From Ascidia mentula (Eukaryota > Chordata > Ascidiacea > Phlebobranchia > Ascidiidae): DNA of 64,000 bases. Below are positions 1 to 64,000 of the stretch, in pieces (position 1 is the stretch's first letter; each line of letters begins with the position of its first letter). Where the stretch lies: contig OX387202.1 of NCBI GenBank assembly GCA_947561715.1, positions 930,001-994,000 of the forward strand. Direction: 5' to 3'. The position numbers and the translations under genes are program-made. Under the pieces are notes generated by a model, which was given only the letters and a program-made list of their open reading frames with translations, ran no database searches and had not been told where the DNA came from.

Positions 1-3000
1 ATACCCTGTACAACAGAGTTTAACCAACAATTGTTATATTTATTTGTAAGTCCAATAAAAACAAATTCAAAACTCTTTAAACCACACCTGTAAATTGCTT
101 CCTCACAACTATGTGAATTACACACTAAACTAAACACCATCCACATTCGAAACATCAAAGCATTAAAAGGTGAAATTTGCACTTTTAAGATCTTACATGC
201 AATACAATCCACTGCGTAACAAACACACAGACCACAACTAGCATCATCACATTGTTTCACAATTGAACCATTTTCAAACATGACTGCATGGCCAGTAAAC
301 ATTTGCAAAGTGGGAATTAGGTTATGCTTGATCAATGCTGTCAATTCTTCATCAAAGCTCAAGAATGAGTTGTATAATACCAGTTTATTACCAGATTTGT
401 TAAACCACAAAACAACGAAGTGACTCTTAAACAAAACAGGAATGAAAACATTTTCACACATTGTTTTATCATCACAAAAAATACTAGCGAAAGCCTTAGG
501 CGCATTCTTAAAACATTTACCACTTAACACTTCCATAGTCAAAGCAGTTGACAAACATGCAAATGTTTCAGGCGATACAGCATTACACAATGTAACTGTT
601 CTGGCTATGTAAACATCAACTACCTTATCAGTTAGCCAACCTAAAGTGGAGTCCGAATGTGACTTAGCAGCATTTTCTGTCAAAGCGATGTAAGTTTTAT
701 TACATGGTTTCAAACAGAGTGAACACAAATCCAACCATGACAATGACTGGTGACAATGCATAATCAAAGCAGTTTCAAATATTGAAGTTTTGTTTAACTG
801 GTCGTGGGTCCATATTTTATCAGCTATGGGTTTACAAATCCGGTGAACTACTTCTTCAGGGGGGCAGAAAATATATGGTGAGGCAAAGGGAGAAGGTTTC
901 ATGTTGTTATTGTACAAATGTTGAACTGTTTCATTTTTGTACTTAATTCGTTTTGAAGCAGTACTGGATGAATAATAGCTACTAGGATTGTTCTTACGTT
1001 TTTTAAACTTCGATTCAAAAACATGGGCCCCATTTCGTTGTAAATTTGAGATATTCGAACTACAAGATTTGTCCCGAAATGTTTTAAATTGCATAAATGT
1101 ATCACAGAATATCTTAATCAAAATCTTTAGAGAATTGTAATATTTAACAACAAAGTCATCAATTTTTGACATTCGCTTGCCATCTAAAATGTTAGTCTTT
1201 AAATCACGAAAATGTTCTTCTATTATACCTTGAGTGTGATTGTCGCGCATTATTGTTTGGTGATCCTTATTTTTTAATGCATTACAATGGACTTTCTGTG
1301 GATGATACATTTGTGCTTGTGCATTACTCGTTGTGTCACCGTTAACATGTCGGGACAAATCTCCCAGCATTAATTTGGAAGTTGAACATATTCTTGAAAC
1401 AATTACCTCCAAAACTTTTGTACAAAAATCAGGGTTGTGATAAATGTTCTTTGAAATTTCTGGGTCAATATGTTGCTTATAAATATCAGAGATAAAAAAA
1501 TCATCAAGCTTTTGCTTATATCTTTGATAAAATGGTGAGCGTTTTTCCTGTAATCTATCTGTTGCTTTTGCAGTAAAAAAATAATCAGTTCTGTCTATGC
1601 CATTGTCACCATCAATGTCATGGTCAGTTTGAGTTTGAGTAATCCTTTCTTTAATATGATTAAAATGAAATTCAACAATTGAGGAAGAAGCTTCACAATT
1701 AGTTAGAATAAAAAAACTTTCCATTACTTTATCTAGTCCAGCCAATGTGTCACAAGAAAACATTATGTTAATCCAATACAGATATGTTTCAACAATTTTC
1801 TTACTTTTGCTATGTTTATGACAAAAAATTTTGGCAGCCCTCATTGCATGGCTGTAGCAATTGTGCAATACAGTCTTGCTCAAATCTTTCTCATTAGGAA
1901 TACCAGTTACAATACGATAACAACGATTGTAAAAGTCTAAGCGCAATTCTTGACAATATGCCTTCAAAACTGCATTCCACATTGCCATGGAGCCATCAAT
2001 GATGAGCAGGCTGGGCTTTTTTGCCACGCTACACAATTTTAAGCAATCAAACATAAATTTTTCCAAAAAATGACTAATCGTACTTGAATCATGGTGCGTT
2101 GTCAAAAAAGTTGCCACAGGAAGTGGAGCACCACCCTGTTTTGGATTTCTGACAAGCAAAGTGTAAATTTGAAAATCTGAATACCTATCAATACGTCGGA
2201 GGACACTTCCCGTGGCATCAAAATAGACAATGTCCCGACAGCATAAATGATTAAATATTTTGATCTGACTATTACAATACAATGCAACTTCTGGGGGATG
2301 AATGGCTATTGTTCGAATATAATGTTCTCCTTTCTTTAGCATTTTCAGACGGATTTCATTTAAATTAATAAACCATAAGTTACTAATTTTTTTACGTTCG
2401 CTTTTGATGTTGTTTAAAACAGATTGCGATGGCAAAAAAGTATGAGCCCCAAGCCAGCGTTCTTCTGGTGATAATTCGTTGTAAATTTCCCGAAATCGTT
2501 TAACAGCGGTTTTATTTTCTAATGAATTGCGAAGCTTCTTCCTCATTACTCCTGTTACCCGCCTACATTTTTTGCAGCCAGGACAATGGCTTCGGTTACC
2601 AGACACTTTAACGCGCCCCTCAACTTTGTCAACAAACGACCAAAACGTCACCACAAAAACAACTTCACACTTGCAATTCTTACACTTCCTATGCGCACAA
2701 TACAGGTTCACCCATCCCTCTCTATAGCAATCATCATTCCGTGTAATGTTCGCAACACTTTCTTCACTTCGTAAATAATTGTTTAAGACGTTTGGCACGC
2801 AACCATTATAAATTTGATGCACATTTTTAACTGTTAAATCCACATACAAGTTGTTTCCAAAATGATTGGCCGTTCTATTTTTTATCGTGTTTTCCCATTT
2901 CTGAACTGAAATCATAAATACACCACTAACATCAACTTCAACGGAACGCCTAAATTTGGAACGAATGTCTGCACCAATTTCACTCACATCGAAAATTACA

Positions 3001-4187
3001 TTATCATCATCATCATCATTATCATTATCATCATCATCAACAACAACAACATTCTCGCCCTCAAAAACAATACAATCCTCATCACGAACGGTATGACTTG
3101 CAGAACAATTGCTACAATCAGAGTTCCTATCTCCTGAACTCGCGTAAACAGGCGTACGAGAATTACTGTCAAACAGTTCATTGTGCTTTTGTTCCTTACC
3201 AAATGTTTCAACAGGAGCATAAATGGGCGAAGCATACAAAATTGTTGATTTCTCGTCATCCGAACTAAAAGAATTTGGGCTGTTAGCTACAGTGTCATTT
3301 AAGCTATTGTTGCTTCCGTAAAAAACAGTCGACACGTCATCGTCACTGCCAGAAATAGTGCTACCCACATGCGAATTGGTCCCAACTAGCGCGTCTGTAT
3401 TTCCAGTTTGATTTTCGTCTGCAATGCACTCAGTTGTTTTGTCAATGGTCGATTTGTGCTCAAAACGCGGGTTTAAAAACGTTCCAGCACCAGGACAAAC
3501 CAAATGAGACCGATTCCATTCATTAGCTGACAAAGTCGCGGCAACACATAGAGGATCAAAAACACAGCTCGGGTGAAACCATTTGCTACAAGTTTCGCAC
3601 TCGACCATCAACCTGCCATCATACGGAGTATTACAAACGCAGTACAACTTAATTACATTAGATGATTGACATGGTTGAAAACAAACTGACAGTTCCTTTG
3701 ACGATTCACAGTTGTTGTCAAGAGCAAGCTTGCATTGGTTTTGAACCATTCTCCTAAATTTGTCGCTTTTTACCCAAACCTGGTTCATTTTGAAGTAATT
3801 TTGTTTGGTAAATTTTTTTTTCATGTGTGTTAGCATTGTTCTTGCAACAACTGACGGTAAGTTTGTCGTATTAGGGTAGTTCTTAAAGCATTTTGCCAAT
3901 TTGGAAATGAAGTTTGGGCAAAGCAACTTTGACTGCGTATTGTTGCCATGTTTGTTAGTACCGGAGTGATTTATAACAATCGAATCTATTTTTGTCCGAT
4001 TTAATTTGCAAAACTTTAAAAGAAGTATTAGGCGTTTCGTTATATGCTTATCTTGCCAAAAAGTGTTGCTTTGCAAAAACTCCTTTCCTGTTTTGACATC
4101 AAAGTGGTTGAGGTTATGTGTAACAAAATACTGGGCAACAGCGTTAATCTTGTCTCCTGACGTAGCAAAATGTCCACCGCCTGTCAT
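1..4187 (-). CDS. PHD finger / DDE transposase-like / USP-like fusion protein, 3' end outside window
   Basis: One minus-strand frame is open without a stop from 4187 to the window edge (1395 codons, no intron needed). The frame also stays open upstream to 5678, but the first ATG is at 4187. Residues about 183-208 form a PHD-type zinc finger (CVC, then CETCSKWFHPSC). An acidic Asp/Asn run encoded by a CAT-type microsatellite follows near 383-397, then a Cys cluster CPGCKKC near 535. A DDE-like core is suggested by FDATG (Asp657), IIDGSMAMW (Asp731) and IIEEHFRDLK (Glu990/991). The long insert between second Asp and Glu recalls KDZ/MULE-type transposases. At the edge, GLTNKYNNCWLNSVVQ (Cys1387) matches the Cys box of ubiquitin-specific proteases. 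I infer a transposon-derived gene, active or domesticated; the exact superfamily is unresolved. The rest of the protease domain lies off the window. Confidence 0.8.
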   Translation of the reverse strand, partial: MTGGGHFATSGDKINAVAQYFVTHNLNHFDVKTGKEFLQSNTFWQDKHITKRLILLLKFCKLNRTKIDSIVINHSGTNKHGNNTQSKLLCPNFISKLAKCFKNYPNTTNLPSVVARTMLTHMKKKFTKQNYFKMNQVWVKSDKFRRMVQNQCKLALDNNCESSKELSVCFQPCQSSNVIKLYCVCNTPYDGRLMVECETCSKWFHPSCVFDPLCVAATLSANEWNRSHLVCPGAGTFLNPRFEHKSTIDKTTECIADENQTGNTDALVGTNSHVGSTISGSDDDVSTVFYGSNNSLNDTVANSPNSFSSDDEKSTILYASPIYAPVETFGKEQKHNELFDSNSRTPVYASSGDRNSDCSNCSASHTVRDEDCIVFEGENVVVVDDDDNDNDDDDDNVIFDVSEIGADIRSKFRRSVEVDVSGVFMISVQKWENTIKNRTANHFGNNLYVDLTVKNVHQIYNGCVPNVLNNYLRSEESVANITRNDDCYREGWVNLYCAHRKCKNCKCEVVFVVTFWSFVDKVEGRVKVSGNRSHCPGCKKCRRVTGVMRKKLRNSLENKTAVKRFREIYNELSPEERWLGAHTFLPSQSVLNNIKSERKKISNLWFINLNEIRLKMLKKGEHYIRTIAIHPPEVALYCNSQIKIFNHLCCRDIVYFDATGSVLRRIDRYSDFQIYTLLVRNPKQGGAPLPVATFLTTHHDSSTISHFLEKFMFDCLKLCSVAKKPSLLIIDGSMAMWNAVLKAYCQELRLDFYNRCYRIVTGIPNEKDLSKTVLHNCYSHAMRAAKIFCHKHSKSKKIVETYLYWINIMFSCDTLAGLDKVMESFFILTNCEASSSIVEFHFNHIKERITQTQTDHDIDGDNGIDRTDYFFTAKATDRLQEKRSPFYQRYKQKLDDFFISDIYKQHIDPEISKNIYHNPDFCTKVLEVIVSRICSTSKLMLGDLSRHVNGDTTSNAQAQMYHPQKVHCNALKNKDHQTIMRDNHTQGIIEEHFRDLKTNILDGKRMSKIDDFVVKYYNSLKILIKIFCDTFMQFKTFRDKSCSSNISNLQRNGAHVFESKFKKRKNNPSSYYSSSTASKRIKYKNETVQHLYNNNMKPSPFASPYIFCPPEEVVHRICKPIADKIWTHDQLNKTSIFETALIMHCHQSLSWLDLCSLCLKPCNKTYIALTENAAKSHSDSTLGWLTDKVVDVYIARTVTLCNAVSPETFACLSTALTMEVLSGKCFKNAPKAFASIFCDDKTMCENVFIPVLFKSHFVVLWFNKSGNKLVLYNSFLSFDEELTALIKHNLIPTLQMFTGHAVMFENGSIVKQCDDASCGLCVCYAVDCIACKILKVQISPFNALMFRMWMVFSLVCNSHSCEEAIYRCGLKSFEFVFIGLTNKYNNCWLNSVVQG

Positions 4188-4584
4188 TACCAAACGAGCA
4201 GGATAGCGCAGAATGTTGAAAAAACTAGACCGACGAAACAAACGTTTTCTGTCAATGGCAGTCGGTTTGGCGCAATTTACGGGAAACAAGGCCAACAGGT
4301 GGTTCAAAAACAACTTCAAACAATCCAAAACCTGCAGAAATCCAGAGGAACAAACCAAAAAATACAAAAAAAATGCATAAAACAAAGCCAGCAATATAAG
4401 ACAGCGAAACACAAGTTTGCAAAACCGTAATACTAGCCACAAACTCGTGAGCAGCCCAAACGCGCTGGCCAAACCATGATAAAAAAATGACTGCCTTAAA
4501 TTGTAATTACCACCAAAAACTTCTACATCACCTTTTTTGTGGCTCAAACAAGGAACGCGTTTCCGTGGTAGTTTGTGGCTCGAC

Positions 4585-5455
4585 GTGGACTTGGGTGGCA
4601 CCGCTACATCTCTGGCATGTAGCTTGGGGCCCGCCGTGGACTTGGGTGGCACCCCTTCATATCTGCCATGTAGCTTGGGGCTCGGTGTGGACTTGGGTGG
4701 CACCCGTACATCTCTGGCATGTAGCTTGGGGCCCGGCGTGGACTTGGGTGGCACCCCTTCATCTCTGGCATGTAGCTTGGGGCTCGGTGTGGACTTGGGT
4801 GGCACCCCTTCATCTCTGGCATGTAGATTGGGGCGCGGTGTGGACTTGGGTGGCACTCCTACATCTCTGGCATGTAGATTGGGGCCCGGCGTAGACTTGG
4901 GTGGCAACCGTACATCTCTGGCATGTTGCTTGAGGCCCGGCGTGGACTTGGGTGGCACCTCTTTATCTCTGGCATGTACCTTGGGGCCCGGGGTGGACTT
5001 GGGTGGCGCTCCTACATCTCTGGCATGTAGATTGGGGCGCGGTGTGGACTTGGGTGGCACTCCTACATCTCTGGCATGTAGATTGGGGCGCGGTGTGGAC
5101 TTGGGTGGCACTCCTACATCTCTGGCATGTAGATTGGGGCCCGGGGTGGACTTGGGTGGCACTCCTACATCTCTGGCATGTAGATTGGGGCGCGGTGTGG
5201 ACTTGGGTGGCACTCCTACATCTCTGGCATGTAGATTGGGGCCCGGCGTAGACTTGGGTGGCAACCGTACATATCTGGCATGTTGCTTGAGGCCCGGCGT
5301 GGACTTGGGTGGCACCTCTTTATCTCTGGCATGTACCTTGGGGCCCGGGGTGGACTTGGGTGGCACCCGTACATCTCTGGCATGTAGCTTGGGGCCCGCC
5401 GTGGACTTGGGTGGCAGCCCTTCCTCTTTGGCATGTAGATTGGGGCCAGCCGTGG
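4585..5455. repeat. 51-bp coding-like minisatellite, about 17 units
   Basis: A GTGGACTTGGGTGGCAC-containing unit recurs every 51 bp (4585, 4636, 4687 and so on to 5401), with the last unit degenerate. Because 51 is a multiple of three and the unit lacks stops in several frames, the array is open in at least one plus frame over its whole length (4537-5487, units like VDLGGTPTSLACRLGRG) and largely open in all minus frames. A two-unit block near 4891-4992 recurs 357 bp (7 units) later at 5248-5349, which suggests unequal exchange. G+C is far higher than in the neighbourhood. I see no evidence that it is translated; it lies between two minus-strand genes. Confidence 0.9.
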
Positions 5456-5738
5456 TTGTACGTTGTCTTTTTGTGGCATGGAAATAACAGTTGGTGACAC
5501 ATCCAAAACATTCGATGGTGCGAAACCGCTTTTTTTTTTCCTTTGTAGTAGCAGTAGTGGATGTTGATGTTGAAGGTTCTGCAATTAACGGAATCCTAAT
5601 GAAACCATCATAGAGGATAACATAAACTGCATGCAATTTGCATTTTGTTGCATGTCGTTTTAATTTTGCATTGATTAATTATGTATATATTTAGGCCTAA
5701 ACAGGATAGCACAAATTCCAGCATTAAGCACGGTAAGG

Positions 5739-6460
5739 TCAATCCTGAATATACTCATTTATCATTTTCAAACCTTTGGTATCGGAAACAGCAAAAATGG
5801 TATGGACATGAGCTTCCAGGCTGTCCATATAATGGCGCAGCCCGACGTCCGAGAGATGAAGGTTGTCGCTCCAGTTCTCCCGGTCGTCAGTAATATTAAA
5901 ATCAAGGAAGGTCAATCCATTTTCCACAGCGAGGTTTTGAAGTACCTGGTTGACGCAATAAACGCAACGTAGATGGAAGCCTGTTTGCGGTAGAATACCA
6001 GCTACAACAATCTGTTGAAAATGAAAAATCCACAAATTGTAATGCTGCAGAGGCCAATTACAGTATTCTTTCTACCAACCTGACATTGCGGGTACTTCTG
6101 TTGACAAACCTCAATCAACTGTTGATACTCGGCCCCGATGCTGTCGTGGTGGTGATCAGCGCGACGGGAAGCAACGTCGTTGGTGCCAAGAGCCAGGATG
6201 ATCACATCGACTGGCTCTAATCTATTCCCGTACACAATCTCCTCAGCGCCGTGTCCGATTTTCCCCCCTGGAATGGAAATCGCATTTAAAGCAAAATGCT
6301 CACTGCGAGACGATACTACCTGGGGACAGACAATGTTCCTCCCGTTGCTATCGGTCACCAACAACACGGAGGGAAGTTGTGAACCTTTAGCACGGAGGTA
6401 ACAGGTCTGCTTTCCGCAGATCCCTGTGCTGTAGTGAACAGGTGGCGTTCTTCTTCCCAT
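5739..6460 (-). CDS. SGNH/GDSL hydrolase-like protein, two exons
   Basis: Exon 1 is 6460-6080 and exon 2 is 6011-5739, with a 68-bp GT-AG intron (6079-6012, phase 0), giving 217 residues. SGNH hydrolase blocks are visible in order: block I VTDSNGRN with candidate nucleophile Ser38, block II SIPGGKI (Gly65/66), block III LGTND (Asn94), and block V SDNLHLSDVG with Asp176 and His179. The join reads PQC-Q/IVVAGILPQ, as expected for the strand before the last helices, which supports the splice sites. No signal peptide or membrane segment is seen, so a cytosolic esterase/lipase-fold protein is likely; the substrate cannot be inferred. The start at 6460 is the first in-frame ATG of the exon. Such domains also occur in retroelement ORF1 proteins, but the intron argues for a host gene. 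Confidence 0.75.
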
Positions 6461-7783
6461 GATGTTTAGCCTGGATCAATTCTTTTGAAATGCTGAGTTG
6501 ATCTTCGTCTGTTAATGCGTACTTGGACCCTTTTCTTCAGTGTAAATATTCAGCAGTAGATATTGCAGACTTAGTAGCTGATGCTTTGTTATATCAGTTT
6601 TCTTGGAAAATAGGAAGAATTTTTAACTAAACAACAAAATGATATGCGCTGAATGCGTTATTTCTGAACGCCCCTATATTCACTGTCACAAAAGTTTACC
6701 ATGTACAAACAAAATGTAGCAAAACTTGAGGTATTCATACGACCCCTTTCCAAAACATCCACTAAGCAATGTGAAATAATGCAAATATTTTTTTAAATCA
6801 TCAAGTCAACTTAGCTGGTTGTTTCGTAACAATTGGAACTATGATATTGGAATGCATCACCTTGTGATTGGCTTATTCTGCGTGGCCTGACTTTCAGCAA
6901 GAGGAGGAAAGCGTCAATGAAGAGAAAGGATGGAGCAAACATAACTTTAAACACGTTTGGCCAATTGAAGTTAATGTATACTTACAAATTATAAGTTGTT
7001 GTTGTGCAACAGTATCTTGTCCGGGTTCCTTTGCTTGAAAAATGTCATGTACTGTAGTTTTACATACGAACTTCGTCAATATCCAGGGGTTGCCATTATA
7101 CCGTCCATATTTTTAATTTGCTCCCTATTTGTGACTGGGCGTCCCTCATTTTTGGCTTTTTAAACTGGTTTGGTTTTTATTCGTTAATTTTGAATCAGAT
7201 GTTTGATTGATATTTTTACACCCATTTTCACAAGTATATCATTTTACCGAGGACTGATTTGTGGGATTCCTAACTTAAACCCTCAACCCTACGTCAGAAT
7301 AAAACAGCGCATTTTTATTTAAGGTTGTTTATCGTTCCACTTCTATCACTGATGCTACTTGAACAAGCAACATCAAATTGGAACAAACTGTATTGTATAA
7401 TAACAAACAACAATGGACCAAAAGGTTTGGCCAAAAACTAGTGGTCTTGTCCCAAACATAATCTACGTTTAGGATTTACACGTGAAATTACAATTTGTCT
7501 CGATGATCTTGGGCCGATGGGTCTCAATTAAAAAGGTCGACTGCTCTGCTGGCTATTTGCCTCTAAATTGTCCGTTCGCCAATGCACTAGGCTGAGATGC
7601 AGACAGATGCGTATAATTGTTTATTAATATAATGCAACCAAATAGCATAGAATAATAATGGATTCAAATAGAATGGAATCGATTCAGAATCAAATGAAAT
7701 GGTCAGAAAGGGCAAAAGCGTTACCGATTAAACATTATAGTCTCGTGATATGAAAAAAATTTTCATCACTACCGTATGTATAG
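6461..7783. other. No gene recognised
   Basis: AT-rich sequence with only short chance reading frames on both strands. I see no convincing splice-linked exons, repeats or RNA genes. It contains the presumed promoter region of the SGNH gene, but no clear TATA box was chosen. Confidence 0.4.
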
Positions 7784-8206
7784 TTGCTAAGTAAATACGT
7801 TTCCACACGTGCTAGACCTCTGTTTGAGCTCAGTTTTTTACGCTGCTTCTGTGTTTTGCATTCCGAAAAACTGATGACGCCCTTTACAAGGCCTGTCACA
7901 AACAAACTCCCCGAACGATGGAATGCGCTACAAAAATGCAGGTTCCAGCTTTGGCATTGTCCCGCATGCGGCTTGGTAGGTGTCAATGCAAATTCTTGTC
8001 AACGCGATTGCGTCCCCTATTTCACCCTCAAAACAATTACCCATATGTCAAAGGCGGCTTACATCACACGACTGCAATTTAACCGAATGAAGCTACAAAG
8101 TACTCAATCCCAGATATTAGGATATATTTTTATATATGGGATGTGTCATGTGACAAAGGATTACCACATAAAATATGTCATGACAAAAACATATAGGCGT
8201 AAATGA
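7784..8206 (+). CDS. Hypothetical 140-residue reading frame
   Basis: An ATG-to-stop frame of 140 codons with a single CPAC-type Cys pair (HCPACGLVGV) but no recognisable fold. The opposite strand is open over part of the same stretch (7735-7986), so the coding strand is uncertain and it may be non-coding. It is listed only because it is the longest frame between 6.5 and 44 kb that is not explained by another feature. Confidence 0.15.
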   Translation: MLSKYVSTRARPLFELSFLRCFCVLHSEKLMTPFTRPVTNKLPERWNALQKCRFQLWHCPACGLVGVNANSCQRDCVPYFTLKTITHMSKAAYITRLQFNRMKLQSTQSQILGYIFIYGMCHVTKDYHIKYVMTKTYRRK

Positions 8207-8745
8207 GAAGAATTAAATCGATAAAGGGCATGTAAACAAAACGTCAGTTTCACAATTTTTACTCGAAGAAATAATGTATGTTTACAGGAGGTTTTACACT
8301 CCAAAATGACGATAAAGGTGTGCATAATGCTAATAATAGGCCTAAAAAAAAGAAAAACAAACGAGAGGTAAAATCAGTGTTTCAAACCTTCCTGGATCAT
8401 GAAACCACGGAAGTTAATGCCGGCATAGAAATAAGTTAAGAATCCGACGATTTTGACACTAACATTCGTCAATACAAACTTCCAATCGGATAGTATTAAG
8501 TACTTCACAGGCTATATCGATGGTTGATAAACATGGGAAACTCACCTTCATGATAAGATGTTAAGCAGAAATGTTTCATATCGCACGACAAGACAGGATC
8601 GCCACACTGCAAAAATCCTCATTTGGTAGCTATGGTATTTAAAGCATGAACTGGAAACATTATCGAGTTGTCTGATTACAATGGTAGATATCGTAAACTG
8701 TTATTGTTTTTCAGACATTTTTAAAATCTTTTATTATGTTTACTG
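8207..8745. other. No gene recognised
   Basis: AT-rich spacer with no frame or repeat I can support. Confidence 0.4.
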
Positions 8746-8850
8746 CAGGAACTGAAGATGCCCAAGGGGCGAAATATATATCCCTGATTATAAGCCGGGC
8801 TGATCCTATAATAAAAAGCTACTGCTGCTGCATTTTCTAGTAGATATCGT
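8746..8850 (+). mobile_element. Possible Penelope-like element 3' remnant
   Basis: The stretch GAACTGAAGATGCCCAAGG then GGGCGAAAT resembles the gap between the coding end and 3' UTR seen at the other Penelope-like fragments here (compare 13300-13330, AACTGAGGATGCC then GGCGAAAT). Only this short signature remains and no coding sequence is left. It lies just upstream of the 180-bp satellite. Confidence 0.35.
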
Positions 8851-8980
8851 AAATGTACATTTTGCCAGGCAATTTGTGCACTTGCGAAACAGTGCATCTA
8901 GGCCAAAATCTGTATTCTCTAATCGATGTGATCAAGTATAGCTTATCTGGTGGAGCGGTGGCTGTGATTTTAAAACGATT

Positions 8981-10243
8981 TTCTGATGGAATACGTGATA
9001 TCTCTACCGATTTTTATTACTTTCACGCTGTTCAGCACGCAATTTTTGACAGATACAGAGATTTAAAAAAAATTCTAGGAAGCGGAAAGTGGTTTGGCAC
9101 TTGATTGAAAGGGACGTCACCGGTAAAGCGCAAAACGTTAAAAGGCCCTGTTTGAGGTCATTCTGATGGAATACGTGATATCTCTACCAATTTTTATTAC
9201 TTTCACGCTGTTCAGCACGCAATTCTTGACAAATACTGAGATTTAAAAAAAATTCTAGGGAGCGGAAAGTGGTTTGGCACTTGATTGAAAGTGACGTCAC
9301 CGGTAAAGCGAAAATCGTAAAAAGGCCCGTGTTTGAGGTCATTCTGATGGAATACGTGATATCTCTACCAATTTTTATTACTTTCACGCTGTTCAGCACG
9401 CAATTCTTGACAAATACAGAGATTTAAGATAAATTCTAGGGAGCGGAAAGTGGTTTCGCACTTGATTGAAAGTGACGTCACCGGTAAAGCGAAAATCGTA
9501 AAAAGGCCCGTGTTTGAGGTCATTCTGATGGAATACGTGATATCTCTACCAATTTTTATTACTTTCACGCTGTTCAGCACGCAATTCTTGACAGATACTG
9601 AGATTTAAAAAAAATTCTAGGGAGCGGAAAGTGGTTTGGCACTTGATTGAAAGTGACGTCACCGGTAAAGCGAAAATCGTAAAAAGGCCCTGTTTGAGGT
9701 CATTCTGATGGAATACGTGATATCTCTGCCATTTTTATTACTTTCACGCTGTTCAGCACGCAATTTTTGACAGATACAGAGATTTGAAAAAAATTCTAGG
9801 AAGCGGAAAGTGGTTTGGCACTTGATTGAAAGTGACGTCACCGGTAAAGCGCAAAACGTTAAAAGGCCCTGTTTGAGGTCATTCTGATGGAATACGTGAT
9901 ATTTCTACCGATTTGTATTACTTTCATGCTGTTCAGCACGCAATTCTTGACAGATACAGAGATTAAAAAAAAATTCTAGGAAGCGGAAAGTGGTTTTGCA
10001 CTTGATTGAAAGTGACGTCACCAGTAAAGCGCAAAACGTTAAAAGGCCCGTGTTTGAGGTCTTTCTGATGGAATACGTGATATTTCTACCGATTTGTATT
10101 AGTTTCACGCTGTTCAGCACGCAATTCTTGACAGATACAGAGATTTAAAAAAAATTCTAGGAAGCGAAAAGTGGTTTGGCACTTGATTGAAAGTGACGTC
10201 ACCGGTAAAGCGAAAATCGTAAAAAGGCCCGTGTTTGAGGTCA
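8981..10243. repeat. 180-bp tandem satellite, 7 units
   Basis: Units begin with TTCTGATGGAATACGTGATA at 8981, 9161, 9342, 9523, 9703, 9882 and about 10063 (period 179-182 bp), with the array closing near 10243. Units differ by a few percent. Six of seven carry the palindrome TGACGTCA (for example 9292-9299), a perfect CRE/ATF-type site, and each has a GATATC or close variant. Minus-strand frames of about 70 codons inside the array are by-products of the repeat. Confidence 0.95.
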
Positions 10244-10475
10244 TTGTGATAAAAAACCTGGAACTTCTGCTGTGGTATTGATGCGATATAGTTGCCTAGT
10301 TGATTATTTTTCAAAATTATGTTTCATACTATGACATAAACCCAGAAGAAACCCATTTGTGTAGGTTTAACCTTATCCTGAAATGCTGCCTAATGATGTG
10401 GAACTGATTTTTCGAAAAATTTAATTTGGATTCTGCCAGAATGACAATAGTTAAAAAGCTGTCCAAGATATCACC

Positions 10476-10527
10476 GGTCTCATCCGATGTTACCCCGGTA
10501 CCGGGGTGACTTCGGACATTTGAGACC
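10476..10527. repeat. GC-rich 52-nt inverted repeat
   Basis: Arms GGTCTCA...TCCGATGTTACCCC and GGGGTGACTTCGGA...TGAGACC fold around the perfect palindrome CCCCGGTACCGGGG (10493-10506). It stands out in an AT-rich background. It could be a short foldback element end, a terminator-like hairpin or a relic of a MITE. Confidence 0.75.
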
Positions 10528-10689
10528 TGATTAAAAAATGAGCTGAATGGGCAATTTTCGCGAATCTTCTGTTTTTTGAGCAATGCTTCACTACAAAGTA
10601 ATAAAATATAGGAATGTGGTACATAATGTAAAAAAAATATGAGCAATTTTCTAAACATAAAGTGCGAGCTATCTCCGGTCACAACTGAG

Positions 10690-11995
10690 AACTTTTAAAC
10701 AACGAGCTATGCATTTTTAGTGAGCTGAAAGGAACGAAACGCCTTCTGATGTTTGGCCAATGCTTTGCAACGTACAAACTTTCCGAGCTAACCAGGTCTG
10801 CCTTCTGGTTTCATTTTTGTTGAATTTATGGCATTAGGTTGTCGACATTCGAGTCGTTTGCCATTAAATATGTTTCACAAACATAATTTACAAAACTTTT
10901 TTTTCTCATGTTGTTGTTCTCAAAGTACTCACTGCTCAAAATATGTAAATAACTTGGTAACATTTTATTAAAACTTTAATTTAGTTAAAAAATAAAATTT
11001 TCAAAAAAAGGCACAAAAAACTTCGCAACAAACAGTGATTCACTGTAACTTTTGTCATCTGCGCATTACGAAGGAAAAACACAAGCATTGGCAACCAATG
11101 AATAGTAGTATTTACATAGGTATCAAATCAACAAAACAAGCTGAGCTAAGGAAATGGAAATGCGGAAATTATACAATCCATGGAGTAAAAGAACACAAGA
11201 AGTTTGAAGACAATAATACTAAACAAGAAAGCTTTTATTTTATTACATGTTTTTAGTCGCATATCAATTTGTCTTGTAGCTATGTTGGTTAACGTTAGAC
11301 ACTTGATGCAATTAACATTACATTGGTTGAAGTGGATATAATTGTAATCAATCAAAAGCACAGCATGGATTGGAAGATGGAATTAACAATCTTTGCTGCA
11401 TGATGGTTCAGAATCTAAAAATAAATTAAAACCATAATTGTCTAGTTACTGTTTCCCTGACACAATTAAACGTAATTTTTATTGACCGGCGTTTCACCTG
11501 TTCTTACACTAAGGAAGCCACTATCTGAATAGCAGGGGAAAAGCCGGTCAATGAAAATTACGTTTAATGAGTCAGACGAACAGACTATTGAAGTATAATA
11601 TGCCTGATAGCAACAGCAACATTGTATATACAAGTTGTTCCGCAATTTCGTTTGCGTTAATTTAGACAATAATTTTAATCTTGTTTACTGGTAAATATAA
11701 CACACTCAAAGTGACTTGATTGTGTATTAATTTATGGCCATTTAATCAAATGACTTTCAGTGAGATTTATTACGGATGTGTTACGCTAAACAAACGAATT
11801 CCCCAAAAAATAACATATTTGCCGGATTATGTAACAAAATTGTGCATCTTCACTACAATCGACGTGACTTATTGGAAATCATTTATCTTAGTTAACAAAA
11901 ATACAAACCTTCTGATGAAGTTTGCATCAGTTGTTGACTATTTGTCATTTTACCTGAGGTTTCTGTCGCATTGACTTTTTGATTTATGAATATAT
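10690..11995. repeat. Tandem duplication, copy A
   Basis: About 1.3 kb that matches 13560-14420 in the same order and orientation, for example AACGAGCTATGCA, then TTTCCGAGCTAACCAGGTCT, then GTGTATTAATTTATGGCCAT, and finally CCTTCTGATGAAGTTTG. Copy A has extra sequence around 11430-11690 (an inverted-repeat piece) and is separated from copy B by Penelope-like fragments. No gene is recognised inside. Confidence 0.8.
11467..11566 (-). repeat. 24-bp inverted repeat, Penelope-like terminus
   Basis: Arms at 11467-11490 (TAAACGTAATTTTTATTGAC...) and 11543-11566 are inverted copies with one mismatch. Read on the minus strand, the loop gives GATAGTGGCTTCCTTAGTG then GGTGAAACGCCGGTCAATA, the kind of sequence found at Penelope-like element ends. 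It is inserted within duplication copy A and absent from copy B. Confidence 0.5.
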
Positions 11996-12345
11996 TTACC
12001 CATGCTTAGTCATGAGCTGATTAGACCGGTGTATATGGTGGCATAATGCGCATCTCGCACCTCCACATGGGTATGTCCCAAAGTTCTCCTTGGTTGTAGT
12101 CCCCGTGTGGGTTAACAATGTTTTCAGGTTTGGTGGTTGGCGATAAGCGATAACCGGAAGCTGCGGGAACACTGCACACAGTCTGCTATCACCATGCAAG
12201 ATGGGCTGTAGGTCTTTTGCGATTTTTTTTCAATCTTGCCATCGGTTTGTTGTATGTCATGACGATGGGGATCCGTGTGTTTTTGCTACCACGCTGGATC
12301 TCTTGAATAAGCCCGGCCCGTGGGACGGTCGTCGCTCTTGTCATC
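11996..12345 (-). mobile_element. Penelope-like element fragment, RT-to-GIY-YIG linker
   Basis: Minus-strand translation gives ILHGDSRLCAVFPQLPV then AYRQPPNLKTLL and FGTYPCGGARCALCHHI. This is the conserved linker (basic PPNL segment and CxxC pair) between reverse transcriptase and GIY-YIG nuclease of Penelope-like elements. Upstream residues (IPIVMTYN) fit the same protein in a shifted frame, so the copy is decayed. Only about 350 bp remain; the reverse transcriptase is missing. It abuts another Penelope fragment head to head. Confidence 0.75.
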
Positions 12346-12360
12346 TCCGCCTTTACTTAA

Positions 12361-13380
12361 GTGCTTAAACTAACGCATAAAGAGAAAGAATTGAAAAGCC
12401 AAGCAAGAATTGTTTACAAACGACCGCCATCTTTGGGAAATATTCTGACCAACTACCGGCAACTGGCATTGCAAACAGACTGCAGCAGTCCTGCGGGGAG
12501 TTACGCTTGCAGACGGTGCGCAATGTGCGGACATCATGTCAACCATAAATCTATGGTTATTGAAACGACCAATTTAATGACTACAAAAACAATACAAGCT
12601 AACGCAACATCTAACCTGTGCAAGTTGTGGCATTTACGTTGCAACGTGCCAAATCTGTCATGAGCAGTACGTTGGTCAGACCAAAAATAAATTCTCAAAA
12701 CGATGGACGCAACAAAGGTCAGATTGGAACATGACAACAGGCAAAACGGGGAGTACCGAAAAGACGGCCCTGCGCCACCATTACTTATGCGCACACCCTT
12801 CGTCAAGTCAACACCAGCCGATTGACAGCTCTTTTGCGGTGACGTTTTTGGAACAACCGACGGTCAACAGACTGGATGTTTTCGAAGCCAAATGGTTAAA
12901 CCTTACGCAGGCCTCAATAAGCATCAAAAAAATGATCATTCCCAGAATTCGTTGAATAATATCTTGTTGACGGTTTATTGATGTGTCCCACGGTTGCAAC
13001 GTATTTCTGTTCATTGGTTTTTATCATCGCCCTTTCTACGTTCTCATGTGTTGTGTTTACGGCGTAAACGTTCGTGCTGCAGGTGGTGTAGCGTTGCGTT
13101 GCGTGTCACGTCATTCGGCTTATCTTTGCGCCTCTGAAGTCTGAACGCCTTCCATTGCAGTGTAGTGCATAGGGAAGGCAGCAGTACAGGGTTTCTTGCT
13201 TTTTAACTTTAGTAGTTTTATTATATTTTATTTTAATTTATTCTTGGATTTATTTTACCGCATAGCTTTCTGTGTTTATTTGCAAATTCGAATTTGCAGA
13301 AACTGAGGATGCCAGTTCAGGCGAAATCGATTTTTTACTAATAAATCAGCTGACTCAATTCGAAACTTCTGCTAGTTTCA
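12361..13380 (+). mobile_element. Penelope-like element fragment with GIY-YIG endonuclease
   Basis: The plus strand reads RIVYKRPPSLGNILTNYR then ACRRCAMCGHHV (linker Cys pairs). After a frame change near 12610 it reads CASCGIYVATCQICHEQYVG, a GIY-YIG nuclease start (YVATC ... YVGQT) followed by a region ending near 12954. The 3' part (13290-13330) carries AACTGAGGATGCC and GGCGAAAT, a Penelope-type tail. The reverse transcriptase is absent, so this is a 5'-truncated, frame-shifted copy of a different subfamily from the adjacent minus-strand piece. Confidence 0.75.
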
Positions 13381-13559
13381 TTGAATTCTTAATGCTAAAT
13401 AGGAGATTGGTGTCGCTGATCAGTAAACAATGCCAACCAGAGGGCTAGATTCGGAAAAAAACTAAGGGAACAGTATATGACTTTGATTATGTTGTTTGTA
13501 AAATAGGCTCAAAAACGTTCATTAAAGTTTACTGTCCGGGCTATACCCAGTCACGTCCG

Positions 13560-14420
13560 AGACCTATTCAAAAAACGAGCTATGCACTTTCGTGAGCTGG
13601 AACGAAGGAAACGCCTTCTGATTTTTGATCAGTGATTTGCAACGTATAAACTTTCCGAGCTAACCAGGTCTGCCTAATACTGGTTTCATTTTTGTTGAAT
13701 CTATGGCATTAGTTTGCTGATTCTTTGTGTCATTTGACATTACATATGTTTCACAAACATCATTTACAAAACTTTTTTTCTTATGTTATTGTTCTCAAAG
13801 TACACACTGCTTAAAATATGTAAATAACTTAGTAATCTAGTGTCATCTGTGCCTTACGAAGGTAGAACATAAGCATTGGCTAACAATAAATAATAGTATT
13901 TATGAAAGTGTCAAATCAACAAAACAGTTAAACTTGGACAACGGAAATGCAGAAATTATTGTGGATTTAATTGTAACCAAAGTAAATCACAGACTGGAAG
14001 ATGAGAAAAGAGAACTAACAATCTTTGCTGCATGATGGTCCAGAATCTAAAAATAAATTAAAACCTTATTCATAAAGTTACATAAAAGTTCTTCACTAAT
14101 TTTGTGTGGGTGATTTGTTTGTGTATTAATTTATGGCCATTTTATTCAAAAAATTTATAGTGAGAAAGTTAGATTTGTATGTGTTACGCCAACCAAACGA
14201 ATTGCCGTTTTTATAATCATGAAAAAAGTTAACATACTCATCACTACATAATAAAATTGTGCACTACCATTACAATCAGTGCAACATACTGGAAATTATA
14301 TATTTGAGCAAGTAAAGTAGAAACCTTCTGATGAAGTTTGTATCAGTTGTTGAGTTTTTGTCTTTTTACCAAAGGTTTCTGTTGACTTGAAGTTTTGATT
14401 TATGATTATATTTACCCCAG
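13560..14420. repeat. Tandem duplication, copy B
   Basis: Second copy of the block at 10690-11995, shorter through internal deletions. The two copies run in the same orientation with Penelope-like sequence between them. Divergence is clear (many substitutions and indels), so the duplication is not recent. Confidence 0.75.
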
Positions 14421-14518
14421 ATTGATGTCCAATGTCCTGCGAACAGCATGCATAGTTAATATAAAAACAAATATTATTCGCAACTTGCGTTCAAAACAAC
14501 GCGAGACTAATATAACTT

Positions 14519-14646
14519 TCACTTATGTCTCACATAGTATAATGATCCTACCTGTATGTTTCCAGAATGTTGATGGACATCACCCTGAACTCCAACTATA
14601 CTGTCTGTTATGCTTGAGTGTTGTGCCTCTATGTCCTGAGATTGAC
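14519..14646 (-). CDS. NLR terminal exon with RHIM-like motif
   Basis: Acceptor AAACCAG then 42 codons to TGA at 14519. The two first bases complete an AGT codon with the preceding exon, so the phase fits. The translation ends SGNIQVGSLYYVRHK. The core I-Q-V-G with a preceding Ser-Gly and a following Tyr matches the RHIM amyloid motif (RIPK1 has IQIG, RIPK3 has VQVG). A GVQGDVHQH segment just before may be a second, weaker repeat. Caution: CAG/GTAGGA inside the motif also looks like a splice donor, so the exon could end there and the motif be fortuitous. Confidence 0.5.
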
Positions 14647-17600
14647 CTGGTTTAAAAATTTGCTTTAATGTGCTGTGGCCTTACTAAAATTTGCCTTTTA
14701 TTCCAAGACTGTTCATGCAACTTAAATTTCACAACAATTGGCGTTGCATTCCCATTGTCAAAACAAAAACATTTTGTGAAAAAATTTAAAATAATGATTT
14801 AATCGCTTAACTTGGAAAAGGGTTAAGTGTATGAAATAAAATTAATGTTTTCTATGTAAACTATAAAATTTATATAAATAATAAAAAATATAAGTATTAT
14901 TAAAAAAAAATAAAAAATTAACATGGACAATTTCATACTTTTGTTGGGCAACGGGCGTTGTGACTCAGGATGTGCTGAACTGATTTGCCGCATTGTATCT
15001 TCCTGCAAAAAAAGAAAATACCCACTTAACATTAAATATAACTTGTACAACGCCTTTTCTGTTTTTAATTCAATGAAGTCTTACTTGTTTGTCTTCGGTA
15101 TTAACATCAACAATAAAGTTTGTTTCGTGATTCTTTCCATTAAAATCCAGATTAACATCAACTGATTCCATATCATTGCATGGCGCAATATTTAAACAAA
15201 AATTGTATTGTATTAAATTGTTTGAAAAAACATGAACCAACTTGATTTGATTTTTAGAAAATGTAACTCGACCAGTTTCACTTCCAAGTGTGAGCTTTGC
15301 TTCGTTTTCATCTGATCTAAAGAAAGCAGCAACGAAATGTTAGACCCAATTAGTTAAGTTATCTTTTTTGGACTTTTGAAACTTGAAAAGTTCGTTTACA
15401 CATCTATTTATTAAACTGTATCTTTTAAAGAATTTAATTGAGTTGAACTGAAAAGAGATTTGATTTTCAAGCGGTTTTATTTTAGGTCATTCATAATTGT
15501 ACACCATAATAATAACAAAGTTACTGATTGGACAATATGTAGTTAATGTTGGCAAGTTGATCAACAAGAAACTTTTATTAACAATGGAAAAACTTACGAT
15601 AGTCTACGAAGTGTTGAGCCTGACAAAAACAGACTCTGACATTGTGCAGATAATCTTGTTTATTTTAATTCTAATGCTTAGCTGAGGCCTACTAGATGTT
15701 ATTTTAAGGTTTTTCCTGCGTAAAAATTTGGCAACAAATTTGCGGTTTACCTAAATTATTCAGGTCAACAAACTTGAAACCTGTATTTGTTAAGAGTTGA
15801 GACTAGAATGATTACTTTCACCATAATAAATATATATTAGACAACAGATTTAAAGTTCACCTTAACTTGAGACCAAGTATCAATTTGAGATTAGGATTTG
15901 CAGGTTTGTTCAACTCCAAGTTGTCACAAATGAGAAATTTCCAATGCCTTTTCAGACAATGAGAACTTTCCTGTTTTGGAAATCCTCCCATGACCCATTT
16001 TTCCTTGGACCAACCAAAAATGGTTTCGGTGATCACATGAAACCTGTGAACAAAGTACAAAAGCAGACATATCGTTCCCATACCTGGGTAAACTTTCTGT
16101 TGCCAAACATACATAAACCTGTTACACTTACCAAGTGAAGTGAGTTACTTCAAATGTAATCTTCCCCTCCCCATTGTAGAATAAAGTTTGACAATCTTCC
16201 CATGTTTCACTATCTTGACTTGTTTCAACCTTAACATTTTGTTGTTAGTAGGTACACCATCATTTAAAATAAAAGTTCTTTTACTTCACAACAATCACAA
16301 ATTACTTTCTGTACGCTGCAGTTCTCCAATATACACTTTATTACTTTTTTTGATAGTTATTGGCTGAACAAATTAAAAATAAAGAAATTTAATTTTATTC
16401 CATTTTAATTTTTATTGGTTTAACAATGAATAAATCCAAAAGTTAGGCATAATAATAAAAACTACCAGAAATACAGCATGTATTTCTTATGCCAGAAGAG
16501 CAGTACATTTTTAAATCGCAATATGCCAGGCAGCAAAAAGAATTTCATACCAGAAATGGCAGTTTTATGCACTTTTGCAAATTGAAGTGAAAGCACATTC
16601 AAGTGAAGGCCACAATAGGCGATAGTCAAACTTACTGTAACAAGTTGTGGATCTTCACACACAAAACATGTTGGTAAAGTGATGGTGACATCTTTGGTGA
16701 ACTTTAACCCACTTGGTCCACAATAAAACAGTGGAGTAATTTCTTTCTGTGGAATGAAAACCCAATCAAAAAATTTTAAATATAATAGTTGAATAATCAA
16801 ACTGTGCAAAAAAGCATTATGTGCAAAAAAGCATAATATAAGCGAGCTGCTTACAGGTCGAAACAGTGCATGTACACACCCTGTCTGCAGCTCGCCAATA
16901 TTATGGTTTTTTTTGTTTTCTAGTTATGGTGGACAAAGCTCTTGAAGGCAATTAAGTTAAGGATTTTATAAAATATAAAAATAATGCAAACAAAGGTAAA
17001 CACAAAAAAGAGAATAAAATTTCTGTCAAATAAACTGAAATAAAAAGTCAATTATGCTGATTTCTAATGAGGATTGTAACATGAACCACATACGCTAGGC
17101 TCCTTATTTCCATAGTAGCCTCTTAACCAAATTTTCACATTTGTCCTCAGTGCTTTAGGAGGAATATCAACAACACAACCCATCACTTCAAGTTTGCCAC
17201 CTTCCACACCAACAACTGATGATGTTGATTGGATTACTTCATATTCTTCATATTTCTGTAAATGCTTTAGAAATTTGTTTGAGCAAAACTACTTGTTTAG
17301 TTTTTTATTTAAATTGTTTTCTATTAATGTTGTAAAATGACAGGTGTTTGATGAACACAGACCCTACAGAAGTCATTTGCTACATTCCATAATTAAAATA
17401 TTTTGTACATCAACGGGTTGTGAACTGGCTTTTTCTACCTTCCATCTAAAGGAATCCATCAGTTTATCAACAAACAACTCCACAATTTTGTGAACACATG
17501 CAGCCAATGACTCAGCACTTTCATCTGTCAAATCATTAGATCTCAGATCAAGAAACAACATCTAAACAATAAAATGATTAATAAATGATTAATTAATAAT

Positions 17601-20600
17601 TGCATTTTATTAACATTTGTAAATAGTAAATGTTGCTTCTTACAGAGTGTTTTAAATCTTTAATCTTCTGTGAGAGAATTTCCACAACCTCATCTCCTAT
17701 GCCACATTTATCCAAACCAAGTTCTGCAATGTTGTGAATGCAACGAGCCAATGCAGCTGCTCCACTATCTCCTATCTTGTTCCCGGAGAGATCAAGTTTC
17801 CTCATCTGAATAAAAAAAGAGATCAGCAATAAAAAAAAAGGAATGAGTGTTCGTCGTTCATCCAAACAATCTAAAGGGATGGTATTTAGCAAATGTGGTT
17901 GGTGGGTGCGGAACTATGTACTGAGTCAAAAAGCTGGGAAAAGAAATTTTTTACTTTAGTTATAACAGCGTGTGAGAAATGGCTGGTGATTTTATGGGTG
18001 CTGACAAGTAAATATGTTTTGTTGTAAGACATGTTTGAGAATTGATTCTGGCCCTGAAGATTTCCAACTTATTCTGTCTAAGAAACTTTCGTTTCAGGAA
18101 CAAGACTGAAAGATTTTAACCTCAAACGAAAGTTTCTTTGACAGTTGTTCTAAGACATGTGTTGAAAACAATGACAAACACTCTAGTATGCCAATCCTTC
18201 CAAGCATAGGTCCCTCTTACAGGAGCGGGACACAATTTCGTGAAATGAGTCGGGGAGGAACCCAGTATCATAGATAATTTTTCTCTCTTTCTATAGTCTG
18301 GTTCTCTCCGAGCTCAACCTTATGTGTTATGGGGCAGTGCCAGTGACACACATTAAAGGAGTATATGAAATTTTGTTTGCTTGTTGTAGACTAATTTTAC
18401 AAAGTAATTAGGGCAAATGATTAAAAAATAATAAAGTTAAAAGAACTTTCTTATCAATGAAAGGGTTCCTGTTGTTTTAAAACAATTAAAGTTTAATGCC
18501 AGTGCTTACATGGCATATCACCTTGTTTAGAAACGAAAAACAGGGAAACAAGTTTGTGAAGAAATGACAAATTCATTTTGTACTTAAACATGCTTGCCAT
18601 ATTTTAAGGTAAATATTTATGTCAACATTTTGGTTAATCGCATAAAACAGAGAAACTATGTGCATTTATCTGTATTATTGGTCTGGTCCCTCAATTTTCA
18701 CAAGCACACCCATAATCAGGCTTAAACTTTGTGCATCAAATGCTGTGATTTGCCTGTATGGACTAAATTTGTCATTGATAATGTGACCCCTATAGAGTAA
18801 ATTCCTGATGACCGATTCTGGGAATCAGTCCCCATTCCCAACCCAATTGAGGACATTATGAAAAAATACATTTTCTGGGTTAAAATCTATTGACTTTCAA
18901 GTGAGACATCTTCAGTGTCAGCAAAAACAATGTAAAAGCTTATCTACTAGAAGCGACACACATTTGCAACAGAAAAAAAATATTCTCTTGATATTTATTG
19001 TGGCTTTAATTCAAAAAAAGTAACCACTGGTCTAACATACAACTTACTGGTTTGTTAAGTTGTGATATGGAATTTGCAATCTTACAGATTCCACCACTTG
19101 TCATCTTACAACCCCGCAGAGACAGATTCTCAATCCACTGAATGCATGAAGCAATAGCAGATGCACTTTTATCATCAACTGCGTTCCAATCAAGATTCAA
19201 TGACGTCATCTGAAATAAATGAAAAATTGCTGGAATTAATTTTTATGATGCAGATACTATCAAGCACAAACACAAATAGATTCGATGAATGGTAGCTAAA
19301 TTGTAATATTCATGGACAAATATTTATTAGAGCATAAAATGATAGCTGTGTTATATAGCAGTAAAGTTGATGTGTTTTTTCTAATCATCTATAATGACAC
19401 GACACTGCTACTGACACTACAATAAATGTGCAGTAATTTTTCCATTGTTTTATCAGGAACAACGTAAATGGTGAATTTCAATTGAGAGCATAATACCAAT
19501 CATTTAACGTTGTATATAATCATGATGGCCACAACAAATCATAGATTCTAATTACAGTGTCTGATTTCAGGAAATTAATCAAACTGTGTTTGGCAGAATT
19601 CAACATTCTGTAACCAGTCGCAGCCTGAGCAAAGTACTTTCAAAAAATGATACAGGCGACCAAGCTTTTAGTAACATCACAATTTACATATCAATATATT
19701 TGTTTGGTTAAAATCAATTACGCACATGAACAATAAACGTGATAGATAAATTAGAAACGATCAAACCACAAGGATTATAGAGTCAGGCCCCCATATTCAT
19801 AGCCACTAAACTTGAATCTTTGTCAATTTAGGACATCCTACCACACAACGGTAATGTGACGATATCATGTGTGAAATTTATCTTTGAAATATTTATCAGT
19901 CACCATGTTTTCTCACACTTTGCTAAGGTTCATAAATTTCTGGTCACCACATGGTAAAAGTTAACATGTTGTAATGAACCTTGTAGATATAACCATACCA
20001 CAAAAAATACCACCACCTGATACAAAATATATGTTACTTCATCAACTATTGGGTTTTTGGGAGTGAATATTTAAAGTAAACAATGTGCATATATAATAGA
20101 TCAGTTAAATATTTTGTTCAAGTTTGAAGAAATTGATTTTTGTTAGGAGATATTGGGTTTGCGATCAATTAAGATGTGGTCCCACATATTGCAGCAACAC
20201 AACAGCGAGTTTCATAGTTATCTACCATCAAAACTGACATTATGACCACATTGCTTTTGGAACAAGCTTTAAACAATAAAATATTATCAAAATGTTTTGA
20301 AAAAACAGATGATATTTCTTTTGCCTTTAATGCTGAATTCCACCTTTGCAATGCAATTTGTTTGCAGATTACTTTTGGACAAACTGTTGTTGCACAGTTT
20401 TGGATACAAGCATTCTGCATATTTATTATATCCACATCATATAAATATTGATAACAAATGCTGAGTGCTGAGTGGCCTTTGGCCAATGTCCTTTTAGAAA
20501 GACTTCACAAATTCAGCTAATCTACCTTCTGTTTTATTGCTGCAGCCACTTCTTGTATCGCATTCCCATTAATATTTCCCATGGTAAGTTCAAGTGTTGG

Positions 20601-23600
20601 AGGAAATAAATGTAAAACACATGACAAAGCCAAGGCTTCTTCATCACCATTCACTGTAAGCTGGTTTGGAATGGAATCAATCTGGTAAAAAAATCTTAGT
20701 TTACATAAAGTTGTTTAATCAATAAATATTGATATTTACAAAAAGATGGTTTTGATAACGTAAAGCATTTGTTAACACAGATAACTGGATATAGTTTTAT
20801 TATAATTCAACTAAAAACATATCTCAACAAATTAACCTTGAGGAAAATCCAGATTTACAGATAAGTTTCTTAGAACAACGCTTACAAACCTCAAATACTG
20901 AATCAACAAACATCGTTGTCATGTCCTCTTTCTTTGCTAACATCTGAAAAAAATGAAATATTCATTGTCAAAAAACACATGTTGGCAAACTGCATTGTTA
21001 ACATAGAATGTAAAATGAAAGAGAAAGTTTCTCCAATTTCTAAAAATATTTTGTGTACTTGGTTCAATATTTCAACTACAATAATAATTCCATCATTAAA
21101 TGTGGTTTCAACTTGTTCATGTCAAAATATTAAATGCTGGTAACCTTTGAAAAGCAGGGGATAAGATCACATTTTCCAATTTTATGGATGCCCTTTTCTG
21201 ATATTCTGAACTTGGATGTATAAAGTTTGTTAACATTTTTGTGGACTGCTTCATTCATGATAGATGATATGAGAGATTTTGAAACCAGATTTCCACTGAT
21301 ATCCAAACATTCCATCTGTAATGATTAAAGTAAGTGGTTTTACATGAGAAACATTTAAAAAGCCCAGAAAAGGCTCTTGCTATTGTTGAAAAGGGGTGAC
21401 AAAAACATTTGGGAATACTTTTCAAAATTAAATTCCAGTGACCAATTGTTTCCACGCAAAAAACAACCACTTTAATTACCAAGTTTAGTAAATAAACATC
21501 ACACGAAAATTAACATAGTTTAGTTCGGAAGAAGGCCACAAGCTGATTCTTTTTTTTTTTTGATTTTAGAAAAAAACAACAATATTTTCTAGTTTATGGA
21601 ATATCTGTACATCTAAAAATATGCCTAACCACTTTGATCTTATTTATTCTCAGTTCCAAAATTGAGTTTAGTACCAAACCTTGCTAACTGGATTTAAACA
21701 TTCCTAAATTTGTTGAATAAAAAACCTCTTGTGTTAAGCTGAGGAATGTATGGAAGAGATATCAGTTTGGATTTCAAAATATTGGAGAATCACTGGTCTA
21801 ACATACAACTTACTGGTTTCTTAAGTTGCGATATGGAATTTGCAATCTTACAGATTCCACCACTTGTCATCTTACAATCCCGCAGAGACAGATTCTCAAT
21901 CCACTGAATACATGAAGCAATAGCAGATGCACCGTCATCATCAACTGTGTTGTAATCAAGATTCAACGACGTCATCTGATACAAACGAAAAATTGCTGGA
22001 ATCAGTTTTATGTCAACAATATCATTGTATCAGTTATGACACCACAGAGACAGAACAATCACTTGGTGAATTTAATCGTTGAGCTCCGGTAGCTCAGTTA
22101 GATACAGAAAGAACACGAATCACACATGGCTCCAAAAGTAACACGTTTGTGACTTTGGTCACCTTTATATGCATGCAATGCCATGAGACGAAGTAACTGT
22201 GTTATGCTATGAAAACTGAAACACGTGTTTTGAAGTGGTACATGCGCCTGTTTTGTTTAGTTTTTTGTTTAAGTACAGTGAAAAAAATATTTAGAAACAA
22301 ATAAAGATATGAAAAATACACATTTTCGCATATACTCAAAATTCAAACAAAAAACCTTTGAATTTTGATATAAAGTGGCCTGATGCCAAGGTAAGTAAAT
22401 TTTGAGTCAGTCAATGGCTATTGCTTGCGAGTCCGCTCTACTGAATCACAATCTCTGCAACATACTGGTTTAGTAAGTTGTGATATGGAATTTGCAATCT
22501 TGCAGATTCCACCACTTGTCATCTTACAATCCCGCAGAGACAGATTCTCAATCCACTGAATACATGAAGCAATAGCAGATGCACTTTCATCATCAACTGT
22601 GTTGCAATCAAGATTCAACGACGTCATCTGAAACAAATGAAAAATTGCTGGAATCAGTTTTTATGTCAACAAAATCATTGTATCAATTATGACATCACAG
22701 AGGCAGAACAATCATTTGGTGAATTTATTCGTTAAGCTCAGTTAGTTGGAGAAAGAACCCAAATTACACATGGCTCCAGCTCAGTAATACGTTTGTTACG
22801 TTGGCCACAGTTATATGCTTGCAATGCCAAGAGACGAAGTAACTGTGTTATGCTATGGAAACTGAAACATATGTTTTGCGGCGATACATGCGCCTGCTTT
22901 GTTTGGTTTTAACTTGAAGTAAGGTTAACAAATATTTAGAAACAAATAAAGATATGAATAAATACACATTTTCGTATTCAATGAAAATTGTAACAAAAAT
23001 ATTTTGTTTTTAAATATAAAGTTGCCCGATGCAAGTAAATTTTAAGTTAGTCAATAGTTATTGCTTGGGAGTCCGGACCTACTGGATCCCATTCCCTTAA
23101 ACTTACACACAACCTTGTATGTTGGTATCAACAGCTTAATATGTGGGCGTTTTAACAACAAATACACTGTATTTATTTAAAAACAAACATAGCCTACATT
23201 TAAACCATGGGGTGTACAACCAGCATTGCAGTTTTAACACAAAATTATTTAACTTATCAAAATTAATTCTGTGTTTAAACGAATGTAAATCATCCAAGTG
23301 TGTCGTGATCCTAAAATGTTTGGAAACCACTGGTCTAACATACAACTTACTGGTTTCTCAAGTTGTGATATGGAATTTGCAACCTCACAGATTCCACCAC
23401 TTGTCATCTTACAATACCGCAGAGACAGATTCTCAATCCACTGAATACATGAAGCAATAGCAGATGCACTTTCATCATCAACTTTGTTCCTATCAAGATT
23501 CAACGACGTCATCTGAAATAAATGAAAAATTGCTGGAATCAGTTTTTATGTCAACAATATCATTGTATCAATTATGACATCACAGAGGCAGAACAATCAT

Positions 23601-26600
23601 TTGGTGAATTTATTCGTTAAGCTCAGTTAGTTGGAGAAAGAACCCAAATTACACATGGCTCCAGCTTAGTAACACGTTTGTTACGTTGGTCACAGTTATA
23701 TGCTTGCAATGCCACGAGACGAAATAACGGTGTTATGCTATGAAAACTGAAACATATGTTTTGCGGCGATACATGCGCCTGTTTGATTTGGTTTTAACTT
23801 GGTGTAAGGTTAAAAAAATATTTAGAAATAAATAAAGATATGAATAAATACACATTTTCGTATTCAATGAAAATTGTAACAAAAATATTGTGTTTTTGAA
23901 TATAAAGTTGCCCGATGCAAGTAAATTTTAAGTTGGTCAATAGTTATTGCTTGGGAGTCCGGACCTACTGGATCCCATTCTCCTTAACCTACACACAACC
24001 TTGTATGTTGGTATCAACAGCTTAATATGTGGACGTATTAACAACAAATACACTGTTTCCATTCAAAAACAAACATAGCCTACATTTAAACCATGGGGTG
24101 TACAACAAGAATTGCAGTTTTAACACAAAATTATTTAACTTATCAAAATTACTTCTGTGTTTAAACGAATGTAAATCATCCAAGTGTGTCATGATCCTAA
24201 AACGTTTGGAAACCACTGGTCTAACATACAACTTACTGGTTTCTCAAGTTGTGATATGGAATTTGCAATCTTACAGATTCCACCACTTGTCATCTTACAA
24301 TCCCGCAGAGACAGATTTTCAATCCACTGAATACATGAAGCAATAGCAGATGCACTTTCATCATCAACTGTGTTGCAATCAAGATTCAACGACGTCATCT
24401 GAAACAAATTAAAAATTGCTGGAATCAGTTTTTATGTCAACAATATCATTGTATCAATTATGACATCACAGAGGCAGAACAATCATTTCGTGAATTTAAT
24501 CGTTAAGCTCAGTCAGTTGGAGAAAGAACCCAAATTACACATGGCTCCAGCTCAGTAACACGTTTGTTACGTTGGTCACAGTTATATGCTTGCAATGCCA
24601 AGAGACGAAGTAACTGTGTTATGCTATGAAAACTGAAACATATGTTTTGTGGTGGTTCATGCGCCTGTTTTATTTGGTTTTAAGTTGAAGTAAGGTTAAC
24701 AAAAATATTTAGAAACAATTAAAGATATGAATAAATACACATTTTCGTATTCAATGAAAATTGTAACAAAAATATTATGTTTTTTAATATAAAGTAGCCC
24801 GATGCAAGTAAATTTTAAGTTAGCCAATAGTTATTGCTTGGGAGTCCGGACCTACTGGATCCCACTTTCCTAAACCTACACACAACCTTGTATGTTGGTA
24901 TAAACTGCTCAATATGTAGGGGTTTTAACAGCAAATACACTGTTTCCATTTAAAAACAAACATAGCCTACATTTAAACCATGGGGTGTACAACCAGCATT
25001 GCAGTTTTAACACAAAATTATTTGACACACTAAAATTACTTTTGTGTTTGAACGAATGTAAATCATTTAAGGGTGTGTAGCAACACGCATGTTTTCCTAC
25101 TTAATTCTTCTCACATTTAGAACACATACGGACCAAAGGATGCAGGCGGAGTTAAGCTTTCCTGCAGGAAAGCTCCCAGAAGCTTTCTGGCATCTTGTTG
25201 GACAACACATTTTTTTTGACACTTTGTTGTAAAACGCCCATTTCGTAATCCTTCGACAGTCAAGTCTAGTCTAGTCTCTTAGTCGCTCGTACTCTCTCGG
25301 CCCTGTTGTTATTCTCGCCTTCACGCTGTAACGTTCGCACGTTCTTTTAAATAGTTAAACTGCTGTTATTCAGTCACATGTTAAACACGCTTGAAACAAA
25401 TTAAACTTAAGCCACCTGGTATTGCAATCGTGTCTTTCCATTAATAAACAAGTCTGTCACGGAGTCGAATTTAGTATTAACAGCGAGAACATGCAAGCAG
25501 ACTTTAGCTTCAGTTATAGCAGTGACTGGGAATTCAAGTTTTAAACAATAAAATATTATCAAAATGTTTCGAAAAAACAGATGACGATGATTTTTTTCGC
25601 TTTGATACTGAACTCCACCTTTTAATAAATGCAATTTGTATTCAGATTAAATTTGGACAAACTGTTGTTGCACAGTTTTGGATACAAGCATTCTGCATAC
25701 TTATTATATCCACATCACAAATAGATAACATATGCTGAGTGCTGAGTGGCCTCTGGCCAATGTCCTTTCAGAAAGACTTCACAAATTCAGTTAATATACC
25801 TTCTGTTTTATTGCTTCAGCCACTTCTTGTATCGCATCCCCATTAACATATCTCATGGTAAGTTTAAGTGTTGGAGGAAATAAATGTAAAACACATGAAA
25901 AAGCAAAAGCTTCTTCATCACCATTCACTGTAAGCTGGTTTGGAATGGAATCAATCTGGTAAAAAACATGTGAGTTTACACAAAGTTGTTCAATCAATCA
26001 ATATGGATATTTACAAAAAGATGGTTTTGATAAAGTAAAGCATTTGTTAACACAAATAACTCGATATAGTTTTATTATAATTCAACTAAAAACATCTCAC
26101 AACAAATTAACCTTGAGTAAAATCCAGATTTACAGATAAGATTCTTAGAACAATGCTTACAAACCTCAAATACTGAATCAACAAATTTGGTTGTTATGTC
26201 CTCTTTCTTTGCTAACGTCTGAAAAAAACAAAATATTCATTGTTAAAAAACACATGTTGACAAACTGCATTGTTAACATAGAATGTAAAATGAAAGAGAA
26301 AGTTTCTCCAATTTCTAAAAATATTTTGTGTACTTGGTTCAATATTTCAACTACAATAATAATTCCATCATTAAATGTGGTTTCAACTTGTTCATGTCAA
26401 AATATTAAATGCTTGTAACCTTTGAAAAGCAAGGGATAAGATCACATTTTCCAATTTTATGGATGCCCATTCTTGATATTCTGAACTTGGATGTATAAAG
26501 TTTTTTAACATTTTTGTGGACTGCTTTATTCATGATCAATGGTAACTGAGATTTTGAAACCAGATTTCCACTGATATCCCAAGATTCCATCTGTAATGAT

Positions 26601-29600
26601 TAAAATAAGTGGTTTTACATAAGAAACAATTTAAAAAGCCCAAAACAGGGTCTTGCTCTTGATGAAAAGGGGTGACAAAAACTTTTGGGAATACTTTTCA
26701 ACATTAAATTCCAGTGAACAACTGTTCCCACACAAAAAATAACCACCTTAATTACCAAGTTTAGTAAATAAATATCACACGAAAATTAATATAGTTTAGT
26801 TCGGAAGAAGGCCACAAGCTGATTCTTTTTGTTTTTTTGATTTTAGAAAAAAAAACAACAATAATTTCTAGTTTATGGAATATCTGTACATCTAAAAATA
26901 TGCCTAACCACTTTGATCTGATTTATTCTCAGTTCCGATATTAAGTTTAGAACCAAACCTTGCTAACTGGATTTAAACATTCCTAAATTTGTTGAATTAA
27001 ACTTAAATCTTGTGGTTCAAAAAATTGCTGGAATCAGTTTTAATGTGAACAATATCATTGCATCAATTATGATATCACAGAGGCAGAACAATCACTTGGA
27101 GAATTTAATATTTGAGCTACGGTAGCTCAGTCAGTTAGAGAAAGAACCTGAATTGCACATGGCTCCAAATTAGTAACACCTTTGTGACTTTGGTTACAGT
27201 TATATGCACGGAATGCCACGAGACAAGGTAACTGCTTTATGCTATGGAAACTGAAACATACGTTTTGAGGTGGTACATGCGCCTGTTTTATTTGGTTTTA
27301 AGTTGAAGTAAGGTTAAAAAAATATTTAGAAACAAATAAAGATATGAATAAATACACATTTTCGTATTCAATGAAAATTGTAAAAAAAATACTGTGTTTT
27401 TTAGCATAAAGTTGCCCGATGCAAGTAAATTTTAAGTTAGTCAATAGTTATTGCTTGGGATTCCGGACCTACTGGATCCCACTCCCTTAAACCTACACAC
27501 AACCTTGTATGTTGGTATCAATAGCTTAATATGTGGGCGTATTAACAGCAAATACACTGTTTCCATTCAAAAACAGACATAGCCTACATTTAAACCATGG
27601 GGTGTACAACCAGCATTGCAGTTTTAACACAAAATTATTTAACACACTAAAATTACTTTTGTGTTTAAACGAATGTAAATCATCCAAGTGTGTCATGATC
27701 CTAAAACGTTTGGAAACCACTGGTCTAACATACAACTTACTGGTTTCTTAAGTTGTGATATGGAATTTGCAATCTTACAGATTCCACCACTTGTCATCTT
27801 ACAACCCCGCAGAGACAGATTCTCAATCCACTGAATACATGAAGCAATAGCAGATGCACTTTCATCATCAACTGTGTTGCAATCAAGATTCAACGACGTC
27901 ATCTGAAATAAATGAAAAATTGCTGGAATCAGTTTTATGTCAACAATATCATTGTATCAGTTATGACATCACAGAGGCAGAACAATCATTTGGTGAATTT
28001 ATTCGTTAAGCTCAGTTAGTTGGAGAAAGAACCCAAATTACACATGGCTCCAGCTTAGTAACATGTTTGTTACGTTGATCACAGTTATATGCTGGCAATG
28101 CCAAGAGACAAAGTGACTGTGTTATGCTATGAAAACTGAAACATATGTTTTGCGGCGATACATGCGCCTGTTTTATTTGGTTTTAACTTGAAGTAAGGTT
28201 AAAAAATATTTAGAAACAAATAAAGATATGAATAAATACACATTTTCGTATTCAATGAAAATTGTAACAAAAATATTATGTTTTTTAGCATAAAGTTGCC
28301 CGATGCAAGTAAATTTTAAGTTGGTCAATAGTTATTGCTTGGGAGTCCGGACCTACTGGATCCCATTCTCCTAAACCTACACACAACCTTGTATGTTGGT
28401 ATCAACAGCTTAATATGTGGGCGTTTTAACAACAAATACACTGTATTCATTTAAAAACAAACATATCCTACATTTAAACCATGGGGTGTACAACAAGAAT
28501 TGTAGTTTTAACACAAAATTATTTAACTTATCAAATTACTTCTGTGTTTAAACGAATGTAAATCATCCAAGTGTGTCGTGATCCTAAAATGTTTGGAAAC
28601 CACTGGTCTAACATACAACTTACTGGTTTCTCAAGTTGTGATATGGAATTTGCAACCTTACAGATTCCACCACTTGTCATCTTACAAACCCGCAGAGACA
28701 GATTCTCAATCCACTGAATACATGAAGCGATAGCAGATGCACTTTCATCATCAACTGTGTTGCAATCAAGTTTCAACGACGTCATCTGAAATAAATGAAA
28801 AATTGCTGGAATCAGTTTTATGTCAACAATATCATTGTATCAGTTATGACATCACAGAGGCAGAACAATCATTTGGTGAATTTATTCGTTAAGCTCAGTT
28901 AGTTGGAGAAAGAACCCAAATTACACATGGCTCCAGCTTAGTAACACGTTTGTTACGTTGGTCACAGTTATATGCTGGCAATGCCAAGAGACAAAGTGAC
29001 TCTGTTATGCTATGAAAACTGAAACATATGTTTTGCGGCGATACATGCGCCTGTTTTATTTGGTTTTAACTTGAAGTAAGGTTAAAAAATATTTAGAAAC
29101 AAATAAAGATATGAATAAATACACATTTTCGTATTCAATGAAAATTGTAAAAAAAATATTGTGTTGTTAAATATAAAGTTGCCCGATGCAAGTAAATTTT
29201 AAGTTAGTCAATAGTTATTGCTTGGGAGTCCGGACCTACTGGATCCCATTCCCTTAAACCTACACACAACCTTGTATGTTGGCATCAACAGCTTAATATG
29301 AAGGGGTTTTAACAACAAAAACACTGTTTTCCACACAAAAAGATAACATATACTGAGTGCTGAGCCTTTGGCCAACGCCGTTCCAGAAAGACTTTACAAA
29401 TTCAGCTAATATACCTTCTGTTTTATTGCTGCAGCCACTTCTTGTATCGAGCAGTTACCAACATATATCATGGCAAGTTTAAGTGTTGGAGGAAATAAAT
29501 GTAAAACACATGACAAAGCACAAGCTTCTTCATCACCAAAAACTGCAAGCTTGTTTGGAATGGAATCAATCTGGTAAAATAATCTTAGTTTACATAAAGT

Positions 29601-32600
29601 TGTTCAATCAATCAATATGGATATTCACAAAAAAATGGTTTTGATAAAGTAAAGCATTTGTTAACACAAATAACTCGATATAGTTTTATTATAATTCAAC
29701 TCAAAACATATCTCAACAAATTAACCTAGAGTAAAATCCAGATTTACAGATAAGTTTCTTAGAACAACGCTTACAAACCTCAAATACTGAATCAACAAAT
29801 TTGGTTGTTATGTCCTCTTTCTTTGCTAACGTCTGAAAAAAACAAAATATTCATTGTCAAAAAACACATGTTGACAAACTGCATTGTTAACATAGAATGT
29901 AAAATGAAAAAGAAAGTTTCTCCAATTTCTAAAAATAATTTGTGTAGTTTGTTCACTATTTCAACTACAATAGTAATTCCATCATTAAATGTGGTTTCAA
30001 CTTGTTCATGTCAAAATATTAAATGCTGGTAACCTTTGAAAAGCAAGGGATAAGATCACATTTTCCAATATTATGGATGCCCTTTTCTGATATTCTAAAC
30101 TTGGATGTATAAAGTTTGTTAACATTTTTGTGGACTGCTTCATTCATGATCAATGGTAACTGAGATTTTGAAACCAGATTTCCACTGATATCCAAACATT
30201 CCATCTGTAATGGTTGAAATAAGTGGTTTTACATAAGAAACATTCAAAAAGCCCAAAACAGGGTCTTGCTCTTGATGAAAAGGGGTCACAAAAACTTTTG
30301 GGAATACTTTTCAACATTAAATTCCAGTGAACAACTGTTCCCACACAAAAAATAACCACCTTAATTACGAAGTTTAGTAAATAAACATCACACGAAAATT
30401 AATATAGTTTAGTTCGGAAGAAGGCCACAAGCTGATTCTTTTTGTTTTTTGGATTTTAGAAAAAAAAACAACAATAATTTCTTGTTTATGGAATATCTGT
30501 ACATCAAAAAATATGCCTAACCACTTTGATCTGATTTATTCTCAGTTCCGAAATTGAGTTTAGAACCAAACCTTGCTAACTGGATTTAAACATTCCTAAA
30601 TTTGTTGAATCAAACTTAAATCTTGCGGTTCAAAAAATTGCTGGAATCAGTTTTAATGTGAACAATATCATTGTATCAATGATGATATCACAGAGGCAGA
30701 ACAATCACTTGGAGAATTTAATCGTTGAGCTACGGTAGCTCAGTCAGTTAGAGAAAGAACCTGAATTGCACATGGCTCCAAATTAGTAACACCTTTGTGA
30801 CTTTGGTTACAGTTATATGCACGGAATGCCACGAGACAAGGTAACTGCTTTATGCTATGGAAACTGAAACATATGTTTTGAGGAGGTACATGCGCCTGTT
30901 TTATTTGGTTTTAAGTTGAAGTAAGGTTGAAAAAATATTTAGAAACAAATAAAGATATGAATAAATACACATTTTCGTATTTCATGAAAATTGTAACAAA
31001 AATACTGTGTTTTTTAGCATAAAGTTGCCCGATGCAAGTAAATTTTAAGTTAGTCAATAGTTATTGCTTGGGATTCCGGACCTACTGGATCCCACTCCCT
31101 TAAACCTACACACAACCTTGTATGTTGGTATCAATAGCTTAATATGTGGACGTATTAACAACAAATACACTGTTTCCATTCAAAAACAAAATAGCCTACA
31201 TTTAAACCATGGGGTGTACAACCAGCATTGCAGTTTTAACACAAAATTATTTAACACACTAAAATTACTTTTGTGTTTAAACGAATGTAAATCATCCAAG
31301 TGTGTCATGATCCTAAAACGTTTGGAAACCACTGGTCTAACATACAACTTACTGGTTTCTCAAGTTGTGATATGGAATTCACAATCTTACAGATTCCACC
31401 ACTTGTCATCGGACAACCCCGCAGAGACAGATTCTCAATCCACTGAATGCATGAAGCAATAGCAGATGCACTTTCATCATCAACTGTGTTGCAATCAAGA
31501 TTCAACGATGTCATCTGAAATAAATGAAATATTGCTGGAATCAGTTTTTATGTCAACAATATCATTGTATCAATTATGACATCACAGAGACAGAACAATC
31601 ATTTGGTGAATTTAATCGTTGAGCTCAATTAGTTGGAGAAAGAACCCAAATTACACATGGCTCCAGCTTAGTAACACGTTTGTTACGTTGGTCACAGTTA
31701 TATGCTTGCAATGCCAAGAGACAAAGTAACTGTGTTATGCTATGAAAACTGAAACATATGTTTTGTGGCGATACATGCGCCTGTTTTATTTGGTTTTAAG
31801 TTGAAGTAAGGTTAAAAAAATATTTAGAAACAAATAAAGATATGAATAAATACACATTTTCGTATTCAATGAAAATTGTAACAAAAATATTATGTTTTTT
31901 GGTATAAAGTTGCCCGTTGCAAGTAAATTTTGAGTTGGTCAATAGTTATTGCTTGGGAGTCCGGACCTACTGGATCCCACTCTCCTAAACCTACACACAA
32001 CCTTGTATGTTGGTATCAACAGCTTAATATGTGGGCGTTTTAACAACAAATACACTGTATTTGTTTAAAAACAAACATAGTCTACATTTAAACCATGGGG
32101 TGTACAACCAGCATTGCAGTTTTAACACAAAATTATTTAACTTATCAAAATTACTTCTGTGTTTAAACGAATGTAAATCATCCAAGTGTGTCGTGATCCT
32201 AAAATGTTTGGAAACCACTGGTCTAACATACAACTTACTGGTTTCTCAAGTTGTGATATGGAATTTGCAACCTTACAGATTCCACCACTTCTCATCTTAC
32301 AATACCGCAGAGACAGATTCTCAATCCACTGAATACATGAAGCAATAGCAGATGCACTTTCATCATCAACTGTGTTGCAATCAAGATTCAACGATGACAT
32401 CTGAAACAAATGAAAAATTGCTGGAATCAGTTTTTATGTCAACAATATCATTGTATCAATTATGACATCACAGAGGCAGAACAATCATTTGGTGAATTTA
32501 TTCGTTAAGCTCAGTTAGTTGGAGAAAGAACCCAAATTACACATGGCTCCAGCTTAGTAACACGTTTGTTACATTGATCACAGTTATATGCTGGCAATGC

Positions 32601-35600
32601 CAAGAGACAAAGTGACTGTGTTATGCTATGAAAACTGAAACATATGTTTTGCGGCGATACATGCGCCTGTTTTATTTGGTTTTAACTTGGAGTAAGGTTA
32701 AAAAAATATTTAGAAACAAATAAAGATATGAATAAATACACATTTTCGTATTCAATGAAAATTGTAAAAAAAATATTGTGTTGTTAAATATAAAGTTGCC
32801 CGATGCAAGTAAATTTTAAGTTAGTCAATAGTTATTGCATGGGAGTCCGGACCTACTGGATCCCACTCTCCTAAACCTACACACAACCTTGTATGTTGGT
32901 ATAAACTGCTTAATATGTAGGGGTTTTAACAGCAAATACACTGTTTCCATTTAAAAACAAACATAGCCTACATTTAAACCATGGGGTGTACAACCAGCAT
33001 TGCAGTTTTAACACAAAATTATTTAACTTATCAAAATTACTTCTGTGTTTAAACGAATGTAAATCATCCAAGTGTGTCGTGATCCTAAAATATTTGGAAA
33101 CCACTGGTCTAACATACAACTTACTGGTTTCTCAAGTTGTGATATGGAATTTGCAACCTTACAGATTCCACCACTTGTCATCTTACAACCCCGCAGAGAC
33201 AGATTCTCAATCCACTGAATACATGAAGCAATAGCAGATGCACTTTCATCATCAACTGTGTTCCCATCAAGATTCAACGACGTCATCTGAAACAAATGAA
33301 AAATTGCTGGAATCAGTTTTTATGTCAACAATATCATTGTATCAATTATGACATCACAGAGGCAGAACAATTATTTCGTGAATTTAATCGTTAAGCTCAG
33401 TCAGTTGGAGAAAGAACCCAAATTACACATGGCTCCAGCTCAGTAACACGTTTGTTACGTCGGTCACAGTTATATGCTGGCAATGCCAAGAGACAAAGTG
33501 ACTGTGTTATGCTATGAAAACTGAAACATATGTTTTGTGGTGGTACATGCGCCTGTTTTATTTGGTTTTAACTTGAAGTAAGGTTGAAAAAATATTTAGA
33601 AACAAATAAAGATATGAATAAATACACATTTTCGTATTCAAAAAAAATTGTAACAAAAATATTGTGTTTTTAAATATAAAGTAGCCCGATGCAAGTAAAT
33701 TTTTTGAGTTAGTCAATAGTTATTGCTTGGGAGTCCGGACCTACTGAATCCCACTCACCTAAACCTACACACAACCTTATATGTTGGTGTCAACAGCTTA
33801 ATATGTGGGGGTTTTAACAACAAATACACTGTATTTATTTAAAAACAAACATATCCTACATTTAAACCATGGGTGTACAACCAGCATTGCAGTTTTAACA
33901 CAAAATTATTTAACTTATCAAAATTACTTCTGTGTTTAAACGAATGTAAATCATCCAAGTGTGTCCTGATCCTAAAACGTTTGGAAACCACTGGTCTAAC
34001 ATACAACTTACTGGTTTCTCAAGTTGTGATATGGAATTTGCAATCTTACAGATTCCACCACTTGTCATCTTACAACCCCGCAGAGACAGATTCTCAATCC
34101 ACTGAATACATGAAGCAATAGCAGATGCACTTTCATCATCAACTGTGTTCCAATCAAGATTCAACGACGTCATCTGAAATAAATGAAAAATTGCTGGAAT
34201 CAGTTTTTATGTCAACAATATCATTGTATCAATTATGACATCACAGAGACAGAACAATCATTTGGTGAATTTATTCGTTAAGCTCAGTTAGTTGGAGAAA
34301 GAACCCAAATTACACATGGCTCCAGCTCAGTAACACGTTTGTTACGTTGGTCACAGTTATATGCTGGGAATGCCACAAGACGAAGTAACTGTGTTATGCT
34401 ATGAAAACTGAAACATATGTTTTGTGGTGGTACATGCGTCTGTTTTATTTGGTTTTAACTTGAAGTAAGGTTAAAAAAATATTTAGAAACAAATAAAGAT
34501 ATGAATAAATACACATTTTCGTATTCAATGAAAATTGTAACAAAAATATTATGTTTTTTAATATAAAGTTGCCCGCTGCAAGTAAATTTTAAGTTAGTCA
34601 ATAGTTATTGCTTGGGAGTCCGGACCTACTGGATCCCACTCCCTTAAACCTACACACAACCTTGTATGTTGGTATCAACAGCTTAATATGTAGGCGTTTT
34701 AACAACAAATACACTGTTTCCATTTAAAAACAAACATAGCCTACATTTAAACCATGGGTGCACAACCAGCATTGCAGTTTTAACACAAAATTATTTAACT
34801 TATCAAAATTACTTCTGTGTTTAAACGAATGTAAATCATCCAAGTGTGTCGTGACCCTAAAATGTTTGGAAACCACTGGTCTAACATACAACTTACTGGT
34901 TTCTCAAGTTGTGATATGGAATTTGCAATCTTACAGATTCCACCACTTGTCATCTTACAATCCCGCAGAGACAGATTTTCAATCCACTGAATACATGAAG
35001 CAATAGCAGATGCACTTTCATCATCAACTGTGTTCCCATCAAGTTTCAACGACGTCATCTGATACAAATGAAAAATTGCTGGAATCAGTTTTTATGTCAA
35101 CAATATCATTGTATCAATTATGACATCACAGAGGCAGAACAATCATTTGGTGAATTTAATCGTTAAGCTCAGTTACTTGGAGAAAGAACCCAAATTACAC
35201 ATGGCTCCAGCTTAGTAACATGTTTGTTACGTTGATCACAGTTATATGCTGGCAATGCCAAGAGACAAAGTGACTGTGTTATGCTATGAAAACTGAAACA
35301 TATGTTTTGCGGCGATACATGCGCCTGTTTTATTTGGTTTTAACTTGAAGTAAGGTTAAAAAATATTTAGAAACAAATAAAGATATGAATAAATACACAT
35401 TTTCGTATTCAATGAAAATTGTAACAAAAATATTATGTTTTTTAGCATAAAGTTGCCCGATGCAAGTAAATTTTAAGTTAGTCAATAGTTATTGCTTGGG
35501 AGTCCGGACCTACTGGATCCCACTCCCCTAAACCTACACACAACCTTGTATGTTGGTGTCAACAGCTTAATATGTGGGCGTTTTAACAACAAATACACTG

Positions 35601-38600
35601 TATTCATTTAAAAACAAACATAGCCTACATTTAAACCATGGGGTGTACAACCAGCATTGCAGTTTTAACACAAAATTATTTGACACACTAAAATTACTTT
35701 TGTGTTTAAACGAATGAAAATAATTTAAGTGTGTGTTGCAACATGCATGTTTTCCTACTTAATTCTTCTCACATTTAGAACACATACGGACCAAAGGATG
35801 CAGGCGGAGTTAAGCTTTCCTGCAGGAAAGCTCCCAGAAGCTTTCTGGCATCTTGTTGGACAACACATTTTTTTTGACACTTTGTTGTAAAACGCCCATT
35901 TCGTAATCCTTCGACAGTCAAGTCTAGTCTAGTCTCTCAGTCGCTCAAACTCTCTCGGCCCTGTTGTTATTCTCGCCTTCACGCTGTAACGTTCGCACGT
36001 TCTTTTAAATAGTTAAACTGCTGTTATTCAGTCACATGTTAAACACGCTTGAAACAAATTAAACTTCAGCCACCTGGTATTGCAATCCTGTCTTTCCATT
36101 AATAAACAAGTCTGTCACGGAGTCGAATTTAGTATTAACAGCGAGAACATGCAAGCAGACTTTAGCTTCAGTTATAGCAGTGACTGGGAATTCAAGTTTT
36201 AAACAATAAAATATTATCAAAATGTTTTGAAAAAACAGATGATGATGATTTTTTTCGCTTTAATACTGAATTCCACCTTTCAATAAAAGCAATTTGTTTG
36301 CAGATTAAATTTGGACAAACTGTTGTTGCACAGTTTTGGATACAAGCATTCTGCATACTTATTATATCCACATCACAAATAGATAACATATGCTGAGTGC
36401 TGAGTGGCCTCTGGCCAACGCCTTTTCAGGAAGACTTTACAAATTCAGCTAATATACCTTCTGTTTTATTGCTGCAGCCACTTCTTGTATCGCATTCCCA
36501 TTAACATTTCTCATGGTAAGTTTAAGTGTTGGAGGAAATAAATGTAAAACCCATGACAAAGCAAAAGGTTCTTCATTACCAAACACTGTAAGCTGGTTTG
36601 GAATGGAATCAATCTGGTAAAAAAATCTTAGTTTACATAAAGTTGTTCAATCAATAAATATTGATATTTACAAAAAGATGGTTTTGATAAAGTAAAGCAT
36701 TTGTTAACACAGATAACTGGATATAGTTTTATTATAATTCAACTAAAAACGTATCTCAATAAATTAACCTTGAGTAAAATCCAGATTTACAGATAAGTTT
36801 CTTAGCACAACGCTTACAAACCTCAAATACTGAATCAACAAACATCGTTGTCATGTCCTCTTTCTTTGCTAACATCTGAAAAAAATGAAATAATCATTGT
36901 CAAAAAACACATGTTGACAAACTGCATTGTTAACATAGAATGTAAAATGAAACAGAAAGATTCTCCAATTTCTAAAAGTATTCTGTGTAGTTTGTTCACT
37001 ATTTCAACTACAATAATAATTCCACCATTAAATGTGGTTTCAACTTGTTCATGTCAAAATATTAAATGCTTGTAACCTTTGAAAAGCAGGGGATAAGATC
37101 ACATTTTCCAATTTTACGGATGCCCCATTCTGATATTCCAAACTTGGATGTATACAATTTGTTAACATTTTTGTGGACTGCTTTATTCATGATCAATGGT
37201 AACTGAGATTTTGAAACCAGATTTCCACTGATATCCAAAGATTCCATCTGTAATGATTAAAATAAGTGGTTTTCCACCCAAAACAGTGTCTTGCTTTTGA
37301 TGAAAAGGGGTGACAAAAACTTTTGGGAATACTTTTCAAAATTAAATTCCAGTGAACAACTGTTCCCATGCAAAAAATAACCACCCTAATTACCAAGTCT
37401 AGTAAATAAACATCCCACGAAAATTCATATAGTTTAGTTCGGGAGAAGGCCACATGCTGATTCTTTTTGTTTTTTTGGTTTTAGAAAAAACAACAATAAT
37501 TTCTAGTTTATGGAATATCTGTACATAAAAAAATATGCCTAACCACTTTGATCTTATTTATTCTCAGTTCCGAAATTGAGTTTAGTACCTTGCTAACTGG
37601 ATTTAAACATTCCTAAATTTGTTGTATAAAAAAAGTCTTGTGTTAAACTGAGGAATGTATGGAAGAGATATCAGTATGGATTTCAAAATATTGGAGAACA
37701 AATGGTCTAACATACAACTTACTGGTTTCTCAAGTTGTGATATGGAATTTGCAATCTTACAGATTCCACCACTTGTCACCTTACAACGCTCCAGAGACAG
37801 ATTCTCAATCCACTGAATGCATGAAGCAATAGCAGATGCACTTTCATCATCAACTGTGTTCCAATCAAGATTCAACGACGTCATCTGATACAAATGAAAA
37901 ATTGTTGGAATCAGTTTTTATGTCAACAATTCATTGTATCAATTATGACATCACAGAGGCAGAACAATCACTTGGTGAATTTAATCTTTGAGCCATGGTA
38001 GCTCAGTCAGTTAGAGAAAGAACCTGAATTGCACATGGCTCCAAATTAGTAACACCTTTGTGACTTTGGTCACAGTTATATGCTTGGAATGCCACAAGAC
38101 AAAGTAACTGTGTTATGCCATGAAAACTGAAACACATGTTTTGCGGTGGTACATGCGCCTGTTTTATTTGGTTTTAAGTTGAAGTGAGGTTAAAAAAATA
38201 TTTAGAAACAAATAAAGATATGAATATTTATCATTTATTCATTCAAATACACATTTTCGTAAACAAACAAAATTTTTGTGTTTTTCAGGATAAAGCGGCC
38301 CGATTCAAGTAAATTTTAAGCCATCCAATAATTATTGCTTGGGAGTCCGGACCTACTGGATCCCACTCCCCTAAACCTTCACACAACCTTGTATGTTGGT
38401 ATCAACAGCTTAATATGTAGGGATCTGAACAGCAAATAAACTGGTTGTTTTTAAAAACAAACATAGCCTTCATTTAAACCATGAGGTGTGCAAGCAGCAT
38501 TGCAGTGTTAAAGCCGTATTTCACAATGAAATCATGAAAATTGAGCTTTAGAGGTCTTTCGCCTTCATGCACCTGGTGACAGTTTCTCTTGTTTGCCAAA

Positions 38601-41600
38601 AACAATTGCCGGGTCTGATAACTCACGGAGGTGGACTACTATTGCATAACAGAAAAAATTGATCACATTTGCATTGACACAGCAAATTCGGAGGTTTCGG
38701 AAAGGTTTTCCGCCAAACTGCCAGTCCTGGGGGATACAAACAGCCCTGGAGTGCGCCATAAACAGTTATGAGACATCTAATTCTGAATGCATTTTGTAGA
38801 AGAGGGTTATTGACTTTACTTAATGATAAATAAAGGGTACTCTCCGTGATTCATTTTTTCATAAAACAAACCTGTTAACCTTACCTATTTCTTTGAATGT
38901 GTTTATTTGACTTTAAAGTACTATTTTCTTTATTTATATTTGAATTTATTGCATAAGTGATTTTGTATATGTAGCAACATGCATGAACTGTCACTCATGC
39001 TCCTCATTTGGTGCCCATGTTTGTGTTAGAGTTGAGTTATCTACTTGTTAGCATGGGTTTGTTATATGTTTGTGTTAATGCTTATGATTTTATTTTATTT
39101 AAATAAGGTCTAATCTAATGATATAAACTGTGCACATGTGTGCATTTGGATCCTTTTGACTTTTAGAATAAGATAAATTTGGCTTTTTTAGCCAAAATGA
39201 TGTCCAACAGGGGACAATTGCTTCTGGGGAGCATTTAAAGTAGTTATATCAAATATAATTTTGACCAGAATTCCTAGACAAGGGTCGGGACTAACAGAAA
39301 ATTACAAATTGACCATACTTTCTGTGATTCCTTTTTCCACAAAATCCACCTCAATATTTGGGTAGTTTTTCAGATACATGTTCAACAGCACCCTGTTCCA
39401 ATTTACTGCCTGACTAATAACCTTGGAAACCACAGTAAAACTGCCCCAAACACGCTAAAAATCGACCAGAGGGATGTTAGTTGACAAAAAAAAACGCCAG
39501 TTAACAAAACTTTGAACGCAGGTTACTCGGCCACCTTACGGGGTAGCGCCATGATTTTTTCACACGATACAGATCATAGGCTGACCTTTCAAACGATATT
39601 ATGACATAAGTCGCGAAAACAAGTTTCGCTTCGCTAAATTTTAAAGCATAACATTCTACGCGCTAAACCCTTTCAAACGGTATCCAAACTTTTGAAAAAT
39701 TCGCTGGGGCTTGTGCAGAAAAATGAATTTATATTTTTGAAACATGAAAAAATATTGATTTTTCCTTAATAACTTTTTTTATCGTTATGGCCCAACTTTC
39801 AATTTACAACCATACGAAAGCTCAAAAATCAAGCTTTCCAAAAATATTAAACATGTCTAAAAACACATTGAGCTGCCGCTTTACGAGCCGAATACACTTC
39901 AACCCCACACCCCCCATTGTAAACACGGTTTGAGGGTGCTGCTCTGGTGCATACTTTCGCCGATAAATATTGCCACAAAGCGAGTCGCAAGCTTTTCTTT
40001 TGCACAAACAACCTTCTACCATCCCACTATCGAATGAAATCAAAGTTGAATCAATTCAGTCGAAGATGCTATGCTAAATGCAACGATTACTTACTCCAAA
40101 CCGACAGCCGCCCGCCGCACTTTTTAAACTTTTGCACAAAGAACCTTATACCATCCCACTATCGATCGCCCCTGGCAATTTTAAATCAATAATTATTGTC
40201 CGGACCTACTGGATCCTATGCCCCTAAACCTACACACAATCACATAGGCTGTTATGAACAGCCCAATATTGAAGGTGTCACTTAGTAGCAAATACCATGA
40301 TTCCATTTGAAAACAAACAAAACCTACATTCAAACCAAGGGTAACGGTGTACAACCAATATTGCAGTTTTAACAGAAATTTAGTTAAACACTATTATAAT
40401 TGCTGTTAAAGTGCAAGTGACACGGAAAAAATCAAACATACTAATAATTAAACTAAGAGATTGTCATAACTTTAAAATTTTTTTGCGAAAAAAGTAGCTT
40501 GATACGGCGACTAGATACAGCTGATCAAAGTCGCACTTTTACTGTAGCGACCAAAATCATGCGAAGCCTTATGCGTAGGAATGGAAAACATTGTAAAACT
40601 GGTTTAGCATAGTTTTGCATTAAACAGGGCACAACAAGTGAACAAGTGCAACAAACGGATTTTGATGTTAATTTAAGCTGAAGACAGATGGCCGCTGTTT
40701 CGACCTATTATGTCTTATTTAGTTGTGTAATAATAAACAGTTACTGGGACAGGGTGTTCTTGTTGTTACAGCATTTATGATCGCTAACGTGATACATGAA
40801 CTTTTTAAAACACGACAAAGACCAAGCGTCAATTTAGCATTGTCATTTTGTCCACTCACAGCAAAAGATTTTGAGTTTGGAAAAGGCCGAACAAATTAGC
40901 TGATTAAGCAACACAATAATTCTTTTATAGTACCATTTTTTTTCGACAGTAACGTTGCCTACGAGTTCGCGTCATATATGATTTACTTAATTCGCCAAAA
41001 TCAAGCACTAATGTTTTTTTCGCAATATAGTTCTAGAAATGTTGGAATCATCATATTAAAGTCAACACAAAGATGAGGTTATAGTTATGACATCACATCC
41101 AAAATGACTTCATGTAGTGTCACTGAGCAAAGGAACGCACCATTCCCGTCTTATCGAAGTACAGAGTTATGTCGTTTCTCCTATACCCTATAGATAATTA
41201 GGGACAAATAATCCTTTGGTTTGTGATGTCATTTTTGTGTGATGTAAAACCTTGTCCTGATCTTTGAGGTAACATAATCTGTGGATTCTCCTATGTTTGA
41301 AACTATCCGATATCTCCAATATAAGGCGCCTTGTCCCATCTAAACAATGCATTTTTTCGATGCGGGCACCTTGTGTGATGTAATTTCACCACAGCGCAAA
41401 AGGTTTACGATTTATGGCTGCCGCTACTTCTTGCACAGTTTTCTACATTTTTTGGTTGACGTAGAACTGAAAAAAACTGGATATATGTTTGTTGTAGATG
41501 TACCTTAATTTTATGCAAAGTTGCCATGGGCGTGTCATAAGCACTTTAATAAATGAAGAACACTCAAATTTGTTGTGATCCTAGAAAAGTTTAACATACA

Positions 41601-44600
41601 ACTTACTGGTTTCTTAAGTTGTGATATGGAATTTGCAATCTTACAGATTCCACCACTTGTCATCCAACAACCATTCAGAGACAGATTCTCAATCCACTGA
41701 ATACATGAAGCAATAGCAGATGCACTTTCATCATTAACTGTGTTCCAATCAAGATTCAATGACGTCATCTGAAACAAATGAAAAATTAAGGGAATCAGTT
41801 TTTGTCAACAATACCATTGTATCAATTGTGACATCACAGAGGCAGAACAATCACTTGATGAATTTGCTGAGCTCAGGTAGCTCAGTCAGTTAAAGAAAGA
41901 ACCCGAATTACACATGGCTTCAACTTAGTAACACGTTTGTGACTTTGGTCACAGTTATATGCATGCAATGCCATGATACAAAGTGACTGTGTTATGCTAT
42001 GGAAACTGAAACACATGTTTTGAGGTGGTAATTGTACATGTTTTATTTGGTTTTATGTTGAAGTGAGGTTAAAAACATATTTAGAAACAAATAAAAATAT
42101 GAATAAATACACATTTTCGTATTCAATAAAAATTGTAACAAAAATATTGTGTTTTTTAATAAAAAAGAAGTAGGAAGATGCCATCCTAAGTAAATTTTAA
42201 GCCATCCAATAATTATTGCTTGGGAGTCCAGACCTACTAGATCCCAATCTCTACAACTTACTGGTTTCTTAAGTTTTGATATGGAATTTGCAATCTTACA
42301 GATTCCACCACTTGTCATCTTACAATTCCGCAGAGACAGATTCTCAATCCACTGAATACATGAAGCAATAGCAGATGCACTTTCATCATCAAATGTGTTG
42401 TAATCAAGATTCAACGACGTCACCTGAAACAAATTAAAAATTGCTGAAATCAGTTTTAATGTCAACAATATCATTGTATCAATTATGACATCACAGAGGC
42501 AGAACAATCACTTGGTGAATTTAATCTTTGAGCCATGGTAGCTCAGTCAGTAAGAGAAAGAATCTAAATCACACATGGCTCCAGCTTACTCACATGTTTG
42601 TGACTTTGGTTACAGTTATATGCATGTAATACCACGAGACAAGGTAACTGTGTTATGCCATGAAAACTGAAACACATGTTTTGAGGTGGTACATGCACCT
42701 GTTTTATTTGGTTTTATGTTGAAGTGAGGTTAAAAAAATATTTAGAAACAAATAAAAATATGAATAAATACACATTTTCGTATTCAATCAAAATTGTAAC
42801 AAAAATATTGTGTTTTTAAATATAAAGTTGCCCGCTGCAAGTAAATTTTAAGTTAGTCAATAGTTATTGCTTGGGAGTCCGGACCTACTGGATCCCACTC
42901 TACTAAACCTGCACACAACCTTATATGTTGGTGTCAATAGCTTAATATGTACGGGTTTTAACAACAAATACACTGTTTCCATTTAAAAACAAACATAGCC
43001 TACATTTAAACCATGGGGTGCACAACCAGCATTGCAGTTTTAACACAAAATTTTTTAACTTATTAAAAATACTTCTGTGTTTAAACGATTGTAAATCATC
43101 CAAGTGTGTCGTGACCCTAAAAATTTTCGGAAACCACTGGTCTAACATACAACTTACTGGTTTCTCAAGTTGTGATATGGAATTTGCAATCTTACAGATT
43201 CCACCACTTGTCACCTTACAACGCTCCAGAGACAGATTCTCAATCCACTGAATGCATGAAGCAATAGCAGATGCACTTTCATCATCAAATGTGTTCCAAT
43301 CAAGATTCAACGACGTCATCTGATACAAATGAAAAATTGCTGGAATCAGTTTTTATGTCAACAATTCATTGTATCAATTATGACATCACAGAGGCAGAAC
43401 AATCACTTGGTGAATTTAATCGTTGAGCTCAGGTTGCTCAGTCAGTAAGAGAAAGAAACTGAATTACACATGGCTCCAACTTAGTAACACCTTTTGTGAC
43501 TTTGGTCACAGTTATATGCTTGGAATGCCACAAGACAAAGTAACTGTGTTATGCCATGAAAACTGAAACATATGTTTTGCGGTGGTACATGTATCTGTTT
43601 TATTTGGTTTTAAGTTGAAGTGAGGTTAAAAAAATATTTAGAAACAAATAAAAATATGAATAAATACACATTTTCGTAAACAAACAAAATTTTTGTGTTT
43701 TTCAGGATAAAGCAGCCCAATTCAAGTAAATTTTAAGCCATCCAATAATTATTGCTTGGGAGTCCGGACCTACTGGATCCCACTCCCCTAAACCTTCACA
43801 CAACCTTGTATGTTGGTATCAACAGCTTAATATGTAGGGATCTGAACAGCAAATAAACTGGTTGTTTTTAAAAACAAACATAGCCTTCAATTAAACCATG
43901 AGGTGTGCAAGCAGCATTGCAGTGTTAAAGCCGTATTTCACAATGAAATCATGAAAATTGAGCTTTAGAGGTCTTTCGCCTTCATACACCTGGTGACAGT
44001 TTCTCTTGTTTGCCAAAAACAATTGCCGGGTCTGATAACTCACGGAGGTGGACTACTATTGCATAACAGAAAAAATTGATCACATTTGCATTGACACAGC
44101 AAATTCGGAGGTTTCGGAAAGGTTTTCCGCCAAACTGCCAGTCCTGGGGGATACAAACAGCCCTGGAGTGCGCCATAAACAGTTATGAGACATCTAATTC
44201 TGAATGCATTTTGTAGAAGAGGGTTAGTGACTTTACTTAATGATAAATAAAGGGTACTCTCCGTGATTCATTTTTTCATAAAACAAACCTGTTAACCTTA
44301 CCTATTTCTTTGAATGTGTTTATTTGACTTTAAAGTACTATTTTCTTTATTTATATTTGAATTTATTGCATGAGTGATTTTGTGTACGTGGCAACATGCA
44401 TGAACTGTCACTCATCCTCCTCAGTTGGTGTTAGTATTTCTTTGTGTTAGAGTTGAGTTATCTACTTGTTAGCCTGTGTTTGTTATATGTTTGTGTTTAT
44501 GCTTTATGTTTTGATTCTATTTGAATAAGGTCTAATATAATGGTATAAACTGTGCACATGTGTGCATTTGTTGGATCTATTGACTTCAAGATTAAGATAA

Positions 44601-47600
44601 GTTTTCATGGTAGCAGAGGATGGTTAAAAGGTCGCCACCAAAGTTTAACAATGACTTGCCATATTCTAATTGGAAGAATGAAGTTGGAATGTGGCAACTG
44701 GTCACTGATGTTCCCAAGAAGGAGCAGCTGTTGTAATTTTGGAATCATTTGATGGCAATTCCAAGGCAGAAAGAGCTGCTTCTGAACTTAGAACTGAATT
44801 TATACACAATGATAATGGAATGGAGCGCTTGCTCGCTTACATAGACCTTGCCTTCAAAACTGAAAAGGTGGATGATGCATATTCTGCATATACAAATTTT
44901 ACAAGCTTTTCCAAAAAAGCAGGTATGTCAATTAATGATTATATCTAAGAGTTTGAACACTTGCACCATCGGCTAACATTGCATGACATGAAACTGCCAG
45001 GAGGAATCTTATATTGGTGGATCAAAGTTTCTTACAAAGAGAAACACTTTTAAAAGTGCTTTGAAAAGTAAACAAAATCCTCCTGATAAATTGGGCCGTC
45101 CCACTAGATGTAGGATTTGTGATTCTATCATGCATTGGGCACCCACATGTCCTCATAAAGATGGGACACACTGTGTGAAAGAACTGACAAAAGATGTTGG
45201 TGTGGAGCAATGTGAAGAAGTGGAGATAATATTGGCTACTGGCCTGTCTTCCAATGAAATTTTTGTAGTGGAATCTTCATGCTCAGCTATTTTGGACACT
45301 GCTTGCACAAAGACTGTGTGTGGTAAATCTTGGTTTGATGGGTATTGTAAAAAATTAACTGACCGTCTTAAAAATAAAATCAAAATCATTAACCAGCAAT
45401 CTATCTTTCAGTTTGGAGGTGGTAAAAAGATAATCTCCTTGAAGCAAGCCGTAATTCCTGCTTTTATTGCTGGAAAGAGTTTATCTATTAGAGTGTGTAT
45501 TGTACCGTCAGAAATCACTCCTTTGTTGAGTAAAGCATCTTTGAAAAAGGCATCAACTCAACTTGACTTATCTCAAGATAAAGTGACAATGTTTGGTAAA
45601 AAGATTCAAATTCATTTGACCAGCAGTGGTCACTATTGCATTGATATTTTACCTAGAGAAAGTGTTGATATCCTGATATTGGATAATTTATCTCCAGATG
45701 AAGCTCTAAAGTGCATGAAGAAGTTACATGCTCAATTTGGACATGCGCCAGAAGAAAACTTGTTGAAATTATTGAAATGTGCAAAGGCGTGGAAAGATGA
45801 TTTTTATGCAGTAATCTGTAATGTGATTCAAGATTGTGAAGTTTCTGCTTTACACAAACGTCCTGTTACAAGACCCGTAGTTGCACTTCCCTGGGCAAAT
45901 GATGTAAATGAAACTGTAGCAATGGATTTACATGAAATTGAGCCCAGTTTGTGGTATTTCCATATGATTGATTTGTTCTCACGGTTTAGTTGTGCTGTGA
46001 TTATAAGAAACAAGTCTGCTTCAGTCATTGTAAAAAACTTTTTGAAATATTGGGTAAGCATTTTTGGTGCCCCAAAGAATGTACTGAGTGACAATGGCAG
46101 AGAATTCAATAGCCAAGAATTCAGAGACATGTGTTCTAGGTTTGCAATTGAAGTAAAAACCACCCCTGCATACTCTCCATGGAGTAATGGTGTTTGTGAA
46201 AGACACAACATGATTATCACAGATATCTTGCAGAAGATCAAGCTTGATACAGGATGTGATTGGGACACGTGTCTTGCCTGGGCACTTTCAGCTAAAAACT
46301 CACTCGTTGACAACAATGGATTAAGTCTCAGTCAGATTGTTTTTAGAAGCAATCTAAGACAACCTTCTATTTTTACAGACGACCTTCCAGCTTTAGAAGA
46401 AGGCTACGGTACTGTTGGGTCGGATCTGTCAGTCTTGCATGCAGCAAGGAAAAAATTTATGGCAGTTCAAACCTCAGAAAAGGTTGGGATGGCTTTGCGT
46501 AAACAAACACGCCAAACTGGGCAAACTTACAACATTGGAGATCATGTCCTTTATAAACGAGATGATCAGGCATGATGGAAAGGACCTGGCAAAGTTTTAG
46601 GACAAGATGGAGCAGTTATTTTTATTCGGCATGGTGGGCAATTTGTTAAAGTTAATGTTTGTCGAGTGCAGTCCGTGCACAACAAAGTGATTAGACAGGA
46701 GTCTGGTGAACACCTTACACCACCAAGTATACCTCCTATCAGATACGATAAAGAAGATTCAAGTGCAGATGAAGACCCTGAGCCACAAACGTCAACACAA
46801 GAACCAACAGTTAACAGAAACAGACCATTGGGTAAAAGCCTCCTATACAGGAATGTAAGTTTTTCTAATTTGGATGGCGTCGATTGTACTGCAAAAGTGT
46901 TGAGTAGAGCTGGAAAGGCAACCGGAAAATACAAAGAATACATTTAACACTGAATTCATTACTCCTGGCAATCTAGCTGGAAAAACAACATGGGTTAATT
47001 TTGAGCATGGGTTAAAGTAAATGATTTGTCGGTGATGCCAGAGAAAGTTGAAGTTGTGGATGAAGTTTATAATTGTGATGTTTCTTTTCAAACAGCAAAA
47101 AAAAGAAGAACTGGAAAGCTGGAAATGAAATGGTGTTTATGAAGTTGCACCCAAGAAAAATCAAAAGTGCATCTCTGTGCGGTGGGTTTGCACAATAAAA
47201 GAAAATGAAAATGGAGTAAGGCTAAAAGCTAGGTTAGTTGCAAGGGGATTTGAGGAAACCAATACGGATTCACTTGATAGGGAATCACCAACTTGTTCCA
47301 AAGAAACCTTATGAGTTATTCTGAGTGTGGCAATACAACAGAAATGGGAAATTAATTCAATTGACATAAAAACTGCGTTTCTACAAGGGAAAATATTAGA
47401 CAGGGATATGTTTATTAAACCTCCAAAAGAAGCAAATTGTTCTGTTAATGTTATTTGGAAGCTAGTAAAATGTGTTTACGGCTTAGTGGATGCTTCTAAA
47501 TCCTGGTACCGAAGAGTTAAACAATTTATGCTTAATCATGGTGGCAAAATGAGTGTGCTGGACCATGCAATATTTTACTGGCATAATGGTCAGGTCCTTC

Positions 47601-50600
47601 ATGGATTTGTTTGCGTTTACGTGGATGATTTTCTGTGGGCTGGTTCAGTTGATTTCCAACTAACCATCGTCAAAGAAATTAGAAAGACGTTTTGCATAGG
47701 TAAAGAAGAAAATCAGCATTTTACATACATTTGATTAGAATTGAAACAGGATCAAGAAAGCATTTTATTAAGTCAATCCGTCTATGTCATAAACTTTTTG
47801 GAAATTCCCATATCATCTCAACGAAAAAAACAACTTTCTGATGAACTCACACAAGAAGAAAGGGATATTTTGTGGTCAAAAATTGGACAACTTCTTTGGC
47901 TTGCAACTCAAACTAGACCAGATTTAAGTTTCGATGCTTGTGTTTTAGTTACAAATATAAAAAAATTCTGTAGTCCGGGACAAAATAATTCAGAATTCGG
48001 TATTAATTTGAAATATTCTAATCTTGGAAGCAACTCCTCTTTGAAAATTTTTGTATTTACTGATGCAGCATTTGCAAATCTTTCTGATGGAGGAAGTCAA
48101 GTTTTGATACAGCATTTTTTCTTGCGTCTTTATGGAATGAAGTGTTATTTGGGAACTACAAACTGCCTTGCTTGCCAATTTATTTGACTTTTCTTTCAAG
48201 TACTATTTTCTTTATTTATATTTGAATTTATTGCATAAGTGATTTTGTATATGTAGTAACATGCATGAACTGCCACTCATGCTCCTCATTTGGTGCACAT
48301 GTTTGTGTTAGAGTTGAGTTATCTACTTGTTAGCATGGGTTTGTTATATGTTTGTGTTAATGCTTATGATTTTATTTTATTTAAATAAGGTCTAATCTAA
48401 TGATATAAACTGTGCACATGTGTGCATTTGGATCCTTTGACTTTTAGAATAAGATAAATTTGGCTTTTTTAGCCAAAATGATGTCCAACAGGGGGCAATT
48501 GCTTCTGGGGAGCATTTAAAGTAGTTATATCAAATATAATTTTGACCAGAATTCCTAGACAAGGGTCGGGACTAACAGAAAATTACAAATTGACCATACT
48601 TTCTGTGATTCCTTTTTCCACAAAATCCACCTCAATATTTGGGTAGTTTTTCAGATACATGTTCAACAGCACCCTGTTCCAATTTACTGCCTGACTAATA
48701 ACCTTGGAAACCACAGTAAAACTGCCCCAAACACGCTAAAAATCGACCAGAGGGATGTTAGTTGACAAAAAAAACGCCAGTTAACAAAACTTTGAACGCA
48801 GGTTACTCGGCCACCTTACGGGGTAGCGCCATGATTTTTTCACACGATACAGATCATAGGCTGACCTTTCAAACGATATTATGACATAAGTCGCGAAAAC
48901 AAGTTTCGCTTCGCTAAATTTTAAAGCATAACATTCTACGCGCTAAACCCTTTCAAACGATATCCAAACTTTTGAAAAATTCGCTGGGGCTTGTGCAGAA
49001 AAATGAATTTATATTTTTGAAACATGAAAAAATATCGATTTTTCCCTAATAACTTTTTTTATCGTTATGGCCCAACTTTCAATTTACAACCATACGAAAG
49101 CTCAAAAATCAAGCTTTCCAAAAATATTAAACATGTCTAAAAACACATTGAGCTGCCGCTTTACGAGCCGAATACACTTCAACCCCACACCCCCCATTGT
49201 AAACACGGTTTGAGGGTGCTGCTCTGGTGCATACTTTCGCCGATAAATGTTGCTACAAAGCGAGTCGCAAGCTTTTCTTTTGCACAAACAACCTTCTACC
49301 ATCCCACTATCGAATGAAATCAAAGTTGAATCAATTGAGTCGAAGATGCTATGCTAAATGCAACGATTACTTACTCCAAACCGACCGCCGCACTTTTTAA
49401 ACTTTTGCACAAAGAACCTTATACCATCCCACTATCGATCGCCCCTGGCAATTTTAAATCAATAATTATTGTCCGGACCTACTGGATCCTACGCCCCTAA
49501 ACCTACACACAATCACATAGGCTGGTATCAACAGCCCAATATTGAAGGTGTCACTTAGTAGCAAATACCATGATTCCATTTGAAAACAAACAAAACCTAC
49601 ATTCAAACCAAGGGTAACGGTGTACAACCAATATTGCAGTTTTAACAGAAATTTAGTTAAACACTATTATAATTGCTGTTAAAGTGCAAGTGACATGGAA
49701 AAAATCAAACATACTAATAATTAAACTAAGAGATTGTCATAACTTTAAAATTTTTTTGCGAAAAAAGTAGCTTGATACGGCGACTAGATACAGCTGATCA
49801 AAGTCGCACTTTTACTGTAGCGACCAAAATCATGCGAAGCCTTATGCGTAGGAATGGAAAACATTGTAAAACTGGTTTAGCATAGTTTTGCATTAAACAG
49901 GGCACAACAAGTGAACAAGTGCAACAAACGGATTTTGATGTTAATTTAAGCTGAAGACAGATGGCCGCTGTTTCGACCTATTATGTCTTATTTAGTTGTG
50001 TAATAATAAAAACAGTTACTGGGACAGGGTGTTCTTGTTGTTACAGCATTTATGATCGCTAACGTGATACAAAACATGACAAAGACCAAGTGTCAATTTA
50101 GCATTGTCATTTTGTCCACTCACAGCAAAAGATTTTGAGGTTGGAAAAGGCCGAACAAATTAGCTGATTAAGCAACACAATAATTCTTTTATAGTACCAT
50201 TTTTTTTCGACAGTAGCGTTGCCTACGAGTTCGCGTCATATATGATTTACTTAATTCGCCACAATCAACCACTAATGTTTTTTTCGCAATATAGTTCTAG
50301 AAATGTTGGAATCATCATATTAAAGTCAACACAAAGATGAGGTTATAGTTATGACATCACATCCAAAATGACGTCATGTAGTGTCACCAGGGGCGTATCC
50401 AGGAATTTTTAAAGGGGGGGGGTCCAAATTTTTTAGGGAATTCCCCGATTTTCAGGTATAAACTAAGGTTAATTGTGGGCGAGAATCGCAAAATACGAAC
50501 GCCGGTGTTCGCGCCAATCGTTATATAAACGGTGGCTTTCTGGCTTGCGCAATTGTGTAACGCTATGGAACACTCGATGTGAGGTTTTGCCGTATAGTGT

Positions 50601-53600
50601 TTGCGCCGTAGTGTTATTACTACTGCTTTCAAAGTTTAACAACTAAACTAATTGACTTTCACGCAAGTAAACCGCTTGTCATTGCAACGTGGCCACTGAA
50701 TAACGACGTTTCGTCCGTAAACTGACCTTTGTTTCGTAACAATGCAACATGTTTGGTAACAATGTCAAGTGTTCGGTAACAATGCTCCCTGTTTGGAAAC
50801 AATGGCGAATGCAAGCACGATGCGGTTTTCAGGTCAACGTTAAAGAAAATTTCTGGTTTTCATGCGGATTTTGACAAAAAAATACAGTGGCGTTTGTTTA
50901 GTTATCAAAAAAGACCAAAATATATCACAAAAGGGGGGGGTCCGGACCCCTCGGACCCCCCCCCTGGATACGCCCATGAGTGTCACTGAGCAAAGGAACG
51001 CACCATTCCCGTCTTATCGAAGTACAGAGTTATGTCGTTTCTGCTATACCCTATAGATAATTAGGGACAAATAATCCTTTGGTTTGTGATGTCATTTTTG
51101 TGTGATGTAAAACCTTGTCCTGATCTTTGAGGTAACATAATCTGTGGATTCTCCTTTGTTTGAAACTATCCGATATCTCCAATATAAGGCGCCTTGTCCC
51201 ATCTAAACAATGCATTTTTTCGATGCGGGCACCTTGTGTGATGTAATTTCACCACAGCGCAAAAGGTTTAAGATTTATGGCTGCCGCTACTTCTTGCACA
51301 GTTTTCTACATTTTTTGGTTGACGTAGAACCGAAAAAAACTGGATATATGTTTGTTGTAGATGTACCTTAATTTTATGCAAAGTTGCCATGGCCGTGTCA
51401 TAAGCACTTTAATAAATGCAGAACACTCAAATTTGTTGTGATCCTAGAAAAGTTTAACATACAACTTACTGGTTTCTTAAGTTGTGATATGGAATTTGCA
51501 ATCTTACAGATTCCACCACTTGTCATCCAACAACCATTCAGAGACAGATTCTCAATCCACTGAATACATGAAGCAATAGCAGATGCACTTTCATCATCAA
51601 CTGTGTTGTAATCAAGATTCAACGACGTCATCTGAAACAAATTAAAAATTAATGGAATCAGTTTTAATGTCAACAATATCATTGTATCAATTATGACATC
51701 ACAGAGGCAGAACAATCATTTGGTGAATTTAATCATTGAGCTATGGTAGCTCAGTCAGTAAGAGAAAGAATCTCAATTGCATATGGCTCCAACTTAGTCA
51801 CACGTTTGTGACTTTGGTTACAGTTATATGCGCGGAATACCACGAGACGAAGTGACTGCGTTATGCTATGAAAACTGAAACATATGTTTTGCGGCTGTTT
51901 TATTTGGTTTTAAGTTGAAGTAAGGTTAAAAAAATATTTAGAAACAAATAAAGATATGAATAAATACACATTTTCGTATTCAATCAAAATTGTAACAAAA
52001 ATATTGTGTTTTTAAATATAAAGTTGCCTGCTGCAAGTAAATTTTAAGTTAGTCAATAGTTATTGCTTGGGAGTCTGGACCTACTGGATCCCACTCTCCT
52101 AAACCTGCACACAACCTTATATGTTGGTGTCAATAGCTTAATATGTACGGGTTTTAACAACAAATACACTGTTTCCATTTAAAAACAAACATAGTCTACA
52201 TTTAAACCATGGGTGTACAACCAGCACTGCAGTTTTAACACAAAATTTTTTAACTTATTAAAAATACTTCTGTGTTTAAATGATTGTAAATCATCCAAGT
52301 GTGTCGTGACCCTAAAAATTTTCGGAAACCACTGGTCTAACATACAACTTACTTGTTTCTTAAGTTGTGATATGGAATTTGCAATCTTACAGATTCCACC
52401 ACTTGTCATCTCACAATCCGTCAGAGACAGATTCTCAATCCACTGACTACATGAAGCAATAGCAGATGCACTTTCATCATCAACTTTGTTCCCGTCAAGA
52501 TTCAACGATGATATCTGAAACAAATGAAAATTTGCTGAAAATAGTTTTTATGTCAACAATAGCATTGTATCAATTATGACATCACAGAGGCAGAACAATC
52601 ACATGGTGAATTTAATCGCTGAGCTCCCGTAACTCAGTTAGTTAGAGAAAAAACCCAAATTACACATGGCTTCAACTTAGTAATAAAGTCTAATAGCTTA
52701 AATTACAAGGAATAAACAAACATGTCAAATATATATTTTGAATTGTCCATTGTAATAGGTTTTTATTAGGGGGTAGAAATAGCATAAATATCCAGGCAAT
52801 TTCCTATTTTGTGATATTGCATTACTGTACTACAAACTATTCATTCCTGCATATGATTTATTTTTGCCATAAAACACGGGTTGTTAACTGCGTTATGAAA
52901 ACCAAAAACTGAAAGCATGTTTTGTGGTGGAGTGTCGTGACCCTAAAATGTTTGGAAATCACTGGTCTAACATACAACTTACTGGTTTCTTAAGTTGCGA
53001 TATGGAATTTGCAATCTTACAGATTCCACCACTTGTCATCTTACAACCCCGCAGAGACAGATAATCAATCCACTGAATACATGAAGCAATAGCAGATGCA
53101 CTTTCATCATCAACTTTGTTCCCGTCAAGATTCAACGATGATATCTGAAACAAATGAAAATTTGCTGGAAATAGTTTTTATGTCAACAATATTATTGTAT
53201 CAATTATGACATCACAGAGGCAGAACAATCACATGGTGAATTTAATCGCTGAGCTCCCGTAACTCAGTTAGTTAGAGAAAAAACCCAAATTACACATGGC
53301 TTCAACTTAGTAATAAAGTCTAATAGCTTAAATTACAAGGAATAAACAAACATGTCAAATATATATTTTGAATTGTCCATTGTAATAGGTTTTTATTAGG
53401 GGGTAGAAATAGCATAAATATCCAGGCAATTTCCTATTTTGTGATATTGCATTACTGTACTGCAAACTACACATTCTTGCATATGATTTATTTTTGCCAT
53501 AAAACGCGGGTTGTTAACTGCGTTATGAAAACCAAAAACTGAAAGCATGTTTTGTGGTGGAGTGTCGTGACCCTAAAATGTTTGGAAATCACTGGTCTAA

Positions 53601-53774
53601 CATACAACTTACTGGTTTCTTAAGTTGCGATATGGAATTTGCAATCTTACAGATTCCACCACTTGTCATCTTCCAATTCCCCAGAGACGGATTCTCAATC
53701 CACGGAATACATGAAGCAATAGCAGATGCACTTTCATCATCAACTGTGTTCTCATCAAGATTCAACGATGACAT
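14519..53774 (-). CDS. NLR-type receptor: LRR exon array, ZU5-UPA (FIIND-like), RHIM-like tail; 5' end not found
   Basis: Minus-strand exons with GT-AG borders can be chained from 53774 to 14519: twenty 162-bp LRR exons, four three-exon LRR cassettes, two divergent LRR exons (17805-17644, 17561-17439), ZU5 (17255-17094, 16746-16636, 16229-16132), UPA (16043-15861, 15316-15085) and a tail (15002-14939, 14646-14519). All LRR exons are phase 0 and the later phases match at each join. The LRRs are of the ribonuclease-inhibitor type found in NLRs; the LRR then ZU5-UPA order matches NLRP1 (LRR-FIIND) or PIDD. An intracellular sensor is the natural inference. No NACHT or N-terminal effector domain was seen. 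Only one ZU5-UPA module exists in the window, which favours one giant gene over many, but fused tandem paralogues are possible. Exon calls need transcript support. Confidence 0.6.
14939..15002 (-). CDS. NLR linker exon after UPA
   Basis: A 64-bp exon (EDTMRQISSAHPESQRPLPNK) between acceptor TTTTTTTGCAG and donor GTATGA. If the donor is not used, the frame continues to a stop at 14823 with a strongly hydrophobic tail (Ile/Phe/Leu-rich), giving an alternative membrane-anchor-like end. Splicing to 14646 keeps the frame and is preferred. Confidence 0.5.
15085..15316 (-). CDS. NLR exon: UPA domain, second half
   Basis: Acceptor TTTCTTTAG, donor CAA/GTAAGA, 232 bp. It begins with one base that completes the Arg codon of the previous exon, giving LR-SDENEAKLTLGSETG. 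The beta-rich sequence (VTFSKNQIKLVHVF, VDVNLDF, NFIVDVN) fits the second half of a UPA domain. Confidence 0.65.
15861..16043 (-). CDS. NLR exon: UPA domain, first half
   Basis: Acceptor TTTGTTCACAG, donor AAG/GTGAAC, 183 bp. Joined to the previous exon it reads HFTW-FHVITETIFGWSK, then KFLICDNLELN. This is the order expected after the processing-site region of ZU5-UPA modules. Phases match on both sides. Confidence 0.6.
16132..16229 (-). CDS. NLR exon: end of ZU5 with HFT motif
   Basis: Branch-point-like CTAACAAC, acceptor TTAAG, donor TTG/GTAAGT, 98 bp. It encodes VETSQDSETWEDCQTLF and ends KITFEVTHFTW. The HF-T triplet stands where FIIND and PIDD proteins cut themselves between Phe and Ser; here the following residue is Thr. 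Confidence 0.65.
16636..16746 (-). CDS. NLR exon: ZU5 middle part
   Basis: Acceptor TTCCACAG, donor ACA/GTAAGT, 111 bp, phase 0 at both ends. It encodes ITPLFYCGPSGLKFTKDV then TITLPTCF, an excellent match to the ZU5 signature (PLVxCGPxGLxFxxPVxLxLPxC). Confidence 0.85.
17094..17255 (-). CDS. NLR exon: ZU5 first part
   Basis: Acceptor ATTTACAG, donor AGC/GTATGT, 162 bp, phase 0. It encodes VGVEGGKLEVMGCVVDIPPK, the first ZU5 strands (GGxLxxxxxxVxIPxxAL). Same length as the LRR exons, but unrelated in sequence. Confidence 0.85.
17439..17561 (-). CDS. NLR last LRR exon
   Basis: Acceptor TTGTTTAG, ATGTTGTTTCTTGATCTGAG, donor AAG/GTAGAA, 41 codons. MLFLDLRSNDLTDESAESLA is a good LRR; the second repeat is degenerate (KIVELFVDKLMDSFRWK). 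It joins in phase to the ZU5 exon. Confidence 0.65.
17644..17805 (-). CDS. NLR divergent LRR exon
   Basis: A 162-bp exon (acceptor TTATTCAG, donor TCT/GTAAGA) encoding MRKLDLSGNKIGDSGAAALA and IAELGLDKCGIGDEVVEIL. It is closer to the general NLR LRR consensus than to the amplified array and may represent the ancestral pair. Confidence 0.75.
18074..18144. repeat. 71-nt intronic hairpin
   Basis: Arms 18074-18098 and 18120-18144 pair at 23 of 25 positions (core AGAAACTTTCGTTT / AAACGAAAGTTTCT, perfect) with a 21-nt loop. It sits in the NLR intron between 19048 and 17805. The size is in the range of a miRNA precursor, but a foldback repeat is equally possible. Confidence 0.6.
19048..19209 (-). 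CDS. LRR array exon 1 (3'-most)
   Basis: 162 bp, CAG/ATGACG to CCA/GTAAGT. First repeat LNLDWNAVDDKSA, second LSLRGCKMTSGG. The following intron (19210-19600) has its only close relative near 53775-54600, at the far end of the array. Confidence 0.85.
20169..20486 (-). other. Conserved intronic block of cassette 1
   Basis: A 318-bp frame (106 codons with stop; MQNACIQNCATTVCP) whose sequence recurs near 25540-25750 and 36190-36420, upstream of the other cassettes. The frame is interrupted in the 25.6-kb copy, so it is probably duplicated intron and not an exon. Confidence 0.4.
20526..21315 (-). CDS. LRR cassette 1 (three exons)
   Basis: Exons 21315-21145 (171 bp, MECLDISGNLVSKSLISSIM...), 20943-20890 (54 bp, MLAKKEDMTTMFVDSVFE) and 20681-20526 (156 bp, IDSIPNQLTVNGDEEALALS). 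All are phase 0 with GT-AG borders; the first donor, GTTACC, is weak. The third exon has LRR-like strands (LELTMGNINGNAIQEVAAAI). Lies between arrays of 162-bp exons. Confidence 0.65.
21814..21975 (-). CDS. LRR array exon 2
   Basis: 162 bp, phase 0. LNLDYNTVDDDGASA and LSLRDCKMTSGG; Tyr at the exposed first-repeat position. The distance to the next exon upstream is 652 bp, shorter than the usual 886. Confidence 0.85.
22082..22135 (+). other. tRNA-like relic in the repeated intron
   Basis: GGTAGCTCAGTTAG matches the tRNA A box and, about 25 nt on, AACACGAATCAC resembles a decayed B box. Similar sequences occur once per intron unit (near 27120, 30725, 37990, 41875 and 42535), so this is a SINE- or tRNA-derived relic carried along by exon duplication. 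It is not a functional tRNA gene: no full cloverleaf is present. Confidence 0.4.
22466..22627 (-). CDS. LRR array exon 3
   Basis: 162 bp, phase 0. LNLDCNTVDDESA and LSLRDCKMTSGG. The 3' end reads SQLTKPVCC, with donor CCA/GTATGT instead of GTAAGT. Confidence 0.85.
23351..23512 (-). CDS. LRR array exon 4
   Basis: 162 bp, phase 0. LNLDRNKVDDESA and LSLRYCKMTSGG; Arg and Tyr at the exposed positions, and GICEVANS in place of GICKIANS. Confidence 0.85.
24237..24398 (-). CDS. LRR array exon 5
   Basis: 162 bp, phase 0. LNLDCNTVDDESA and LSLRDCKMTSGG; same exposed residues as exon 3, one 886-bp unit from exon 4. Confidence 0.85.
25076..25482 (-). mobile_element. Possible solo LTR, copy 1
   Basis: A 407-bp block that on the minus strand starts TGTTAATACT and ends GTTGCTACA (TG...CA). 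It interrupts the intron unit where another LRR exon would be expected. An equally long, nearly identical block lies at 35734-36140 with the same flanks, so it was carried by a block duplication. No target duplication is evident, hence the low confidence. Confidence 0.3.
25800..26590 (-). CDS. LRR cassette 2 (three exons)
   Basis: Exons 26590-26420 (MESWDISGNLVSKSQLPLIM...), 26218-26165 (TLAKKEDITTKFVDSVFE; begins with Thr, so no internal ATG start) and 25955-25800 (IDSIPNQLTVNGDEEAFAFS). Phase 0 throughout. The block with the upstream LTR-like piece matches 35.5-37.6 kb. Confidence 0.65.
27741..27902 (-). CDS. LRR array exon 6
   Basis: 162 bp, phase 0. LNLDCNTVDDESA and LSLRGCKMTSGG. Confidence 0.85.
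28624..28785 (-). CDS. LRR array exon 7
   Basis: 162 bp, phase 0. LKLDCNTVDDESA and LSLRVCKMTSGG; Val at the second exposed position is unique in the array. Confidence 0.85.
29415..30204 (-). CDS. LRR cassette 3 (three exons)
   Basis: Exons 30204-30034 (MECLDISGNLVSKSQLPLIM...), 29832-29779 (TLAKKEDITTKFVDSVFE) and 29570-29415 (IDSIPNKLAVFGDEEACALS). Phase 0. The third exon is the most divergent of the four copies. The conserved intronic block of the other cassettes is missing here. Confidence 0.65.
31353..31514 (-). CDS. LRR array exon 8
   Basis: 162 bp, phase 0. LNLDCNTVDDESA and LSLRGCPMTSGG; Pro in place of Lys, and GICKIVNS in place of GICKIANS. Confidence 0.85.
32239..32400 (-). CDS. 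LRR array exon 9
   Basis: 162 bp, phase 0. Starts MSSLNLDCNTV; second repeat LSLRYCKMRSGG. Confidence 0.85.
33125..33286 (-). CDS. LRR array exon 10
   Basis: 162 bp, phase 0. LNLDGNTVDDESA and LSLRGCKMTSGG; Gly at the exposed first-repeat position. Confidence 0.85.
34012..34173 (-). CDS. LRR array exon 11
   Basis: 162 bp, phase 0. LNLDWNTVDDESA and LSLRGCKMTSGG. Confidence 0.85.
34897..35058 (-). CDS. LRR array exon 12
   Basis: 162 bp, phase 0. LKLDGNTVDDESA and LSLRDCKMTSGG. Fifth member of an unbroken run spaced 885-887 bp (31514 to 35058). Confidence 0.85.
35734..36140 (-). mobile_element. Possible solo LTR, copy 2
   Basis: Second copy of the 407-bp TG...CA block at 25076-25482, in the same position relative to an LRR cassette. 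It differs at only a few positions, so the block duplication that copied it is fairly recent. Confidence 0.3.
36458..37247 (-). CDS. LRR cassette 4 (three exons)
   Basis: Exons 37247-37077 (MESLDISGNLVSKSQLPLIM...), 36875-36822 (MLAKKEDMTTMFVDSVFE) and 36613-36458 (IDSIPNQLTVFGNEEPFALS). Phase 0. Lies 5' of array exons 8-12 and 3' of exon 13. Confidence 0.65.
37723..37884 (-). CDS. LRR array exon 13
   Basis: 162 bp, phase 0. LNLDWNTVDDESA and LSLERCKVTSGG. The ERCKV variant is shared only with exon 16 (43319), marking the 3' ends of the two large duplicated segments. Confidence 0.85.
38908..39176 (+). mobile_element. Solo LTR of Ty1/copia element
   Basis: A single LTR at the exact site where the second segmental copy holds a complete LTR-interior-LTR element. 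It resembles the 3' LTR (48185 on) more than the 5' LTR. The simplest history is insertion before the duplication, then LTR-LTR recombination here. The exact 3' border is not resolved. Confidence 0.75.
39180..40200. repeat. Dispersed repeat, copy in duplication 1
   Basis: About 1 kb directly after the solo LTR, containing AACAGCACCCTGTTCCAATT, CAGTAAAACTGCCCCAAACA and GGTTACTCGGCCACCTTA. Related sequence recurs at 48460-49460 (segmental copy), in inverted orientation inside the 836-bp elements near 54950 and 56840, and near 61590. No coding capacity is recognised; the minus frame at 39822-40043 is probably by chance. Confidence 0.5.
40200..41606. other. Non-coding part of segmental copy 1
   Basis: Starts with intron-like sequence of the LRR units (CGGACCTACTGGATCC). 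The rest is unique to the two segmental copies, with no frame or motif recognised. It holds the empty site of the hAT MITE (single AGTGTCAC at about 41116-41123). Confidence 0.5.
41607..41768 (-). CDS. LRR array exon 14
   Basis: 162 bp, phase 0. LNLDWNTVNDESA and LSLNGCWMTSGG. The NGCWM variant is shared only with exon 17 (51631). Confidence 0.85.
42262..42423 (-). CDS. LRR array exon 15
   Basis: 162 bp, phase 0. Begins VTSLNLDYNTFDD (GTG instead of ATG, which shows these ATGs are internal residues and not starts); second repeat LSLRNCKMTSGG. Confidence 0.85.
43158..43319 (-). CDS. LRR array exon 16
   Basis: 162 bp, phase 0. LNLDWNTFDDESA and LSLERCKVTSGG; partner of exon 13. Confidence 0.85.
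44325..44607 (+). repeat. 5' LTR with spliced-leader-like sequence
   Basis: Starts TGACTTT and ends TTTTCA next to the primer site. It contains a TATA-like TTATATG (44483-44489) and, 30 nt further, ATTCTATTTGAATAAG (44514-44529) followed by GT. The palindrome TGCACATGTGTGCA follows. The other two LTR copies have a diverged version of the 16-mer but keep the palindrome. Confidence 0.85.
48185..48457 (+). repeat. 3' LTR of the copia element
   Basis: Aligned with the 5' LTR from TATTTGACTTT to AGAATAAGATAA. It is closer to the solo LTR at 38908 than to its own 5' partner. Confidence 0.8.
48460..49460. repeat. Dispersed repeat, copy in duplication 2
   Basis: Segmental counterpart of 39180-40200 with only scattered differences. 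Confidence 0.5.
50388..50978. mobile_element. hAT-type MITE, 591 bp
   Basis: Terminal inverted repeats CAGGGGCGTATCCAGG and CCTGGATACGCCCATG (15 of 16 pairing) are flanked by 8-bp direct repeats AGTGTCAC (50380-50387 and 50979-50986). The paralogous segment at about 41116-41123 has a single AGTGTCAC, the empty site. An 8-bp target duplication is typical of hAT transposons. The interior has no transposase; it carries four tandem 20-bp units of the type TGTTTGGTAACAATG (about 50727-50806). Confidence 0.95.
51470..51631 (-). CDS. LRR array exon 17
   Basis: 162 bp, phase 0. LNLDYNTVDDESA and LSLNGCWMTSGG; partner of exon 14, but with Tyr at the first exposed position. Confidence 0.85.
52353..52514 (-). 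CDS. LRR array exon 18
   Basis: 162 bp, phase 0. ISSLNLDGNKVDDESA, CSQWIENLSLTDCEM and SQLKKQ. It starts with ATA (Ile), so initiation here is excluded. Confidence 0.85.
52983..53144 (-). CDS. LRR array exon 19
   Basis: 162 bp, phase 0. ISSLNLDGNKVDDESA and IDYLSLRGCKM. Exactly 630 bp from exons 18 and 20, in a second, younger tandem unit with its own intron sequence. Confidence 0.85.
53613..53774 (-). CDS. LRR array exon 20 (5'-most found)
   Basis: 162 bp, phase 0. MSSLNLDENTVDDESA and CIPWIENPSLGNWKM; the second repeat is the most divergent (Pro in the strand, Trp for Cys). The acceptor CAG is present, so at least one more exon lies upstream, but none was recognised. Confidence 0.8.
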
Positions 53775-53983
53775 CTGAAATAAGTGAAAAATTAATGGAA
53801 CTAATTTTTATGATGCAGATACTATCAAGGACAAACCCAAATAGATTCGATGAATGGTAGCCAAGTTTTAATATTCATGGACAAATATTTATTAGAGCAT
53901 AAAATGATAGTTGTGTTATATAGCAGTGAAGTTAATGTGTTTTATCAAATCATCTATAATGATATGACACTGCTACTAACACT

Positions 53984-54497
53984 TAGGGATGGGCAATATA
54001 GAATAATAAACTATTCTAGAACATTCTAGAATAGTTATATCGAATCCAGAATACCAAATCCTATTCTGTTTTTGTTTTAGCTTGTGCATTGAAGCACAAT
54101 AATCATAAAAGATTTTCTCACAGGACTCCAACAACAAAGCACAATCAAAGAATAAATTTATTGCACTGTAATATATTTGGGCTCTCTATGTGCTTGCCTT
54201 CCAAGCGACAACATAATTTTGTGGCTGTCAAACCTGCACGTCACAACCGTAGCAGAAGATTAACTAAAAAAGATACGCACCGTATTTACACGATTGTAAG
54301 CCGCGGCTTATAAAGTTGTTTAAGCTACCATTTGTGATGCTTACAATCAAGGGCGACTTATATTATTTAATGTCAAGTTTGTCTGCGTCAAGTTTCAATG
54401 AAATTCACCTTTAACTCGCTTTGTCGACACAATACATTTGATCAAACACAGTTATTAGTGTACCTGACAATTTTAAACGACAGATTGCCCATCCCTA
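53984..54497. mobile_element. hAT-like nonautonomous element, 514 bp
   Basis: Inverted ends TAGGGATGGGCAAT and ATTGCCCATCCCTA; flanks CTAACACT (53976-53983) and CTGACACT (54498-54505) form an 8-bp target duplication with one mismatch. The paralogous intron near 19405-19425 reads GCTACTGACACTACAATAA without the element. No transposase inside. Confidence 0.85.
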
Positions 54498-54760
54498 CTG
54501 ACACTCCAATAACGGTGCAGTAATTTCCCATTGTTTTATCAGGAACAACGTAAAAATGGTGAATTTCAATTTAAAGCACAAATGCCAATCATTTAACGTT
54601 GCATAATAATCATGTTGGCCGCAACAAATTATAGACCATAATGATGGTAGGCGATTTCTGGAAGTTTATCAAACTGTTTGATTTTTTTCTCTTAAATACT
54701 GAATTTCACCTTTCAATGAATGCAATTTGTTCGCAGATGGACAAACTGTTGTTGCAGACT

Positions 54761-55596
54761 TTGAAGGACGCATATTGGTATTTCTATGAAAATTAGTTTT
54801 GGTGCTGGGAAATGCCCACCGTGTAGACCTGTGTCACAATGCAAAGTCATGCATCACCAAGCAAAGCAGTGACGCAATTAAGTTAAATTTACGGTTGAAT
54901 GAGCGCACATGTGCATGCTGTTGTCATGGCGAATTTTAAGGTGTTTGGGGCAGTTTTAGTGTGGTTTTGAGCTATTCCAATTAGGTAGTAACTTGCTGGT
55001 GGGTGCTGCTGAAATTTATGTTGAAAATGGAGCAAAAAAATCAGGCTGTGTTTGTGGCAAAATGAATCGTTTAAGTGTCCAATCATTTGTGATTTTATGA
55101 AAGATCCATTTCATATCTACAAATTTTGATCAAAATTAGTCTCCGAAAAAATGGTTTAGCCACCCCCCTAGGGCCATTTGCCCCCCTGGTTACTCAATAT
55201 TTTGGTTAAAAGAGCAACCAAAAATGGAACTGGATTTTGCAGAAAAATGAATCGTTCAACTACCCACTCATTTGCATTTTTTTGTAAGTTCCAACTCTTC
55301 TCTATGCGATGGCATCAAATTTAGTTGCTGAAAAAGTGTCTATGCCCTCCCCCAAGGGCTGGGTATACCCCCCTGTTGGTCATATGATCTTCCAGGAGGC
55401 CCAAAAAGTCCTTGCTCTGTACAGTCTCATCCAGGAGCAATTTTTTTTTTTTCAACTTTGTACAATTCCAGGTCCCTATGTAAGTCACAAGACCCATCAA
55501 CGGTCATTGGGAAACAAGCGGAACAGTCGCTAGATGCATTACAGCCGAGGGCCTTGAACACAGGATTTCTCCTATCTAATACCCATATAGGTCCTT
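54761..55596. mobile_element. 836-bp TIR element, copy 1
   Basis: Ends AAGGACGCATATTGGTATT and, inverted, AAGGACCTATATGGGTATT (16 of 19 match). It has the same length as the copy at 56652-57487 and no difference was noticed. The interior contains inverted relatives of the dispersed repeat at 39.4 kb. The short frames inside (for example 55309-55533) are identical in both copies and unrecognised. Confidence 0.7.
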
Positions 55597-56651
55597 AAGG
55601 CGAAATGTCAAATTTTTTAAATGGTGAAATAGACATTAAATTTACACTGAAATATGTTTATTTATGTAAGTTAAACATCATGGGAGGATTTTAAACCAGC
55701 TCCAGTCATCAGTCGCCACCTAGTGACAAAAATGAATTTTTTCAATGCCCTAATGTACATAAAGTATGGGGTCTGTTGCTTGACTTTCAGCTTTCAAACA
55801 ACTTGAAATATAGCTTAAAATGCATGCATTTCCTCTATTGTCATTCCGCAACACATTTTGAGTCATTTATAACACATAGTTTTTGCAATGTATTGTTCAT
55901 TCGTCATGGCATTTGTTGCATGTGCTGTCTTTCACAGCATCCATTCTTTTGTTGACCTATTTTGCAAAATCTTGAATTAAAGGCTATTTCATCTTGTTTA
56001 GTTATAATACATAAAATATAATTATTTTGTGGCCTAAGTACTGTATTTATTGCCACAGAAAGAAGTGGTCCAATGCCGGTGGGTGATACTTCATACGAAA
56101 GGATTCCAATAAACCCACTGCTGAAACTGCCGCAACCAACAATGTATTTCCTGTATGTACTGCACTTGTTGACATGTACAGTAGTTCCTAATTGTGTTTG
56201 GGCCATTAAATTTCAATACAAAACACTTTGCAAGGTCTTGTAGGCCACTTAACAGCACTTTTTTCATGTCATTTTCATGCTTTGGAGATAGCCATGATTT
56301 CTTACCATTATGCATGTGACTAATTAGCCTTGAATATTGATTAATTGAAACTTTTGTTGTGTCATTGAGCATGTGTGCATACAAATGGGTGTTGCCATGA
56401 CTGGTGCATGATGTTTCGGTGTAATTTATGTGAACCGCTTAAGGTCGGTGGCATCATTTTCTGCCTATTAGCTGTACTGCTTGTAGCCCTGCTGATAAGG
56501 CCATTTTCTGTTGTTTTGGGGGGTGTTGGTAAAACAGCCATAACTCTGGGATCGATGATCAACCAGGTGTGAAACTTCACATTGTGATAGGTGAATGTCC
56601 CATATACTTTGCGGCTTAGGCCAATTGGGAATCTGGTGCATTGGCCTCCTA
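55597..56651 (-). other. Spacer between the twin elements
   Basis: Three overlapping minus-strand frames of about 100 codons (56664-56362, 56384-56091, 56206-55904) in different phases suggest a decayed or intron-split minus-strand gene; no domain is recognised. It may belong to the same decayed transposase as 58.2-59.6 kb. Confidence 0.3.
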
Positions 56652-57487
56652 TTGAAGGACGCATATTGGTATTTCTATGAAAATTAGTTTTGGTGCTGGG
56701 AAATGCCCACCGTGTAGACCTGTGTCACAATGCAAAGTCATGCATCACCAAGCAAAGCAGTGACGCAATTAAGTTAAATTTACGGTTGAATGAGCGCACA
56801 TGTGCATGCTGTTGTCATGGCGAATTTTAAGGTGTTTGGGGCAGTTTTAGTGTGGTTTTGAGCTATTCCAATTAGGTAGTAACTTGCTGGTGGGTGCTGC
56901 TGAAATTTATGTTGAAAATGGAGCAAAAAAATCAGGCTGTGTTTGTGGCAAAATGAATCGTTTAAGTGTCCAATCATTTGTGATTTTATGAAAGATCCAT
57001 TTCATATCTACAAATTTTGATCAAAATTAGTCTCCGAAAAAATGGTTTAGCCACCCCCCTAGGGCCATTTGCCCCCCTGGTTACTCAATATTTTGGTTAA
57101 AAGAGCAACCAAAAATGGAACTGGATTTTGCAGAAAAATGAATCGTTCAACTACCCACTCATTTGCATTTTTTTGTAAGTTCCAACTCTTCTCTATGCGA
57201 TGGCATCAAATTTAGTTGCTGAAAAAGTGTCTATGCCCTCCCCCAAGGGCTGGGTATACCCCCCTGTTGGTCATATGATCTTCCAGGAGGCCCAAAAAGT
57301 CCTTGCTCTGTACAGTCTCATCCAGGAGCAATTTTTTTTTTTTCAACTTTGTACAATTCCAGGTCCCTATGTAAGTCACAAGACCCATCAACGGTCATTG
57401 GGAAACAAGCGGAACAGTCGCTAGATGCATTACAGCCGAGGGCCTTGAACACAGGATTTCTCCTATCTAATACCCATATAGGTCCTT
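56652..57487. mobile_element. 836-bp TIR element, copy 2
   Basis: Same element and orientation as 54761-55596, offset by 1891 bp. Near-identity means either a recent local transposition or a recent tandem duplication of a 1.9-kb unit. Confidence 0.7.
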
Positions 57488-58237
57488 TAGTACATGCATT
57501 CTGCTTATTTACATCATTCAGTTTTATCAAAAGTCACTTTATGAATAAGTTGAATTTAATGATTTTTTCAACTTAAAATCAACTTTAGTCTACACATACC
57601 GGACTTGCTTGATTCTGGCAAACATTTGAACTGCTACCATCATATTTCCGATCCATTCTAGTTGCTATTGATGCCAAATTATTAAAACAGTTTTGGTCAA
57701 TTCAACAAGTGCTACATCTTTTTACCTTCATGTGTCACAAAAATTTGTTTTCTGCAAAACAAAATGCTTGTCATTTTCATTAAACAGACAAAAATTCTTT
57801 CCAATAAATGATGCTATATATATATAACAATACTTTGAAACAGGTAGAAAAATAAATATAATATAACAGTGTATCTTACTGCCAATTGAAACTCACTTTA
57901 AAAAACTTGGCCTACTTTCAGTCAATTTCATAAAATAGATCGAAGTGTAAGCCAAAAGGATAAGAGTGGTCTTAAAGTTAGCCAACTTTTTAAAATGACT
58001 GAAATTGAATCAGAAACTTTTTGTAGCTTTGCTAAGGCCAATGTGGTTTGTCATAAGTCAGGTAAGAACAGCTTAAAATGAGAAACTCTTGGATTTGTAC
58101 ATGATCAATTTATTTCTGGTTAAACTAAGCATATGGTTATGGTAGCATATCAAAATCACAGAGAGGAATTGACGAATATTTCAATCTTTTATTGAAAGAT
58201 GCAAGTTTTTTTGGTACATTCACAGCAATCTCACATT
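57488..58237. other. No gene recognised
   Basis: AT-rich spacer with a short TA run near 57816. Nothing else is supported. Confidence 0.4.
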
Positions 58238-59619
58238 TTACTCCTTTGAAAATAAAGTACTGCAATCAGATTTAATTGGGATGTTCAAGTTCTCATCAAC
58301 TGATATGTCGCAAAAATGGCTCAGAAAAAAATAAACCACTCTTAGAGCTGGTGCTTGAAGTTCATCTTGTGGCGATGTGACCTTATATGAATTGACATAT
58401 TCAACAACAAATTGAGTCACACAAGTGTTCACTATAGGACAAAACACACTGTGCTTTTTAAATACATGCAACACCTCTCCAAAGACAGGTAAATTGTGTT
58501 TAGACCCAATTATCACAAAGCATGAAGGCTTGTACATTACCTGATTCATTTTCACCCATTTCACACAAAAACTGTTCTGGCCACACTGCTTGGATTTATC
58601 AAAATCTCTAACACAGTTTTCTGTTTTGTTCCAGCCATAAGCTGGACCACATTGAAGTTTGCACTCAAATATTTTTTTAACAAAATTAAATGCCATACAC
58701 TGATGCCGCAAACAACTTGTGCTTTGTTTCATACAACATGCACCAGAAGCGGACAGGAGAGCCTAGCTGGCGTACATCATTGGGTATGTGAATTAGGTAA
58801 TGTTGTTGTGGTATAATATTTTTGTTGGGAAATACCTTTTCGAAGAATTCCAAATGAAAAGAAATACACTGCTCAAGGTATGGTAGTTGCTCACTACCAA
58901 TTTTTGGTGATGTTACAATACTAATTATTTTTAAAAGAAGCACCAGATCCCCAAAAAGAAAAGGCAACAAACGGCCAAACAACACCATCTGATGCACACT
59001 GTCGAAGGGTTCCTTTTGTAAGATGTTTTTGCTGAATTATGCTCGGTTGATTTGTCTAAATAACTATAGAAAAAATTTGATAAACGTTCGTTCAGCTGTG
59101 CACAGGTAAACCTTTTCTCAAGAAAGAAGTATTGTTCCAATATAAGTTTCACCATGTATGTTAACAGCCTTCAAAGATGACATGGATGATATTGATCCCA
59201 AATTGAAGTGAGGAGTCTGTGTCAAGATTTTCACACTGCAACATGTGGTTATGTTTGTTTCTTGAAATGAAATCTCCCAAAGAATTATGCTTGTGAATAT
59301 CTTCAAATGTTGCCATGCAATGCCTGCAGGTAACTTCCTTACATATTACATACTTCCATTTCATCAAAAAATGACAAAATTTTGATTGTCAAGTATAACA
59401 CGTCCACACATTACCCACTCAAACATAGAATAATTCATAAACAATGAACACTGAATGCTTTATAAGCGACTCTATTATGTCACAAACTTGCTTACAATTG
59501 ACCCGTCAACAACACATGCATGTATGAACAAGATAGGAATCATATGTATATAGTTGATCAGTGTGTTTGATACATTTTATGCATGAGCAAGGCGTGGGTG
59601 TTTTCCTTGTGGTTGTCAT
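58238..59619 (-). pseudogene. Decayed DNA-transposon gene (TNP2-like family)
   Basis: Minus-strand pieces in several frames. A start at 59619 gives MTTTRKTPTPCSCIKCIKHT, then KWKYVICKEVTCRHCMATFE and ISRNKHNHMLQC (zinc-binding type), and further on LPYLEQCISFHLEFFEK, QQHYLIHIPNDVRQLGSP and VRFWCMLYETKHKLF. The last two match the well-known KHHxLxHYPxxIxxxGPxxxxWCMRFExKH segment of invertebrate TNP2/EnSpm-like transposase proteins. The frame shifts near 58725, after KHKLF. The DDE core between the zinc part and this segment is missing or unrecognisable. Some of the frame changes may be introns. Confidence 0.5.
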
Positions 59620-60043
59620 TTTCGGAGAAGTGCAATGCGGTAAGTGGCTGCGGTATTTTTTTTTGTTATTTACTGCATGGTTTTCATGAAGTTTTTCATA
59701 TTTGTGTATTGTTAGCAATCTTTTTAAGACCTGCAATGTTTTCAATTTATTTTGCACGCGATCAGAATGGATAGATTTTTAAATCAATTGGAAATTGACA
59801 GTCATGTAAAGATTTTGTTGGTAAATATAAGGCACCTTTTCTAAATGTGTATATGTTTGTCAAATATTTGCAAAAGAACAGTGGTTCGCAACTTTTTTTG
59901 GTCCCTGTATATCTTAAGAGTTTACAGACTTTGTGGCATGAAACTTGAAAGGTAAGAATGTAATCTTTGGGTTTTTGTAAACAGTATGCCCTGTACAAAA
60001 ATCTCATGAGGGAAATTTATAGTATTATTAGGTCCAATTAGCT

Positions 60044-60629
60044 AGAAAGTCCACTAAGGAACGGAAACTTGTCTGTGTTGGGCTTGTAAGGGAATACCCA
60101 GTACTTGGATGTGGATATTCAGGACACTCAGCTCTATATGAAGCATTACAAAAAAAGAGCCAACAACCAAGAGGCCCAGTTGGCAAGATTATGGCCAAAA
60201 AAGGATAAGAAAGAAAACAAACAAATTGTGGAGACGACCACAGTTCTGTTAGAGGAAGAAAAGTAACGAAGAACAGGCCTTACAAGGAAAAAATGTATTA
60301 CGCCTCTTGATGGAAAGGTTAGAAGCATAAAAACAATTAGGATCTTTCCACAGTTTAAGAACCCAGTAGAATGCATAAAAAATGAGTATTATATTGCTGA
60401 AAAGGTATGAGGATGTAATGAAAAAGCTGGGGTTACATGGAAAATAGTGGACGAAAGCCCAACAACAAGCATTGATAATGGAATGGGTCTGTTATATCAC
60501 AGCATTTCATCACTATGTGAGGAACAACATGAACTTAAATATGTTATTCAGTTTGGTGATCGAGGAGAGGTAGTGGCTGGAAAAAGAAAAGACAAAAATC
60601 AGCCTTATATTTTTGTGCTGTGTCCATGA
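60044..60629 (+). other. Unrecognised plus-strand coding-like stretch
   Basis: Short frames such as 60447-60629 (MDESPTTSIDNGMGLLYHSI...) and an upstream Lys/Glu-rich segment (GPVGKIMAKK) look coding-like but change frame several times. Possibly a relic; no family is recognised. Confidence 0.2.
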
Positions 60630-61029
60630 GAGATCCGGGTGACTGTCATATTACCATTGACTGCTGTAGTGTATTTACGTTGTGTGCTTCTAACGCACTA
60701 GAAAGTGTTTAGCCTTGTTAGGTGTTGATTATATTTTGGACCTAGACTTTCCAAACCCAGCTTCCAATCTGTATTTAAAAGTTTCAAACAAAACTACTTG
60801 ATATTTGAACCAATTAAAGGGTTTAGTGAAGTAATGATTGATTGTGGTATTGCTGATTCACCGAATTTTGTAAAAACCAGCCACAAATACGCAAACCTAC
60901 TTTTTTCCACTTTTTAGGCCATGGCTGTGTAAACAATAACTTGTTGTGTTGCTTCTGTTTCATTGTGATGCCTTGGAAAGCCAGTAAATATACGCTTTGC
61001 CAATGTAACATGATTTGTTTTCTTTTGAC

Positions 61030-61560
61030 ATTTAATCTTGTATTAAGCCAGCAAAATTGGCTTGCTGGAATGAAATATTACTAATAATATTTTGTTTTAG
61101 CATGCCAGTTGTACTGGCTATTTGAGAGTCCAACAGTTTGGTTTACTGTAAGCCATTATACAAGACAACTTACCTGGCCTCAACAAGAAAAATATAATTA
61201 CCTCTGGTCGATTTTAAGTAAAGTCATTTTGGGACAAACAAGCCAATAACTTGAAGCAAGTCAAACTTGTGAGACCAAAATAACGACTTGCATAATTAGC
61301 CAATAGCAGCAAAGCATCAATGGCTCTACTGAAGTCGAATATCATGGCTTGCTAACAGTCGGAAATATTGACTCAAATGCAGACCTTTGTCAAGCCATTT
61401 TTGTAAGTCATTTCTGGACAAACAAGCCATTTTTCAGGACTTCAAAAATGACTTTTGACATTTAAAAACATGTTGGTCTATTTTTTTTCAATCAGCCACA
61501 CAACAACTACCTTTGTTTATCCAACTGTTTAGAAACAGAGGAAAATATTATTACTACACT
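61030..61560. other. Spacer with internal repeats
   Basis: GGACAAACAAGCCA occurs twice (about 61235 and 61415), each close after AAGTCATTT, suggesting an old repeat. No gene recognised. Confidence 0.3.
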
Positions 61561-61565
61561 GGGTC

Positions 61566-61945
61566 ACAAAGTTTATGGTAGATGCTGAAGACCAGAGGGA
61601 TGTTAGCTGACAAAAGTGCGAACACAGGTTACTCGGCCACCTTACTAGGTAGCGACTTACTTTCTTCACACAAAAATAGATCATAGGCTGTGCTTTCCAA
61701 TAACAATAGAAAACTTTTAAAAAAAATTATATTAATATTTGAATATGAAATGTAGGCTATGCTATAACCATAAGTAAAAATTGATTCCCGCTGAAATCCT
61801 TGAGGGCAGATATTCCAGAAAAACACGAACCTTCTCAAATTTAAGGAATATTTACCATACCCTCCCTACTTTTCTGCATCATTGCAGGAGGCCTTGAAAA
61901 CATGATTTCTCCAATTTAGGCCTAATACCAATAGGCCCTAAAGTA
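61566..61945. repeat. Dispersed repeat, degenerate copy
   Basis: CCAGAGGGATGTTAGCTGAC and GGTTACTCGGCCACCTTACT match the repeat at 39466-39560. The end (CTAATACCAATAGGCCCTAA) resembles the right end of the 836-bp elements, linking the two families. Confidence 0.45.
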
Positions 61946-62759
61946 ACGCCAACAGAATGAGAATGAGTCGAGGTATGAGATTCACATATATGTTATGATA
62001 ATTTAAAGAGTTATAAAGTAGTATTTTGATTTCAATTTAATAAAAAAAATAACAGTTGGTTGCCTTGTTCACACTGACCGTTAACATTCGCACAGATTTC
62101 TATGTTTCAGGGACTTATATGTGGATCGCAAAATACATAACGCGCCAACATTCCCACCGCTGATTGATGAACATAAACAAAAACAAAATGGATGATAAAC
62201 AAAAAAATATCTATAGTGTCAAACCATAGAATACAATACTTTCAGAATTCTATGCACAAATGCCAAAAAGCCTCTGTTTATAAAATCAGAGCAAAAAAAT
62301 GAAAAAAGAGCAAAAAATAAATTCTATTTGGGCCTTTTACATTTGGACACATCATCCACACACTGGAAAGATATAAAATGAAAGAGAATTTTACTGGAGT
62401 TAATAACATAAGTCACAAAAACCAGTACTTGTATTGTGTAATGTTTTGTGTGTAGCATTGCACAAGTGTTGCACAATCCATCTCGTTCGCAACTTTGCAC
62501 ACAAGCATTGGCAAGCCCGTTACCATAGGCATAGGATATTTCTCAACTTACGACTCAAGTGTAAACATAATCCCACAATGTGACCCGAATGATTTATCCA
62601 ACGAATGTTCTCGAGTAAAGTGATTCACTTAATATCCTGTTTAACACATAAAATGTTCTCCTAAGCTTATGTCACACCACACCACAGTGACCACACCTTT
62701 GTTCTTGTATAATATTGTTTCTGTCATAATGTCACGTGGCAATATTGTCCAATCACCTC
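61946..62759. other. No gene recognised
   Basis: AT-rich with no long frame and no repeat noticed. Confidence 0.4.
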
Positions 62760-62770
62760 TCATTATATTG

Positions 62771-62785
62771 AGAGCTTTAAAAACG
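62771..62785 (+). promoter_or_regulatory. Possible TATA box
   Basis: AGAGCTTTAAAAACGCC lies about 85 nt upstream of the ATG at 62860, with pyrimidine-rich CTCATAACTCAACTAAT in between at a suitable start distance. Support is by spacing only. Confidence 0.25.
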
Positions 62786-62859
62786 CCCAATGTGCACCTG
62801 TAAACTCATAACTCAACTAATATTCTACTATCATTCCATGAATTCTACTATTCGACATT

Positions 62860-63112
62860 ATGACTGCAATTCTCTCTAAACCTGGTAGAATCGACGTTCG
62901 TATTGCCAATTTCTCCATGTACCGTTTCGATGAAGCATGTAACAGATTTCAATATAATCATTACTCGGATATTTATCCAAGGTCTGATTTCTTTGCAAAA
63001 CGAGGTAGAAGAAATCATCCAAGAGACTCATCGCGAGGCACTGTTACATATCTCTGAGACAATTAGAGTTATTTACAAGTTCGTAAAAGCGACAAAAATC
63101 CAGAACGCATAA
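62860..63112 (+). CDS. Hypothetical small protein(s)
   Basis: Two overlapping frames: 62860-63057 (MTAILSKPGRIDVRIANFSM...) and 62903-63112, which contains an amphipathic stretch (SLQNEVEEIIQETHREALLH). A GT at CCAAG/GTCTG or CGAG/GTAGAA might link the two, but no clean splice model was found. No family is recognised. Confidence 0.2.
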
Positions 63113-63335
63113 AAAGTAATTGGTGGTAAAAATTCCTGTGCCTAATGACAGGTAAACATTCTGCGAGAGAATTATTTCTTGCATTCAATAAATACTCTCT
63201 TTTGACTGGAGTGCACACGTTGAGCTTTAGCTATCGTAGCCACCTAACAATTTCTTTTGTATGTATATTTAGGCCACTTGTCACACTTTGCTTCAGAGTC
63301 AACAGATTCTTTATCCAATACTGTCGTGTCAAAAT

Positions 63336-63575
63336 TCGCTCGTTGCAGGGACGTTGACAAAACGGATTCTTGGGAAATTGATAAAACACAGCCAAAGTAG
63401 CCGTGTTGCCAAATCTCATGGCAGCAAGGGGAATGTGATCGTGAAAAGTGAGTGTTCGCTCGTTGCAGGGACGTTGACAAAACGGATTCTTGGGAAATTG
63501 ATAAAACACAGCCAAAGTAGCCGTGTTGCCAAATCTCATGGCAGCAAGGGGAATGTGATCGTGAAAAGTGAGTGT
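63336..63575. repeat. 120-bp tandem duplication, two units
   Basis: CGCTCGTTGCAGGGACGTTG recurs exactly 120 bp apart (63337 and 63457) and the two units look identical, ending before TTTATCTGTGCACATG. The unit is stop-free in one frame on each strand because 120 is divisible by three, so frames here are by-products. Confidence 0.9.
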
Positions 63576-64000
63576 TTATCTGTGCACATGTATATCATAT
63601 ATACAGCAACTCATAATTGAAAGCAACAGTGTTTCATTAATGGTATAGAATAAAGGTTCTATGCCGCATGTAGCCTGGCGCTATACGTGTTCAAGCGCGC
63701 GTGGTTAATATTTGACAAATTTAAGAAGGTTTTGCTTTGCTTCAGACTAAAGCTTGATTTTATTCAATACCAAGGTCCTGTCAAAACAAAACCGAGATCT
63801 GGAGACCAAAAGCAAAAGCAATGATGAAACAAAGAGAAAACAGAGTATAATCACTGCGATTACGCGACAAAGGAGACTTGGACGAAGTAGCGCAAGTTGA
63901 AAGACGTAACGTAAACAAGACATATTTGTTGAAAATGTAATCCTTTGCAAACTATAGTTAGCAAGGCAATACACAAAGGTATTTTTAAACCAGCAAAATA
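63576..64000. other. No gene recognised
   Basis: No supported feature up to the window end. Confidence 0.4.

Follow-up and report, generated by a model that had tools for sequence, protein, structure and literature searches.

Introduction

Traces of spliced leaders (SLs) at mobile elements and retrogenes are already known from flatworms and dinoflagellates. In parasitic flatworms, leader fragments are described at repeated mobile elements, chiefly LTR and LINE elements (597 discarded loci), and the authors of that work suggest that the fragments may stem from retrotransposons with trans-spliced transcripts (PMC12582326). The same origin was proposed for six leader-bearing mobile elements of S. 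mansoni (PMC5832876). In the passages of the two reports that deal with these loci, the leaders are partial, were set aside, and are given no position in the element (PMC12582326, PMC5832876). Dinoflagellate retrogenes contain DinoSL relicts that arose via reverse-transcribed trans-spliced RNA (Slamovits and Keeling 2008, cited in the review PMC6050394); according to this review, tandem relicts reflect repeated rounds of the process, and a promoter role of the relict is discussed (PMC6050394). In C. elegans, RNA of the LTR element Cer1 is trans-spliced to the host SL1: the short spliced mRNA occurs with and without SL1, and the 8-kb genomic RNA is not trans-spliced at that site; the pertinent sections of the report make no mention of SL1 in the LTR DNA (PMC3315495). 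For the Echinococcus TRIM element, a transcript started in the LTR and the leader are regarded as competitors for an acceptor (PMC4558846).

Here we analyze the window, a 64,000-nt stretch of the Ascidia mentula genome in which the DNA of an LTR contains a leader, together with the 195.8-Mb assembly (79 contigs) that holds it. In contrast to the flatworm loci, the leader is complete and exact, lies in paired LTRs of two superfamilies at a putative U3/R border, occurs in stacks, and is preceded by a cap-type G at dispersed sites. In contrast to the dinoflagellate host genes, the carriers are LTR retrotransposons, in which strand transfer has to restore the leader in each of the two LTRs. A search of the open literature (titles and abstracts, with subscription literature mostly outside its coverage) returned no report of a leader in tunicate LTRs.

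Results

A copia LTR in the window contains the complete spliced leader

The first-pass annotation of the window had placed a complete Ciona spliced leader in a retrotransposon LTR, and both parts of this claim held. The 5' LTR (44290..44607, forward strand) is 318 bp long, has TG...CA ends, and shares its start with the family copies L013, L014, L016, L021, and L025. It is directly followed by a primer-binding site (44608..44625, +), which we take to be the complement of the 3' end of initiator tRNA-Met. Downstream lie an open stretch with an integrase domain (44992..46575, +; rve, Pfam PF00665, 6.2e-15), in which CCHC-knuckle-like and protease-like stretches were recognized by eye 5' of the integrase, and a piece of copia reverse transcriptase (47315..47734, +; RVT_2, Pfam PF07727, 1.3e-19). 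Because the integrase precedes the RVT_2 reverse transcriptase, the element was assigned to copia. The TG...CA LTR, the tRNA primer site, this domain order, and a 5-bp target duplication (GCAAA around the solo window-family copy L025, and another around the family F pair described below) are the features of Ty1/copia elements. The window element is degraded and its coding stretches are broken. Its partner LTR (48179..48461, +; 86% identity) contains a leader decayed to ATTTTATTTAAATAAG at 48374-48389, with 14 of the 16 bases kept. A third LTR copy (38873..39180, +, start inferred from the alignment), with a 14/16 leader at 39092-39107, lies in a duplicated block (38683-39180 versus 44100-44604, 93% match). 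Two regions of tandem repeats, 41569-43961 and 51432-53874, have open stretches on the minus strand that resemble leucine-rich repeats (recognized by eye), close to a block whose duplicates are spaced about 9.3 kb apart.

Within the 5' LTR, the exact 16-nt exon ATTCTATTTGAATAAG occupies 44514..44529 (+; LTR positions 225-240) and is identical to the spliced leader published for C. intestinalis (PMC7986045). Three further features were found where the annotation had put them: a TATA-like TATATGT (44484..44490, +; 6/7 to TATAWAW) that begins 30 nt 5' of the leader, a GT directly 3' of it (44530..44531, +; the window reads GTCTAA), and a hairpin-capable palindrome, TGCACATGTGTGCA (44553..44566, +). 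The 5' end of the RNA probably lies at the leader, as also proposed, and we infer that the exon at 44514..44529 is the start of R in the window LTR, since a cDNA ending at the cap would place it there. Absence of the 16-mer from other LTR copies had been named as a finding that would refute the annotation's reading. Of 29 similar stretches, 24 span the site, and 5 of them (window included) hold the exact leader. The rest are altered, 7 being one base off, 5 having a 6-nt insertion, and 7 being worse.

The LTR leader is the exon of the genome's own SL, not an SL RNA gene

The exact 16-mer occurs at 2157 sites in the assembly, and its reversed pattern at 0 sites in the whole 195.8 Mb. At 1661 of the 2157 sites the sequence continues with GTAAGCATC, and the first 100 of these, the ones that were listed, all lie on one contig (C1) as a tandem array with a unit length of about 720 bp; we regard these units as putative SL RNA genes. 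The genome's own leader is therefore the same 16-mer, and the possibility that the leader of this species differs from that of Ciona can be dismissed. The SL RNA genes of Ciona likewise have this 16-nt leader and are repeated, with a unit of 264 bp in C. intestinalis versus about 720 bp here (PMC7986045).

The other 496 sites continue differently: 146 with GTB, 241 with A, C, or T, and 86 with GA, GC, or GG, the last 23 being known by subtraction. GT thus follows the leader at 169 of the 496 sites (23 of the 169 by subtraction). Variant SL genes are among these 496 sites: L133, L134, L135, and L158 are SL-gene-like units at 15.4-16.0 Mb of C1, with upstream sequence as in the array units and with the GT donor replaced by GC or one G absent. 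Others (L139, L146, L147, and L203) are dispersed and SL-RNA-like, reading SL followed by GCAAGCATACG... or TAAGCATCATACG...; they begin at leader base 1 and differ from one another in upstream DNA, and are likely SL RNA retrocopies or a repeat derived from SL RNA.

As one origin of the LTR leader, the annotation had suggested that the element may have captured an SL RNA gene, which became its R region. Such a capture at the DNA level, which would bring in promoter and R region together, agrees with the GT that follows the leader in the window LTR. The array units, however, read ...CCGGC, then the leader, then GTAAGCATCACG, and no similarity to the LTR flanks, compared by eye, was seen on either side, so that homology ends with the 16-nt exon. 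Base -1 is C in 11/11 array units read, versus G at 29 of 48 dispersed sites (see below). The consensus 5' splice site expected after the leader of an SL RNA gene is missing from the window LTR, where GTCTAA, a poor 5' splice site that varies between groups, stands in place of the GTAAGC of the arrays. Nor is GT a constant donor: in entire sets of LTR copies, the leader is followed by GA, GC, C, T, or A instead. The hairpin, which had been compared with the 3' stem of an SL RNA, is local to the window LTR family: among all fetched non-array sites, at least 13 of its 14 bases follow the leader only in four window-family copies, and it is altered in the family copy L013. Hence, unlike the Ciona SL loci, the LTR leader is not an SL RNA gene, and we rejected capture of one as hardly credible.

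The shared unit has the edges of the mature exon, and a G often precedes it at dispersed sites

The unit shared by the LTR groups coincides exactly with the mature exon at both ends, the flanks of the SL genes being absent. In the LTR flanks read, the downstream edge of the leader is the splice junction, without SL RNA intron bases. To examine the upstream edge, we used 132 different non-array sites for which 40 nt of sequence had been fetched to either side. They form a non-random sample picked from lists, and 10 occurrences close to slice ends were left out. At 48 of the 132 sites the upstream DNA is unrelated, having no 10-mer in common with any other site. Base -1 is G at 29 of these 48 (P = 1e-11), the background frequency of G in their upstream DNA being 0.167, and no rise of G was found at -2 to -15. 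On reaching the cap, reverse transcriptases often append a single C opposite it, which gives a G before the first RNA base. The SL genes themselves have C at this position; the G excess is the trace expected from a reverse-transcribed, capped, leader-headed RNA.

Many of the 48 sites represent one kind of short repeat, and 18 share one downstream group. One such repeat begins at leader base 1 in unrelated upstream DNA at L071, L163, L185, L192, L202, and L206, and short repeats starting in this way at unrelated places would fit retrocopies of leader-headed RNA. In the groups with a common upstream flank, G is the commonest base at -1 in 9 of 14 (P = 0.0003, family F being a near-tie), and in 5 of 11 (P = 0.04) when related groups are merged and F is omitted. 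Family A, with C in 9/11 copies, and family B, with T in 5/5, are counterexamples. The -1 trace within LTR groups may thus be called suggestive only.

Several dispersed short repeats (L071, L150, L163, L172, L175, L180, L185, L192, L201, L202, L206, and others) have the leader as their exact beginning, followed by CTGANGA-hairpin-GAAA with all four bases represented at N. This arrangement was observed at 16 of the 48 sites, many of one family, versus 0.03 in shuffled sequences, and presumably resembles a hammerhead ribozyme core. An Rfam search of 14 loci with or beside dispersed repeats (including L007 and L072) and one array locus gave no hammerhead match. These repeats are possibly leader-headed ribozyme retroelements.

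An exact exon and a cap-linked G would also be produced if the reverse transcriptase jumped from the 5' end of the element RNA to the leader of an SL RNA or host message, without trans-splicing of the element. The dispersed SL-RNA-like copies L146, L147, and L203 fit such template switching. The downstream edge at the splice junction, with the SL RNA intron bases absent from the LTR groups, speaks against it, although this argument is weakened because sites were found by the whole 16-mer and shorter leader edges would escape. We consider template switching quite improbable.

Exact leaders lie in LTRs of copia and BEL/Pao elements

The element survey covered copia and BEL/Pao. Exact leaders sit in the LTRs of nine groups, some of them related, from these two superfamilies, and often in both LTRs of an element. 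By Pfam domains, groups C and F are copia and groups A, B, D, E, G, H, and M are BEL/Pao. The latter were recognized by DUF5641, DUF1759, or H2C2 domains beside the LTR, which we take to be BEL/Pao markers. Pfam matches assign F to copia and A (L060), B (L062), D, and E to BEL/Pao; G, H, and M adjoin DUF5641 matches, M being a single copy. Groups K and L, also BEL, hold the leader at 15/16 and 14/16. Independent origins must be fewer than nine, because H and E have related U3 ends. The automatic grouping of the flanks of the fetched sites gave several LTR sets without apparent relationship beside the leader; it is rough, B and D being joined via wider flanks and B and C via one 10-mer.

Leader pairs spaced 4.5 to 6.7 kb apart show LTR structure. 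The family F pair has 397-bp LTRs that are 99.7% identical, with the leader at position 252 and the target duplication GCATA, and the family E pair has 578-bp LTRs with the leader at position 177 and the target duplication GCCAG. In family D, the 521-bp LTRs of L056/L057 have the leader at position 182 and no clean target duplication, and L052/L053 share a 557-bp match with the leader at position 217. The base after the leader varies between groups and inside D, E, and F.

Several other features were seen near LTR leaders. A branch-point-like ACTAA lies 5' of the leader in a few groups (a post hoc observation on few independent groups, given no weight as evidence). A short intron-like stretch lies 3' of it in the BEL LTRs of L054/L055 (E; CG|GTAAGT...AACTAG) and L056/L057 (D; CG|GTAAGG...CACAG); GTAAGT is also present in slices past the leader-free BEL elements L092, L094, and L109. 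Long hairpins formed by inverted copies are centred on or beside the leader at L027:2584-2730, L174, L162, and L138.

Exact leaders exceed chance beside BEL elements, and most BEL matches on four contigs do without one

To count leaders beside elements, we used DUF5641, which we take to mark the 3' end of BEL pol; the order of Pfam matches in the annotated BEL loci is consistent with this. The DUF5641 search scored 150 of 341 candidates, and the counts were made on four contigs (C1, C2, C52, and C67), whose exact-site lists are complete except for the 23 sites known by subtraction. An exact same-strand leader lies within 1500 bp downstream of 18 of the 72 BEL matches on these contigs, whereas in 200 sets of positions displaced by between 50 kb and 2 Mb the mean count was 0.18 and the highest 2. 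A same-strand leader lies within 9 kb upstream of 15 of the 72, and 14 of these 15 belong to the 18 with a downstream leader. Five of the 8 copia matches on the four contigs (13 copia matches genome-wide) carry a nearby exact leader. A chance match in AT-rich LTRs, to which the AT-richness of the leader itself would lend some credit, was ruled out as having practically no probability, given 0 sites for the reversed pattern versus 2157 and 18/72 versus the expected 0.18.

The exact downstream leader is absent from the other 54 of the 72 BEL matches on the four contigs. When 20 slices 3' of BEL matches were inspected, 2 had an exact leader, 3 had 13-15/16, and the remaining 15 matched no better than shuffled sequence. 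Of the 20, 14 came from the four contigs and were all negative for an exact leader, and 6 came from contigs with incomplete site lists or none, both exact ones being on contigs with incomplete lists. In the BEL element L100 the leader has decayed to 13/16 beside a 1984-aa open frame. Because of this element and the 54 BEL matches, the leader is probably optional for element spread.

These counts bear on the annotation's suggestion that the LTR evolved a mimic of the leader, in which transcription would begin at leader base 1 without trans-splicing and selection would keep the sequence for translation or for the look of a host message. An encoded mimic agrees with the TATA-like box that the window family has at -30, and ATTCT, which we assume to fit the initiator consensus, was counted in its favour. 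In families E and A, moreover, the closest copies mostly have the exact leader: among the best-scoring copies on the four contigs it is present in 23/26 (E) and 13/19 (A), in searches whose queries held the leader and in which 40/151 and 40/85 candidates were scored. Copies of the window family, E, and A found via LTR similarity are less biased than others, yet their queries contained the leader; since most copies were gathered by exact match, conservation of leader versus flank is unusable as a test.

A TATA-placed start, however, fits the window family and fails as a rule: of 14 flank groups, only C and J have a 6/7 TATA match at -36..-24, and it is lacking in 12. The 14 include K and L as well as J and I, the latter two being candidate LTR groups. 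The 54 BEL matches and the decayed leader of L100 likewise count against an encoded mimic, which by itself would not account for leaders at dispersed repeats whose upstream DNA is unrelated. A role of the mimic as leader donor is opposed by the inconstancy of the necessary GT. Altogether, we regard an encoded mimic as unlikely.

Leaders occur in stacks

In four groups the leader is found singly or in tandem. Family D reads SL-TTGCTG or SL-G-TTGAATAAG-TTGCTG, and family F reads SL-ACATAT or SL-G-TTATATTTGAATAAG-ACATAT (L050). Group H has one unit in L132, two in L131, L140, L141, and L144 (inner unit 15/16), three in L088, and three plus a piece in L089; group I has one unit in L157, L199, and L200 and three in L152 and L198. 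These stacks resemble the tandem relicts of dinoflagellates (PMC6050394). Both marks of a relict are thus found here, a leader exon in DNA that ends at the splice junction and tandem relicts (D, F, H, and I); the window copy has no tandem relict. Stacks of the form SL-G-SL' may record repeated rounds in which a leader was written in, or slippage, and plain tandem duplication or slippage could account for them. A truncated or worn leader lies 5' of an exact one in L136, L177, L205, and L207, an order that goes against the simple prediction that the newest leader is outermost.

Discussion

We propose, with a probability of roughly 0.6, that the LTR leaders were written in by reverse transcription of trans-spliced element RNAs. 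This origin is favoured because the leader is the exact mature exon, occurs in two superfamilies, is preceded by a cap-type G, and also heads dispersed repeats. In this scheme, U3 would drive transcription of an element pre-RNA, and the host would join the capped leader to an acceptor close to the start of R. The first cDNA would then reach the cap, often with one C added opposite it, and would transfer to the 3' LTR, where the leader would supplant the end of the old sequence. The resulting LTR would read U3-(G)-SL-R-U5, and R would begin with the 16 nt of the leader. In the old copy in the window, the leader is most likely a relic of reverse-transcribed trans-spliced RNA.

Several points count against the writing of leaders into LTRs in this manner. 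AATAAG presumably makes a weak 3' splice site. No leader-free sibling displaying the ancestral acceptor was found among the loci examined. The scheme would need extension of a cDNA end that is mismatched to the 3' LTR, which appears to be a gap in it. The stacks with a worn upstream leader, the weak -1 trace in the merged LTR groups, and the contrary bases in A and B were also counted on this side.

A further proposal, which we put forward only tentatively, is that trans-splicing defines R: the genomic RNA of these copia and BEL elements would take its 5' end from the host leader, with the ...AAG of the LTR leader as acceptor, and the leader would be renewed in each round without a scar. In that case, a precise start site would be unneeded, and read-through transcripts entering the LTR would be trimmed to full-length genomic RNA.

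Strand transfer requires the same R at both RNA ends, and a trans-spliced 5' end should therefore break an LTR element; elements that carry a leader in their DNA would solve this mismatch of R. If they do solve it in this way, host RNA processing would help to set where retrotransposon LTRs have their borders, the leader would be a genomic tag of reverse-transcribed capped RNA in tunicates, and the LTRs of any tunicate genome could be searched for the leader of that species.
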